Assembly (NCBI GenBank): GCA_021772075.1
Contig: JAETNQ010000030.1
Coordinates: forward strand, 1 to 48,732
Direction: 5' to 3'
DNA length: 48,732 nt
Source: Lachnospiraceae bacterium
Lineage (GTDB): Bacteria; Bacillota; Clostridia; Lachnospirales; Lachnospiraceae
Shown here: positions 1-48,732 of the stretch, one piece after another
How the letters are laid out: the number at the start of each line of letters is the position of its first letter
Position numbering within the stretch: the first letter of the stretch is position 1
Position numbers and translations under genes: made by a program
The notes under the pieces: model-generated
The model's database searches: none
Told to the model about the DNA's origin: nothing
The model's input: the letters and a program-made list of their open reading frames with translations, nothing else

Positions 1-1
1 A

Positions 2-673
2 CTGCAAAAAGGGATTCACCTTGATGCCGATGCGAAAAGCGTGCGGCTGGATGTATATATAAAAGACGGGAAGGGAACGGTCTATGATATAGAAATGCAG
101 GCAACGGAGACAGGGGGACTCCCAAAAAGAACCCGGTATTACCAGAGCATGCTTGACTTGCAGATGATAGACAAAGGGATGTTTTATAAGCAGCTGAAGC
201 CAAGCTATATCATCTTCATATGCCCGTTTGACTTATATGGGGCTGGAAGGCATATTTATACCTTTGAAAATTTCTGTCGGGAAGACAAAGATATTCCATT
301 GGGGGATGAAACAGTAAAAATATTCCTGAATGCAAATGGCCGTCTGGATGACGTAAGCAGGGAGCTAAAGGCGTTTTTGGACTATGCGGCCGGAAAGATG
401 CCGGAGGACTCTTTTGTAAGGAGGCTGGAGGAAGCAGTAAAGGAAGCCAAGAAGAATAGGGAATGGAGGCATGAATATATGACATTATTGATGCGTGACC
501 AGGAAAATATTGAAAAAGGGATGGAAAAGGGGATGGAAAAAGGGATAGAAAAAGGGAAAATTTACGGGATGATATCTGCCTATAGGGATTTGAAAGTGCC
601 GGAGGATGAGATCTTGAAGAAAGTGCAGGAGAAGTTCCAACTGTCATTAGAGGAAGCAAAGGAATATTTGTAG
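2..673 (+). CDS. Rpn/PD-(D/E)XK nuclease family transposase, 5' end outside window
   Basis: The reading frame is open to the window edge, so the true start lies upstream; the first in-window start (GTG at 41) falls inside a conserved segment. The protein begins LQKGIHLDADAKSVRLDVYI and continues with YDIEMQ and GLPKRTRYYQSMLD. These are the core of the PD-(D/E)XK nuclease family transposases (Rpn, recombination-promoting nuclease). The conserved D, E and Q of the nuclease fold are visible. The C-terminus has the EKGMEKGMEKGIEKGK repeat typical of the family, followed by a short helical tail. Such proteins are known to nick DNA and promote RecA-independent recombination. This one stands alone, without inverted repeats in view. 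Assignment to the family is firm; activity cannot be judged because the N-terminus is missing. Confidence 0.85.
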   Translation: MQKGIHLDADAKSVRLDVYIKDGKGTVYDIEMQATETGGLPKRTRYYQSMLDLQMIDKGMFYKQLKPSYIIFICPFDLYGAGRHIYTFENFCREDKDIPLGDETVKIFLNANGRLDDVSRELKAFLDYAAGKMPEDSFVRRLEEAVKEAKKNREWRHEYMTLLMRDQENIEKGMEKGMEKGIEKGKIYGMISAYRDLKVPEDEILKKVQEKFQLSLEEAKEYL

Positions 674-687
674 AAATATTATGATTC

Positions 688-724
688 AAAGCGTTTCTGG
701 CTGTTTTTAAGCTGGAAGCGCTTT
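688..724 (+). terminator. Hairpin after the Rpn gene, probable terminator
   Basis: A 15-bp stem (688-702 with 710-724, including G-T wobbles) closes a 7-nt loop. It lies 15 nt after the Rpn stop codon. The T-rich stretch comes a few bases later (731-740) rather than directly after the stem, so termination may be weak. Confidence 0.45.
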
Positions 725-746
725 GTTACTGTTATTTTTTATGTTC

Positions 747-776
747 TTGACAAACCCGGCAAAGCCCTGTTATGAT
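747..776 (+). promoter_or_regulatory. Sigma-A type promoter of glnA
   Basis: TTGACA at 747-752 and TATGAT at 771-776 are separated by 18 bases. Transcription would start near 783, immediately before the attenuator hairpin, and read through glnA and the ANTAR gene. Confidence 0.8.
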
Positions 777-786
777 GATATGGAGC

Positions 787-819
787 AAAGGCGTTCTTAA
801 GGATAAGAGCGTCTTTTTT
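787..819 (+). promoter_or_regulatory. Leader attenuator of glnA, candidate ANTAR-responsive terminator
   Basis: AGGCGTTCTTA (789-799) pairs with TAAGAGCGTCT (804-814), and AA upstream can extend the stem against the T run. The stem is followed by six T, so it is a complete intrinsic terminator placed at the very start of the transcript, about 30 nt before the glnA start codon. Read as a hexaloop, the apex is AAGGAU (799-804), with A at position 1 and G at position 4, matching the loop rule known for ANTAR-bound hairpins. An ANTAR protein is encoded just downstream of glnA. The usual first hairpin of a two-hairpin ANTAR site has no room behind this promoter. The attenuator is clear; the ANTAR link is inference. 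Confidence 0.7.
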
Positions 820-849
820 CAGTATAAAGGAAAGGCATGGGCATAAAAT

Positions 850-2184
850 ATGAAGAAAAATAATACACGGGAGGATATCATCAGGATCGTAGAGGAAGAG
901 GATGTAGAATTTATACGGCTTCAGTTTACGGATATGTTCGGGAACCTGAAAAATATGGCGATTACCGCGAGCCAGCTGGAGAAAGCACTGGATAACCAAT
1001 GTATGTTTGACGGCTCTTCCATAGAGGGGTTCGTGCGGATCGAAGAATCGGATATGTACCTTCACCCGGATTTCAGCACGATGCAGATTTTTCCATGGAG
1101 GCCGCAGCAGGGCAAGGTGGCGAGGCTGATTTGCGATGTCTATAAGCCGGATGGGAAACCCTTTGAAGGGGATCCCCGTTATATTTTGAAATGCGCCTTG
1201 GAAGAGGCCGGGAAGATGGGGTATCATTTCGAAGTCGGGCCGGAGTGTGAATTTTTCCTTTTCCATACGGATGAAAATGCGCTTCCCACGACGATCACCC
1301 ACGAACAGGCAGGGTATTTTGACTTAGGGCCGGTGGACTTTGGGGAAAATGCGCGGCGGGATATGGTGCTGACGCTGGAGGATATGGGATTTACAATCGA
1401 AGCCTCCCACCATGAGGTGGCTCCGGCCCAGCATGAGATTGATTTTAAGTATGACGAGGCGCTTGCCACGGCGGATAATATTATGACGTTCAAACTGGCG
1501 GTAAAAACGATAGCGAAGCGCCACGGGCTGCATGCTACTTTTATGCCGAAGCCGAAATTCGGAGTGAACGGTTCGGGGATGCATATTAATATGTCGTTAT
1601 CAAAGGACGGAAAGAATATATTTGCAGACCCGTCGGATAAACTGGGGCTGAGCAAGGAAGCCTACTATTTTATCGGGGGCATTATGAAGCATATGAAAGG
1701 AATGGCGGCGATTACCAATCCGCTCGTCAATTCGTATAAAAGGCTGGTTCCCGGCTATGAAGCGCCGGTTTATATTGCCTGGAGCGCCACGAACAGAAGC
1801 CCGTTGATCCGTATTCCGGCATCCAGGGGAGAGGGGACGAGGATCGAGTTAAGATGCCCGGATCCATCGGCAAATCCGTATCTTGCTTTGGCCGTGTGCC
1901 TCCGCGCCGGATTGGAGGGCATTCAAAACCAAACCATGCCGCCGGAGAGCGTGGACCGGAATATTTTCGCTATGACGGAAGAGGAACGGGAAGAGATGGG
2001 GATCGAGGCGATACCGGGCACGCTGATCGAAGCGGTGTATGAGCTGGAAAAGGATGAATTTATCCAGTCTGTTCTGGGGCGGCATGTGAGTGAAAAATAT
2101 ATTTTGGCGAAAAAGGCGGAATGGGCGGAATATCGCGCCCAGGTAACGGAATGGGAGATCGGGGCATATTTGAATAAATTTTAA
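850..2184 (+). CDS. glnA: Type I glutamine synthetase
   Basis: ATP-dependent ligation of ammonia to glutamate in the cytoplasm, the central step of nitrogen assimilation; the family forms dodecamers. At 444 residues it has the length of the GSI-alpha class of Firmicutes. Visible motifs are DGSSIEGF near residue 54, the ATP-site NGSGMHIN near 239, and [19 protein letters not shown] near 325-343. The adenylylation-tyrosine segment of enterobacterial GSI-beta is not apparent, so control is more likely transcriptional or by feedback inhibition. The ATG lies 30 nt after a strong leader terminator, and an ANTAR regulator follows 53 bp downstream. Together these suggest antitermination control of this two-gene unit. 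Confidence 0.97.
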
Positions 2185-2237
2185 GGGAAAGCGCATTTTA
2201 CGGAATAGAAAACGCCGGATGAGGGGGAGGTGAGTAT

Positions 2238-2783
2238 ATGACGGGCATTATCGTTGCATTCCCAAAGGCGGAGGACGCGAAAAATATAAAAAATCTGCTG
2301 GTGAGGAATGGTTTTTCCGTTGCTGCAGTCTGCACTGCAGGATCCCAGGCAGCCAGCCAGGCGGATTATTATGACAGTGGTATTGTTATTTGCGGATATA
2401 AGTTTCCGGATATGGTTTATTCCGAGCTGCGCAGTTGTCTGCCGCCTGGCTTTCAAATGCTTGTAATGGCATCCCGCCATGTGCTGGCCGAGTGCGTGGA
2501 ACAGGATGTCGTCAGCCTGGCTATGCCTATAAAAGTGCTGGATCTGGTGAATACGGTGGAAATGATGATGCAGTCAGCACAAACAAGGAACAGACGCAGG
2601 AGGGAAATGCCAAAAAAGCGCAGCGGGGAAGAAACGCGGCTGATCCAGGAAGCCAAATGCCTGCTGATGGAGAGAAACCATATGACGGAAGAAGAGGCGC
2701 ACCGGTATATTCAGAAGTCCAGCATGGACAGGGGGACGAGGATGGCGGAAACGGCGCAGATGATCTTGGCAGTGATGGAATAG
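2238..2783 (+). CDS. ANTAR-domain response regulator (putative antiterminator of glnA)
   Basis: A 181-residue protein with a receiver-like N-terminal half (about 1-115) and a C-terminal ANTAR domain (about 125-181). The ANTAR signature is seen in LIQEAKCLLMERNHMTEEEA followed by HRYIQKSSMDRGTRMAETAQ. ANTAR proteins bind paired RNA hairpins and prevent terminator formation. In clostridia and relatives such genes often sit beside glnA, as here. The receiver half lacks a clear phospho-acceptor aspartate at the expected strand (GIVICGYKFPD), so it is probably not controlled by phosphorylation. A strong site GAGGGGGAGGTGAG precedes the ATG. The target proposed here is the glnA leader hairpin. Confidence 0.88.
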   Translation: MTGIIVAFPKAEDAKNIKNLLVRNGFSVAAVCTAGSQAASQADYYDSGIVICGYKFPDMVYSELRSCLPPGFQMLVMASRHVLAECVEQDVVSLAMPIKVLDLVNTVEMMMQSAQTRNRRRREMPKKRSGEETRLIQEAKCLLMERNHMTEEEAHRYIQKSSMDRGTRMAETAQMILAVME

Positions 2784-2810
2784 GGAAAAATATAGGGCAG
2801 AAGAAGGGGT

Positions 2811-2836
2811 CCGGCGGTCAGGCCGGCTCTTTTTTT
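2811..2836 (+). terminator. Intrinsic terminator of the glnA-ANTAR unit
   Basis: CCGGC (2811-2815) pairs with GCCGG (2822-2826) around a 6-nt loop, followed by CTC and a run of seven T. It sits 28 bp after the ANTAR stop codon. Confidence 0.75.
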
Positions 2837-3079
2837 GCCTGAGAATGGCGCGCAAAGCATGGCACCGGCTGTTTTTATTACAGAATTCATCCAAGTTTCT
2901 TAAGAATTTCTTTATCTTTCACAGCGCATCCTCTTCAGGTTTTCCGTTTAGGATAGTTTTTGTAGTAAAGAACAATATCGGAATTGATAGGTTACTTTCC
3001 CTAAATGTGGTATACTTTCAACAGCGGGAGCAAAAATCCCGCCGAAAGCGGCCGAATATAGAAAGGAGCGGATACGGAA

Positions 3080-3841
3080 ATGGAAGGATATCATACCTTT
3101 AACAAAAAGGATACCTTTAACAAAAAGGATGCCTTTAACCAAAAGAATATCTTAATTGTCGAGGATGACCAGGATATCAGGGAGGGCATCGAAATTTATC
3201 TGAAGAATCAGGGATACGTGGTATTCCAGGCCGCAGACGGGATAGAAGGCTTGAGCGTGATCGAAAAGGAAGAGATCCATCTGGCGATTGTGGATATTAT
3301 GATGCCGAGGATGGACGGTGTTACGATGCTGATGAAAACGAGGGAAAAGGGATATGACTTTCCGGTGATCATGCTGTCTGCCAAGTCGGAGGAAGTGGAT
3401 AAGATCATGGGCCTGAATATGGGCGCTGACGACTATGTGACGAAGCCTTTTACGACGATGGAGCTGCTGGCAAGGGTGAATTCCCATTTGAGGCGGTACG
3501 GCAAATATCTGCAGGCGGTAGGCGGCCGGAAGGAGAACGATAAGGTGCATGTGATCGGCGGCCTGGAACTGAATGAGGAAACGGTGGAAGTCAGCGTGGA
3601 TGGAAAACCGGTAAAGATGACTCCTCTGGAATTCAAGATACTGCTGCTCCTGATGAAAAATCCCGGCAGGGTGTTCAGCGCCGACGAGATCTATGAAAGG
3701 GTATGGAACGAGCAGGCGGTGAATACGGATACCATTATGGTGCATATCCGCAAAATAAGGGAGAAAATAGAGATCAATCCGAAAGAGCCAAAATATTTAA
3801 AGGTGGTGTGGGGCGTTGGATACAAAATTGAAAAGCAGTAG
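3080..3841 (+). CDS. OmpR-family response regulator
   Basis: A 253-residue two-component regulator. The receiver domain spans about residues 24-140, with acidic pair EDDQD near 29 and phospho-acceptor Asp near 72 in IVDIMMPRMDG; the Lys is in YVTKPF. The C-terminal winged helix (about 155-250) binds DNA (TPLEFKILLLLMKNPGRVFS, then VNTDTIMVHIRKIREKI). The gene overlaps the downstream kinase by 26 bp, so the two are translationally coupled partners. The start is odd: residues 6-23 are encoded by three tandem 18-bp units (TFNKKD/TFNKKD/AFNQKN) that other family members lack. AGGAG lies 11 nt before the ATG. Its target genes are unknown. Confidence 0.93.
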   Translation: MEGYHTFNKKDTFNKKDAFNQKNILIVEDDQDIREGIEIYLKNQGYVVFQAADGIEGLSVIEKEEIHLAIVDIMMPRMDGVTMLMKTREKGYDFPVIMLSAKSEEVDKIMGLNMGADDYVTKPFTTMELLARVNSHLRRYGKYLQAVGGRKENDKVHVIGGLELNEETVEVSVDGKPVKMTPLEFKILLLLMKNPGRVFSADEIYERVWNEQAVNTDTIMVHIRKIREKIEINPKEPKYLKVVWGVGYKIEKQ

Positions 3842-6137
3842 AGGAATATGCCTGTTGGCCGCATGTCTGGTAACGGCGCTGTTTGCCGGCGGTTTTATGG
3901 CATTATATCCTGTTTTTGAAAGCAAGGCGGATAAGTATTATAAAGACGGCTTATCGAGCGGCTACTTCCTTGGGAATCTGTATAAGAGCAATTATGTGTT
4001 TTATAAGGAGATCGCTGAGAAAGTCAATGAAACTATTTACAATTATGACCAGCTGTATCTGGATATTGAGGAAGAGACAGGCGGGGAGGTCCGCATGGCG
4101 GACAGGGAAGAGGAAGAAATACCTGTAGAAACGATAGGCGATGTATACATGCTTCTGAATGAGATGAGAGTTCAGATGGTCAATACTTTGAACGAATGGG
4201 AAAGCGAGGTGGCGGATCAGATATCCCAGCAGATGGACTATTGCGTGATCGACAGGGGAACGGGGGAGCTTGTAAAAAATACGGGGAAGCATATTGAAGC
4301 GCTGGCTGGCGGGGATGACAGCGAAAAGCAGGATCTTCCTTATGTTTATTATGTCATGGTGACTTATGATAACGCTGGAAACCCGGATCATGTGGCGGTC
4401 AAGGGAAGGAATCCGGATGAACTGCTGAAAAGCGTCCAGTCGGTGATGAGGAGCAGGGATTTCATTTCCCAATTCAACAGTATGTACGAAGACGGTTATT
4501 ACGTCCAGCAGAAGGATTTTTACGGATACAGCAATCTGGAAGGAAGGGGAAAGATAGTGAACTGTTCCATCCAGTCTCCGAAAAATGTGACTTTTATCTA
4601 TGCCATGACCCAGGAACAAAAGGACGCGATGGTAAGGGGCAGTATGCTCTATGCCAGCTGGGATGAATGGTATGCTTACTTCCAGGCAGGCACATATGAC
4701 ATTTATCAGATATTTCTGGGAATGCTGGCGGTTATGGCATTGCTGCTGATGCTGAATAAAAAATATTTCCTGCACCATACAAGGGCGGCGAGAATTCCTT
4801 TGGAAGCGGCAATATTTTTAGCTGTCATGATTGCCGGGGCTTTTCCGAATATGGTGGTCGATCTGGTGAGATATACCAACCAGGGATATTTTGACGGCGT
4901 GTGGAATAAATATTTGTTTTTCCTTCCGCTGGAAAGTTATCCGGTTTTAACGGGGGCGGTGAATTTCGGGGCTTTGTTCCTCCTTTTCGGCGGCTGGTTC
5001 TATACGGTCCATACGGTGGGAGAGCTGCCGGCGCTTGGAATCCGGGGCTTTTTGAAAGAAAGAAGCATATGCGTACGGATTCTGGCAAGGTTTGGCAGAT
5101 GGACCCGCAAGCTTTGGCAGGGCTTTGCGGATGAACTGCTGCATGCGGATCTGGGCGAGGAGGTCGGAAATACCCTCCATAAAGCGGTGCTGATTAACTT
5201 TATCCTGCTGGGGGCTATATGCAGCACATGGTTTTTCGGGTGGTTTGTGCTTATTATATACTCTATTATCCTGTACTTTTTGCTGAAAAAATATATTAAA
5301 AAATTACAAAACCAGTACCGGAAGCTGTTGGATGCCACAGGATCGATTGCGGAAGGAAACCTGAATACGGCCTTTGACGAGGACTTTGGAGTGTTTGAAT
5401 CCTGTAAGGACGAACTATATAAGATCCAGGAAGGCTTCCGCAAGGCAGTGGATGAGGAAGTGAAGAGCCAGAGGATGAAAGCGGAACTGATCACCAATGT
5501 TTCCCATGACTTGAAAACTCCTTTGACGGCGATTACGACTTATATTGATCTGCTGAAAGAGGAAGGGGTGACGGAAGAACAGAGGAAGGAATATCTTGCG
5601 GTACTGGAGAAAAAGTCCCTGAGGCTGAAACGGCTGATCGAAGATTTATTTGAAGTCAGCAAGGCGAGCAGCCGGAACGTAACGGTGAATCTGGTGGAGG
5701 TGGATATCTGCAATCTGATGCGCCAGGCATATCTGGAATATGAGGATAAGATCGAGGATGCGAATCTGATTTTCCGCTTCCGCATGCCGGAGGAGAAAGT
5801 AGTGCTGAAGCTGGACAGCGAGAAAACATACCGTATATTTGAAAACCTGTATTCCAATATTATCAAATATGCGATGCCGGGCAGCAGAGTCTATGTGGAT
5901 CTGGAAGAACAGGACAATAAGGTTGTGATAGGCTTGAGGAATATGTCTGCGGCGGAACTGCATGTGCAGCCGGAGGAATTGACGGAACGCTTCGTGCGGG
6001 GGGATAGTTCGAGGAATACGGAAGGCAGCGGCCTCGGATTGGCGATTGCGAAGAGCTTTGCGGAGATCCAGGGAGGGAAAATGGAGATCGTGGTGGACGG
6101 CGATTTGTTTAAGATTATGCTGACCTGGAATAAATAG
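3816..6137 (+). CDS. Multi-transmembrane sensor histidine kinase
   Basis: A 773-residue kinase that starts at a TTG inside the regulator gene, preceded by AGGTGG. A first membrane helix (about 9-33) is followed by an extracytoplasmic region of roughly 250 residues. Several more helices come next (about 292-312, 325-350, 365-395 and 450-490), then a HAMP-like linker (ATGSIAEGNLNTAFDEDFG). The HisKA H-box is NVSHDLKTPL, with the phospho-accepting His near residue 564. The ATPase domain shows the N-box near 680 (ENLYSNIIKYA) and the G-box TEGSGLGLAIAKSF near 735. It would autophosphorylate and pass phosphate to the overlapping regulator. The sensed signal is not evident. It may be a CiaH- or VanS-like envelope sensor, but no orthology is claimed. 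Confidence 0.92.
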   Translation: MDTKLKSSRGICLLAACLVTALFAGGFMALYPVFESKADKYYKDGLSSGYFLGNLYKSNYVFYKEIAEKVNETIYNYDQLYLDIEEETGGEVRMADREEEEIPVETIGDVYMLLNEMRVQMVNTLNEWESEVADQISQQMDYCVIDRGTGELVKNTGKHIEALAGGDDSEKQDLPYVYYVMVTYDNAGNPDHVAVKGRNPDELLKSVQSVMRSRDFISQFNSMYEDGYYVQQKDFYGYSNLEGRGKIVNCSIQSPKNVTFIYAMTQEQKDAMVRGSMLYASWDEWYAYFQAGTYDIYQIFLGMLAVMALLLMLNKKYFLHHTRAARIPLEAAIFLAVMIAGAFPNMVVDLVRYTNQGYFDGVWNKYLFFLPLESYPVLTGAVNFGALFLLFGGWFYTVHTVGELPALGIRGFLKERSICVRILARFGRWTRKLWQGFADELLHADLGEEVGNTLHKAVLINFILLGAICSTWFFGWFVLIIYSIILYFLLKKYIKKLQNQYRKLLDATGSIAEGNLNTAFDEDFGVFESCKDELYKIQEGFRKAVDEEVKSQRMKAELITNVSHDLKTPLTAITTYIDLLKEEGVTEEQRKEYLAVLEKKSLRLKRLIEDLFEVSKASSRNVTVNLVEVDICNLMRQAYLEYEDKIEDANLIFRFRMPEEKVVLKLDSEKTYRIFENLYSNIIKYAMPGSRVYVDLEEQDNKVVIGLRNMSAAELHVQPEELTERFVRGDSSRNTEGSGLGLAIAKSFAEIQGGKMEIVVDGDLFKIMLTWNK

Positions 6138-6143
6138 CGGGGC

Positions 6144-6184
6144 GGCTCCGGAATGGGGGGAGATCTCCATTCCGGGGCCGTTTG
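6144..6184 (+). terminator. Intrinsic terminator after the two-component operon
   Basis: A continuous 13-bp stem pairs 6144-6156 with 6167-6179 (core CCGGAATGG/CCATTCCGG). It is followed by a T-rich tail and lies 6 bp after the kinase stop codon. Confidence 0.75.
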
Positions 6185-6220
6185 TATTTTGGATGAAATT
6201 TCGTTGGTTTCGGGCAGGAA

Positions 6221-6249
6221 TTGACTTTTTATGTAAAATGGGATACAGT
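6221..6249 (+). promoter_or_regulatory. Sigma-A type promoter of the diguanylate cyclase gene
   Basis: TTGACT (6221-6226) and TACAGT (6244-6249) are spaced by 17 bases, about 40 bp before the start codon and after the preceding terminator. Confidence 0.65.
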
Positions 6250-6292
6250 TATTTAATTATGACCAGTAATAGAAACAGACGGGGGATATGTG

Positions 6293-7696
6293 ATGAAAAT
6301 AGCAATGAAACTGTGGGATGATACTTGCTTTGACCGGTATTTATTTGTAATTTTGGTTGCGATTGAACTTTTGATGTCGTTTACTTTTTTGGGGTATATT
6401 CATATGCCGCCTATTTCTGTGACGATAGCATACCTTCCCATTTTGGTCGCAGGGTGTTTGTTCGGTCCTATGGAATCCGTGGTTATGGGGCTTGTTTTTG
6501 GGACTGCCAGCATGTATAAAGCATCGGCCGCATATGTCGCATCTGCGGATGCAGTTTTTTCCCCGTTTTTAAGCGGGGCTCCGGTCAGCAGCATTTTGCT
6601 GGGCGCTGGGACAAGGGTGCTGTTCGGCCTTTTGGTTGGAATGGCGTTTTGGTTTGCGAAAAAAAGGAAACATGACCGGCTGTGGATGGGAATTATTTCA
6701 GCAGCAGCTCCCAAGGTACATTCGCTGATTGTATATACTGCGATGGGGATCTTATTTCCGGAATTAGGGTATCGTTATAACTCGGCATTCCAATGGGACT
6801 TGGATGACGCGGTCTTTGCCATGATCTGTGTAATCATTGTTGAATTGTGCCGGGCGGCTTATCAAAGCAATATGGTGCAGGATATCAAATCATGTATCAA
6901 CCAGTCCATAAAGAATCCTTATGCATCCGGAAAGATGAGTCTTTTTTTTGCCGCGTTTGAAATTTTTCTGGCATATATGGCAATTTCCGCGTCAGTTTAT
7001 TTTTCCCAGAGAGAGTCCTATATGCTGGAGCGGCACGGACTGGCGGTATCGGATACGATTGCCGGGGATTTGCTGCTTTTGCAGATACAATTTTTGGTCG
7101 CTATGTTGTCATTGAATGTGATTTCGGTGATTTTGCTGATTTCTATTTATAAATATATGTCCTACAAAGAATATAGGGGAGAAATTGACGAGCTGACCGG
7201 CATCATGGGAAGAAGGATGTTTCTTTACCATTGTGAAAAATTGCAGAAAGAGAACAGCGCAGACACGGACCGGACCGGCTGGTTTTTGTTTGTGGATGTA
7301 GATTATTTTAAGGAAGTCAATGATACATTGGGGCATGCTGCCGGCGATAAAGTGCTGAAGGAGATTGCGGTGAATTTGCAGGGTGCTTTCGGGGAAAATG
7401 GAAAAGCCGGGAGGATCGGCGGGGATGAGTTTGCTGTTATGATTGGGGAGCCGATGCCGCAGCAAGAGCTGGAACATCGGCTGGATCAGTTTTTGGAAGC
7501 TGTTTCCCATGCGCTGCCAGACCAGAAAATAAGCTGCAGCATAGGCGCGTATCAATTTGTTTTTCCGCAGAGCATAAAACATTTATTGACAGAAACGGAT
7601 CATATGCTGTATCAGGCGAAGGCAGACGGACGGGCTTGCTACGCGATAAAGGCATATGGTTCTGATCAGCAAGAGCGCGAATTGACAAGGAAATAG
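6293..7696 (+). CDS. Membrane diguanylate cyclase with ECF S-component-like sensor domain
   Basis: About 467 residues. The N-terminal ~280 residues hold roughly eight hydrophobic segments. The stretch MPPISVTIAYLPILVAGCLF then GPMESVVMGLVFG resembles the substrate-binding S components of ECF vitamin transporters. The C-terminal ~165 residues form a GGDEF domain with the intact active site RIGGDEFAVM near residue 373, the substrate-binding DELTG and FVDVDYFKEVNDTLGHAAGD. It should make cyclic di-GMP from GTP at the membrane. No inhibitory RxxD is seen five residues before GGDEF. An ATG start at 6293 with GGGGG 8 nt upstream is preferred over the adjacent GTG. The ligand idea is inference from sequence resemblance only. 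Confidence 0.88.
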   Translation: MKIAMKLWDDTCFDRYLFVILVAIELLMSFTFLGYIHMPPISVTIAYLPILVAGCLFGPMESVVMGLVFGTASMYKASAAYVASADAVFSPFLSGAPVSSILLGAGTRVLFGLLVGMAFWFAKKRKHDRLWMGIISAAAPKVHSLIVYTAMGILFPELGYRYNSAFQWDLDDAVFAMICVIIVELCRAAYQSNMVQDIKSCINQSIKNPYASGKMSLFFAAFEIFLAYMAISASVYFSQRESYMLERHGLAVSDTIAGDLLLLQIQFLVAMLSLNVISVILLISIYKYMSYKEYRGEIDELTGIMGRRMFLYHCEKLQKENSADTDRTGWFLFVDVDYFKEVNDTLGHAAGDKVLKEIAVNLQGAFGENGKAGRIGGDEFAVMIGEPMPQQELEHRLDQFLEAVSHALPDQKISCSIGAYQFVFPQSIKHLLTETDHMLYQAKADGRACYAIKAYGSDQQERELTRK

Positions 7697-7736
7697 GGGT
7701 AAATTATAATGGGGAAGAAAGGAAGGGGGTACCAAC

Positions 7737-8681
7737 ATGAAAATAGAATTTACAAAAATGCATGGATGCGGGAATGATTATGTTTATATAAACAGTGCCA
7801 ACGTGCAAATAGCGCAGGGCGAGAAGCCGGAACTCGTGCGGAAGCTGAGCGACAGGCATTTTGGGATCGGAGGGGATGGGGTTATTTTTATTCATCCTCT
7901 TGGGAAAAAGGAACTGCGCGCAATTCCGGGGATACATAAAGATATGAGGAGGCAGCCGGATGAACGGCAGGGCGGCAATGCGGAGGAAACGGCGGATTTC
8001 GAAATGGAGATGTATAATGCGGACGGTTCCCGGGCGGAAATGTGCGGGAACGGGATACGCTGCGTGGCAAAATATGTGTATGATAAAGGTCTTACGGAAG
8101 AGAAATCAATCCGCATCGTAAGCTGCGGCAAGGTAAAGTATCTGGATCTTACAATAGAAGACGGAAAAGCGGTAAGCGTCAAAGTCAATATGGGAGCGCC
8201 GGTCCTGAGGGCGGAAGAGGTTCCCGTCCTTTCCGAACAGGAGGAAGCGATTGCGGAGAAGATCGAGGTGGAGGGGAAAGAGTATGAAATGACCTGTGTA
8301 TCGATGGGCAATCCCCATGCGGTAGTCTTCTTGAAGGAATGGGAGGACTTGGATGGTTTTGCGATAGAAGAGACAGGTCCTTATTTTGAAAACCACAGGC
8401 GTTTTCCGAAAAGGACGAATACGGAATTTGTGAAGGTCATCGACAGGCATACGGTGCAGATGAGAGTATGGGAGAGAGGAACAGGGGAAACGCTGGCCTG
8501 CGGGACAGGGGCATGCGCGACAGCGGTGGCCTGCGTCTTAAATGGTCTGACGGAGGAAGAAATTACCGTGAAGCTGCTGGGAGGGGAACTCCGCGTCCGC
8601 TGGGACCGGAAAGAGAATACGGTTTACATGACCGGACCGGCGGCGGTCGTTTTTGAAGGAACGGCGGAATTGGATCTATAA
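7737..8681 (+). CDS. dapF: Diaminopimelate epimerase
   Basis: Converts LL-diaminopimelate to meso-diaminopimelate, the precursor of lysine and of the peptidoglycan cross-link. The two catalytic cysteines are visible: MCGNGIRC (Cys near 103) and ACGTGAC (Cys near 256). Other family marks are MHGCGNDYVYI at the N-terminus and VSMGNPHAVVF. At 314 residues it is about 35 longer than usual. The excess is a hydrophilic insertion near residues 57-88 (from GKKELRAIPG to NAEETADF), between the first sheet and MYNADGS. The RBS is AAGGAAGGGGG. dapL follows 50 bp downstream, so the pair supplies consecutive steps of one pathway. Confidence 0.95.
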   Translation: MKIEFTKMHGCGNDYVYINSANVQIAQGEKPELVRKLSDRHFGIGGDGVIFIHPLGKKELRAIPGIHKDMRRQPDERQGGNAEETADFEMEMYNADGSRAEMCGNGIRCVAKYVYDKGLTEEKSIRIVSCGKVKYLDLTIEDGKAVSVKVNMGAPVLRAEEVPVLSEQEEAIAEKIEVEGKEYEMTCVSMGNPHAVVFLKEWEDLDGFAIEETGPYFENHRRFPKRTNTEFVKVIDRHTVQMRVWERGTGETLACGTGACATAVACVLNGLTEEEITVKLLGGELRVRWDRKENTVYMTGPAAVVFEGTAELDL

Positions 8682-8731
8682 CCGGGCGAATTGTGCAGAC
8701 AAGCAAACAGAAGGAGTGGGAGGAGAAACAT

Positions 8732-9946
8732 ATGTTTAAGATTAATGACAATTATTTGAAGCTGCCGGGGAGCTACCTGTTTTCCACGATTGCTAAAAAA
8801 GTAAACGCTTATTCCCAGGAAAATCCTGAGAAAAAGATTATCCGCCTTGGGATCGGCGACGTGACTTTGCCGATTGCCCCGGCAATTATCGAGGCGCTCC
8901 ACGGAGCGGTAGACGAGATGGGCAAGGCAGAAACTTTCCGGGGATATGCGCCCGATCTGGGATATGAATTCTTGAGGAATGCGATTGCGGAAAACGATTA
9001 TAAGGCAAGGGGATGCGATATAGGGGCGGATGAGATTTTCATTTCCGACGGGGCAAAATGCGATTCCGGAAATATTCAGGAGATTTTCAGCGTGGACAAC
9101 CGGATTGCTGTCTGTGACCCGGTGTATCCGGTGTATGTGGATACGAATGTGATGGCGGGAAGAACAGGAACTTATGACGCGCAGAAGGAGACATGGAGCG
9201 ACGTGATTTATATGCCGTGCCTGGCGGAGAATGATTTTGCGCCCGAGCTGCCGAAGGAAACGCCGGACATCATTTATCTTTGCTTCCCGAACAATCCTAC
9301 CGGGGCGGCCGTAACAAAGGAACGGCTGCAGGAATGGGTGGATTATGCCAACCGGACAGGGGCGGCGATTATTTATGATGCGGCTTACGAGGCTTATATT
9401 TCCCAGGACAATGTGCCTCATACGATTTATGAGTGCGAAGGGGCGAGAACCTGTGCGGTGGAACTCCGTTCCTTTTCCAAAAACGCGGGCTTTACAGGAG
9501 TGCGCCTTGGCTTTACGGTGATTCCCAAGGAGCTGGAATGCGGGGGCGTATCGCTCCATTCCCTATGGGCGAGGAGGCATGGGACGAAGTACAACGGAGC
9601 GCCCTATATCGTGCAGCGCGCCGGCGAGGCGGTTTATTCCCGGGAAGGACAGGCGCAGATCAGGGAACAGGTGGCTTATTACATGAAAAATGCGGAATAT
9701 ATCCTGGACGGGCTGAAGGGAGCGGGCTATACGGTTTCCGGCGGCGTGAATGCCCCGTATATCTGGCTGAAAGCGCCGGATGGAATGACGAGCTGGGAAT
9801 TTTTTGACTATCTGCTGGAAAACGCGAACGTAGTAGGAACGCCGGGATCGGGATTCGGCCCCAGCGGGGAAACTTATTTCAGGCTGACTGCGTTCGGAAG
9901 TTATGAAAATACGGTAGAGGCTGTGGACCGGATCAGGAAACTGTAG
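8732..9946 (+). CDS. dapL: LL-diaminopimelate aminotransferase
   Basis: A PLP-dependent fold-type I aminotransferase that makes LL-DAP directly from tetrahydrodipicolinate and glutamate, bypassing the succinylase and acetylase branches. The N-terminus MFKINDNYLKLPGSYLFSTI and GIGDVTLPI are diagnostic. The Schiff-base lysine lies in SFSKNAGFTGVRLGF near residue 250, and FPNNPTGAA is the cofactor-phosphate region. The ATG at 8732 is chosen because AGGAG lies just upstream; a longer frame from a GTG at 8693 adds residues without homology. Its product is the substrate of DapF encoded immediately upstream. Confidence 0.95.
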   Translation: MFKINDNYLKLPGSYLFSTIAKKVNAYSQENPEKKIIRLGIGDVTLPIAPAIIEALHGAVDEMGKAETFRGYAPDLGYEFLRNAIAENDYKARGCDIGADEIFISDGAKCDSGNIQEIFSVDNRIAVCDPVYPVYVDTNVMAGRTGTYDAQKETWSDVIYMPCLAENDFAPELPKETPDIIYLCFPNNPTGAAVTKERLQEWVDYANRTGAAIIYDAAYEAYISQDNVPHTIYECEGARTCAVELRSFSKNAGFTGVRLGFTVIPKELECGGVSLHSLWARRHGTKYNGAPYIVQRAGEAVYSREGQAQIREQVAYYMKNAEYILDGLKGAGYTVSGGVNAPYIWLKAPDGMTSWEFFDYLLENANVVGTPGSGFGPSGETYFRLTAFGSYENTVEAVDRIRKL

Positions 9947-9987
9947 AAGAATAGCGCAGGATAAACGGAGGAGCGCGGAGGATCGGT

Positions 9988-10578
9988 GTGGGCGAGGAAC
10001 TGTTTGAAAAATGCATGAAGGATATGGTAAACGGGGATAAGCAGGGGCTGCTGATGGTCTACGAGGCATACGCCGGCTATATTTATACGGTGGTTTACGG
10101 AATATTGGGAAGCAGGGAAAATGCGGAGGATGTCACCAGCGAGTTTTTCATACGGCTTTGGGAAAGGGCAGGGCAGTACAGGCCGGGAAAAGGCCACAGG
10201 GGATATCTGGCGGCAATGGCGAGGAATATGTCCATCGATTATCTGCGGAAATATAAGAAAGAAGAACTGACCGCCATAGTGCATGAAATGGATGACAGGG
10301 AAGATGATAGGAGGCACAGGAAGAAATGGGCGTTTCATGCCGGCGGGAACGAGGATAAGGCGGCAAGCGTGGAAAACGAAGTGATTGGAAAGATGGCATT
10401 GAAAGAAGTGCTTCTCTTATTGAAGCCCGGCGAAAGGCAGATCGTAAATATGAAGGTGCTTGGCGGGCTGACGTTCAAAGAAATTGCAAGCTTGCTTTCT
10501 CTTCCGATGGGAACCGTAACATGGAAATACCAGAATGCGATGAAAAAGTTGAGGAGGTGCGGCTATGAAGAGTTTTGA
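9988..10578 (+). CDS. ECF-type sigma-70 family RNA polymerase sigma factor
   Basis: A 196-residue protein with region 2 (about 20-90, including AEDVTSEFFIRLWERAGQY and MARNMSIDYLRK) and region 4 (about 130-190, LKPGERQIVNMKVLGGLTFK then EIASLLSLPMGTVTW). A GTG start is preceded by CGGAGGA. The linker is long and basic-acidic (residues 90-125). The downstream gene overlaps by 14 bp and encodes a single-pass membrane protein, the common arrangement of a sigma factor with its anti-sigma factor. It probably directs a stress or envelope regulon. No autoregulatory promoter was identified. Confidence 0.88.
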   Translation: MGEELFEKCMKDMVNGDKQGLLMVYEAYAGYIYTVVYGILGSRENAEDVTSEFFIRLWERAGQYRPGKGHRGYLAAMARNMSIDYLRKYKKEELTAIVHEMDDREDDRRHRKKWAFHAGGNEDKAASVENEVIGKMALKEVLLLLKPGERQIVNMKVLGGLTFKEIASLLSLPMGTVTWKYQNAMKKLRRCGYEEF

Positions 10579-11281
10579 ACAGGAATACCGAAAAATGCTT
10601 CAGGAAGAACTGCCGGACTTCTGGAGCCGGATCGAGGCGGGAATAGCGGAAAGGGAAAAAAGGCTTTCCGGCATGGCGGATTGGCGCGGGATGTCGCCGG
10701 AGGAAGAGGGGAATACGCTTTTCGGGCAGGAGGAGGCACAAATCAGGCCACGGGAATTTTTGCGGCGAAGCTCCTTGCTGAAAAAATATTCTTTGCTTGC
10801 GGCGGCGTGCCTTTGCATGGCAGTTGTGGTTCCCGTGCTGTATGGCGGCTTGGCTGACCGGCTCCCGGGAAAGGGGGCGGCTTCTGCAGAGCCGGCGGCT
10901 CCTATGGAAATACCGGCTTCCGAGGAAACGTCGGGGATATCCGGGTTCTTGGAAGAATCGGCTCCTGCCGGGAGGGAGGAAGCGGTGGAAGAGGGATATA
11001 TACTTTCCGGGCCGGGGGAAGAGATACCCGGGCTGGCGGACGGAACAGTGCTTCCCGGCATGGAAGTCCGTATATTGGAAGCGTCGCAGATGAAATACCA
11101 TACGGTTTACCGGGCAGAAGTAAGAAAGGAAAATGACATATTTTCCGCCGGAGAGGAACTGGAAATATTGGCAGAAGAGGGACAGGGGGAGCCTTTGGCG
11201 GAAGGGGAGGCGTACTGCGTCGATCTGATTTACGATTCCCGGTGGGAGATACCGTTCCGTTTGTTTGAAAATGGGAGATGA
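10565..11281 (+). CDS. Probable membrane anti-sigma factor
   Basis: A 238-residue protein translationally coupled to the sigma gene (14-bp overlap, site GAGGAGGTG). The cytoplasmic N-terminus carries EELPDFWSRIEAGI, a motif common in anti-sigma proteins of this order. One membrane helix lies near residues 74-95 (YSLLAAACLCMAVVVPVLYG). An Ala/Glu/Pro-rich extracytoplasmic stalk follows, then a small beta-rich domain (about 160-235). The anti-sigma role is inferred from operon position and topology. No zinc-binding HxxxCxxC motif is present, so it is not a ZAS-type anti-sigma factor. Confidence 0.6.
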   Translation: MKSFEQEYRKMLQEELPDFWSRIEAGIAEREKRLSGMADWRGMSPEEEGNTLFGQEEAQIRPREFLRRSSLLKKYSLLAAACLCMAVVVPVLYGGLADRLPGKGAASAEPAAPMEIPASEETSGISGFLEESAPAGREEAVEEGYILSGPGEEIPGLADGTVLPGMEVRILEASQMKYHTVYRAEVRKENDIFSAGEELEILAEEGQGEPLAEGEAYCVDLIYDSRWEIPFRLFENGR

Positions 11282-11345
11282 ATTTTGACAGGACAGGAAA
11301 TTACGCCATCATGTCCTAAAAAGGCGGAAGATAGGGACGGCTCAG

Positions 11346-11987
11346 TTATAAGCCGCATGCTTCGAAAAGAATTTCCCCTGCTTTTCCGGTAATTTTCAGG
11401 CGGCTGCTGTCGATCCAGCGGATCTGGCCGAGATATTGCCGGTAGATCCAGAAAACAGGTTCCGCCGTTGTAACCGTTATTTTTTTCGTCACCTTCCTGT
11501 CTTGGGTAATGATAAGAAAAACCACGGCTTCGTCTATGGTCTGCACGATCTTGAGGCAGGCTTGTTTATGGCGGTCGGGGGAGGGGGAAGGCTTTCCGTG
11601 TATCCATTGGTTCTTAAAATTGCTGGCAAGGATGGAACGGTGTATGCCGGTGAAATAAGATAGGTTCCAATCCCATTGCATGCCCAGGTATAAGATGGAA
11701 CTGTTGATAAGATCCAGGTAAAAGAGGCTTTTTTGCGATGGGGACAAGGAGGAAAAGCGGTTGGGGCAGAATGGCATATGCAGGCGTATATATCCATTGC
11801 GGCGGGAGGAAATGCAGGGATGCACGGCTTTTTCATTGCAGGATATATTCAATTTTTTGCAATGGGCATTCTCATAATATTTTAATAAACGTAAGTACAT
11901 ATCGATAATATGCGAGCTTTCTATTCGGATCATATCGGTCAGCTCATGGTCATACTCAGAGCAAATATCTATATTATTAAATCGCAT
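11346..11987 (-). CDS. Hypothetical protein, 213 aa
   Basis: No family is recognised. The protein is soluble, basic and rich in aromatic residues, with no signal peptide or membrane helix. An N-terminal helical part (about 10-45) contains four Cys/His residues spread over EYDHELTD to NISCNEK. The gene is supported by a good ribosome site (CAAGGAACC, 6 nt before ATG) and by a promoter-like sequence upstream on the same strand. It converges with the anti-sigma gene, 64 bp apart. Its base composition is lower in GC than its neighbours'. Function unknown. Confidence 0.55.
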   Translation of the reverse strand: MRFNNIDICSEYDHELTDMIRIESSHIIDMYLRLLKYYENAHCKKLNISCNEKAVHPCISSRRNGYIRLHMPFCPNRFSSLSPSQKSLFYLDLINSSILYLGMQWDWNLSYFTGIHRSILASNFKNQWIHGKPSPSPDRHKQACLKIVQTIDEAVVFLIITQDRKVTKKITVTTAEPVFWIYRQYLGQIRWIDSSRLKITGKAGEILFEACGL

Positions 11988-12008
11988 AAAGGTTCCTTGG
12001 TTGTTATA

Positions 12009-12037
12009 ATATTATTTTCTTTGCGAATATTGTACAA
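12009..12037 (-). promoter_or_regulatory. Promoter-like sequence for the 213-aa hypothetical gene
   Basis: On the minus strand, TTGTAC (12037-12032) and TAATAT (12014-12009) are separated by 17 bases, about 20 bp before the start codon. The surrounding region is very AT-rich, so chance occurrence is possible. Confidence 0.45.
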
Positions 12038-12135
12038 TATCTTTTCTTTTTATTCCAGTAAGATATTGAAATTTTGTCGCATTTCTTTATATGCGCCTAT
12101 CAATATCAAATATAATATGAAAAAGTAAAATATAA

Positions 12136-12164
12136 TTGACAATTAGAAGAAAGGGTTTTATACT
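12136..12164 (+). promoter_or_regulatory. Sigma-A type promoter of the XRE/membrane-protein pair
   Basis: TTGACA (12136-12141) and TATACT (12159-12164) have the ideal 17-base spacing. Transcription would start near 12171, almost at the GTG start codon, giving a nearly leaderless message. Confidence 0.75.
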
Positions 12165-12180
12165 ATAGAAAAGGAAGGGG

Positions 12181-12408
12181 GTGGATGGGATAAAGAATTT
12201 AAAGATGAAGATGGCGCGGATGGAAAAGGATATTTCGCAGACGGAATTGGCGAATCGGCTGGGGGTATCAAGACAGACAGTCTGGATGATCGAGTCGGGC
12301 GATTATAATCCGACTTTGAAATTATGTATTTCCATTTGCCGGGAGCTGGGAAAAACATTGGATGATTTATTTTGGGAGGATGGGAAAAATGAGGAAGACA
12401 GGACTTGA
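12181..12408 (+). CDS. Small XRE-family transcriptional regulator
   Basis: A 75-residue protein that is essentially one Cro/C1-type helix-turn-helix: ISQTELANRLGVSRQTVWMI, then ESGDYNPTLKLCISICRELG. It ends with KTLDDLFWEDG. The family normally starts near KNLKMKMARMEKD, so the GTG at 12181 is used although the purine-rich site is close to it. The next gene overlaps by 20 bp and encodes a four-helix membrane protein. This XRE plus membrane protein pairing is frequent in Firmicutes and suggests a membrane-linked regulatory pair. Confidence 0.88.
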   Translation: MDGIKNLKMKMARMEKDISQTELANRLGVSRQTVWMIESGDYNPTLKLCISICRELGKTLDDLFWEDGKNEEDRT

Positions 12409-12841
12409 CGAGAGGCAGGAGCGGGTGATAGAAAGAATTGGAGCTGAGAGTTTTCTTGTAATGTTTCTGGCATGTGCAGCAGTAATAACCATAGAATTGA
12501 TCCGGGGCTGGGATATAAAGAGCGTCCTTGGGGAAACAGCAGTACTGGCGGCGGGAGGAATCATATATTTATTCGGAAGCATAAAAAACGGCATTTGGAC
12601 AAAAAGTGGAAGAAAAATGACTTTTGGACAAAATTTATTGTTGAGTATTGTTGTTTCAGGTGTTTTTTCTATTGCCTATGCGTTCATTATTGCGAAAAGG
12701 GCTGCTGGCAACGTGAATGTGGCAAGGCTTATAGGGGTATTTTTTATAGGGATTGCCGCTTTGTGTTTCCTTTGCCTGTGGAGCCTTGGGAAGCTGGCGC
12801 AGAACAGACATGAGAAAGAGGAAAGCAGATGCCGGGAATAG
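12389..12841 (+). CDS. Four-helix membrane protein coupled to XRE regulator
   Basis: About 150 residues starting MRKTGLDERQERVIERIGAE, with four hydrophobic helices near 22-42, 46-64, 79-99 and 111-131 and a charged tail. The ATG at 12389 is chosen because GGGAGGA lies 8 nt upstream. It overlaps the XRE gene and the following metalloprotease gene (13 bp). The DERQ start is typical of small membrane proteins that accompany XRE regulators. Molecular function is unknown; a role in controlling the regulator is inference. Confidence 0.7.
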   Translation: MRKTGLDERQERVIERIGAESFLVMFLACAAVITIELIRGWDIKSVLGETAVLAAGGIIYLFGSIKNGIWTKSGRKMTFGQNLLLSIVVSGVFSIAYAFIIAKRAAGNVNVARLIGVFFIGIAALCFLCLWSLGKLAQNRHEKEESRCRE

Positions 12842-13536
12842 TAAAAGAAATCTGTGTTTCGGGGATTCACATAGAAGTCCGGAAAAAGAAGATTAAAAAT
12901 TTATATCTGTCCGTCAAGCCGCCGGACGGGAGGGTGGTAATTTCAGCGCCTTACCGTATATCGGATCAGGTGATTGAGGAATTTGCAAAGGAAAGAACGG
13001 AGTGGATCCTCCGGCAGATAAAGCGGCTGGAGCAGACGCCGCAGGAAAGGGAAAGGCAGTATCTGCCAGGGGAAGCTTTGTATATCTGGGGGAAAAAATA
13101 TACGCTGGTTTGGCGGGAAGAGGGAAAGAAGAATTCTTTTGTACTCTGCGGGGACAAGGCAGTGATAGGCATGAGAAACGGCAGCACGGCAAAACAGCGG
13201 GAAGCTTATATACGGGAGCAGTACCGGGCCATGCTGAAAGAAGAGACGGCGCGGCTTCTCCCTGAATGGGAAGCCAGAACGGGGCTGCATTGCAGTTCCT
13301 GGCATACGAAGTATATGAAAACCCGTTGGGGGACATGCAATACAGTGAAGAAGCGGCTCTGGTTCAATGTAAAGTTGGCGGAAAAGCCGTTGGAATGCCT
13401 GGAATATGTGATTTTGCATGAATTGGTCCATACGAAAATAGGAAACCATGGGAAGGAATTTACAGCGGTTATGGACCGGTATATGCCGGAGTGGCGGGAG
13501 GTGAAGAAAAGGCTGAATGGCCGGACCGAATGGTGA
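12829..13536 (+). CDS. YgjP-like (DUF45/M48-type) zinc metallopeptidase
   Basis: A 235-residue protein with the YgjP layout: an N-terminal beta region (KKIKNLYLSVKPPDGRVVIS, APYRISDQVI) and a C-terminal catalytic part. The zinc motif is HELVH near residues 197-201, with a third His in KIGNHGKEF near 207; TRWGTCNTVKKRLWFN precedes it. The family resembles wss1/SprT-like minimal proteases, but the substrate is not known. It overlaps the preceding membrane protein gene by 13 bp, so it belongs to the same operon. No signal peptide, hence cytoplasmic. Confidence 0.9.
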   Translation: MPGIVKEICVSGIHIEVRKKKIKNLYLSVKPPDGRVVISAPYRISDQVIEEFAKERTEWILRQIKRLEQTPQERERQYLPGEALYIWGKKYTLVWREEGKKNSFVLCGDKAVIGMRNGSTAKQREAYIREQYRAMLKEETARLLPEWEARTGLHCSSWHTKYMKTRWGTCNTVKKRLWFNVKLAEKPLECLEYVILHELVHTKIGNHGKEFTAVMDRYMPEWREVKKRLNGRTEW

Positions 13537-13598
13537 CATTCTGTTGCAGCTTCCGATGTTCCGAAATAAAAAGAAGAGGGTCAAGCAAAAAATTTCTC

Positions 13599-13627
13599 TT
13601 GCCATATGTCGCTGACTGTGCTATAGT
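13599..13627 (+). promoter_or_regulatory. Orphan sigma-A type promoter facing the minus-strand XRE gene
   Basis: TTGCCA (13599-13604) and TATAGT (13622-13627), spacer 17, with a second AT-rich block after it. No plus-strand gene follows before 14657. A transcript would enter the minus-strand XRE gene as antisense RNA. Confidence 0.5.
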
Positions 13628-13663
13628 ATAATTACACTTACATATTATTGTTGTGTATCGGAT

Positions 13664-13707
13664 AAAAAAATCGGGAAGCCGCATATGCCATATATGTCGG
13701 CTTCCCG
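13664..13707 (-). terminator. Terminator of the minus-strand XRE gene
   Basis: CGGGAAGCCG (13672-13681) and CGGCTTCCCG (13698-13707) form a perfect 10-bp stem. On the minus strand the stem is followed by seven T (plus-strand A run 13664-13670). It lies 21 bp after the XRE stop codon. Confidence 0.8.
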
Positions 13708-13728
13708 GCGCTGTCAGAGCCGGATTGG

Positions 13729-13941
13729 TCAAAAGAGGTTATCATCGTCGAAATGTACCATGATATCCTCGACCTGGCAGTGAAGAATATTACAAAGCCG
13801 GTCTATCGTGTTTACTTCTACATTTTTATTATGCCGAAGTCGGTTAAGCTGGGAACGGTTGATATTGTGATATGTATATAAGTCGTATTGCGTAATGTCT
13901 TTTTCTTTCATGGTTTCCCATAATCGGTCGTATCGGATCAT
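13729..13941 (-). CDS. Small XRE/Cro-type helix-turn-helix protein
   Basis: About 70 residues starting MIRYDRLWETMKEKDITQYD. The helix-turn-helix is ITQYDLYTYHNINRSQLNRL, followed by NTIDRLCNILHCQVEDIM. GGAAGA lies 5 nt before the ATG at 13941; further upstream ATG and TTG codons lack a site. This is a very common stand-alone DNA-binding protein of Firmicutes. A clear terminator follows it. Its targets are unknown; palindromic repeats 150-200 bp upstream (14095-14131) are possible operators. Confidence 0.85.
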   Translation of the reverse strand: MIRYDRLWETMKEKDITQYDLYTYHNINRSQLNRLRHNKNVEVNTIDRLCNILHCQVEDIMVHFDDDNLF

Positions 13942-14094
13942 CTTTTCTTCCATTTCTGCACAATATAGTATTGCGTTTGGCAAATTGAAATCGTTATCTT
14001 TTTTTATTTCTGGGAGGCTTTACTGTGCATGGATTGAAATTTTTCATTTCCAATCTGCTTACTTCAATTATCAATGGAAAATTAACAGAACAAT

Positions 14095-14131
14095 AGTGTT
14101 CACATAAGAACACTGTTCACATAAGAACACT
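14095..14131. repeat. Tandem palindromic repeat, candidate operator pair
   Basis: AGTGTTC-ACATAA-GAACACT (14095-14114) is a perfect 7-bp palindrome. It is followed at once by GTTCACATAAGAACACT (14115-14131), a second copy of the same unit. The arrangement looks like adjacent repressor sites. It lies in the non-coding space between the minus-strand XRE gene and the 398-bp palindromic element. The rest of 13942-14166 shows only AT-rich sequence. Confidence 0.5.
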
Positions 14132-14166
14132 ATTTGCATAAAAATGTTATGCGTGGTGATAAACAG

Positions 14167-14564
14167 GGAAATCAATTTTGTCAGGCCGTGAGCCGGGCGG
14201 GGAGGAAGAGGGGCGGTGGAAGGAGGGCAGGGGGAGTACAGCGGGGAACAGGTTGGGAATGGTTCTGCCGCTGCCTTACGCAGAGAAATGAGATTTTCTT
14301 AATATTCCGTTCAGCAAACAGCAATTTGGTGACACGGATGTCACCAAAAGCCCGCCATGAGCCCGGATGGCGAATCGCGGGCGGTTGCGCCCGGCTGATA
14401 TTGCTTTACCCGGAATATTTAGAAAATCCATTTCTCGGAGTTGGCACGGTGAAACCATTCCCAACCTGTTCCCCCCGCCGTTCTTCTCCTGCCGTTTCCC
14501 CTGCCCTCCTTCCACCGCCCCTCTTCCTTCCCGCCCGGCTCACGGCCTGACAAAATTGATTTCC
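14167..14564 (+). repeat. 398-bp palindromic element, copy 1 of a dispersed family
   Basis: The outer arms (14167-14233 and 14498-14564) are inverted copies of about 67 bp with one substitution. Inner arms GGGGAACAGGTTGGGAATGG (from 14243) and its complement (to 14474) continue the pairing after a gap. The interior (14265-14452) holds nested inverted motifs: ATTTTCTTAATATTCCG facing CGGAATATTTAGAAAAT, the hairpin TTTGGTGACA-cgga-TGTCACCAAA (14325-14348) and CGGGC-ggttgc-GCCCG (14378-14393). No credible gene lies inside. A homologous copy lies inverted at 38168-38550. The ends read GGAAATCAATTTT and AAAATTGATTTCC. Confidence 0.85.
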
Positions 14565-14585
14565 TTGGGTGGTAAAAAAGAGAGC

Positions 14586-14614
14586 TTGACATATCAAAAT
14601 GCCAATGATATTAT
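14586..14614 (+). promoter_or_regulatory. Sigma-A type promoter of the TetR gene
   Basis: TTGACA (14586-14591) and TATTAT (14609-14614), spacer 17, 43 bp before the TetR start codon and directly upstream of the operator. Confidence 0.75.
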
Positions 14615-14616
14615 AA

Positions 14617-14635
14617 ATACATACCGAATGAATGA
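14617..14635 (-). promoter_or_regulatory. Candidate TetR operator at its own promoter
   Basis: Read on the minus strand the 19 bases are TCATTCATTCGGTATGTAT, matching 16 of 19 positions of the site at 15365-15383 in front of the MFS gene. It covers the predicted transcription start, which fits autorepression. Confidence 0.65.
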
Positions 14636-14656
14636 AAAATGAGAGAGGGATTTCAT

Positions 14657-15313
14657 ATGGCGCGGAATAAATATCCCGAGGTAACGGTGGAAAAGATCCT
14701 GAAAGCGGCTCAAAAACTGTTTTTGGAAAAGGGCTATGACAATACGACGATTCAGGATATCGTCGATGAACTGGGAGGGCTGACCAAAGGGGCAATTTAT
14801 CATCATTTCAAATCCAAAGAGGATATTATGGATGCTTTGGGCGATAAAATGTTTTTTGACCACAACCCTTTTGAAGAGATCCGAAACCGCAAGGACTTAA
14901 ACGGGCTTCAGAAAATGAGGACGGCTATGCTGCTGAACCTTTCCGATAAAGAGAGGATGGAAATCACCAGACAGGCGATTCCTGTTTTGAAAAACCCCCG
15001 TATTCTGGCGGGGACGATAGAAACAAACCGGCGCGTTCTAAGCCCTTTTTTTCAGGAGCTGATCGAGGAGGGGAACAGGGACGGTTCCATACGGACCAAA
15101 TATGCGAAGGAACTATCGGAGCTGCTTCCGTTGCTGGATATTTGGATCATGCCTTCTATTTATCCAGCAGACAGCGAAGGGATCAAACGCAAGTTTGAAC
15201 TCGTAAGGGATATGTTCGATGCCATGGGACTGCCGTTATTTGATGAAGCGATTATAAATACGCTTATGAATGCGGTTGAAAATGGTTTCTATGGGACAGA
15301 AGAAATAAGGTAA
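14657..15313 (+). CDS. TetR/AcrR-family transcriptional repressor
   Basis: A 218-residue regulator. The N-terminal helix-turn-helix (about 8-50) reads VEKILKAAQKLFLEKGYDNT then TIQDIVDELGGLTKGAIYHH. The larger C-terminal part should be the ligand-binding and dimer domain. The ATG at 14657 is used because GAGAGGGA lies 8-9 nt upstream. It is followed after 91 bp by an MFS exporter, and matched operators lie at both promoters. The likely role is drug- or metabolite-induced derepression of the exporter and of itself. Confidence 0.92.
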   Translation: MARNKYPEVTVEKILKAAQKLFLEKGYDNTTIQDIVDELGGLTKGAIYHHFKSKEDIMDALGDKMFFDHNPFEEIRNRKDLNGLQKMRTAMLLNLSDKERMEITRQAIPVLKNPRILAGTIETNRRVLSPFFQELIEEGNRDGSIRTKYAKELSELLPLLDIWIMPSIYPADSEGIKRKFELVRDMFDAMGLPLFDEAIINTLMNAVENGFYGTEEIR

Positions 15314-15320
15314 ATCACAG

Positions 15321-15350
15321 CCACCGGCAAGAAGATGGGGCCGGTGGTTA
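15321..15350 (+). terminator. Weak terminator-like hairpin between TetR and MFS genes
   Basis: CCACCGGC (15321-15328) pairs with GCCGGTGG (15340-15347) around an 11-nt loop. The tail TTATCTTT is only moderately T-rich, so partial readthrough into the MFS gene is likely. Confidence 0.4.
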
Positions 15351-15362
15351 TCTTTAGGGTAT

Positions 15363-15383
15363 ATACATTCATTCAGAATGTAT
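15363..15383 (+). promoter_or_regulatory. Palindromic operator in front of the MFS gene
   Basis: ATACATTC-attca-GAATGTAT is a perfect 8-bp inverted repeat with a 5-nt centre, 22 bp before the MFS start codon. A closely related site covers the TetR promoter (14617-14635). Confidence 0.7.
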
Positions 15384-15404
15384 GAATATGAAAAGGAGAA
15401 AAAA

Positions 15405-16682
15405 ATGAAAGAAAAATTGTTTTCCAGGAATTTTACGATGCTTGTTTTGGGGCAGATCAGTTCTTTGTTTGGGAATTTTATATTAAAATTCGCCCTTTCC
15501 ATGTATGTGCTGGAGAAAACGGGTTCTGCCGCTGTTTTTGCCGGTATTATGGCGCTTGCGGCCGTTCCGGCTGTTGTGCTGTCTCCTTTCGGGGGCATTC
15601 TTGCGGACAGGGTCAGCCGGAGGAATATCATGGTGGGGCTGGATCTGCTGTCCGGCATAGCCGTTCTTGCTACGGCCCTGCTTTTCCGCAGCAGCGCCAT
15701 GCATCAAACGGACATCGCGCTCATTGGGGGATTGCTTGTGGTTCTGTCGGTTTTGGGCGCTTTTGAGTCGCCTACGGTGCAGGCATGTGTTCCTCAGATG
15801 CAGACGGGAGATAACATCATTAAGGGAAATGCTGTGGTCAATCAGGTATCGGCTGCTGCTTCCCTGATTGCGCCTGTCCTTGGCAGCGTTTTTTATACGG
15901 CGGCGGGAATCGGACCAGTCATATTTCTTACGATGCTTTGCTTCTTTTTGACGGCGGGATTGGAATGCCTGATCAGGCTGGAGCATGATAGACCGGCGAA
16001 AAAGGAAAAAATAGGAGCAATAGTGAAAAATGATTTTAAGGAAAGCATACATTTTATCGGAAAAGAACAGCCGGACATTTTAAAAATGCTGTTTTTGGCA
16101 ACGGCAATGAATTTTTTGGTTGCGGGGGCGGTGATTGTCGGATTGCCGTTTATCGTCCGCAATATTCTTGGAATGAGCGCCGGAATGTATGGCATTGCGG
16201 AAAGCCTTATGGGATTTGCGGCGATACTGGGCGGTATGGCGGCCTCTTGGCTGGCAGGAAAAAAGGAAGCAAAACTGTCCGCAAGAGCAAATAAGCTTTC
16301 CGGGGGAATCGCTCCGGTCGGCCTGTGTTTCCTTCTGGCCGGGGCGGCATTTCTTCTGCCGCTCGGGGGAATTGCAAAATATACGGTAAATCTGATAGGA
16401 TTTTGCGGCATCCAGATTTCCGCGTCCGTTTTTTCTATTTTTGCGCTGTCCTATATCCAGCAAAAAACGCCGAATCATCTGGCCGGCAAGGTGATGGCTT
16501 ATGCAATGGCGATTTCTATGTGCGCCCAGCCGTTGAGCCAGGCGCTTTACGGCATCCTTTTCGACCGATTTGAGCAGTCCGTTTATTGGATACTGGCGGC
16601 CGCAGGAATCGCGGTTTTGGCAATCGCGCGGTATTCGCCGGGAGTGCTGCCCATGAATTCCTTAAACTGCCTTGAGAAGTAA
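15405..16682 (+). CDS. MFS efflux transporter (MFS_3 type), C-terminus altered
   Basis: About 425 residues with twelve hydrophobic segments. The start MKEKLFSRNFTMLVLGQISS and LSPFGGILADRVSRRNIMVG (the conserved loop between helices 2 and 3) are typical of EntS/macrolide-efflux-like MFS exporters. AGGAG lies 6 nt before the ATG at 15405; an upstream in-frame ATG at 15378 lies in the operator. Proton-driven export of a drug or metabolite at the membrane is the likely role, under the adjacent TetR. The last ~15 codons (SPGVLPMNSLNCLEK) are the antisense of an AraC gene relic, so the natural C-terminal tail has been replaced. Confidence 0.88.
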   Translation: MKEKLFSRNFTMLVLGQISSLFGNFILKFALSMYVLEKTGSAAVFAGIMALAAVPAVVLSPFGGILADRVSRRNIMVGLDLLSGIAVLATALLFRSSAMHQTDIALIGGLLVVLSVLGAFESPTVQACVPQMQTGDNIIKGNAVVNQVSAAASLIAPVLGSVFYTAAGIGPVIFLTMLCFFLTAGLECLIRLEHDRPAKKEKIGAIVKNDFKESIHFIGKEQPDILKMLFLATAMNFLVAGAVIVGLPFIVRNILGMSAGMYGIAESLMGFAAILGGMAASWLAGKKEAKLSARANKLSGGIAPVGLCFLLAGAAFLLPLGGIAKYTVNLIGFCGIQISASVFSIFALSYIQQKTPNHLAGKVMAYAMAISMCAQPLSQALYGILFDRFEQSVYWILAAAGIAVLAIARYSPGVLPMNSLNCLEK

Positions 16683-16759
16683 CTCGGGTTAGAAAAACCG
16701 CAGTTCAGCGCAATATCTGTAATGGGGCGGCCTGTGGAGGACAGCTGCTCTGCGGCGGC
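16628..16759 (-). pseudogene. Relic of an AraC-family regulator (C-terminal helix-turn-helix)
   Basis: On the minus strand this stretch encodes ITDIALNCGFSNPSYFSRQF followed by KEFMGSTPGEYR, the second helix-turn-helix of AraC/XylS proteins and its conserved end. The first helix-turn-helix and the whole N-terminal domain are absent, and there is no plausible start. The relic overlaps the last 55 bp of the MFS gene on the opposite strand. It is a fragment left by rearrangement or deletion. Confidence 0.75.
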
Positions 16760-16800
16760 GGGAAAGAGGATTGCGCCCAATTGGTTAGGTGAATGATGGG

Positions 16801-16829
16801 TTTTCATGGAAAGGTAAATGTTGTATAAT
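16801..16829 (+). promoter_or_regulatory. Candidate promoter of the sce7726-type gene
   Basis: A perfect TATAAT (16824-16829) with TTTTCA at 16801-16806, spacer 17. The -35 box matches the consensus at only four of six positions. Confidence 0.5.
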
Positions 16830-16894
16830 CAAAAAGAACCAGCAGGATTGCCTGTACATGCAATTCTGTGAAACGTATCGGGATGGGAAAACAG

Positions 16895-17497
16895 ATGACA
16901 AACAGGCTGCATGACAGGGATATCCGGGAGCCATTGTTTGATTTTTTGGAAGAAACATATGGGAAGGTCAGGATATTGGAAGAGAAAACGATGGGGAAGT
17001 CCAGGGCGGACGTGGTTATGGTGACGCCCGGCGCGTTATATGGCATTGAGATCAAAAGCGATGCGGATACATATGCGAGGCTGGAACGCCAGGTGAAGGA
17101 CTATGACCGTTATTATGATTATAATTATGTGGCAGTCGGAGCCAGCCATGGACTGCATGTAGAAGAGCATGTGCCGGGATGGTGGGGGATCATTACGGCA
17201 GAGCGGGCGGAAAGCGGCGTGGATTTTTATATTCTGCGCAGGCCCGGCAGGAACCCGGGAGTGGACTGGAAGAAAAAGATAAGTATTTTATGGAGGCCGG
17301 AGCTGGCCCATATCCAGGAACGGAACGGGCTTCCGAAATACAAAGAAAAGAGCAAGCAGTTCGTGGCGGGCAAAATATTGGAAAAGGTGCCGGGGCCTGT
17401 CTTGCAGGCTCAGCTTTGCGAAGAATTGTTTGAGCGGGACTATACATTGATCAAAGAGGAGATCCGGGAGTATAAAAGGGCGAATGGAAGAAAATGA
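16895..17497 (+). CDS. sce7726-family protein, PD-(D/E)XK nuclease-like
   Basis: About 200 residues. The N-terminus DRDIREPLFDFLEETYGKVR and the core SRADVVMVTPGALYGIEIKS show the D...(E)xK pattern of the PD-(D/E)XK fold. YARLERQVKDYDRYYDYNYV continues it. Members are known as sce7726 family and are found in accessory regions; a DNA-cleaving or repair role is only suggested by the fold. ATG at 16895 is preferred (GGGATGGG 7 nt upstream). It ends 50 bp before the serpin start and may be co-transcribed with it. Confidence 0.75.
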   Translation: MTNRLHDRDIREPLFDFLEETYGKVRILEEKTMGKSRADVVMVTPGALYGIEIKSDADTYARLERQVKDYDRYYDYNYVAVGASHGLHVEEHVPGWWGIITAERAESGVDFYILRRPGRNPGVDWKKKISILWRPELAHIQERNGLPKYKEKSKQFVAGKILEKVPGPVLQAQLCEELFERDYTLIKEEIREYKRANGRK

Positions 17498-17547
17498 CAG
17501 GATCGGGGCGAACGGGATCCCCAGGCCGGAACGGAGGAGGAATGTGG

Positions 17548-18822
17548 ATGAGAAGAAGCATGGTTGTTTGCGCGGCGGTTCTTTGCCTGCTGTGCTGCGG
17601 CTGCGGAAAAAGGACGGCAGGACAGGAAGCGGGGCAGAAGGAAAATGCGGCGGAAGATCTGATGCGTGAAACCAGGGAGGGAAGAGCGGAAAGGGAAGAG
17701 GGGGAGGCGTCGGACTATGAAATGGCAGAAGCCCCGGAAGAAATCTTTTATGCGGATGCCGCAGATTTTGCAGTCGAACTGCTGAAGGGGAATATGAAGG
17801 GGCAAAATGGGGATAATGTAATGGTATCCCCGCTGTCCGTCATGACAGCCCTGGCGATGGCGGCAAACGGGGCCGGGGGGGATACGCTGGATCAGATGCT
17901 TGCTGTTTTGGGGGAAAACCAGAATATGGATGATTGGAACAGGAACCTGAAAGCATGGACGGAAGGGTTTGACGGTATGGAGAAAACAAAGCTTGCTGTC
18001 GCTAATTCCGTATGGTTCCAAGAGGATGGAGAGTTGGCATTAGAGAAGGGGTTTCTGGAAAAGAACGCTTTTTATTACGACACGGATATTTACCAGATTC
18101 CGTTTTGCGAGGAGTCATTGGGGAGCATAAATGCATGGGCGGAAGAAAAGACCGGAGGAAAGGTAAAGAATATTCTGGATCAGATCGAGGAAGATGCAGT
18201 CATGTATCTCGTGAATACAGTGGTTTTTGATGCCAAGTGGATGAGGGTTTATGAGGAATTCGAGGTGAACGACGGAACCTTTACCAATGCCAGGGGGGAA
18301 AAAGAAGAAGTTTCTTATATGCATGCGACACAAAGCACTTATATGGAAGACGAGAATGCAGTCGGCTTTGTCAAGCCTTATAAGGAAGGATTCTCCTTTG
18401 TTGCTATCAAGCCGAATGATGGAATAAGCCCGGAAGAATATATGGAATCCATGGACGGGGAGCGCTTCCGGGAACTGCTGTCGGGGGCAAAGACGGACGT
18501 GATCGTGGAAACCAGCCTGCCCAAATTTGAGGCCGAATATAAGGCGGATTTGAGCGGCATTCTGGCAGATCTTGGAATGGAGGATGCTTTTGACTGGCAG
18601 AAGGCGGATTTCGGAGGAATGGGGGCTTTTCCCGATAAAAATATTTATATCAGCAAAGTGGTCCACAGGACTTGTATTTCCGTAGGAGAGCTGGGGACGG
18701 AAGCGATTGCGGCGACTGACAGCTGTGCGGCCGCAGCGGCGGAAGAGCCGGAGATGGAGATATACTATGTGTATCTGAGGAGTCCTTTTGTATATGCCAT
18801 TGTGGAGAATGAAACAACCTAA
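17548..18822 (+). pseudogene. Serpin lipoprotein gene, 5' part, interrupted by IS insertion
   Basis: The encoded protein has a lipoprotein signal (MRRSMVVCAAVLCLLCCGCG, lipobox LLCCGC), an acidic linker and a serpin body. The body shows NVMVSPLSVMTALAMAANGA, a breach/shutter region, and a hinge GTEAIAATDSCAAAAA consistent with an inhibitory reactive loop. GGAGGAGG lies 7 nt before the ATG at 17548. The frame stops at 18820-18822 in a TAA contributed by the IS end, right after SPFVYAIVENE. The missing last 14 residues lie beyond the IS at 20559-20608. The shortened protein lacks a core beta strand and is probably not an active protease inhibitor. Confidence 0.85.
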
Positions 18823-18901
18823 TCTCCCGAAATTGTTATACATAGGTTTTAAGCTTAATCCCCAAAGCCCTTATAGAATCAGTATTTGATCCATGTTTCC
18901 C

Positions 18902-18957
18902 TTTACAAACATATGTATAAATGATATAGTAAAAACAGAGAATTATACATATGTTTG
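18902..18957 (+). promoter_or_regulatory. IS transposase promoter framed by a 15-bp inverted repeat
   Basis: TTTACA (18902-18907) and TATAGT (18925-18930), spacer 17. CAAACATATGTATAA (18906-18920) and TTATACATATGTTTG (18943-18957) are perfect inverted copies flanking the -10 box. The same CATATGTATAA core recurs near the right IS end (about 20529), so these may be transposase-binding sites that also repress the promoter. Confidence 0.6.
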
Positions 18958-18968
18958 GAGGAATCCGT

Positions 18969-20528
18969 ATGGCATCTTTAGTTTATCTAAAACACAAAAA
19001 TGGCACCACATACGTTTATGAAAATGTCTCCTATTGGGATAAAAATTCAAAAAAGCCAAAATCAAAACGTAAGTGCATTGGACATCTTGATCCGGAAACC
19101 GGATCAGTGCAGCCAAATGGTATGCACGGCGGTAATCGGAAAAATACTGCGCCAAAACCTGAAAAAGAGCCTCCCAGATGCTTTACTTACAGTTGTGGTG
19201 TATCTGCCCTTTTAGATAAGGTGTGTGCAGATATTGGACTTGCCCATATACTGAAAAAGAGCTTCCCCAATGACTGGGATGCCATCCTGACATGTGCCTA
19301 TTACCTTGTTAGTGAGGGACAGGCGTTGTCCAGAACCGAAAGGTGGTCTCAACAGGCAATTACACCTTATGGCGCGATGCTTGCCGACCAACGGATCAGT
19401 GAACTGCTGGGACGAATCACGCCAGAACTTACACAGGCCTTCTTTTCAGCATGGCTGGAACATAACAGCGGTGACAGGTATTACTGTATGGACATTACAA
19501 GTATATCATCCTACAGTGAGATGAACGAATTTGTATCATACGGATATAACAGGGACAGGGAAAAACTTCCACAGATCAATCTCCTGATGGTCAGCGGACA
19601 TGCAAGCCATCTTCCCTTATTCTTCAGGGCTATGCCCGGGAGCATCCATGATGTCAGCACAATGGATGAAAGTCTGGAAAGGCTTGACCTTGTTGACGCG
19701 AAAAGGCTGCATATGGTCATGGACAAAGGTTTTTACAGTGAGGACAATGTGGATGCCATGTACACAAGACGCATGAGATTTCTGATTGGTGTTCCGTTTA
19801 CGACGTCCCTTTCCTTGGATGCGGTAGAACGTCACCGCAATGATGAAATGGTCTCTTACCGCCATTATTGTAATGTCCTCGGGGAAGAACTCTATGCGGA
19901 TACGGAACCCATAAAGTGGAAAGGGCACCGCTGCTACCTTCATATTTATTTTGATAGTATCAAGGCTGCGCTGGATGAGAAAAAGTTCAGCCATCGGATC
20001 CTGACAGAATATGAGGAACTATGCTCAGGGAACCCAGTAAAAGAGCATCAAAAGGATTATGAAAGATTTTTTATAGTCAAAGAGACACCTAAGAGGGGCA
20101 GGAAAGTTGAATACAATCAAGAAGCTATAGACATCCACAGGAAGAACAGCGTGGGCTGGTTTGTGCTTGCCACAAATGATATCAAAAATCCAGTGGAGGC
20201 ACTTGAAGTATACCGGATGAAGGATGCGATAGAAAAACATTTCGATGACCTAAAAAATGATCTTGATATGAAAAGGCTGCGTATCCATTCCTCTGCGGCG
20301 ATGGATGGCCGGCTGTTTATCCAGTATATTGCCCTGATACTATCTTCCCAGGTCAAAAACATCATGAATGCGGCCGGATGGTTCAAGAGCCACAATATGC
20401 AGGAAGTTATAGATGAGATGAAATCCCTGAGGGTGATTTCTCTTGAAGGAAAACGTAAACAGATCTATACAACAATAACAGCTTTTCAAAAAGAAATCAT
20501 TGGACTCTTTGAACTTAACATCGGTTGA
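18969..20528 (+). CDS. IS1634-family (IS4-like DDE) transposase
   Basis: About 519 residues. The N-terminus MASLVYLKHKNGTTYVYENV is typical of the family. DDE catalytic residues are likely the Asp in YYCMDITSIS, the Asp in VMDKGFYS and the Glu in MKDAIEKHFDDLKNDLD, the last belonging to the conserved C-terminal catalytic helix. GGAGG lies 7 nt before the ATG at 18969. The frame is intact from start to stop and the element's ends are well preserved, so it is probably still mobile or recently was. Its low-GC codon use differs from the serpin gene it interrupts. Confidence 0.92.
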   Translation: MASLVYLKHKNGTTYVYENVSYWDKNSKKPKSKRKCIGHLDPETGSVQPNGMHGGNRKNTAPKPEKEPPRCFTYSCGVSALLDKVCADIGLAHILKKSFPNDWDAILTCAYYLVSEGQALSRTERWSQQAITPYGAMLADQRISELLGRITPELTQAFFSAWLEHNSGDRYYCMDITSISSYSEMNEFVSYGYNRDREKLPQINLLMVSGHASHLPLFFRAMPGSIHDVSTMDESLERLDLVDAKRLHMVMDKGFYSEDNVDAMYTRRMRFLIGVPFTTSLSLDAVERHRNDEMVSYRHYCNVLGEELYADTEPIKWKGHRCYLHIYFDSIKAALDEKKFSHRILTEYEELCSGNPVKEHQKDYERFFIVKETPKRGRKVEYNQEAIDIHRKNSVGWFVLATNDIKNPVEALEVYRMKDAIEKHFDDLKNDLDMKRLRIHSSAAMDGRLFIQYIALILSSQVKNIMNAAGWFKSHNMQEVIDEMKSLRVISLEGKRKQIYTTITAFQKEIIGLFELNIG

Positions 20529-20558
20529 CATATGTATAATTGATTGCGGGATTTTAGG

Positions 20559-20608
20559 AAACAAATGTTCCTGTGTTTATCGGTATTTTGAATACAGTGG
20601 AAGGATAG
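20559..20608 (+). pseudogene. Serpin gene, displaced 3' end
   Basis: After the right copy of the target duplication, the frame of the serpin resumes as NVPVFIGILNTVEG and a TAG stop. PVFIGILN is the strand that ends nearly all serpins (compare PLFIGVVNDP). It has no start codon of its own. Confidence 0.88.
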
Positions 20609-20752
20609 AACAGTCAAAAACCTGCATATTTGGTATTCCCGTTTTGTGTCCTGTTCTTTTGGATGCCGCTGTGATAAGGTTTTTTTGCAAGAACCTAAGG
20701 TTTGTGTTTGAGGGCGCGGATTCTCAGGTTGGGAAAGGAGCATGGTTATTAG

Positions 20753-21691
20753 ATGGATCAGGAGCAGATCGGAAAGTGGATTGCCCTTTTGCGGAAAGAA
20801 AAAAAACTGACGCAGGAGCAGCTCGCGGAACGCCTGGGAGTCAGCAACCGCAGCGTTTCCCGATGGGAAAACGGCCGCAACATGCCGGACTTCTCCCTTT
20901 TATGGGATATCGCCGGGGAATTAGGCGTAACGGTTCCGGAGCTGTTAAACGGAAAGCGGATGGAGGAAGAAGCGGATGCGGAAGTCCTGGGCAGCGTGGA
21001 TATGCTTCTTGCCTGGTCAGGCCGGGAGAAGCAGAGCAAGGCAAAAAGGCTTGGGAGCTATTTCGGGGCAGGGATGGTCTGTCTGCTTCTGGCTCTTGGG
21101 CAGTCGGAGTTCGGGATCCTGTCCGTTTTATTTCCTAAAAGGGCGGATGGTCTGTTGACAGGAGTCCTCGCGGCGCTTGGCGCAGCGCTGCAGCTGGCCG
21201 GTTTTGCCTGCAACCGTCAGAATGCCTTTCTTACACAAAAAGAAATTGAACTATTGTCCAAAAATGCAGGAGGTGTCAGGATGAAGGATGCACAGGAAAT
21301 GCTGCGTTTTGCGCAGAAATACAGGTCAACGGATAAAAAGAATTACCGGGTCGCATTTGCGGAAGTGGAGAAAAATCTAGAAGAAGGCGAGTCCGTGGTT
21401 TTTTCAGCTACAGGAGAAGAATATTCCAAAAACGAGTGGCAGATGATGTGGCATACGGTTTTGGCGGTTACGGAGAAGAGGATGTTGATCGGTGGGGAGA
21501 GGATGAAAGGACTCCTTCTGCCTTGTTATGAGGCGGAGAGCTATTTATTCAGCGATATTTCAAGGATCGGCCGGTCGGGGTCGGCGCTTGTGATCCAGAC
21601 TTCCGAAGGGGGGCTGAAGATACATGCAGGGAATGCGGATGCTGCGGAGGAGATCGAAAAGGAGCTTCGGAAAGCGGCGGGGATGGATTAA
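20753..21691 (+). CDS. XRE-family regulator with membrane helices and C-terminal PH-like domain
   Basis: A 312-residue protein. Residues 5-62 are a Cro/C1 helix-turn-helix (LTQEQLAERLGVSNRSVSRW, ENGRNMPDFSLLWDIAGELG). Two hydrophobic segments (about 100-122 and 130-150) could anchor it in the membrane. The C-terminal ~110 residues (GESVVFSATGEEYSKNEWQM onwards, MWHTVLAVTEKRMLI) resemble bacterial PH/YokE-like domains. The architecture suggests a membrane-tethered regulator. GGAGC lies about 13 nt before the ATG. It starts 144 bp after the displaced serpin end and has its own terminator. Confidence 0.8.
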   Translation: MDQEQIGKWIALLRKEKKLTQEQLAERLGVSNRSVSRWENGRNMPDFSLLWDIAGELGVTVPELLNGKRMEEEADAEVLGSVDMLLAWSGREKQSKAKRLGSYFGAGMVCLLLALGQSEFGILSVLFPKRADGLLTGVLAALGAALQLAGFACNRQNAFLTQKEIELLSKNAGGVRMKDAQEMLRFAQKYRSTDKKNYRVAFAEVEKNLEEGESVVFSATGEEYSKNEWQMMWHTVLAVTEKRMLIGGERMKGLLLPCYEAESYLFSDISRIGRSGSALVIQTSEGGLKIHAGNADAAEEIEKELRKAAGMD

Positions 21692-21706
21692 TGCCATCCC
21701 TTTTTT
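21680..21706 (+). terminator. Intrinsic terminator overlapping the XRE-PH stop codon
   Basis: GGGATGG (21680-21686) pairs with CCATCCC (21694-21700), loop ATTAATG, followed by six T. The stop codon is part of the loop. Confidence 0.88.
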
Positions 21707-21887
21707 GTTTTATTACGTATATATTTAAGCGAAGGAAATTACTGTTTCTTCATGCATGAGTTCGTGATAAAATAGAAGCGATGAGTAATATGAAAATAGC
21801 ATAGCAGTACGACAAACAGGGGTTGTAGTTGTAAAATCCATCCTATGAAAAGGTATTAAGCATTGCTAGGAATTTGAGGTGGAATTT

Positions 21888-22832
21888 ATGGATAATCAAA
21901 AAGAAATTAAAGCATTAGGAGTTTTGGCAAAATCACTTGAAGGGAAAGTAATTTCTGCTGATAGTGCGATAGAGAATCTCCATTTTATCCGTGAAAGTAA
22001 AGAATTGGCTCAGACGCATGACTGGCTATATCATTGTACAACTGCTTCTGCGTTGAAAAGTATTTTAAGGAATAGAGAATTTTGGCTATCTAATCTTAAA
22101 TGTGTAAATGATGATGAAGAAGCTGAACGGATAGATGTTCCGGAATATGAAAATAAATATTATGTTTGTTGTTTCACTTATGGTCCCCGGATATCAGATG
22201 AGCATTGGGAAGAATATGGAAGTGAGTCTGGTGGCGTATTAATTGGTATAAAAACAAAGTGGTTTCTTAGAAAAGCAATCTTTATGTGTGGTGATAATTC
22301 AAAGAATGATGACAAGTTTACAAAAATTGCCCCAAATTATGATGAAGCGCTCAGCATAAAATCTACTGAACAGCAAAAAGGAAGGGTTGCAAACCCTTTT
22401 TACATTAGTTCATTTGACTTTTATCAAATAAAATATGATGATGAACTTGTCAAGAATATATCCGGTATTGGATATATTGGTGGAAATGAGACACAAGGAC
22501 GGACTTTAACGCCGGAGATAGCCGGAATTATTAAATCGACACATGGGATGTGTAAAAGACAGGGAAAAGAAGCACATGATAAGGATTGGACAACGGAAAA
22601 GGAAGTAAGACTTAAAGTGGGGATTCAGCAATTAGAAATCTTTACGAATGGACATGAGATTCATGATGGAATGATAATGAAAACAATCTTTTTCCCCCAA
22701 ATAGCGGTTCCTGTTTCTGATGAAGCATTTGATGTTTTGAAAATAAGCTTTGCGCCGCAGTTTAGAGATCGAAAAGGATTTTTAGAAGAAATGCGGCAAC
22801 TGTTGCCAGAGAGCGTAATTGAGGTTATCTAA
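21888..22832 (+). CDS. DUF2971-domain protein
   Basis: About 314 residues. The segment WLYHCTTASALKSILRNREF then WLSNLKCVNDDEEAER is the DUF2971 signature, a fold distantly related to ADP-ribosyl/RES-like domains, and EVRLKVGI lies near the C-terminus. No catalytic role is established. GAGGTGG precedes the ATG at 21888. The gene is markedly more AT-rich than the metabolic genes around it. With the following AlbA_2 gene it forms a small accessory island next to an IS, so horizontal acquisition and a possible defence role are inferred only. Confidence 0.7.
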   Translation: MDNQKEIKALGVLAKSLEGKVISADSAIENLHFIRESKELAQTHDWLYHCTTASALKSILRNREFWLSNLKCVNDDEEAERIDVPEYENKYYVCCFTYGPRISDEHWEEYGSESGGVLIGIKTKWFLRKAIFMCGDNSKNDDKFTKIAPNYDEALSIKSTEQQKGRVANPFYISSFDFYQIKYDDELVKNISGIGYIGGNETQGRTLTPEIAGIIKSTHGMCKRQGKEAHDKDWTTEKEVRLKVGIQQLEIFTNGHEIHDGMIMKTIFFPQIAVPVSDEAFDVLKISFAPQFRDRKGFLEEMRQLLPESVIEVI

Positions 22833-22881
22833 ATGGTAATTGAAAAATTTTGGTGGATAATGAAGAAAGGTATGAGCTGTT

Positions 22882-24413
22882 ATGACGATAGAAGAAGTAT
22901 TGGAATTTGAGGAAAAGCAGATATTTGATCGTAAGAGTGTCAATATAGACCCGAAAGCGCTGGCGATATCGATCATAGCATTTGCCAATGCTGATGGCGG
23001 AACAGTCGCTATTGGAATATCTGATAAGACACGCAGGATTGAGGGAGTAGATTACGATATTCAAAAATTAAATGAGTTTCTTCGAGTGCCATTTGATTTT
23101 TGTGTTCCGACTGTGAAAGTAGAAATAGAAAAAGTACAATGTGTGGATTTTAAAGTAAGAGAGAATCATGTGCTTTTGATGTATATTGAGCCAAGTATGG
23201 AAGTACATGCAAATCAGGCGGATGAAGTGTTCATGCGTGTGGGTGACAAGTCTAAGAAACTTACGTTTGAAGAACGAATGCAGTTGATGTATGACAAAGG
23301 GGAAAGATTTTTGAGGATAAACCTGTTCCAGAAGCAGACATAGATGATATTGATTTAGGCTCCGTGAAAAATTACATTGATCAGATTGGTTATTCCAAGA
23401 CACCGATGGAATATTTGAAGGAAAATAAAGGATTTGTAAAAGAAAAGAGCGGGAAGATGCAGATAAGTTCAGCTGCGATATTACTATTTGGAAAAAATCC
23501 GCAATTGTATTTTCCGAGAGCTCGGGTGCGTTTTATCCGCTATGAAGGAACAGAAGAACACGTTGGGACACAGATGAATGTTATCAAAGATGTTATTTTT
23601 GAAGGAACTATATTGAAAATGATAACGGATGCTGTTGCATATTTGGATACACAAATTAAAGAGAAGACATATTTAGGGAAAAATGGACGTTTTGTAACGG
23701 AAGAGGAATATCCGAAATATGTTCGTCAGGAAATTATTGTAAATGCTGTTACACATCGGGATTACAGTATTCGTGGAACAGATATCCAGATCAAGATGTT
23801 TGATAGCAGGATTGTTGTGGAAAGTCCCGGAAAGCTGCCAGGACTTGTGAAAACAAGCAATATCCGGCATACACATTTTTCGAGAAATCCTAAGATTGCA
23901 GAGTTCTTAAAAGCATATAGTTTTGTAAAAGAATATGGTGAGGGTGTTGACCGTATGTGGAAAGAGCTTGAAGCAGTTGGTTTGCAGGGGCCGGAATACA
24001 GAGAGAATGCTTTTATGTTGCAAGCAATAGTTAGAAATAATGCTGCGCTTGATAAGAAAGCACTGGTTGGAGAAAAAAACCACTGTTTGCTCGTCGAAAA
24101 ACCACTGTTTGAAGAAGAAAACCATGGTTTGTCTACTGAAAAATCAAAGTTTGAATGCAAAAAACCACTGTTTCAGGCTATTGATGATGCAGTTTATAGT
24201 AAAGAGTTGACACCAATCGTTGCAGGGAATGTAAAAAGAATTGTGGAAACATTTGAACTGAATCAAATCTTTGGACGGAAAGAAATAAAACAGGAATTAA
24301 GATATGGTGATTATAAAGCGGGGAAAGCGATTATGGCAATGCAATTATTAAATATTGTAGTTCCTGTACAAGGAAAGGGCAAAGGGAAATTTGTTTTAAA
24401 AGAGATGCAGTAG
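22882..24413 (+). pseudogene. AlbA_2/divergent AAA-4 (Schlafen-like) transcriptional regulator, frameshifted
   Basis: Two abutting frames encode one protein. The first (22882-23343) holds the AlbA_2 domain: FDRKSVNIDPKALAISIIAF, ANADGGTVAIGISD. The second, continuous from about 23313 to 24413, holds the rest: MQISSAAILLFGKNPQLYFP, VNAVTHRDYSIRGTDIQI, HTHFSRNPKIAEFLKAYSFV and a C-terminal winged helix. The break is in a run of five T (23308-23312) inside GERFF/EDKPVPEAD. One extra T restores the full frame of about 511 residues. A degenerate 21-bp tandem repeat encodes residues 390-430. It is either a recent pseudogene, a phase-variable gene or a sequencing error. Confidence 0.82.
24071..24179 (+). 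repeat. Degenerate 21-bp tandem repeat inside the AlbA_2 gene
   Basis: Five imperfect units of the type GAAAAACCACTGTTTGAAGAA encode heptads such as EKPLFEE, ENHGLST, EKSKFEC and KKPLFQA. They form a linker between the catalytic-like part and the C-terminal winged helix. Confidence 0.7.
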
Positions 24414-24481
24414 ACGGTTTTGGCACGGTTTCATATATTCTGCTTTTGCTATTTGGTGGGCAATGAATATATTAAAAAATG

Positions 24482-24510
24482 TTGCCATATGCAAATTGAT
24501 GTGATAAAAT
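24482..24510 (+). promoter_or_regulatory. Sigma-A type promoter of the ACT-hom-apgM-lysC operon
   Basis: TTGCCA (24482-24487) and TAAAAT (24505-24510), spacer 17. Transcription would start near 24517, just before the leader hairpin. Confidence 0.7.
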
Positions 24511-24527
24511 ATCTTTCAGTGACATAC

Positions 24528-24567
24528 AGATGTACGTTATAGAGATACATTCCCGTACATCTTTTTT
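24528..24567 (+). promoter_or_regulatory. Leader terminator (attenuator) of the aspartate-family operon
   Basis: AGATGTACG (24528-24536) pairs perfectly with CGTACATCT (24554-24562) and is followed by six T. It lies between the promoter and the ACT-protein start codon, so full-length transcription requires readthrough. The 17-nt loop shows no leader-peptide or known riboswitch signature. Confidence 0.7.
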
Positions 24568-24598
24568 GGCGCTATATAAGGAAGCACAGGTGTATGAT

Positions 24599-25042
24599 AT
24601 GGATACCACGAGCGGTTATTTTGTTGTAAAGAAAAAAGCGGTGCCGGAGGTACTTTTAAAGGTGGTAGAAGCCAAGAGGCTTTTGGAGACAGGCAGGGCG
24701 GCGAGCGTCCATGAAGCGACGGAGCGGCTGGGGGTAAGCCGCAGTTCTTTTTATAAATATAAGGACGATATTTTTCCGTTTCATGACAGTTCCCAGGGAA
24801 CGACGATCACGCTGACGCTGCAGATCAACGATGAGCCTGGGCTTCTGTCGGATGTATTGAAGGTGATCGCGGACTTCAGGGCCAATATTTTGACGATCCA
24901 CCAGAGCATTCCGATCAATGGAACCGCGTCGCTCAGCATCAGCGTCCAGGTTCTTCCGGCAACGGGGGATATGTCACGGATGCTGGAAGTTTTAGAGCGG
25001 CAGGAAGGCGTGCATTATGTGAAGGTTCTGTCCAAAACTTAG
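24599..25042 (+). CDS. ACT-domain protein of the UPF0735/PheB type
   Basis: A 147-residue protein, the usual length for this family. The N-terminal part contains a helix-turn-helix-like segment (ASVHEATERLGVSRSSFYKY). The C-terminal half is an ACT domain (TITLTLQINDEPGLLSDVLK, NILTIHQSIPINGTASLSIS). ACT domains bind amino acids, so a sensor or regulator of aspartate-family synthesis is likely. ATG at 24599 is used, with AGGTG 6 nt upstream; the frame is open further up but runs through the leader terminator. It is the first gene of the operon, 160 bp before hom. That gap holds no convincing gene. Confidence 0.87.
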   Translation: MDTTSGYFVVKKKAVPEVLLKVVEAKRLLETGRAASVHEATERLGVSRSSFYKYKDDIFPFHDSSQGTTITLTLQINDEPGLLSDVLKVIADFRANILTIHQSIPINGTASLSISVQVLPATGDMSRMLEVLERQEGVHYVKVLSKT

Positions 25043-25202
25043 TGGAAGGATGACCATACAATGGGCATTCTTTTCCGGCGGGCCCGGTGGGGCGCTGCAC
25101 ACATGGGGCCGGAGGGTGGCTGGCTAAAGGAAAAGGCATTGGCTGGCTGGAAAAAGGTTTTATGAGTTTTATGAAACAAAGCGGCGCAGAAATGAGGAAA
25201 AA

Positions 25203-26411
25203 ATGATAAATGTAGCGGTATTAGGGTATGGTACGGTAGGCAGCGGAGTAGTAGAGGTTATTGAGAAGAATAAGGAAGAGATCAATAAGAAATCGGGGGA
25301 AAACCTGAATATTAAATATATTCTCGATTTGCGGGATTTCCCGGGCGATCCGTATGAGGAAAAGGTAGTGCATGACGTGGAGCTGATTATGAACGACCCG
25401 GAGGTCCAGGTGATCTGCGAGACGATGGGGGGGATCCACCCGGCTTATGAGTTTTCCAAGAGGGCGATCCTGCAGGGCAAGAGTGTCTGTACTTCCAATA
25501 AAGAGCTGGTGGCCAACCACGGGCCGGAGCTGATCCGCCTGGCGAAGGAACACAAATGCAATTATCTGTTTGAGGCCAGCGTAGGAGGAGGGATTCCGAT
25601 CATCCGCCCGATCAATTATTCCCTGACGGCAGAAAAGATCGACGGGATCACGGGAATTCTGAACGGCACCACCAACTATATTCTGTCCAAGATGGCATCG
25701 GAAGGGGCAGGGTTTGAAGAAGTGCTGAAAGAAGCACAGGAAAAAGGGTATGCGGAGAGAAATCCGGAAGCGGATGTGGAAGGCTATGATGCCTGCCGCA
25801 AGATCGCGATTCTTTCTTCGCTGATGACCGGAAAAAATGTAAAATATGAAGATATTTATACGGAAGGGATTACAAAAATCACGGCGGAAGATTTTATATA
25901 TGCAAGGGCGCTCGGCCGTTCCATTAAACTGCTGGCTATGAGCCGGGAAGGCGAAGACGGCAGCTTCTACGCTATGGTCGCGCCGTTTATGATTCCGATG
26001 AGCCATCCCCTGTACAGCGTGAGCGGCGTATTCAACGCAGTATTTGTCCATGGCAATATGCTGGGAGATTCTATGTATTACGGGCGCGGCGCAGGCAAGC
26101 TCCCGACAGCCAGCGCTGTCGTGTCTGACGTGGTGGACTGTGCAAGGCATATCGGCAAGACGATTATGTGCTTTTGGGATGACGAGGATGTGAAACAGAT
26201 GAATGTGGACAATATCCGGCATCGGTTTTTTGTGCGCACAAAGGCCGGGCTGGAAAAAGAAGCGGTGGATATTTTCGGCTTGCTCCGGGTGGTCGTGGCG
26301 GACGTGAAGGATGAGTACGCGTTTGTTACCGAAGAGATGAGCGAAAAGGAATTTAATGAAAAAGCGGAAAGACTGGGCTGTGTTTTGAATAGAATAAGAC
26401 TGGAAGGCTAG
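25203..26411 (+). CDS. hom: Homoserine dehydrogenase
   Basis: NAD(P)H-dependent reduction of aspartate semialdehyde to homoserine, the branch to threonine and methionine. The Rossmann motif is VAVLGYGTVGSGVVEVI at residues 4-20. TSNKELVANHG, FEASVGGGIPIIRPI and GILNGTTNYILSKM form the catalytic core, and EAQEKGYAERNPEADVEGYD is the family signature. At 402 residues it is shorter than the ~430-residue forms that carry a full C-terminal ACT domain. The last 70 residues (FFVRTKAGLEKEAVDIFGLL onward) look like a reduced one. The separate ACT protein upstream may supply regulation. Confidence 0.96.
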   Translation: MINVAVLGYGTVGSGVVEVIEKNKEEINKKSGENLNIKYILDLRDFPGDPYEEKVVHDVELIMNDPEVQVICETMGGIHPAYEFSKRAILQGKSVCTSNKELVANHGPELIRLAKEHKCNYLFEASVGGGIPIIRPINYSLTAEKIDGITGILNGTTNYILSKMASEGAGFEEVLKEAQEKGYAERNPEADVEGYDACRKIAILSSLMTGKNVKYEDIYTEGITKITAEDFIYARALGRSIKLLAMSREGEDGSFYAMVAPFMIPMSHPLYSVSGVFNAVFVHGNMLGDSMYYGRGAGKLPTASAVVSDVVDCARHIGKTIMCFWDDEDVKQMNVDNIRHRFFVRTKAGLEKEAVDIFGLLRVVVADVKDEYAFVTEEMSEKEFNEKAERLGCVLNRIRLEG

Positions 26412-26413
26412 TA

Positions 26414-26478
26414 GTGTGAGAAGTACTTCTAAAGCTCATGCCAGAGGGCATTTCGCTAAGAAGTACTAAGTCTCACAC
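26414..26478. repeat. Strong intercistronic hairpin after hom
   Basis: GTGTGAGAAGTACTTCT (26414-26430) pairs with AGAAGTACTAAGTCTCACAC (26459-26478) with a 3-nt bulge, and a smaller ATGCC/GGCAT hairpin lies inside. No T run follows, so it is more likely an RNA-processing or stability element than a terminator. It starts 3 bp after the stop codon. Confidence 0.55.
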
Positions 26479-26489
26479 CGAAGAACGCC

Positions 26490-26591
26490 TGAAATACGGC
26501 GTTCTTCTCATGGATGATTTATGCTGCCGGGAGGCGGCGTGGGGGTTAGCGTGAAATACGGCGTTCTTCCTATGAATGGTTTGTGCCGCTG
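26490..26591 (+). repeat. Imperfect 40-bp direct repeat between hom and apgM
   Basis: Copies at 26490-26529 and 26552-26591 both begin TGAAATACGGCGTTCTTC and agree over about 40 bases except for transitions. The first copy is also half of a perfect hairpin, GAAGAACGCC (26480-26489) with GGCGTTCTTC (26498-26507). Confidence 0.65.
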
Positions 26592-26622
26592 CGAAGCAGA
26601 GGCATGGAGGAGGGGTATGGAG

Positions 26623-27825
26623 ATGAAATATATTATTGTGCTGGGGGACGGGATGGCGGATGAGCCGATTGAAAGCCTTGGGGGCCGTACGCCCCTTGCT
26701 TTTGCAAAAACGCCGACGATGGACAGGCTGAGCAAGATGTCGCAGATCGGGATGGTGCATACGATACCGGAGGGGATGAAACCCGGTTCCGATACGGCGA
26801 ACCTGGCGGTGCTCGGTTATGACCCTGCGGTCTATTATTCGGGACGTTCCCCGCTGGAAGCGCTCAGCATCGGAGTGGCGATGAAGGAAACGGACATCGC
26901 CCTGCGCTGCAATATCGTTACGGTTTCGGAAGAGGAGGAGCCTTTCGAAGAAAAAAGGATTATTGACCACAGCTCCGGCGAGATCAGCACGGAGGACTGC
27001 GCGGTATTGCTGGAGGCGGTGAGAAAGGAACTGGAAACGGAGGCTTACCGTTTTTATGCGGGAACGAGCTACCGCCACTGTCTGATCTGGGATAAAGGGG
27101 AAGTCGTGGAACTGACGCCTCCCCATGACGTGCTGGGGCAGAAGATCGGGCAGTATCTGCCGGAGGACGAAACTCTGCGGGAAATGATGAAGCGTAGTTA
27201 TGATATATTAGTAAACCACCCGATTAACCAAGAGCGGAAAAAGAAGGGGTTAAATCCTGCCAACTGCTGTTGGTTCTGGGGGGCGGGAACGAAGCCGAAG
27301 CTGGATTCTTTTGAGGAAAAAACGGGGAAAAAGGGAATGATGGTTTCGGCGGTGGATCTGCTGAAAGGGATTGCCACAGGGGCGGGCATGGGCATCAGCC
27401 GGGTGGAAGGAGCGAACGGAGGCTTACATACCAATTATGAAGGCAAAGTACAGGCGGCTTTGAAAGCCTTGCTGGAAGATGGTTATGATTTTGCCTATAT
27501 CCATGTGGAAGCTCCTGATGAAATGGGGCATCAGGGAAGCGTGGAGAAAAAGGTACAGGCCATCGAATATCTGGACGAAAGGGTGCTGAAACCATTGACC
27601 GAATGTCTGGACAACAGCCATACGGACTACCGGCTTCTGGTATTGCCGGATCATCCGACGCCCATACGGGTACGCACTCATACGGCGGACAGCGTGCCTT
27701 ACATGCTGTATGACAGCACGGCGCCTCTTGCCGGAGACCGGGATTATAACGAAGAGGCGGGAAAAGAAAGCGGGAATTACGAGGAGAAGGGATACCGGCT
27801 GATCGGGCACTTTTTGGAGCTTTGA
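26623..27825 (+). CDS. ApgM-type phosphoglycerate mutase-like protein, proposed homoserine kinase
   Basis: A 400-residue member of the alkaline phosphatase superfamily, archaeal-type cofactor-independent phosphoglycerate mutase branch. Metal ligands and the phospho-Ser region are visible in IIVLGDGMADEP, GSDTANLAVLGYDP, HVEAPDEMGHQGSV and VLPDHPTPI. Bacterial members next to threonine genes are annotated as proposed homoserine kinase (TIGR02535). Its place here between hom and lysC supports that role: phosphorylation of the homoserine made by Hom. No classical GHMP-type thrB is in the window. ATG at 26623 is preferred because GGAGGAGGGG lies 7 nt upstream. Confidence 0.85.
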   Translation: MKYIIVLGDGMADEPIESLGGRTPLAFAKTPTMDRLSKMSQIGMVHTIPEGMKPGSDTANLAVLGYDPAVYYSGRSPLEALSIGVAMKETDIALRCNIVTVSEEEEPFEEKRIIDHSSGEISTEDCAVLLEAVRKELETEAYRFYAGTSYRHCLIWDKGEVVELTPPHDVLGQKIGQYLPEDETLREMMKRSYDILVNHPINQERKKKGLNPANCCWFWGAGTKPKLDSFEEKTGKKGMMVSAVDLLKGIATGAGMGISRVEGANGGLHTNYEGKVQAALKALLEDGYDFAYIHVEAPDEMGHQGSVEKKVQAIEYLDERVLKPLTECLDNSHTDYRLLVLPDHPTPIRVRTHTADSVPYMLYDSTAPLAGDRDYNEEAGKESGNYEEKGYRLIGHFLEL

Positions 27826-27863
27826 TCATATAAAATTAGAAAAGGCAGAACGGAGAAAATATT

Positions 27864-29183
27864 ATGAAAAAAGTAGTCAAATTCGGAGGAAGTTCCCTGG
27901 CCAGCGCGGAGCAGTTCATGAAGGCCGGGGATATTATTCGCAGCGACGTGGAAAGGCGGTATGTAGTTCCTTCCGCGCCGGGCAAACGCTTTGATAAGGA
28001 TACGAAGGTAACGGATATGCTTTATGCCTGCTATGCGAAAGCGGAAGCGGACGGGGATTTTAAGGCGGAACTGCAGGATATCGAAAAGCGTTACGGGGAA
28101 ATTATAGACGGGCTGGATCTGGATCTGTCGTTGGACGGCGAGTTTCAGGCGATTGAGAAAAATTTCAGGGAAAAAGCCGGGGAGGATTATGCGGCATCCC
28201 GGGGGGAGTACCTGAACGGAATTATTATGGCGGCGTATCTCGGCTACGAATTTGTAGATGCGGCGACGGCGATCTTTTTTAATGAACAGGGGGAATTCGA
28301 CTCGGAAAAAACAAACCGTGTGCTGGCGGAACGCCTGGAAGGCGTGGAACGGGCGGTAGTACCCGGATTTTACGGGGCATACGAGGATGGACGGGTCAAG
28401 ACCTTTTCCAGGGGCGGATCCGATATTACGGGTTCCATCGTATCGCGGGCGGTGAAAGCGGATGTGTATGAAAACTGGACCGATGTGTCCGGATTTTTGC
28501 TGGCTGATCCGAGAATCATAGATAACCCTCCGGGAATCGATACCATTACTTACAGGGAACTGCGGGAGCTGGCCTATATGGGGGCGGCGGTGCTGCACGA
28601 AGATGCGATTTTTCCGGTGAGGAGGGAAGGTATCCCGATCAACATCCGTAATACGAACTGCCCGGAGGCGAGAGGCACATGGATCGTGGAAAGCACCTGC
28701 CAGAAATCCAAATATGTGATTACAGGCATTGCGGGAAAGAAGGGCTTTTGCTCTGTCAATATTGAAAAAGATATGATGAATTCGGAAATAGGATTCGGAC
28801 GGAAAGTTCTTCAGGCATTTGAAGACTATGGGATTTCTTTTGAACATGTTCCCTCGGGCATCGATACGATGACGGTCTTCGTCCACCAGGATGAATTTAT
28901 TGATAAAGAACAGAAAGTGGTATCCGCGATCCACAGGCTGGCCGACCCGGATACAATAGATATCGAATCGGACCTGGCATTGATCGCGGTGGTGGGGCGC
29001 GGCATGAAGTCTACGAGAGGGACGGCAGGAAGGATCTTTTCGGCACTGGCCCATGCCAATGTCAATGTCAGGATGATCGACCAGGGTTCCAGCGAGTTGA
29101 ATATTATTATCGGCGTTTCCGACGATGATTTTGAAAATGCGATACGGGCAATTTATAATATATTTGTGGAACTGCAGCTGTGA
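27864..29183 (+). CDS. lysC: Aspartate kinase
   Basis: Phosphorylates aspartate, the first committed step for lysine, DAP, threonine and methionine. The N-terminus MKKVVKFGGSSLASAEQF and SRGGSDITGSIVSRAVKADV are the kinase ATP and substrate motifs. Two ACT domains are expected in the C-terminal ~150 residues (GFCSVNIEKDMMNSEIGFGR; IAVVGRGMKSTRGTAGRIFS; NVNVRMIDQGSSELNIIIGV), giving feedback control by lysine or threonine. At 439 residues it has the length of the monofunctional clostridial form. It is the last gene of the operon, 38 bp after apgM, and ends 7 bp before a large hairpin terminator. Confidence 0.96.
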   Translation: MKKVVKFGGSSLASAEQFMKAGDIIRSDVERRYVVPSAPGKRFDKDTKVTDMLYACYAKAEADGDFKAELQDIEKRYGEIIDGLDLDLSLDGEFQAIEKNFREKAGEDYAASRGEYLNGIIMAAYLGYEFVDAATAIFFNEQGEFDSEKTNRVLAERLEGVERAVVPGFYGAYEDGRVKTFSRGGSDITGSIVSRAVKADVYENWTDVSGFLLADPRIIDNPPGIDTITYRELRELAYMGAAVLHEDAIFPVRREGIPINIRNTNCPEARGTWIVESTCQKSKYVITGIAGKKGFCSVNIEKDMMNSEIGFGRKVLQAFEDYGISFEHVPSGIDTMTVFVHQDEFIDKEQKVVSAIHRLADPDTIDIESDLALIAVVGRGMKSTRGTAGRIFSALAHANVNVRMIDQGSSELNIIIGVSDDDFENAIRAIYNIFVELQL

Positions 29184-29189
29184 AAAAGG

Positions 29190-29294
29190 CTGTAGTCCAT
29201 GAGAATCCATTTTCATAAACGGCATGGCGCAACCCCAGGTTCCGGTTGCGCCATGCCGTTTATGGAAATGGATTCCCGTGGGCTGTAGTTTTTT
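29190..29294. terminator. 45-bp hairpin, bidirectional terminator after lysC
   Basis: The left arm 29190-29234 and right arm 29244-29288 pair over 45 positions with one mismatch and several G-U pairs around the 9-nt loop CCAGGTTCC. Six T follow on the plus strand and five A precede, so it can terminate on both strands. The stem contains GAATCCATTTTC and GAAATGGATTC, the terminal motif of the palindromic elements at 14167 and 38168. Confidence 0.85.
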
Positions 29295-29399
29295 CCGTTT
29301 ATAAGAAAAGATATCGGGAAACAGGGTGAAAGACAGATCAGATGAACCGTAATTTGGGAGCAGGGCTTCAGGGTTTATTAAATCGTGGAGGAAAATACA

Positions 29400-30953
29400 G
29401 TGGCAGAGTTAAGAAAAGAAGATTTGTGGGTGATGGCGGATAAACTCCGCAATAATATGGATTCAGCGGAATATAAACATGTATGCCTTGGGCTTATTTT
29501 TTTAAAATATATTTCCGACAGCTTTGAGCGGGCCTATCAGGAAATAAGGCAGGATGAATATGCTGATCCCGAAGACAGAGACGAATATCTGGCAAAAAAT
29601 GTTTTCTGGGTTCCGGAAGAAGCGCGCTGGGAAACGATCAAAACGAGAGCCAAAGATCCAACGATCGGACAGGTGATCGATCATGCCATGGATATCATCG
29701 AGAAAGAAAACTCGTCTTTGCGCGGTGTTTTGCCAAAAGATTTTGCAAGGGCGTCACTGAACAAACGCTCTCTGGGCGAATTGGTCGACCTGCTGTCAGA
29801 ATTGGAGATCGGCAATGATAAAAATAAAGATACGTTAGGATCGGTATATGAATATTTCCTAGGAAAATTCGCCCGTGCCGAGGGTAAATTGGGCGGGGAA
29901 TTCTATACTCCCCGCAGCGTGGTCGAGTTGATCGTGGCAATGATCGAACCCCATGACGGCCGTGTGTACGATCCATGCTGCGGTTCCGGCGGTATGTTTG
30001 TGCAGAGCAAGCGTTTTGTAGAGGACAGGCAGGGGCGTTTGGACGGCCAGCTGGCGATTTATGGGCAGGAATCCAATTATAATACATGGAGGCTTTGCCG
30101 GATGAATCTTGCCATTCGCGGGATTGAGGCCAATTTGGGACAGCAAAATGCAGATTCTTTTCATAATGACCAGCATAAGAGCTTAAAAGCGGATTATATA
30201 ATGGCAAATCCTCCTTTTAATATCAGCGACTGGGGGGGAGAAAGGCTGATGGATGATCTGCGGTGGAGCAAATATGGAATTCCCCCGGCGGGAAATGCAA
30301 ACTATGCATGGATCTTGCACATGTTATACCATCTGGCTCCAAGCGGGACAGCTGGTTTTGTACTGGCGAACGGCTCTTTGTCTTCTTCTACAATCAGCGA
30401 ATATAATATCCGTAAAAATTTAGTAGAGGATGATAAAGTGGATTGTATCGTGACATTGCCCGGAAAACTATTCTCAACGACATCCATTCCTGTCTGTCTG
30501 TGGTTCATAGCGCGCAATAAACTGAAAAACGGATATCGTGACCGCCATAAAGAAATCCTCTTTATCGATGCGCGGAAGATGGAAACAGAACCATATGAGG
30601 ACAGCCGGACGCAGCGGCAGCTTACCGCGAAAACGATTGATGAAATTACTGCGGCCTATCATTCTTTCCGTAATCATGGGGAAAAGGCCGTGAAAGCGGA
30701 TGGAACAGAAGTAGTTTACAAAGATAAGCCGGGATTTTGCAAAGTAGCGGCGTTGGAAGAGGTAAGGGAAAAAGATTATAATTTAACGCCGGCCAGCTAT
30801 GTGGGAGTTGTTCCGATGGAAGAAGACAAGGAACCTTTTGATGTTAAAATGGAAAAGCTGACCCAAAATCTTTTCAGAATAATGAAAGAGTCCCGGGATA
30901 TCGATGAGGAGATAATTGCCAGTTTGGGCAGCATGGGCTGGGACAGATGGTGA
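29400..30953 (+). CDS. hsdM: Type I restriction-modification DNA methyltransferase subunit
   Basis: N6-adenine methyltransferase subunit, 517 residues. The N-terminal helical domain starts MAELRKEDLWVMADKLRNNM. The conserved GGEFYTPRSVVELIVAMI leads into the SAM site YDPCCGSGGMFVQS near residue 190, and the catalytic motif is NPPF near 270 (YIMANPPFNISDWGG). A GTG start at 29400 with GGAGG 8 nt upstream is preferred. It begins a four-gene operon; HsdS follows 13 bp downstream. It should methylate the sequence chosen by HsdS and assemble into the restriction complex. Confidence 0.96.
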   Translation: MAELRKEDLWVMADKLRNNMDSAEYKHVCLGLIFLKYISDSFERAYQEIRQDEYADPEDRDEYLAKNVFWVPEEARWETIKTRAKDPTIGQVIDHAMDIIEKENSSLRGVLPKDFARASLNKRSLGELVDLLSELEIGNDKNKDTLGSVYEYFLGKFARAEGKLGGEFYTPRSVVELIVAMIEPHDGRVYDPCCGSGGMFVQSKRFVEDRQGRLDGQLAIYGQESNYNTWRLCRMNLAIRGIEANLGQQNADSFHNDQHKSLKADYIMANPPFNISDWGGERLMDDLRWSKYGIPPAGNANYAWILHMLYHLAPSGTAGFVLANGSLSSSTISEYNIRKNLVEDDKVDCIVTLPGKLFSTTSIPVCLWFIARNKLKNGYRDRHKEILFIDARKMETEPYEDSRTQRQLTAKTIDEITAAYHSFRNHGEKAVKADGTEVVYKDKPGFCKVAALEEVREKDYNLTPASYVGVVPMEEDKEPFDVKMEKLTQNLFRIMKESRDIDEEIIASLGSMGWDRW

Positions 30954-30966
30954 TAGGGGGACTAAG

Positions 30967-32112
30967 ATGTTTTTGGGAGATTTGATCATAAATCATGACA
31001 GCAGACGGATACCTTTATCGTCGAAACAACGGGAAAATATAGAAAAAATATATCCGTATTATGGCGCACAGGGAATTATCGATTATGTGGATGATTATCT
31101 TTTTGACGGTGAGTATTTGCTGGTAGCTGAAGACGGGGAAAACCTGAGATCCCGAAAGAAACCGATTGCATCGATCGTAAAGGGGAAATTTTGGGTGAAT
31201 AACCATGCCCATATCGTAACGGCGAAGGAATATGCAAATCTCCGATTTTTATGCCTGTGGCTTAACAGCAACGATATTTCCAAATATGTCACGGGCTCGG
31301 CCCAGCCGAAGTTAAACCAAAGCAATATGAATGCGATACCGCTGCCTGATTTTCCTAAAAAGGTACAGGATAAGATAGCCGAAAGTTTATCAGGTTACGA
31401 AGATAAAATAAATGCCAACCTAAGCTGCATTTCAACTTTAGAGAATATTGCCGCTGGAATATATAAGAAGCTGTTTGCCTGTCCAAATTATGAAAATGTG
31501 CATAGTTCCATAGAGTGCGGCGGTTCCGGGGGATGGGTGGAATCCAATGTATTCGACCAGATTGTGGAAGTAAAAGAGAAGAATCAGATGGAAAATGATT
31601 ATCCGGTTCTTTCTGTTGTCAAAGAGGGAGAGTTTAAGGCATCGGAAGATGTTTTTACGAAACAGGTTTACAGTAAAAGCACAAAAAATTATAAGATCGT
31701 GCGGCGCGGCCAGGTCGCATACAATCCGGCCAGAGCGAATATCGGCTCGATCGCTATGCTGAAGGATTGGGAAGCAGGGCTTGTCAGTCCGGTTTATGTT
31801 GTATTTAAAATGAAAAAGGCGATTATGCCCATATTTTTTGATTATTATATGAAACAGCCAATGTTTTTGGAAATGATAAAGCATCATGCAATCGGGACGA
31901 CAAGACAGAATTTTCCTTTGGAAGCGTTTCAAATGTTTCCTATGGCGGTGCCTCCGATGGGGCTTCAGTCGAAATTTAAAGAATGGGTAGAACCGATGGA
32001 ACGGAAAATTGCCAAACTAAAAGAGGAAAACGCAGTGCTGGAGGAAATACGGGATACCCTTCTTCCCCAGTTGATGAACGGGAAGCTGATGGTGAAGGCA
32101 GGTGACGAATGA
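30967..32112 (+). CDS. hsdS: Type I restriction-modification specificity subunit
   Basis: About 381 residues with two target-recognition domains. The first covers residues 1-140, ending in the conserved TGSAQPKLNQSNMNAIPLP with helix KKVQDKIAESLSGYEDKINA. The second covers about 190-340, ending in GTTRQNFPLEAFQMFPMAVP with helix KIAKLKEENAVLEEIRDTLL. The two helices form the coiled-coil spacer that sets the gap in the bipartite DNA target. ATG at 30967 is preceded by GGGGGGA. The 3' end overlaps the FRG gene (ATGATGA). Confidence 0.94.
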   Translation: MFLGDLIINHDSRRIPLSSKQRENIEKIYPYYGAQGIIDYVDDYLFDGEYLLVAEDGENLRSRKKPIASIVKGKFWVNNHAHIVTAKEYANLRFLCLWLNSNDISKYVTGSAQPKLNQSNMNAIPLPDFPKKVQDKIAESLSGYEDKINANLSCISTLENIAAGIYKKLFACPNYENVHSSIECGGSGGWVESNVFDQIVEVKEKNQMENDYPVLSVVKEGEFKASEDVFTKQVYSKSTKNYKIVRRGQVAYNPARANIGSIAMLKDWEAGLVSPVYVVFKMKKAIMPIFFDYYMKQPMFLEMIKHHAIGTTRQNFPLEAFQMFPMAVPPMGLQSKFKEWVEPMERKIAKLKEENAVLEEIRDTLLPQLMNGKLMVKAGDE

Positions 32113-33008
32113 TGAATGAATATGAACGTTATAAGGAATATATGGAGGATGAATTGGACGAGCAGTTTTCTGTTTTCAGCGTTTCCCATCTGCTTTCCAA
32201 ACTCTCCGATTACAATCGCGTCATTTCAGAAAATGAAATACCGGGGACTTTATTATTTCGCGGCCAATCGGATGTGGATTTTGGCGTGGACGGAAGTATT
32301 TTCAGAAACGGGCTTCTGGCAAAGGAAACGGCTTTGGTTAATGAGCTGATCCTGCAGGAGCCGTTAGAATTCGGAAACCATATGACGGATTTTGAACAGC
32401 TGGTGAAAATGCAGCATTACGGGCTGCCTACCCGGCTTTTGGATATGACCACCAATCCATTGGTCGCCCTTTACTTTGCCTGTGCCGAGTACGAAGATAA
32501 GGACGGGGAACTGATCCTGTTTATTGAGTCTTTGCAGCGCCCTACCCAGAAAGAGGTAAGGCTGCTTTCTGCGCTTGCGGAATACGATGGGAAGAGCGAA
32601 GGGGACTTCCTGGATTATTTTTCTAGAAAAGGGCTGAGCGATGATATGCAGTCCGGCTTTGACCAGAGATTAGAGCGGTTGAAAATACAATTTCAAAATA
32701 AATATGTTCCTGTCGTCGCGCCGAAAAATAACGAAAGAATAAGAAGGCAAAACGGCGCATTCCTCATTCTCGGCATTGATATATCCGCTCCTGATTATTA
32801 TTTAAAAAATAAATTTGATTTGAGGGATACATTAAGCACGTATGTTGACGAGGGCATTCCAAGATATTTGCGGATACCGGCGGAACGAAAGGCTTCTATT
32901 TTGCACGAACTCGATATGATTGGCATCAATGAAGCATTTGTATATCCCGAACTGGAGCATCAGGCGGCATACATAAAGAAAAGGCATTGCGAAAAGGCAG
33001 GTGAGTGA
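32109..33008 (+). CDS. FRG-domain protein inside the type I RM operon
   Basis: A 299-residue protein with the FRG motif LLFRGQSDVDF near residues 48-58 and supporting MQHYGLPTRLLDMTTNPLVA near 98-117. It starts within the end of hsdS (4-bp overlap) and its stop lies 1 bp before the hsdR ATG, so all three are translationally coupled. FRG domains occur in accessory and defence loci; no enzymatic activity is certain. Its fixed place between specificity and restriction subunits suggests an added effector or control function for this RM system, which is inference. Confidence 0.85.
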   Translation: MMNEYERYKEYMEDELDEQFSVFSVSHLLSKLSDYNRVISENEIPGTLLFRGQSDVDFGVDGSIFRNGLLAKETALVNELILQEPLEFGNHMTDFEQLVKMQHYGLPTRLLDMTTNPLVALYFACAEYEDKDGELILFIESLQRPTQKEVRLLSALAEYDGKSEGDFLDYFSRKGLSDDMQSGFDQRLERLKIQFQNKYVPVVAPKNNERIRRQNGAFLILGIDISAPDYYLKNKFDLRDTLSTYVDEGIPRYLRIPAERKASILHELDMIGINEAFVYPELEHQAAYIKKRHCEKAGE

Positions 33009-33009
33009 T

Positions 33010-36000
33010 ATGGCCGCTTTCATAGAAGATAATCTGGAACAGGCGGCGATGGAGTGGTTTCGGGACTTGGGCTACCAGACGCAATATGGACCGGATCTTT
33101 CCCCGGGCGGCAGTTTTTCTGAAAGGGAATGTTTTGGAGACGTCGTTTTGTACGACAGGCTATACCATGCGCTAAAACGGATTAACAGGCAATATTCGGA
33201 CGATATTATTGCGGAGCTGGTAAAAAAAATTACCCGCCAGCAGAGCATGTCCATCGTACAGAATAATGAAAATTTCCAAAGGCTGCTTACGGAGGGCGTT
33301 GATGTTGAAATCAGCCGGCAGGACGGCAGCTGCAGAACGGAAAAGGCATACATTTTTGATGCGGAAGATATTGAAAATAATGAGTTTCTGGCAGTGAATC
33401 AGTATACTGTGATTGAAAACGGAAAAGAACGAAGGCCGGATATTGTTGTTTTTTTGAATGGTATTCCCGTCGTTGTGATAGAGTTGAAAAATATAGCGGA
33501 TGAACAGGTGGGGATTGCAGACGGTTTCTACCAGCTTCAGACATATAAAAATGATATTCCTTCTTTATTTTATTATAATGCGTTTATGGTAACAAGCGAT
33601 GGCATCCATGCGAAAGCGGGGACGATTACCTCTGATCTGGATCGTTTTATGTTTTGGCGGACTATTGACGGCAATAAGGAAGTCTCTTCAGGGCTTTCCC
33701 AATTACAGACCATGTTGTATGGGATGATGGATAAAAAGAGGTTTTTGGATATCATTTCGAAGTATAGTTTTTTTGCGCGGGAGGAAGATAAATCATATAA
33801 GATCCTTCCCGGATACCATCAGTTTTTTGCAGTCAACAAAGCCTTGTATGCTACTCATTTGGCGGCTTCTGAACATGGGAACAGAAAAGTTGGCGTGATC
33901 TGGCATACGCAGGGCAGCGGAAAAAGCTATTCCATGCTGATGTATGCGCGGCAGCTGGTTTTGGAATTAAATAATCCAACCATTGTCGTTATTACGGATA
34001 GAAACGATCTGGACGACCAGCTTTTTGCTACATTTGCCAAAAGTGCCGATTATTTGCGCCAGATCCCGAAACAGGCGGATACGAGAAAGGAGCTGCGGAA
34101 GCTTCTGGACGTTCAGGCGGGGGGGATTATATTTACTACGATCCAGAAGTTTGCGCCTGATGAAAGCGACCGTTCGATGGAGGCTTTGACGCGAAGGCAC
34201 AATGTAGTAGTGATTGCCGATGAGGCGCACCGCAGCCAATATGGCCTGAAAGCAAAGGAAAAAGACGGCAAAATATCTTATGGCTTTGCAAAGCATATGC
34301 GGGATGCGCTGCCTAATGCCTCCTTTATTGGATTTACGGGAACGCCGATTGAGCTGGAGGATAAGAATACTCCCGCTTTATTTGGCGATTATATCGATAT
34401 TTATGACCTGACTCAGGCTGTAAAGGATGAAACCACCGTACCGATCTACTACGAAAGCAGAATTGCGAAATTGAATCTTTCGAAGGAATCGAAGCTTAAA
34501 ATTGATGAAGAATATGATATCCTTGTGGAAGGGCAGGAAGAGGATTATGCGGAGAGCCAAAAGAAAAAATGGACAAGGCTTGAAGCAATTGTTGGAACGG
34601 ACGGCCGTATCAACGATGTCGTGAAGGACTTTCTTTTGCATTATGAGCAGAGGCAGCGGGCGATTGACGGAAAAGTTATGTTTGTGGCAATGTCCAGGAA
34701 GATAGCTGTTAAGCTGTATTCTAAAATAAAAGACTGCCGCCCGGAATGGCACAGCGATGAACTGGAGAAAGGCGTGATAAAGGTCGTTATGACCTCCCGG
34801 GCATCAGATCCGCCCGAATTCCAACCACATGCGACGACAGCGGCGCAGAGAAGGATTCTTGCAAAACGGATGAAAAACCCGGACGATGAATTGAGGGCTG
34901 TTATTGTCTGCGATATGTGGCTGACGGGTTTTGACGTACCTTGTCTTCATACCATGTACCTCGATAAACCGATGGGCGGGCATCATCTGATGCAGGCTAT
35001 CGCCCGGGTGAACCGCGTATTTCAGGATAAGCCGGGAGGCTTGGTCGTCGATTATATTGGGATTGCCGATAATTTGAGGAACGCGTTGACCCAATATACT
35101 GCTTCGGACAGAAAAACGACGGGCATCGACCCGCAGACCGCAGTCGATTTTATGCTTGAAAAATATGAGCAGATCCAGGGAATATTGCATGGGTTGGACT
35201 ATTCCGCATATTTGAAAGGCACTGCCGGCGAGAGAGTGACATGTATTGTGTCAGGCGTGGATTTCGTATTGGGAAAAGGAGCGGAGGAAAAGAAGGAGTT
35301 CCTTCGTCTGGTTATGGAGATCGGCAAAGCATATGCCCTTTGCGCAACCTCGGAACAGGCCCAGAAGATCAATGTGGAAATCAGTTATTTTAAGGCTGTT
35401 AAGTCAGGAATGGCAAAAAAATTGCCGAAAGATGAATCGAAAAAAGCAAAAAACCAGATCGAGTATGAAATAGGGCAATTAGTTTCTAAGTCGGTTATTT
35501 CGGAAGAAGTGGTAGATATCTTTGCAGCGGTTGGACTGGATAAACCGGATCTTTCTATATTGTCCGATGAGTTTCTGGAAGAAGTCAAGAGTCTGCCGCA
35601 AAAGAATCTGGCATTGGAATTGATGCGCCGGCTGCTCGACGGAAGAATCCGGTCCATTGCAAAAAAGAATGTTGTGCAGGCGAAGAAATTCTCGGAAATG
35701 CTGGAGGCTGCCGTGATACAGTACGAAAAACGTTCGCTGGAAACAGCGGAGGTTATTCAGGCATTGGTCGATATGGCTAAGGATATGAACGAGCTTCATA
35801 AGAGGGGAGAACAGCTTGGCCTGTCGGAGGATGAACTGGCATTTTATGACGCGGTTTCTTCGAATGAATCCGCAAGAGACTTTTACGAAAATAGTGTTCT
35901 GAAGCAAATTGCCAAGGAATTAACGGTCAGCGTTAAAAATAATATTAAAGTAGATTGGAATATTCGGGAAAGCGTTCGGGCACAAATGAGGATCACGGTA

Positions 36001-36105
36001 AAGCGGCTTCTTAGAAAGTATAAGTATCCGCCTGATCAACAGGCGGCTGCGGTTGACCTGATTATTGAACAGGCAGAAAAAATGTGCGAAAATGAAGTCG
36101 GTTAA
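33010..36105 (+). CDS. hsdR: Type I restriction endonuclease subunit R
   Basis: About 1031 residues. The N-terminal PD-(D/E)XK nuclease is at about 140-162 (RPDIVVFLNGIPVVVIELKN: D...ExK). The superfamily 2 translocase follows: Walker A HTQGSGKSYSMLMYA near 300, DEAH box VVIADEAHRSQYG near 400, motif III GFTGTP, and motif VI QAIARVNRVFQDKPG. The helical C-terminal part (about 700-1030) should contact HsdM/HsdS. ATG at 33010 (AGGTGAG 5 nt upstream) is used rather than the overlapping GTG at 33001. The frame is intact, so the RM system appears functional. No terminator T run was found before the converging gene 25 bp downstream. Confidence 0.96.
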   Translation: MAAFIEDNLEQAAMEWFRDLGYQTQYGPDLSPGGSFSERECFGDVVLYDRLYHALKRINRQYSDDIIAELVKKITRQQSMSIVQNNENFQRLLTEGVDVEISRQDGSCRTEKAYIFDAEDIENNEFLAVNQYTVIENGKERRPDIVVFLNGIPVVVIELKNIADEQVGIADGFYQLQTYKNDIPSLFYYNAFMVTSDGIHAKAGTITSDLDRFMFWRTIDGNKEVSSGLSQLQTMLYGMMDKKRFLDIISKYSFFAREEDKSYKILPGYHQFFAVNKALYATHLAASEHGNRKVGVIWHTQGSGKSYSMLMYARQLVLELNNPTIVVITDRNDLDDQLFATFAKSADYLRQIPKQADTRKELRKLLDVQAGGIIFTTIQKFAPDESDRSMEALTRRHNVVVIADEAHRSQYGLKAKEKDGKISYGFAKHMRDALPNASFIGFTGTPIELEDKNTPALFGDYIDIYDLTQAVKDETTVPIYYESRIAKLNLSKESKLKIDEEYDILVEGQEEDYAESQKKKWTRLEAIVGTDGRINDVVKDFLLHYEQRQRAIDGKVMFVAMSRKIAVKLYSKIKDCRPEWHSDELEKGVIKVVMTSRASDPPEFQPHATTAAQRRILAKRMKNPDDELRAVIVCDMWLTGFDVPCLHTMYLDKPMGGHHLMQAIARVNRVFQDKPGGLVVDYIGIADNLRNALTQYTASDRKTTGIDPQTAVDFMLEKYEQIQGILHGLDYSAYLKGTAGERVTCIVSGVDFVLGKGAEEKKEFLRLVMEIGKAYALCATSEQAQKINVEISYFKAVKSGMAKKLPKDESKKAKNQIEYEIGQLVSKSVISEEVVDIFAAVGLDKPDLSILSDEFLEEVKSLPQKNLALELMRRLLDGRIRSIAKKNVVQAKKFSEMLEAAVIQYEKRSLETAEVIQALVDMAKDMNELHKRGEQLGLSEDELAFYDAVSSNESARDFYENSVLKQIAKELTVSVKNNIKVDWNIRESVRAQMRITVKRLLRKYKYPPDQQAAAVDLIIEQAEKMCENEVG

Positions 36106-36129
36106 ATATTGGCAGCAAAGGCCGCATTT

Positions 36130-36909
36130 TCACCCGGTAAGATAGGCAAGAAACAAGTGGGCGATATCCAGATGCTGCCCGCTGAATACAAAGCCGAAAA
36201 CAGGACTTTCCCCGGTATCGGCATAGCCATTGGCATAGCCATCGGCATAGCAGTTCCATTGCGCGAGCTTTGCGGAATCCGGCAGATAAATGCCCACCGG
36301 CACCGGTTCTTCCATAGCGGAAGGATCGGCCGGGTCAGCGGCATCCTCCTGTGGGGAATCGGAATAGAATTCTTCCTGCTCCTGGGCTTTTTGTTCGATA
36401 AGAGCCGCATCCACATAATAAAAATAAGGTTCATATTTTTCATATTCCTCTGCATCCAATTCTTCACGCAGATCCTGGAACATCATCTCTTCCGCATAAT
36501 GGCCGAATATTTCCGTATCGCTGATAAAGGCATCCAAAGCATTGGTCTGCACCATTCCGGCCAGCCGCTGGGAAAATGCCAGGTCGAGCTGCGTCATGGC
36601 ATCGAGGGAAAGCGTGGAGGAAGCGTCGATCTGGCAGTTATAGGTTTTCGTATCGATACCCGCATAGGCGGCGAAATCTTCCTGAAAATCCGCCTGCTGT
36701 TCATAACCATAGGAATTGAGGACAACAGCAGAAAAGGCATCGTCCTTGCTTGTCACCATATCCTTGATAAAAATGCCGATAGCAAACGCGGCAAACAGAA
36801 CAACGATTGTGTGTACCTTATAATAGTCCCAGAAATATCCCAGTTTTTCCTGGAAACTTTTTCCTTTCAATTTTTGCTGCTGCTCTTTGACTTCATCTCT
36901 CATTGCCAT
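36130..36909 (-). CDS. Single-pass membrane protein of unknown function, 259 aa
   Basis: A cytoplasmic N-terminus (MAMRDEVKEQQQKLKGKSFQ), one membrane helix near residues 34-50 (VHTIVVLFAAFAIGIFI), and a long acidic extracytoplasmic part rich in Ala, Asp, Glu and Tyr. Near the C-terminus three 12-bp units encode CYADGYANGYAD. GGAGG lies about 9 nt before the ATG. It overlaps the Fic gene by 10 bp and is downstream of it, so the two are co-transcribed. The same kind of protein is common in gut clostridia, but no function is known. Confidence 0.75.
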   Translation of the reverse strand: MAMRDEVKEQQQKLKGKSFQEKLGYFWDYYKVHTIVVLFAAFAIGIFIKDMVTSKDDAFSAVVLNSYGYEQQADFQEDFAAYAGIDTKTYNCQIDASSTLSLDAMTQLDLAFSQRLAGMVQTNALDAFISDTEIFGHYAEEMMFQDLREELDAEEYEKYEPYFYYVDAALIEQKAQEQEEFYSDSPQEDAADPADPSAMEEPVPVGIYLPDSAKLAQWNCYADGYANGYADTGESPVFGFVFSGQHLDIAHLFLAYLTG

Positions 36910-37514
36910 GATAGATCCTCCATTCGGTAAACGGTATATCCTTCGTAATAATAACTATAGTCAATGCCTTTCATATAAACGTTCCGGTCGTTGGTCCGGT
37001 CGGTCAGCGCCTGCTGCAGGAGATGCTTAATTTCAATATCTTTCACGGGGCTGCGTTCCATTGCCATCAGGTAATCATTTTTATCCACACGCTGCCAGTC
37101 TATAACAATCCCCAATTCTCTTTTCAGCATATGATCCAGCCAGATTCGCGCGCTGCGCCCGTTGCCTTCCCGAAAAGGATGTGCCACGTTCATTTCCACA
37201 TATTTTTCCATAATTTGGTCAAAGGTGGATTGCGGCATGTTTTCGATATTTTCTAAGGCTGCCGAAAGATACATAACGGGGACGAAGCGGAAATTTCCTT
37301 TGGCAAGATTTCCTTCCCGTAATTTTCCTGCAAAGCTGTAAATGTCCCCAAAAAGATATTCGTGAATCCGGGCGAGCGTCCGGTAGGTTCCGGCTTCCAG
37401 TGTATTTAAATATCCGCTTTCAAATAATTCGAGCGCCTTTTTCTTGCTTATTCGTTCCTCTTCTCTTGCAAGTTCTGCCGAATCGTGAATGCCTAATTTA
37501 TTTTCGAGCGTCAT
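36900..37514 (-). CDS. Fic-domain protein, probable self-inhibited (class III-like) AMP transferase
   Basis: A 204-residue protein. The Fic motif HPFREGNGRSARIWL near residues 108-122 has the catalytic His and the anion-binding nest. The phosphate flap region is FRFVPVMYLSAALENIENMP. Near the C-terminus, DYSYYYEGY contains SxxxEG, the (S/T)xxxE(G/N) pattern of the Fic inhibitory helix in its class III position, with a Tyr right after the Ser. It would transfer AMP to a target protein when relieved of inhibition. ATG at 37514 is chosen (GGAGGAAAA just upstream). It has its own promoter and is followed by an overlapping membrane-protein gene. Its head-on position against hsdR suggests a defence or toxin role. 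Confidence 0.88.
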   Translation of the reverse strand: MTLENKLGIHDSAELAREEERISKKKALELFESGYLNTLEAGTYRTLARIHEYLFGDIYSFAGKLREGNLAKGNFRFVPVMYLSAALENIENMPQSTFDQIMEKYVEMNVAHPFREGNGRSARIWLDHMLKRELGIVIDWQRVDKNDYLMAMERSPVKDIEIKHLLQQALTDRTNDRNVYMKGIDYSYYYEGYTVYRMEDLSWQ

Positions 37515-37568
37515 TTTTCCTCCATTCATTTCGCAGATATTGTGCGTTTGTGAAAACTGTTATAAAAT

Positions 37569-37597
37569 ATTATAGCATTGAATATCGGGAATGACAA
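37569..37597 (-). promoter_or_regulatory. Sigma-A type promoter of the Fic/membrane-protein operon
   Basis: On the minus strand TTGTCA (37597-37592) and a perfect TATAAT (37574-37569) are separated by 17 bases, about 55 bp before the Fic start codon. Confidence 0.8.
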
Positions 37598-37653
37598 ATG
37601 ATAAGATGAGAAAGATATAGATCGGAAGATCTTGATAAAGGAGGTGTCTGCTA

Positions 37654-38115
37654 ATGTCTGGCGATATGAACTGTATAAGAAAAGCCACTGTACAGGACGC
37701 GTCAAGGCTGGCGGAGATTTTGGTTTTTACAAAAAGAATGAATTATAGATCTATCTTCCGGAATGATAAAGTTTCGTTCGGCGAGATCCAGGTTCTTCCC
37801 CTAGCGCAGGAATATATAGAAAATAAGGAAAAACTGGAAAGTATCTGGGTATACGACGATGAGTTCGTCAAAGGAATGCTTCATGTGGAAAACGGCTGGA
37901 TCCATGAGCTATATGTGGATTCCTTTTTCCAGAACCAGGGAATCGGAGCCAGGCTGATCGGCTTTGCCATCGAAAAGCTCCATGCCAAAAACCTCATGGT
38001 ATTAGAAAAAAATCATGCAGCCATCCGCTTTTACCGCGCCCACGGCTTTTCCATGACCAAAGACCGGAGGCTGGAAGAAGGGACAGAGGAATTTGTTGTA
38101 AGAATGGAACGATAG
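37654..38115 (+). CDS. GNAT-family N-acetyltransferase
   Basis: A 153-residue single-domain acyltransferase. The acetyl-CoA site is IHELYVDSFFQNQGIGARLI (motif A, QxxGxG) near residues 83-102, and NHAAIRFYRAHGF is motif B. It would acetylate an amine on a small molecule or protein; the substrate is not predictable. GGAGGTG lies 8-9 nt before the ATG. It stands alone and is divergent from the Fic operon, with the second palindromic element directly downstream. Confidence 0.92.
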   Translation: MSGDMNCIRKATVQDASRLAEILVFTKRMNYRSIFRNDKVSFGEIQVLPLAQEYIENKEKLESIWVYDDEFVKGMLHVENGWIHELYVDSFFQNQGIGARLIGFAIEKLHAKNLMVLEKNHAAIRFYRAHGFSMTKDRRLEEGTEEFVVRMER

Positions 38116-38167
38116 CTGTTGCCGCCATAGCTTTTTCCCAACTGGTCGAAATGGATTTCCCTGACAT

Positions 38168-38550
38168 GGAAATCCATTTTTGCGGGCGGTAGGCAAGGCA
38201 GGGCGGGAAAGAAGAAGGGCGGCGGCAGGAAGGCAGGGGGAGCAGATGGGGAATGGTTTTGCCGTGCCGGCTCCGGGAAATAGATTTTCTAAATATTCCG
38301 GTGTCGTTGTACCAGCCGGACGCAACCGTCCGCGATTCGCCATCCAGGCTCATGGTGGACTTTTGATGACATCCTTGTCATCAAATTGCTGCATGTCAAA
38401 CGGAATATTAAGAAAATCTCATTTCCGACGCAAAGCTGCGTTGCGTAAGGCAACGGCAAAGCCATTCCCCATCTGTTCCCCCTGCCTTCCTGCCGTTGCC
38501 CTTCTTCTTTTCCACCCTGCCATGTCTGCGGTCCGCAAAAATGGATTTCC
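38168..38550 (-). repeat. 383-bp palindromic element, copy 2 (inverted relative to copy 1)
   Basis: The perfect 18-bp ends GGAAATCCATTTTTGCGG (38168-38185) and its complement (38533-38550) are followed by arms of about 115 bp that pair imperfectly. The interior, read on the minus strand, aligns throughout with copy 1 at 14167-14564. Its hairpins are TTTGATGACA/TGTCATCAAA (38362-38385) and CGGAC/GTCCG (38317-38332). TTTCCCTGAC flanks the element as a direct repeat (38156-38165 and 38555-38564), possibly a target duplication. No gene is evident in the whole 38116-38692 gap. Confidence 0.85.
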
Positions 38551-38692
38551 GTGGTTTCCCTGACGTTACCCCTTGAAAGTTTCAGAAATATATAATATGA
38601 TATTTATGTGTTTCTGAAAAAATATAAAGCAGCTGCAAAAAGGAGCGCGCGCTGTCTGGCAGGAGCGTTCCGGCATGGAGGATGGGATAGAT

Positions 38693-39186
38693 ATGATGAG
38701 CGAAACATATGTGGAATGCCTGGTAAAGAAAAAAACGAGCACGGGAATGGTATTTCTCAGAATGCTGACGCTGTCGATGGCGGTTGTGTTCATACTGGCG
38801 GGCTTTATTCTGTGGCCGGCGATGATCGTGGGTCTTTTGATGGCGGCGGCATCCTATTTTATTCTAATGAACACCGATTTGGAATATGAATACCTTTATC
38901 TGGACAAAGAAATCACCATTGATAAAGTCATGGCGAAGACAAAGAGGAAAAGCGTGACCAAATATGAGATCGAGAGCATGGAAATCCTTGCTCCGATCAA
39001 GTCATGGCATTTGGATGAGTATAAGAACAGGACGGTAAAAACGGTAGACTATAGTTCCGGCGTGGAAAACCAGCCGGATACGAGGTATGCCATGTATTAT
39101 GACGGGGGCATTAAGGTTATTCTGGAACCGAGCATGGATATGGTAAAGGCGATTAAAAATATTGCGCCGAGAAAAGTATTTACGGA

Positions 39187-39190
<4 letters not shown>
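38693..39190 (+). CDS. Two-helix membrane protein, about 165 aa
   Basis: Starts MMSETYVECLVKKKTS and has two hydrophobic segments near residues 20-40 and 44-62, followed by a cytoplasmic beta-rich domain (EYEYLYLDKEITIDKVMAKT, MEILAPIKSW, IKVILEPSMDMVKAIKNIAP). The layout recalls PH-like single-domain membrane proteins of Lachnospiraceae (possibly DUF6106, not certain). GGAGGATGGG precedes the ATG at 38693. It is followed by the guaB promoter, whose -35 box overlaps this gene's stop codon. Function unknown. Confidence 0.7.
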
Positions 39191-40734
<1,544 letters not shown>

Positions 40735-40768
40735 AAGGGCATTGGCGGCAGACGGAAGAAAAAATACC

Positions 40769-40815
40769 GGAATCAACCGAAGGGATAGAGTATTCCTTCG
40801 GTTGATTCCATTTTT
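40769..40815 (+). terminator. Intrinsic terminator of guaB
   Basis: GGAATCAACCGAAGG (40769-40783) pairs perfectly over 15 bp with CCTTCGGTTGATTCC (40795-40809), followed by A and five T. Confidence 0.9.
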
Positions 40816-40892
40816 GTACCAAATTTTATAAAATAGAAACAATATTGGAAAATATTGGGAGTTAGGAAATCGGGGTACAAAGGATAATGGTG

Positions 40893-41261
40893 ATGGCAAT
40901 GCCGGTTAATTACGTAAAATTGGGGGAAAGGGTCAGGGCGCGGAGGGAAAAAGCAAGGATGACGCAGGCAGAGCTGGCATCGGCAGCAGACATATCGACG
41001 CAGCATATAAGCAATATAGAAAATGCGAAAACAAAAGTGAGTCTGGAAAGGATTGTCGATATAGCAAATATTTTGAATTGCTCGGTAGATGAGCTGCTTT
41101 GTGACAGCCTGATAAAGGCCAAGGTAATTTATATGAATGAAGTGGCAGGATTAATAGAGTCTTTTTCGGATGCGGAGATGAGGGCTCTGCCCGAATTTTT
41201 ACGCAGCTACAGCCATATCAGCAAATTATTAGAAAGCCATATACAACGAAACGATGTGTAA
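40893..41261 (+). CDS. XRE-family transcriptional regulator
   Basis: About 122 residues. The helix-turn-helix is MTQAELASAADISTQHISNI, followed by ENAKTKVSLERIVDIANILN and CSVDELLCDSLI. The remaining 45 residues (AGLIESFSDAEMRALPEFLR) form a helical tail typical of small SinR-like clostridial regulators. Several in-frame ATG codons compete (40887, 40893, 40899). 40893 gives the best spacing from AAAGGA. The gene stands alone between the guaB terminator and its own terminator; the target is unknown. Confidence 0.88.
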   Translation: MAMPVNYVKLGERVRARREKARMTQAELASAADISTQHISNIENAKTKVSLERIVDIANILNCSVDELLCDSLIKAKVIYMNEVAGLIESFSDAEMRALPEFLRSYSHISKLLESHIQRNDV

Positions 41262-41266
41262 AAGTC

Positions 41267-41296
41267 GCCGGAAGATATCCGCCGGCTGTTTTTTTT
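41267..41296 (+). terminator. Intrinsic terminator of the XRE gene
   Basis: GCCGG (41267-41271) pairs with CCGGC (41282-41286), followed after TG by eight T. Confidence 0.8.
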
Positions 41297-41316
41297 GAAA
41301 ATTTAACCTTTATTAA

Positions 41317-41346
41317 TTGGTTTATTTATGATAGTATAGATATTAT
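41317..41346 (+). promoter_or_regulatory. Candidate promoter of glnS
   Basis: TTGGTT (41317-41322) and TATTAT (41341-41346), spacer 18, in an AT-rich stretch about 80 bp before the start codon. No T-box motif (GGGTGGNACCGCG type) is seen in the leader. Confidence 0.45.
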
Positions 41347-41427
41347 TGGTTAAAGATTCATTTTATAATTGTTGGTATGAGGAGGTAATCCCGGGCCGGA
41401 GGCGGCAGACTGCAGCGGGAGAAAGCT

Positions 41428-43134
41428 ATGGGTGAAAATGTAAAGACGGAGAATATACGGCAGGAAGGGGAAAAAGAGACTGTATCCAGAAATTTTATAG
41501 AGCAGATGATCGATAAGGATTTGGCGGAGGGGGTGTATGACAGGGTGCATACCAGATTCCCGCCGGAGCCGAACGGATATCTGCATATCGGCCATGCGAA
41601 AAGCATATTGCTGAATTACGGGCTGGCGAAGCAGTACCATGGGCAGTTTAATATGCGCTTTGACGATACGAATCCGACGAAGGAAAAGACAGAATTCGTA
41701 GAGTCCATCAAGGAAGATATTGCATGGCTGGGCGCGGATTGGGAAGACCGTTTATTTTTTGCTTCCGATTATTTTGAACAAATGTATGAAGGCGCTGTGA
41801 AGCTGATCAAAAAAGGCAAGGCATATGTGTCGGATCTGACAGCGGAGCAGATGAGGGAATATAGGGGGACTTTGACGGAGCCGGGCAAGGAAGATCCGAA
41901 CAGGGACAGAAGCGTTGAAGAAAACCTGAAGTTATTCGAAGAGATGAAGAACGGGGTATATAAAGATGGGGAAAAGGTGCTCCGGGCTAAAATCGATATG
42001 AAATCGCCGAATATTAATATGCGGGATCCCGTTATTTACCGGGTGGCTCATATGTCGCACCACAATACAGGGGATAAATGGTGCATTTACCCGATGTATG
42101 ATTTTGCCCATCCGATCGAGGATGCGATAGAGGGGATCACCCATTCGATCTGTACGCTGGAGTTCGAGGACCACAGGCCGCTTTATGACTGGGTGGTAAG
42201 GGAGCTGGAATATCCCAACCCGCCGAGGCAGATTGAATTTGCGAAGATGTATCTGACGAATGTGGTGACGGGAAAAAGATATATTAAAAAGCTGGTGGAA
42301 GAGGGCATTGTGGACGGCTGGGACGATCCCAGGCTGGTATCCGTGGCAGCCCTCAGAAGAAGGGGGTTTACGCCGGAATCCATTAAAATGTTCGTGGATC
42401 TGTGCGGCGTATCCAAGAGCAATTCATCGGTGGATTATGCGATGCTGGAATATTGTATCCGGGAGGACCTGAAGCTGAAAAAGCCCCGGATGATGGCGGC
42501 GCTGGATCCGGTGAAACTGATTATTGATAATTACCCGGAAGGGCAGACAGAGATGCTGACGGTGGCCAATAATATGGAAAATGAGACCATGGGGACGCGG
42601 GAAGTGCCGTTTGGAAGGGAATTATATATTGACAGGGAAGATTTTATGGAGGAGCCGCCGAAGAAATATTTCCGTTTGTATCCGGGCAACGAAGTGCGTC
42701 TGATGAATGCATATTTTGTCACATGCACAGGCTGCGTAAAGGATGAAGAAGGAAATATCCTGGAGGTACATTGTACGTATGACCCGGAGACGAAATGCGG
42801 AACGGGATTTACGGGCAGGAAGGTGAAAGGAACGATCCATTGGGTTCCCGCTGCACAGGCAGTAAAGGCAGAAGTCAGGTTATATGAGAATATAATTGAT
42901 GAAGAAAAGGGCGTGTATAACGAAGATGGATCTTTGAACCTGAATCCGAATTCGCTGACGGTTTTGAAAGAGTGTTATCTGGAACCGGCGCTGGCGGGCG
43001 CAAAAGCGTTCGATAGTTTCCAGTTCGTACGCCAAGGATATTTTTGTGTGGATTGCAAGGATTCGAAAGAGGATGCGCTTGTGTTTAACAGGATCGTATC
43101 GCTGAAAAGTTCCTATGTACTGCCCAAAAATTAA
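41428..43134 (+). CDS. glnS: Glutaminyl-tRNA synthetase
   Basis: Charges tRNA-Gln with glutamine; class I synthetase, 568 residues. The HIGH motif is in [20 protein letters not shown] near residue 53. The Gln-recognition region is [20 protein letters not shown], and GWDDPRL and [14 protein letters not shown] are GlnRS-specific. The KMSKS loop is degenerate ([17 protein letters not shown]). The C-terminal anticodon-binding beta barrels are complete ([20 protein letters not shown]). Its presence indicates direct Gln-tRNA formation, found in only some clostridia. It is followed 40 bp later by the DUF2225 gene. Confidence 0.96.
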
Positions 43135-43174
43135 GTAGAATCAAAAAGATAATAGGATATTGGAGGTTTGCAAC

Positions 43175-44044
43175 ATGGGATTGTTATCCGGATTAAGCAG
43201 GTTTGGGCTAGGTTCATTGGAAGGCATGGATTTATACAGTAAACCAAAAAAAGAGGAGAAGAAAGTAGAAGAAAAGAAGGCGCCGCCCGTGGTTCATGAA
43301 CAGGATTTTTTGTTTGATAAGACATATACATGTCCTGTCTGCGACAAGGAATTCAAGGCAAGGACGGTAAAGGTAGGAAAAGCTAAGTTAATCGGCAGCG
43401 ATATGGATCTGCGGCCTAAATATGAACAGGTGGATATGTTGAAATATGACGTAATTATGTGTCCTTGCTGCGGTTATGCGGCGCTGAGCCGTTATTTTAA
43501 GTTTTTGACTTCGCCGCAGATAAAGCTGATCAGGGAAAAAATCTCCATGAATTTCAGATCCAGGGAGGAGGAGCCGAAAGAAACTTATACGTATGACGAA
43601 GCGCTGGAACGCTATAAACTGGCTCTTGTCAATGCTATCGTAAAAATGGCCAAATCCAGTGAAAAGGCGTATATTTGCATGAAGACGGCATGGCTCCTGC
43701 GGGGAAAGGGAGAGCATCTGAATAAGGAAGAGAAGGGGTACGAGGAAAAGAAGAAAAAGATTGATGAGGAAGAAAGGGAGTTTTTGAAGAACGCCCTGGA
43801 TGGTTTTCTCGCAGCGAGACAGTCGGAGACATTTCCCATGTGCGGCATGGATGAGTCTACGGTGGATTATTTGATTGCCGTTACGGCGGCCAAATTTGAA
43901 CAGTACGATGTGGCTATGAAGCTGATCAGCGGCGTGCTTGTTTCCATGAGCGCAAATACGAGAATGAAAGACAGGGCCCGTGCGTTCAAGGAACAGGTCA
44001 TGAAACAGATCAAGATGAAGAATGCGGCCGGAAGCGAAGGGTGA
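43175..44044 (+). CDS. DUF2225 zinc-ribbon protein
   Basis: About 289 residues. The N-terminal tail is Lys/Glu-rich and low complexity (YSKPKKEEKKVEEKKAPP). Two CxxC pairs follow, CPVCDKEF near 54 and CPCCGYAALSRYF near 98, probably binding one zinc. The C-terminal two thirds is helical with TPR-like pairs (YDEALERYKLALVNAIVKMA, YDVAMKLISGVLVSM). ATG at 43175 is chosen because GGAGG lies 8 nt upstream. The family is common in Firmicutes and its function is not established; a scaffold or sensor role is speculative. Confidence 0.85.
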   Translation: MGLLSGLSRFGLGSLEGMDLYSKPKKEEKKVEEKKAPPVVHEQDFLFDKTYTCPVCDKEFKARTVKVGKAKLIGSDMDLRPKYEQVDMLKYDVIMCPCCGYAALSRYFKFLTSPQIKLIREKISMNFRSREEEPKETYTYDEALERYKLALVNAIVKMAKSSEKAYICMKTAWLLRGKGEHLNKEEKGYEEKKKKIDEEEREFLKNALDGFLAARQSETFPMCGMDESTVDYLIAVTAAKFEQYDVAMKLISGVLVSMSANTRMKDRARAFKEQVMKQIKMKNAAGSEG

Positions 44045-44099
44045 CCTTGTAAATGTAATATGATGCGGCACAGGGCCGGCGGCATGCAGGGGTGTAAGA

Positions 44100-45560
44100 A
44101 TGAATGATTTAACGATTGAACTGCGCCAGGACAACGGAAAACATTTATATGAACAGATTTATCTGCATATCAGAAGGGAAATAAGAAAAGGGAAGCTGCT
44201 CCAGGGGGAGAAGCTTCCCTCTACTCGTTCTCTGGCAGAATTTCTCCAGGTATCGAGAAGCACGGTAGAGCTTGCTTATGACCAGCTTTTGTCCGAAGGG
44301 TATATCGAAGCGAAGCCTTACAAGGGATATTTTGTCTGCCCGGCGGAAGGGCTTCTGGATATGGGGGAAGGGATGCCGGCAGAGGATGGATGGAAAAGCT
44401 GGAAAAGCGTGGAAATGGAAAAAAAGGAAGGATATGGGACTTATGGCATGTATGGTTCGGGCAAGGCATATGATTATGATTTTTCCCCCAATACGATCGA
44501 TATGTCGGCGTTTCCTTATGCCACATGGAAGAAAATAACAAAGGGTATCCTGGTGGATGCCAATAGTGAGATTTTTCTTTCCGGTTCGCCGAAAGGGGAT
44601 TTTATTTTACGGGAGACGATCGCCCGCTATCTCCATACTTCCAGGGGGGTCAACTGCAGGCCGGAGCAGATTATCATAGGAGCCGGGAACGATTATTTGT
44701 TGATGCTGCTGGAAAAGATCCTGGGGAGGCATGTGAAAATCGCCATGGAGAATCCCACATACCGGAGAGCCTATCGGATTTTCGACTCTTTTGCTTACCG
44801 GATCAGCCCGATCGCTATGGACGGCAGCGGGATGAGCGCGAAAGGGCTGCGGGAAAGCGAAGCGGATGTGGCTTATGTGATGCCTTCCCATCAGTATCCG
44901 ACAGGGATCGTTATGCCGATAGGCCGCAGGATGGAACTGCTGAAATGGGCGGGTGAAAAAGAAGGGCGTTATCTGATTGAGGACGATTATGACAGCGAAT
45001 TCCGGTTTAAAGGAAAGCCGGTGCCTTCCCTGCAGGCTTCGGATCGGGAAGGGAAGGTGATTTATATCGGGACTTTTTCCAAATCCATCGCTCCGGCGAT
45101 CCGAATCGGTTATATGGTCCTTCCTCCGCCGCTTTTAAAAATTTATGAGGAGAAATGTTCTTTTTATTCCACTACGGTATCAAGGATTGACCAGAGGATT
45201 CTGAATGAATTTATCGGGAAGGGGTATTTTGAGCGGCATCTGAACCGGATGCGGAGAATATACAGGGAAAAGCATGATATGGTATTGAATGGCTTAAAGG
45301 GCATGGAGAAGGACTTTGCAGTTTCCGGCGAGAATGCGGGCCTGCATATTCTTTTGCAGAACAGGAGGGGGAGAAGCGAGGAGAACTTGGTGGGAGCGGC
45401 GGCGGAGGCGGGAGTGAGGGTGTACGGCCTTTCCGAATTCTGTGTGGGGGAAATGGCTCCGCAATGGAAAAGGGATGCGGTCGTGCTCGGCTATGCATCG
45501 CTGGGAAAGGAACAGATTGCGGAGGGGATGGAACGGCTGGAAAGTGTCTGGGGCAGATGA
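44100..45560 (+). CDS. MocR/PdxR-type regulator (GntR helix-turn-helix fused to aminotransferase)
   Basis: A 486-residue fusion. Residues 1-75 are a GntR-type winged helix (LYEQIYLHIRREIRKGKLLQ, LPSTRSLAEFLQVSRSTVEL). Residues 110-480 are a fold-type I aminotransferase-like domain with the PLP lysine in IYIGTFSKSIAPAIRIGYM near 328 and LIEDDYDSEFRF holding the cofactor-binding Asp. MocR proteins use PLP or an amino-acid adduct as effector and do not usually catalyse turnover. No pdxST or GABA genes are adjacent, so its regulon is not evident from position. Confidence 0.92.
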   Translation: MNDLTIELRQDNGKHLYEQIYLHIRREIRKGKLLQGEKLPSTRSLAEFLQVSRSTVELAYDQLLSEGYIEAKPYKGYFVCPAEGLLDMGEGMPAEDGWKSWKSVEMEKKEGYGTYGMYGSGKAYDYDFSPNTIDMSAFPYATWKKITKGILVDANSEIFLSGSPKGDFILRETIARYLHTSRGVNCRPEQIIIGAGNDYLLMLLEKILGRHVKIAMENPTYRRAYRIFDSFAYRISPIAMDGSGMSAKGLRESEADVAYVMPSHQYPTGIVMPIGRRMELLKWAGEKEGRYLIEDDYDSEFRFKGKPVPSLQASDREGKVIYIGTFSKSIAPAIRIGYMVLPPPLLKIYEEKCSFYSTTVSRIDQRILNEFIGKGYFERHLNRMRRIYREKHDMVLNGLKGMEKDFAVSGENAGLHILLQNRRGRSEENLVGAAAEAGVRVYGLSEFCVGEMAPQWKRDAVVLGYASLGKEQIAEGMERLESVWGR

Positions 45561-45587
45561 AGGGGCAGCATGCTTTTGGCGGCATGC

Positions 45588-45617
45588 AAAAAACGGCATA
45601 GCCGAAAGCTACGCCGT
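45588..45617 (-). terminator. Terminator of the minus-strand acidic protein gene
   Basis: ACGGCGTAGC and GCTATGCCGT pair around TTTCG (45593-45617, one mismatch) and are followed on the minus strand by six T (plus-strand A run 45588-45593). It also lies where the plus-strand MocR transcript ends. Confidence 0.65.
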
Positions 45618-45656
45618 CTTTCCAAGTACGCCTTGCGGCGCACGTTTCTAATTCAG

Positions 45657-46064
45657 TCAAAGAGAATCAGCAGAATTATCGTCATCGTCATCGTCGAAGA
45701 ATTCTTCCACTTTTGCTTCTGCTGTTTTCGCTACATCCTTAGCGGCTTCTTTTGCCGTTTTGGCTGCGTCTTTCATGGTATCGGCAGCAGCTGCTGCTGC
45801 GGTTTTTGTTGCGTCTTTGGCAGCATCAACAGCAGATGCTGCGGCATTTTCCGCTTTTTCCAGATCGAGTGCAACATAGTTGCGGGCATTTTCATCGTTT
45901 TCAGCATCGTTTTCCGGATCGTCATGGAAGTTGTCGTAATCGTCGTCGTCATCCATATCGTCGGAATAAGAAGAATTCTTATTTTGCAAATAATAATAAG
46001 CGCCCGCCATAGCAGCTCCGGCGAATGCAGTAAACATTAAAAATTTACCGAATTTTTTAGCCAT
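45657..46064 (-). CDS. YtxH-like acidic, alanine/lysine-repeat protein
   Basis: A 135-residue protein. The N-terminus MAKKFGKFLMFTAFAGAAMA forms one membrane helix or uncleaved signal. Next come an Asp-rich stretch (MDDDDDYDNFHDDPENDAEN) and amphipathic Ala/Lys/Asp repeats (AAKDATKTAAAAAADTMKDA), similar to LEA-like and YtxH proteins. The end is again acidic (FFDDDDDDNSADS). AAGGAG lies about 9 nt before the ATG. It may be a membrane-anchored stress or envelope spacer protein; this is inferred from composition only. Confidence 0.75.
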   Translation of the reverse strand: MAKKFGKFLMFTAFAGAAMAGAYYYLQNKNSSYSDDMDDDDDYDNFHDDPENDAENDENARNYVALDLEKAENAAASAVDAAKDATKTAAAAAADTMKDAAKTAKEAAKDVAKTAEAKVEEFFDDDDDDNSADSL

Positions 46065-46171
46065 ACATGTACTCCTTTCAATTTCACGGTTATAGGAATA
46101 TATTAATACTATTTTCTCAAATTGAAAAGAGATTATGTATAAAAAACTGCATTTATTTTTAGAATTCTTTA

Positions 46172-46221
46172 TTGTCTATGCGGCAGAAATATGATATATT
46201 AAAATCTGACTCATAAAGTCA
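46172..46221 (+). promoter_or_regulatory. Promoter and palindromic site of the TetR/DJ-1 operon
   Basis: TTGTCT (46172-46177) and TATATT (46195-46200), spacer 17. Just downstream, over the expected transcription start, TGACT-cataa-AGTCA (46207-46221) is a short palindrome that could be the TetR operator. Confidence 0.6.
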
Positions 46222-46283
46222 ATGAAAAATACGGAGAAAAATGGCAAAGTTGTTCCGCATAAGGGCGACAGCAGGGAAAGTAC

Positions 46284-46886
46284 ATGAATGAGAAATTTTT
46301 TGATTTAAAAAAAGAAAAACAGGACAGGATGATAAACGCTTCGTTAAAAATATTTGCTTTAAACGGTTACCGCCATGCGAGCACGGACGACATCGTGGCG
46401 GAGGCCGGCATCAGCAAAGGGCTGCTGTTCCACTATTTTATCAATAAACTGGGGCTGTATTCCTTCTTATATGATTATAGTACGCGTTTCATGATGCTGG
46501 AGCTTTCCGGCTGCCCGGCCAAAGGCGAGGAGGATTTTTTTGAACTGGTCAGAATGAAAGAGAATGCCAAAATGCAGGTGCTGCGGAATTATCCGTATAT
46601 GCAGTTGTTTCTGGACAGCGTCCGCTTCGAAGATGTGAAGGAGGCGCTGTATGCCACGGAGGAAAGAAGGAATATGCTTCCGGAGGCGGAGAAGGATTTT
46701 ATGAAGCGGGCGGATCTGGCGCGGTTCCGGCCGGAAGTAGATATCGACCGGCTAAACAGGGTGATTTCCTATACGCTGCGGGGCATGATGGAGGACAGCT
46801 TTCTGGAAAATTCTTTTCATCCCGATATGATGAATGAGGAGATCGGGGCTTATCTTTCCATGTTAAAAAAACTGACTTATTTATAA
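46284..46886 (+). CDS. TetR-family transcriptional regulator
   Basis: A 200-residue protein. The N-terminal DNA-binding domain (about 10-57) includes INASLKIFALNGYRHASTDD and IVAEAGISKGLLFHYFINKL. The helical C-terminal domain ends in ISYTLRGMMEDSFLENSFH. The DJ-1/PfpI gene follows 17 bp downstream, so the two form an operon. The palindrome at the promoter suggests self-control. The effector is unknown. Confidence 0.9.
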   Translation: MNEKFFDLKKEKQDRMINASLKIFALNGYRHASTDDIVAEAGISKGLLFHYFINKLGLYSFLYDYSTRFMMLELSGCPAKGEEDFFELVRMKENAKMQVLRNYPYMQLFLDSVRFEDVKEALYATEERRNMLPEAEKDFMKRADLARFRPEVDIDRLNRVISYTLRGMMEDSFLENSFHPDMMNEEIGAYLSMLKKLTYL

Positions 46887-46903
46887 GGAGGGAGGGCGGA
46901 ACC

Positions 46904-47422
46904 ATGAAAGATATCGTCTTGTTATATGACAATTGCTGTATTTACGAGATTGTTATACTGAATTATTTTTTGAAATGTACCGGCAGCGATCTTTTGTTTT
47001 GTTCGATAGACGGAAAAAGGATAAGAACTATGGAGGGGTATTCCATCCATGCGGATGCGGCGCTTCAGGATGTCGGCTTAGCGGAGGTCAGAAGCTTTAT
47101 TGTTCCGGGCGGCGAGATTGCGAATATTGACCAGGAGGCCGTTTATGACTGCCTGAGAACGTTGAACGGCATGGGAGCGCTGGTCGCCGGCATATGCGCG
47201 GGCGTGGATGTGCTGGATAAGGCCGGCCTGTTAAACGATATCCGTTCCACGCGTTCCGGGGATTTCGATTGCATCCGGGACGGGAATATAGTGACGGCGA
47301 GGGCCAACGCCTATGTGGATTTTGCGATAGAGACGGCGAAAGCGCTGGATCTGTTTGAGGACGAGGCGGATCTGCAGGAAACGATAGCGTTCTGGAGAGA
47401 GTTTAAAAGGGCGGAACCATAA
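46904..47422 (+). CDS. DJ-1/PfpI-family protein
   Basis: A 172-residue glutamine-amidotransferase-like protein. The nucleophile elbow is VAGICAGVDVLDKAG with the Cys near 98; FIVPGGEIANID precedes it. The family includes glyoxalase III, chaperone-like and amino-acid hydrolase members, so the reaction is not certain. AAGGAGGGAGGG before the ATG is a strong site. It is co-transcribed with the TetR gene and ends in a terminator that contains its stop codon. Confidence 0.88.
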   Translation: MKDIVLLYDNCCIYEIVILNYFLKCTGSDLLFCSIDGKRIRTMEGYSIHADAALQDVGLAEVRSFIVPGGEIANIDQEAVYDCLRTLNGMGALVAGICAGVDVLDKAGLLNDIRSTRSGDFDCIRDGNIVTARANAYVDFAIETAKALDLFEDEADLQETIAFWREFKRAEP

Positions 47423-47442
47423 GGAAAGAGGTTCCGCCTTTG
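47410..47442 (+). terminator. Terminator overlapping the DJ-1 stop codon
   Basis: GGCGGAACC (47410-47418) pairs perfectly with GGTTCCGCC (47430-47438); the stop codon lies in the loop. The T tract is short. Confidence 0.7.
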
Positions 47443-47483
47443 TATTACAATAAGCCGGCCGCGAAGCATGACGGCGTTTGTTT

Positions 47484-48245
47484 CTATTTATTCATCTTGT
47501 AAGGATCGTCGGCGGGATATCCTCCGGCCAGCTTCTGCATACCGCGCTGTACCGCGTCTTTGGAATTTTTCCAGTCGGCGGCCTGGTTGCGGTAATCGAA
47601 TTTTTCTACCAGCCATGCCACATCATCGGAAAGCCGTTTCATATTTTCCTCCATCAGCGTAAAAAGCATGGGATAGAATTCGGCTTTTTCTTTATCGTTT
47701 AATCTGGTTTCTGCCGCATCGCACAGGTCGCCGAAGTGGGGAAGGCAGAATCCCTTTCCATTTTTCACTTTACTGCGGAATTCCCCATCTTTTTTATACA
47801 TGACAAAAAAAGTATCCAGGTAGCGGTCATAGGTATCTTCGAACCGTTTGCATATATAGCAGGATTTTTCTTGTTCCTTTGCCCAGATGCCGATGGAACT
47901 GCGCTGTGCGGCATTTTTTTTCAGCTTGCCCATCAGCGGCGTTTTCTGAGGGGTAAAGGAACGGAACTGGTCGTGCATCTGCTTGTTCATATGCAGGAAA
48001 TGGGTTTTCAGAATCCATCCGTTTCCAAGGGTATTGCCGTAATCGAACATTTTTTTAAAATGGTACCGGCAGAACCCGGCTTGGTCCGTAGCTTCACGGA
48101 CATCGCTTTCCATATAAGAAGAGCCGGAGCCTAGCACAAAGTCCAGCAGATCCTGCTCCACATTTCTTTCGATAAAGCAGAAGGGGCATTCGTCATTGGC
48201 GTTTATGGCATCGTTAAGCGGGATGGTATATAATTGTTCTTTCAT
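47484..48245 (-). CDS. DUF6062-like cysteine-rich protein
   Basis: A 253-residue protein starting MKEQLYTIPLNDAINANDEC. Four Cys/His clusters recur: CPFCFIERN, GFCRYHFKKM, SCYICKRFEDTYDRYLDTFF and GFCLPHFGDL. They form two copies of a CxxC...CxxH module, probably binding zinc. ATG at 48245 is chosen because GGAGG lies 6 nt upstream. This is a conserved clostridial family of unknown role; the DUF assignment is from memory of the pattern. It is convergent with the DJ-1 operon. Confidence 0.8.
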   Translation of the reverse strand: MKEQLYTIPLNDAINANDECPFCFIERNVEQDLLDFVLGSGSSYMESDVREATDQAGFCRYHFKKMFDYGNTLGNGWILKTHFLHMNKQMHDQFRSFTPQKTPLMGKLKKNAAQRSSIGIWAKEQEKSCYICKRFEDTYDRYLDTFFVMYKKDGEFRSKVKNGKGFCLPHFGDLCDAAETRLNDKEKAEFYPMLFTLMEENMKRLSDDVAWLVEKFDYRNQAADWKNSKDAVQRGMQKLAGGYPADDPYKMNK

Positions 48246-48331
48246 GGCAGTCCTCCGATTTTCCTGTTCTAGTCGTATATTATTATTTATTATACATGAT
48301 TTGGGGCGGGATGGACAGATAAAGTATATGC

Positions 48332-48384
48332 GGAAACCCATTTTGCCAGGCGGCGGCCGAGACGGGAAAGCAGAATGGATTTCC
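48332..48384. repeat. Short palindrome with the family terminus GGAAA(T/C)CCATTTT
   Basis: GGAAACCCATTTT (48332-48344) faces AGAATGGATTTCC (48372-48384). This is the same terminal motif as the elements at 14167 and 38168 but with only about 27 bp between, like a solo or deleted member. A separate 9-bp hairpin AGTTCAGCC/GGCTGAACT follows at 48391-48412. Confidence 0.55.
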
Positions 48385-48429
48385 GGTAACAGTTCAGCCT
48401 TCCGGCTGAACTAACGGGTATTGCACCGG

Positions 48430-48732
48430 CTAAAAAATAGCCGGTGTCCCCATAAATAATTTTTTTACATTTTCTATCAACCCCATATTTCTTCTTTTCA
48501 GGGTTTCTATGATTGTCAAGATTGCACAGTACATTTCATGTCCGCTGTCTCTGCGAAATCCTCCTGCCATCTTCTGGCGGTTCTTGACTTTTCTCAGACC
48601 ACGTTCACTCATGTTATCGTCAAATGGCACACTGAAATCATGCAGGAACAAAAGATGATTATGCATGTATTTCTCCAGACGGTTCAATAGTGCTTTTTCC
48701 TCTCCCGGTTCATCCCACAGAGCAGGGCTTTC
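48430..48732 (-). CDS. IS66-family transposase, C-terminal part, continues past window edge
   Basis: The minus-strand frame is open from the window edge and encodes ESPALWDEPGEEKALLNRLE, then NHLLFLHDFSVPFDDNMSER, LRKVKNRQKMAGGFRRDSG and CAILTIIETLKRRNM. This is the conserved C-terminal end of IS66 TnpC, including the DDE-domain Asp and Glu region (PFDDNMSERGLR). A perfect palindrome CACCGGCTA/TAGCCGGTG (48424-48446) covers the stop codon. The rest of the element lies outside the window, so intactness cannot be judged. Confidence 0.9.
   Translation of the reverse strand, partial: ESPALWDEPGEEKALLNRLEKYMHNHLLFLHDFSVPFDDNMSERGLRKVKNRQKMAGGFRRDSGHEMYCAILTIIETLKRRNMGLIENVKKLFMGTPAIF

Follow-up and report, generated by a model that had tools for sequence, protein, structure and literature searches.

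TwoAYGGAY (Rfam family RF01731) has been listed in print as a probable RNA that is probably not cis-regulatory (PMC2864571, tabulated entry), and Rfam labels the family Cis-reg. Passages in two further papers state that covariation extends an annotated RF01731 helix (PMC7657543) and propose that TwoAYGGAY binds CsrA (PMC4333381). The passages of this literature on which we drew do not describe the family as mobile, and they mention neither target duplications nor long arms that form a palindrome. Two kinds of bacterial repeat share features with the elements described below: MITEs, which are short and non-coding, with inverted ends, a target duplication of fixed length and many intergenic copies, and the palindromic intergenic repeats of the REP/BIME/REPIN type, which occur in close pairs of opposite orientation and serve as landing sites for insertion sequences. 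In addition, template switching, whereby one arm of an inverted repeat templates the other and concordant multi-base changes result, has been described for short inverted repeats (PMC8604942), and a proposal holds that it both generates RNA stems and keeps them intact (PMC8794818).

We analyzed a 48,732-nt stretch of DNA from a Lachnospiraceae bacterium (contig JAETNQ010000030.1, hereafter the window, meaning the whole stretch), which carries two elements that resemble each of these systems and differ from each. Both contain full-length RF01731 cores scoring far above the cut-off, but these cores sit within a mobile element of about 400 bp with long palindromic arms. The MITE-like features listed above all recur, but nearly the whole element is one palindrome, each copy has an arm sequence largely its own, the two arms change as mirror images, and a partial check found no parent insertion sequence. 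Compared with REP sequences of 20-40 bp (PMC3733652), the two elements in the window measure 404 and 390 bp and are flanked by 9-bp duplications. Finally, the template-switch cases in the passages cited concern short repeats, lying within genes or in RNA stems; the arms described below are long and belong to a whole repeat family. We consider it probable that these are non-autonomous, MITE-like mobile DNA elements built around a TwoAYGGAY core, with arms rewritten through hairpin extrusion and template switching.

The first-pass annotation had reported two homologous, non-coding palindromes in opposite orientation. Both are indeed present, related and oppositely oriented (Table 1), each a few bases wider than first given once the flanking duplications are read. 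Neither contains a transposase or any other gene, and we take the mechanical ORFs that cross them, the only ones there, to be spurious. Copy 1 is flanked by genes for a YgjP-like peptidase and a TetR-family regulator, and copy 2 by genes for a GNAT acetyltransferase and a DUF6106 protein. The outer arms are 97% complementary over 70 nt in copy 1 and 88% complementary over 101 nt in copy 2. Predicted as single-stranded DNA, each copy folds mostly as one long hairpin, with z = -24 (copy 1) and z = -20 (copy 2) against dinucleotide shuffles.

Table 1. Coordinates of the two palindromic elements and their parts in the window.
Feature	Position	Strand	Remark
Copy 1, complete palindromic element, subfamily A, 404 bp	14164..14567	+	inverted arms; boundaries from duplication
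Copy 1 left target-site duplication GGTGATAAA	14155..14163	.	8/9 match to right one
Copy 1 right target-site duplication GGTGGTAAA	14568..14576	.	read from sequence
G-rich left arm of copy 1; outer end CAGGGAAATCAATTTT	14164..14275	+	
Copy 1 core, RF01731 TwoAYGGAY, 117.7 bits	14276..14443	+	
Copy 1 hairpin 1, loop ACGGAT at 14334-14339	14325..14348	+	structure line of model alignment
Copy 1 hairpin 2, loop CCGGAT	14350..14382	+	structure line of model alignment
C-rich right arm of copy 1, mirroring the left arm	14444..14567	+	
Copy 2, complete palindromic element, subfamily A, 390 bp, inverted	38165..38554	-	
Copy 2 target-site duplication TTTCCCTGA, first copy	38156..38164	.	read from sequence
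Copy 2 core, RF01731 TwoAYGGAY, 108.5 bits	38268..38433	-	
Copy 2 target-site duplication TTTCCCTGA, second copy	38555..38563	.	read from sequence

Both cores match RF01731 over model positions 1-168, at scores (Table 1) to be compared with a gathering cut-off of 43 bits, and the model alignment confirms two hairpins with AYGGAY-type loops. The earlier proposal of a structured RNA or a new repeat family thus stands as regards a mobile repeat, but the interior is not novel, since Rfam already covers it, and a match to an Rfam family was among the outcomes that the first-pass annotation had itself named as refuting its proposal; on the same grounds, a new RNA family for the core was rejected. 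A match to MIR1858 (72.2 bits, cut-off 137) was dismissed as a chance product of the G/C-rich arms.

The count of two copies proved to be a considerable underestimate. The genome to which the window belongs (G000) contains 53 RF01731 matches, so that a two-copy element was rejected, and a congener (G015) contains 62, whereas none was found in 14 control genomes. Searched against G000, the sequence of copy 1 returned, besides itself, 79 further rows, where one palindromic place can yield a row per strand. Several G000 contigs start or stop inside a copy, an effect that repeats have on assemblies. Three surveys, each including the window's own genome, give lower bounds, as the filters were stricter and few candidates were scored per genome: RF01731 was detected in at least 14 of 41 near genomes, and samples of 299 genomes from the family and 398 from the phylum contained it in at least 45 and at least 51 cases, with 43 and 34, respectively, scoring over the cut-off. 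A protein search for relatives with names led to the Lachnospiraceae. Among 80 named loci found through the IMPDH protein, a recognizable core was present anywhere in the stretch in 2, so that these loci shed no light on the site of copy 2. Two exact core patterns had no match in viral contigs, nor did copy 1 as a query against plasmid and phage records.

The matches in G000 form two score groups, subfamily A at about 106-122 bits, which includes both window copies, and subfamily B, mostly at 69-90 bits; the division, by score rank, is our own and places three partial matches of 55-65 bits in A. Elements are mostly about 280-480 bp long. For measurement we used 97 of them, 46 of the 53 in G000 (the other 7 being partial or at a contig edge) and 51 of the 62 in G015 (too little flank having been fetched for 11); 94 had arms long enough for comparison.

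Several lines of evidence bear out the earlier view of a mobile repeat: copies are dispersed, their ends are conserved, duplications flank them, and some sites are empty in a relative. The end motif GGRAATCMATTTTNNC, allowing one mismatch, occurs 95 times in G000 (47 forward, 48 reverse) and 97 times in G015, compared with a single match to the reversed control pattern in each genome (in G000, 1 forward and 0 reverse), and several subfamily B copies have degenerate ends. Target duplications of 9 bp (at least 8 of 9 letters matching) flank 11 of 20 subfamily A copies in G000, both window copies among them, versus 2 of 200 displaced controls. The signal is weak in the remaining groups, namely subfamily B of G000 (1/25 versus a null of 3/239) and subfamilies A (3/21 versus 5/210) and B (5/28 versus 5/280) of G015. 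Empty sites in relatives had been proposed as a check, and two copies do face an empty site in the other species: the G000 copy at L036 (empty in G015 at L119) and the G015 copy at 1549697 in L138 (empty in G000 at L056). At the latter site, 8 nt next to the junction are missing from G000, and the flanking 9-mers, compared by eye, agree at only 5 of 9 letters. The GC skew of the flanks revealed no replication-strand bias overall (44/94 positive); in subfamily A, 14 of 41 were positive (p = 0.06 and 0.05 in two tests).

A fixed 9-bp duplication is typical of DDE-type transposases, and because of it we infer that an enzyme of this type, supplied in trans, may move the element. A partial check of G000 and G015, in which end-motif lists were read by eye, found no autonomous transposase with matching ends, and only scattered weak end matches were seen at 7 DDE_Tnp_1 loci (up to 2 mismatches) and at the 6 of 16 PF06782 loci scanned (up to 3 mismatches). 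ISLre2 (PF06782) was rejected as the partner, there being none in G000 and no convincing ends at those 6 loci, as was an IS4-like element of G015, whose ends and 10-bp duplication differ. The window itself carries a DDE_Tnp_1 transposase gene (18951-20528, 525 aa), at a locus without a pair of element ends. Inward-facing end pairs within 44-132 bp of each other, with no RF01731 match listed, occur at G015 C3:679139-679182, G000 C102:63149-63202 and G000 C69:40487-40618, and are perhaps deleted remnants.

The arms set this family apart. In 92 of the 94 copies from the two genomes, a copy's own arms match each other better than its left arm matches that of any other copy, so that the within-copy similarity previously noted for the window generalizes to nearly the whole set and fails, of all places, for window copy 2, where one arm is 17 nt longer and the L039 copy is closer by the left-arm measure; the other exception is L064. 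In subfamily B, mean identity is 0.80 between cores of different copies and 0.55 between their arms (shuffled baseline, 0.46), versus 0.94 between the arms of one copy; the corresponding values in subfamily A are 0.85, 0.57 and 0.89. It could be supposed that we are dealing with an ordinary MITE whose arms are alike merely through recent copying, and the duplications, ends and copy number would fit a MITE. Recent spread alone is insufficient, however, because under it arms and cores should be equally similar from copy to copy, and the arms are far less so (0.55 versus 0.80 in B, 0.57 versus 0.85 in A), making this reading very improbable.

Consistent with the earlier observation that the arms change together, in a greedy selection of 23 non-overlapping pairs of copies, out of 194 pairs whose arm identity was at least 0.68, 457 arm substitutions were concordant, 202 affected a single arm and 33 left both copies mismatched, and the indels in the same pairs numbered 44 concordant, 35 single-arm and 11 other. 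The ratio of transitions to transversions was 265:192 for concordant changes, 163:39 for single-arm changes and 311:149 in the core. Concordant changes are not simply copied point mutations, because their share of transitions is lower; block rewriting fits better. Among arms over 60 nt, the median length is 100 nt and the longest reaches 158 nt. Elsewhere in the family, arm length varies from 7 to about 195 nt (the L290 tandem apart). Of 40 phylum loci beyond the family, 22 have a left arm of 25-34 nt that remains self-complementary, 14 have a longer one and 4 have no outer arm. Long arms are therefore patchy across genomes.

Arms that change together could be maintained by selection for RNA folding, as in a structured RNA that is spread by a mobile carrier, has both arms and core kept paired and perhaps titrates CsrA with its AYGGAY loops. 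The family is in Rfam with covariation, CsrA binding has been proposed in print (PMC4333381), and G000 carries CsrA. Among the near genomes, CsrA is present in 11 of 14 with RF01731 versus 17 of 27 without, which is no clear association, and co-occurrence was rejected as support. Neither do the copies keep the fixed orientation to genes expected of a cis-regulatory RNA: by a count resting on crude ORF calling, 21 of 94 lie sense and 25 antisense to neighboring genes, 34 between divergent and 9 between convergent genes, and 5 at locus edges.

Under selection on RNA pairing, the transcribed strand is expected to retain G·U mismatches and to lose A·C ones. The outer arms depart from this expectation: their mismatches are strand-symmetric in all three sets, with 160 G·U versus 184 A·C in the 94 copies of the two genomes, 56 versus 66 in 44 copies that come from elsewhere in the family, including congeners (the two L290 tandem copies share one outer alignment, part of which is counted twice), and 25 versus 31 at the 40 phylum loci outside the family, including the 4 without an outer arm. 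By comparison, a count over every position of three stems, in 15 tRNAs from the loci analyzed, gave 16 versus 0, in a small control chosen by ARAGORN, which prefers well-paired stems; the pairs called by ARAGORN itself (21:0) are biased. The core behaves differently in part. A column-based count of its stems gave 85 G·U versus 51 A·C in subfamily B (p = 0.004) and 52 versus 52 in subfamily A, and the apical hairpins gave 13 versus 4 (p = 0.049; strict loop rule, unique hairpins only, 16 of 180 cores yielding no hairpin), both excesses being as an RNA would have them. A looser loop rule, since superseded, had given 11 G·U and 19 A·C for hairpin 1 and 12 and 8 for hairpin 2. The column-based count replaces one that ran from the arms into the core (233 versus 384), whose inner part (67 versus 195) is an artefact of forcing the arm alignment through conserved internal mismatches. 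Thus, the arms look DNA-maintained, while the core may have an RNA role, and we judge the structured-RNA account of the whole element improbable.

Comparison of flanks identified five sites filled in both G000 and G015. At one of them, L032/L122, both junctions align within 6 bp, the flanks are 91% and 85% identical, and the 9-mers look homologous in both species by eye, which suggests that the insertion is older than the species split. The arms at this site are 97% and 95% self-matching within species, and between species they agree at 75-81% of aligned letters, with 45-60 gap columns; a 31-nt block is present in both G015 arms and missing from both G000 arms. A similarly mirrored block, of about 32 nt, distinguishes L054 from L136. 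Of the two causes of arm co-change first put forward, conversion or selection on pairing, the evidence favors DNA-level conversion, because the arm mismatches are strand-symmetric and the block changes are mirrored. At the site of window copy 2, the flanks align only at 84 and 46 bp from the element, and one intergenic site (L055/L124) holds a B copy in G000 and an A copy in G015 with a nearly identical left junction.

These shared sites also bear on whether the palindrome is restored only at transposition, for example in a folded single-strand intermediate where arm templates arm, and decays between moves. The single-arm changes resemble such ordinary decay in their 163 transitions to 39 transversions, and at the five shared sites the facing cores are not mutual nearest relatives (rank 22 to 67), each being closer to other copies in its own genome. 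Because of the latter, it is possible that replacement of whole elements by other copies, or fresh insertion, mimics in-place correction of the arms. Unless the element was replaced whole, the mirrored L032/L122 block implies correction after insertion, and we regard restoration confined to transposition as unlikely.

Under the mobile-DNA interpretation with template switching, the whole element would extrude as a DNA hairpin, for instance during replication, and a polymerase switching templates would copy one arm onto the other; the palindrome would be restored repeatedly while the arms rapidly drift in sequence and in length. In the folded strand, a protein would probably recognize the conserved hairpins of the core.

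A functional RNA is usually proved by compensatory base changes. Strand-unbiased compensatory changes in long arms are predicted by DNA template switching and not by the RNA explanation. The family would provide a natural, repeated test of the template-switch mechanism, and a "probable RNA of unknown function" would be recast as a mobile element. More tentatively, RF01731 as such may be primarily a mobile DNA palindrome rather than an RNA family, its RNA-like covariation having been produced by arm-to-arm copying at the DNA level. If this is true, the discovery of an entire Rfam family as RNA was led astray by covariation, and the element would be a sequence that mirrors itself, with its shape kept and its letters turning over faster than the surrounding genome.

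The system also yields a site-preferring mobile element with a hairpin loop as its landing place. The IS4-like element of G015, with the terminal inverted repeat TAATGTCATTAAGTTAGGCTTTG, is present there in 10 copies (loci L292-L310, L141 and L121), 9 of them with both ends, and its end, allowing up to 3 mismatches, is absent from the other 19 genomes searched. Its transposase scores over the cut-off with the DDE_Tnp_1 model and, typed on a truncated copy, reaches 102 bits with the IS4 family model, under the curated 115. All 9 two-ended copies, two of which span 2.6 and 7.2 kb, are flanked by perfect 10-bp duplications. Eight of the 10 copies (7 of the 9 two-ended ones and the broken tenth) interrupt a TwoAYGGAY core at the loop of hairpin 1; the landing site, in B-type cores of G015, is the equivalent of the hairpin 1 loop of window copy 1. 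The other two targets share, by eye, just the central GGA. REP repeats likewise serve as targets of insertion sequences (PMC1525189).

Some copies lie close together. All seven close pairs examined (L115, L117, L122, L149 and L151 in G015; L025 and L050 in G000) are arranged reversed-then-forward, 1-114 bp apart, and in 4 of the 7 the two cores are one another's closest or second-closest relatives in the genome, with differing arms; an exception to the arrangement is G197 C36, with two same-direction copies. Within the window, a separate 21-nt inverted repeat, AATAGTGTTCACATAAGAACA, lies just upstream of copy 1 (14092-14134). Adjoining copy 2, a stretch at 38145-38164 resembles an element end with 1 mismatch to the motif and is overlapped by the duplication of that copy. 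Near the contig end, an end-like motif at 48332-48347, also with 1 mismatch, is possibly a copy cut by the assembly. The window further encodes the R subunit of a type I restriction enzyme (HsdR) at 33001-36105.
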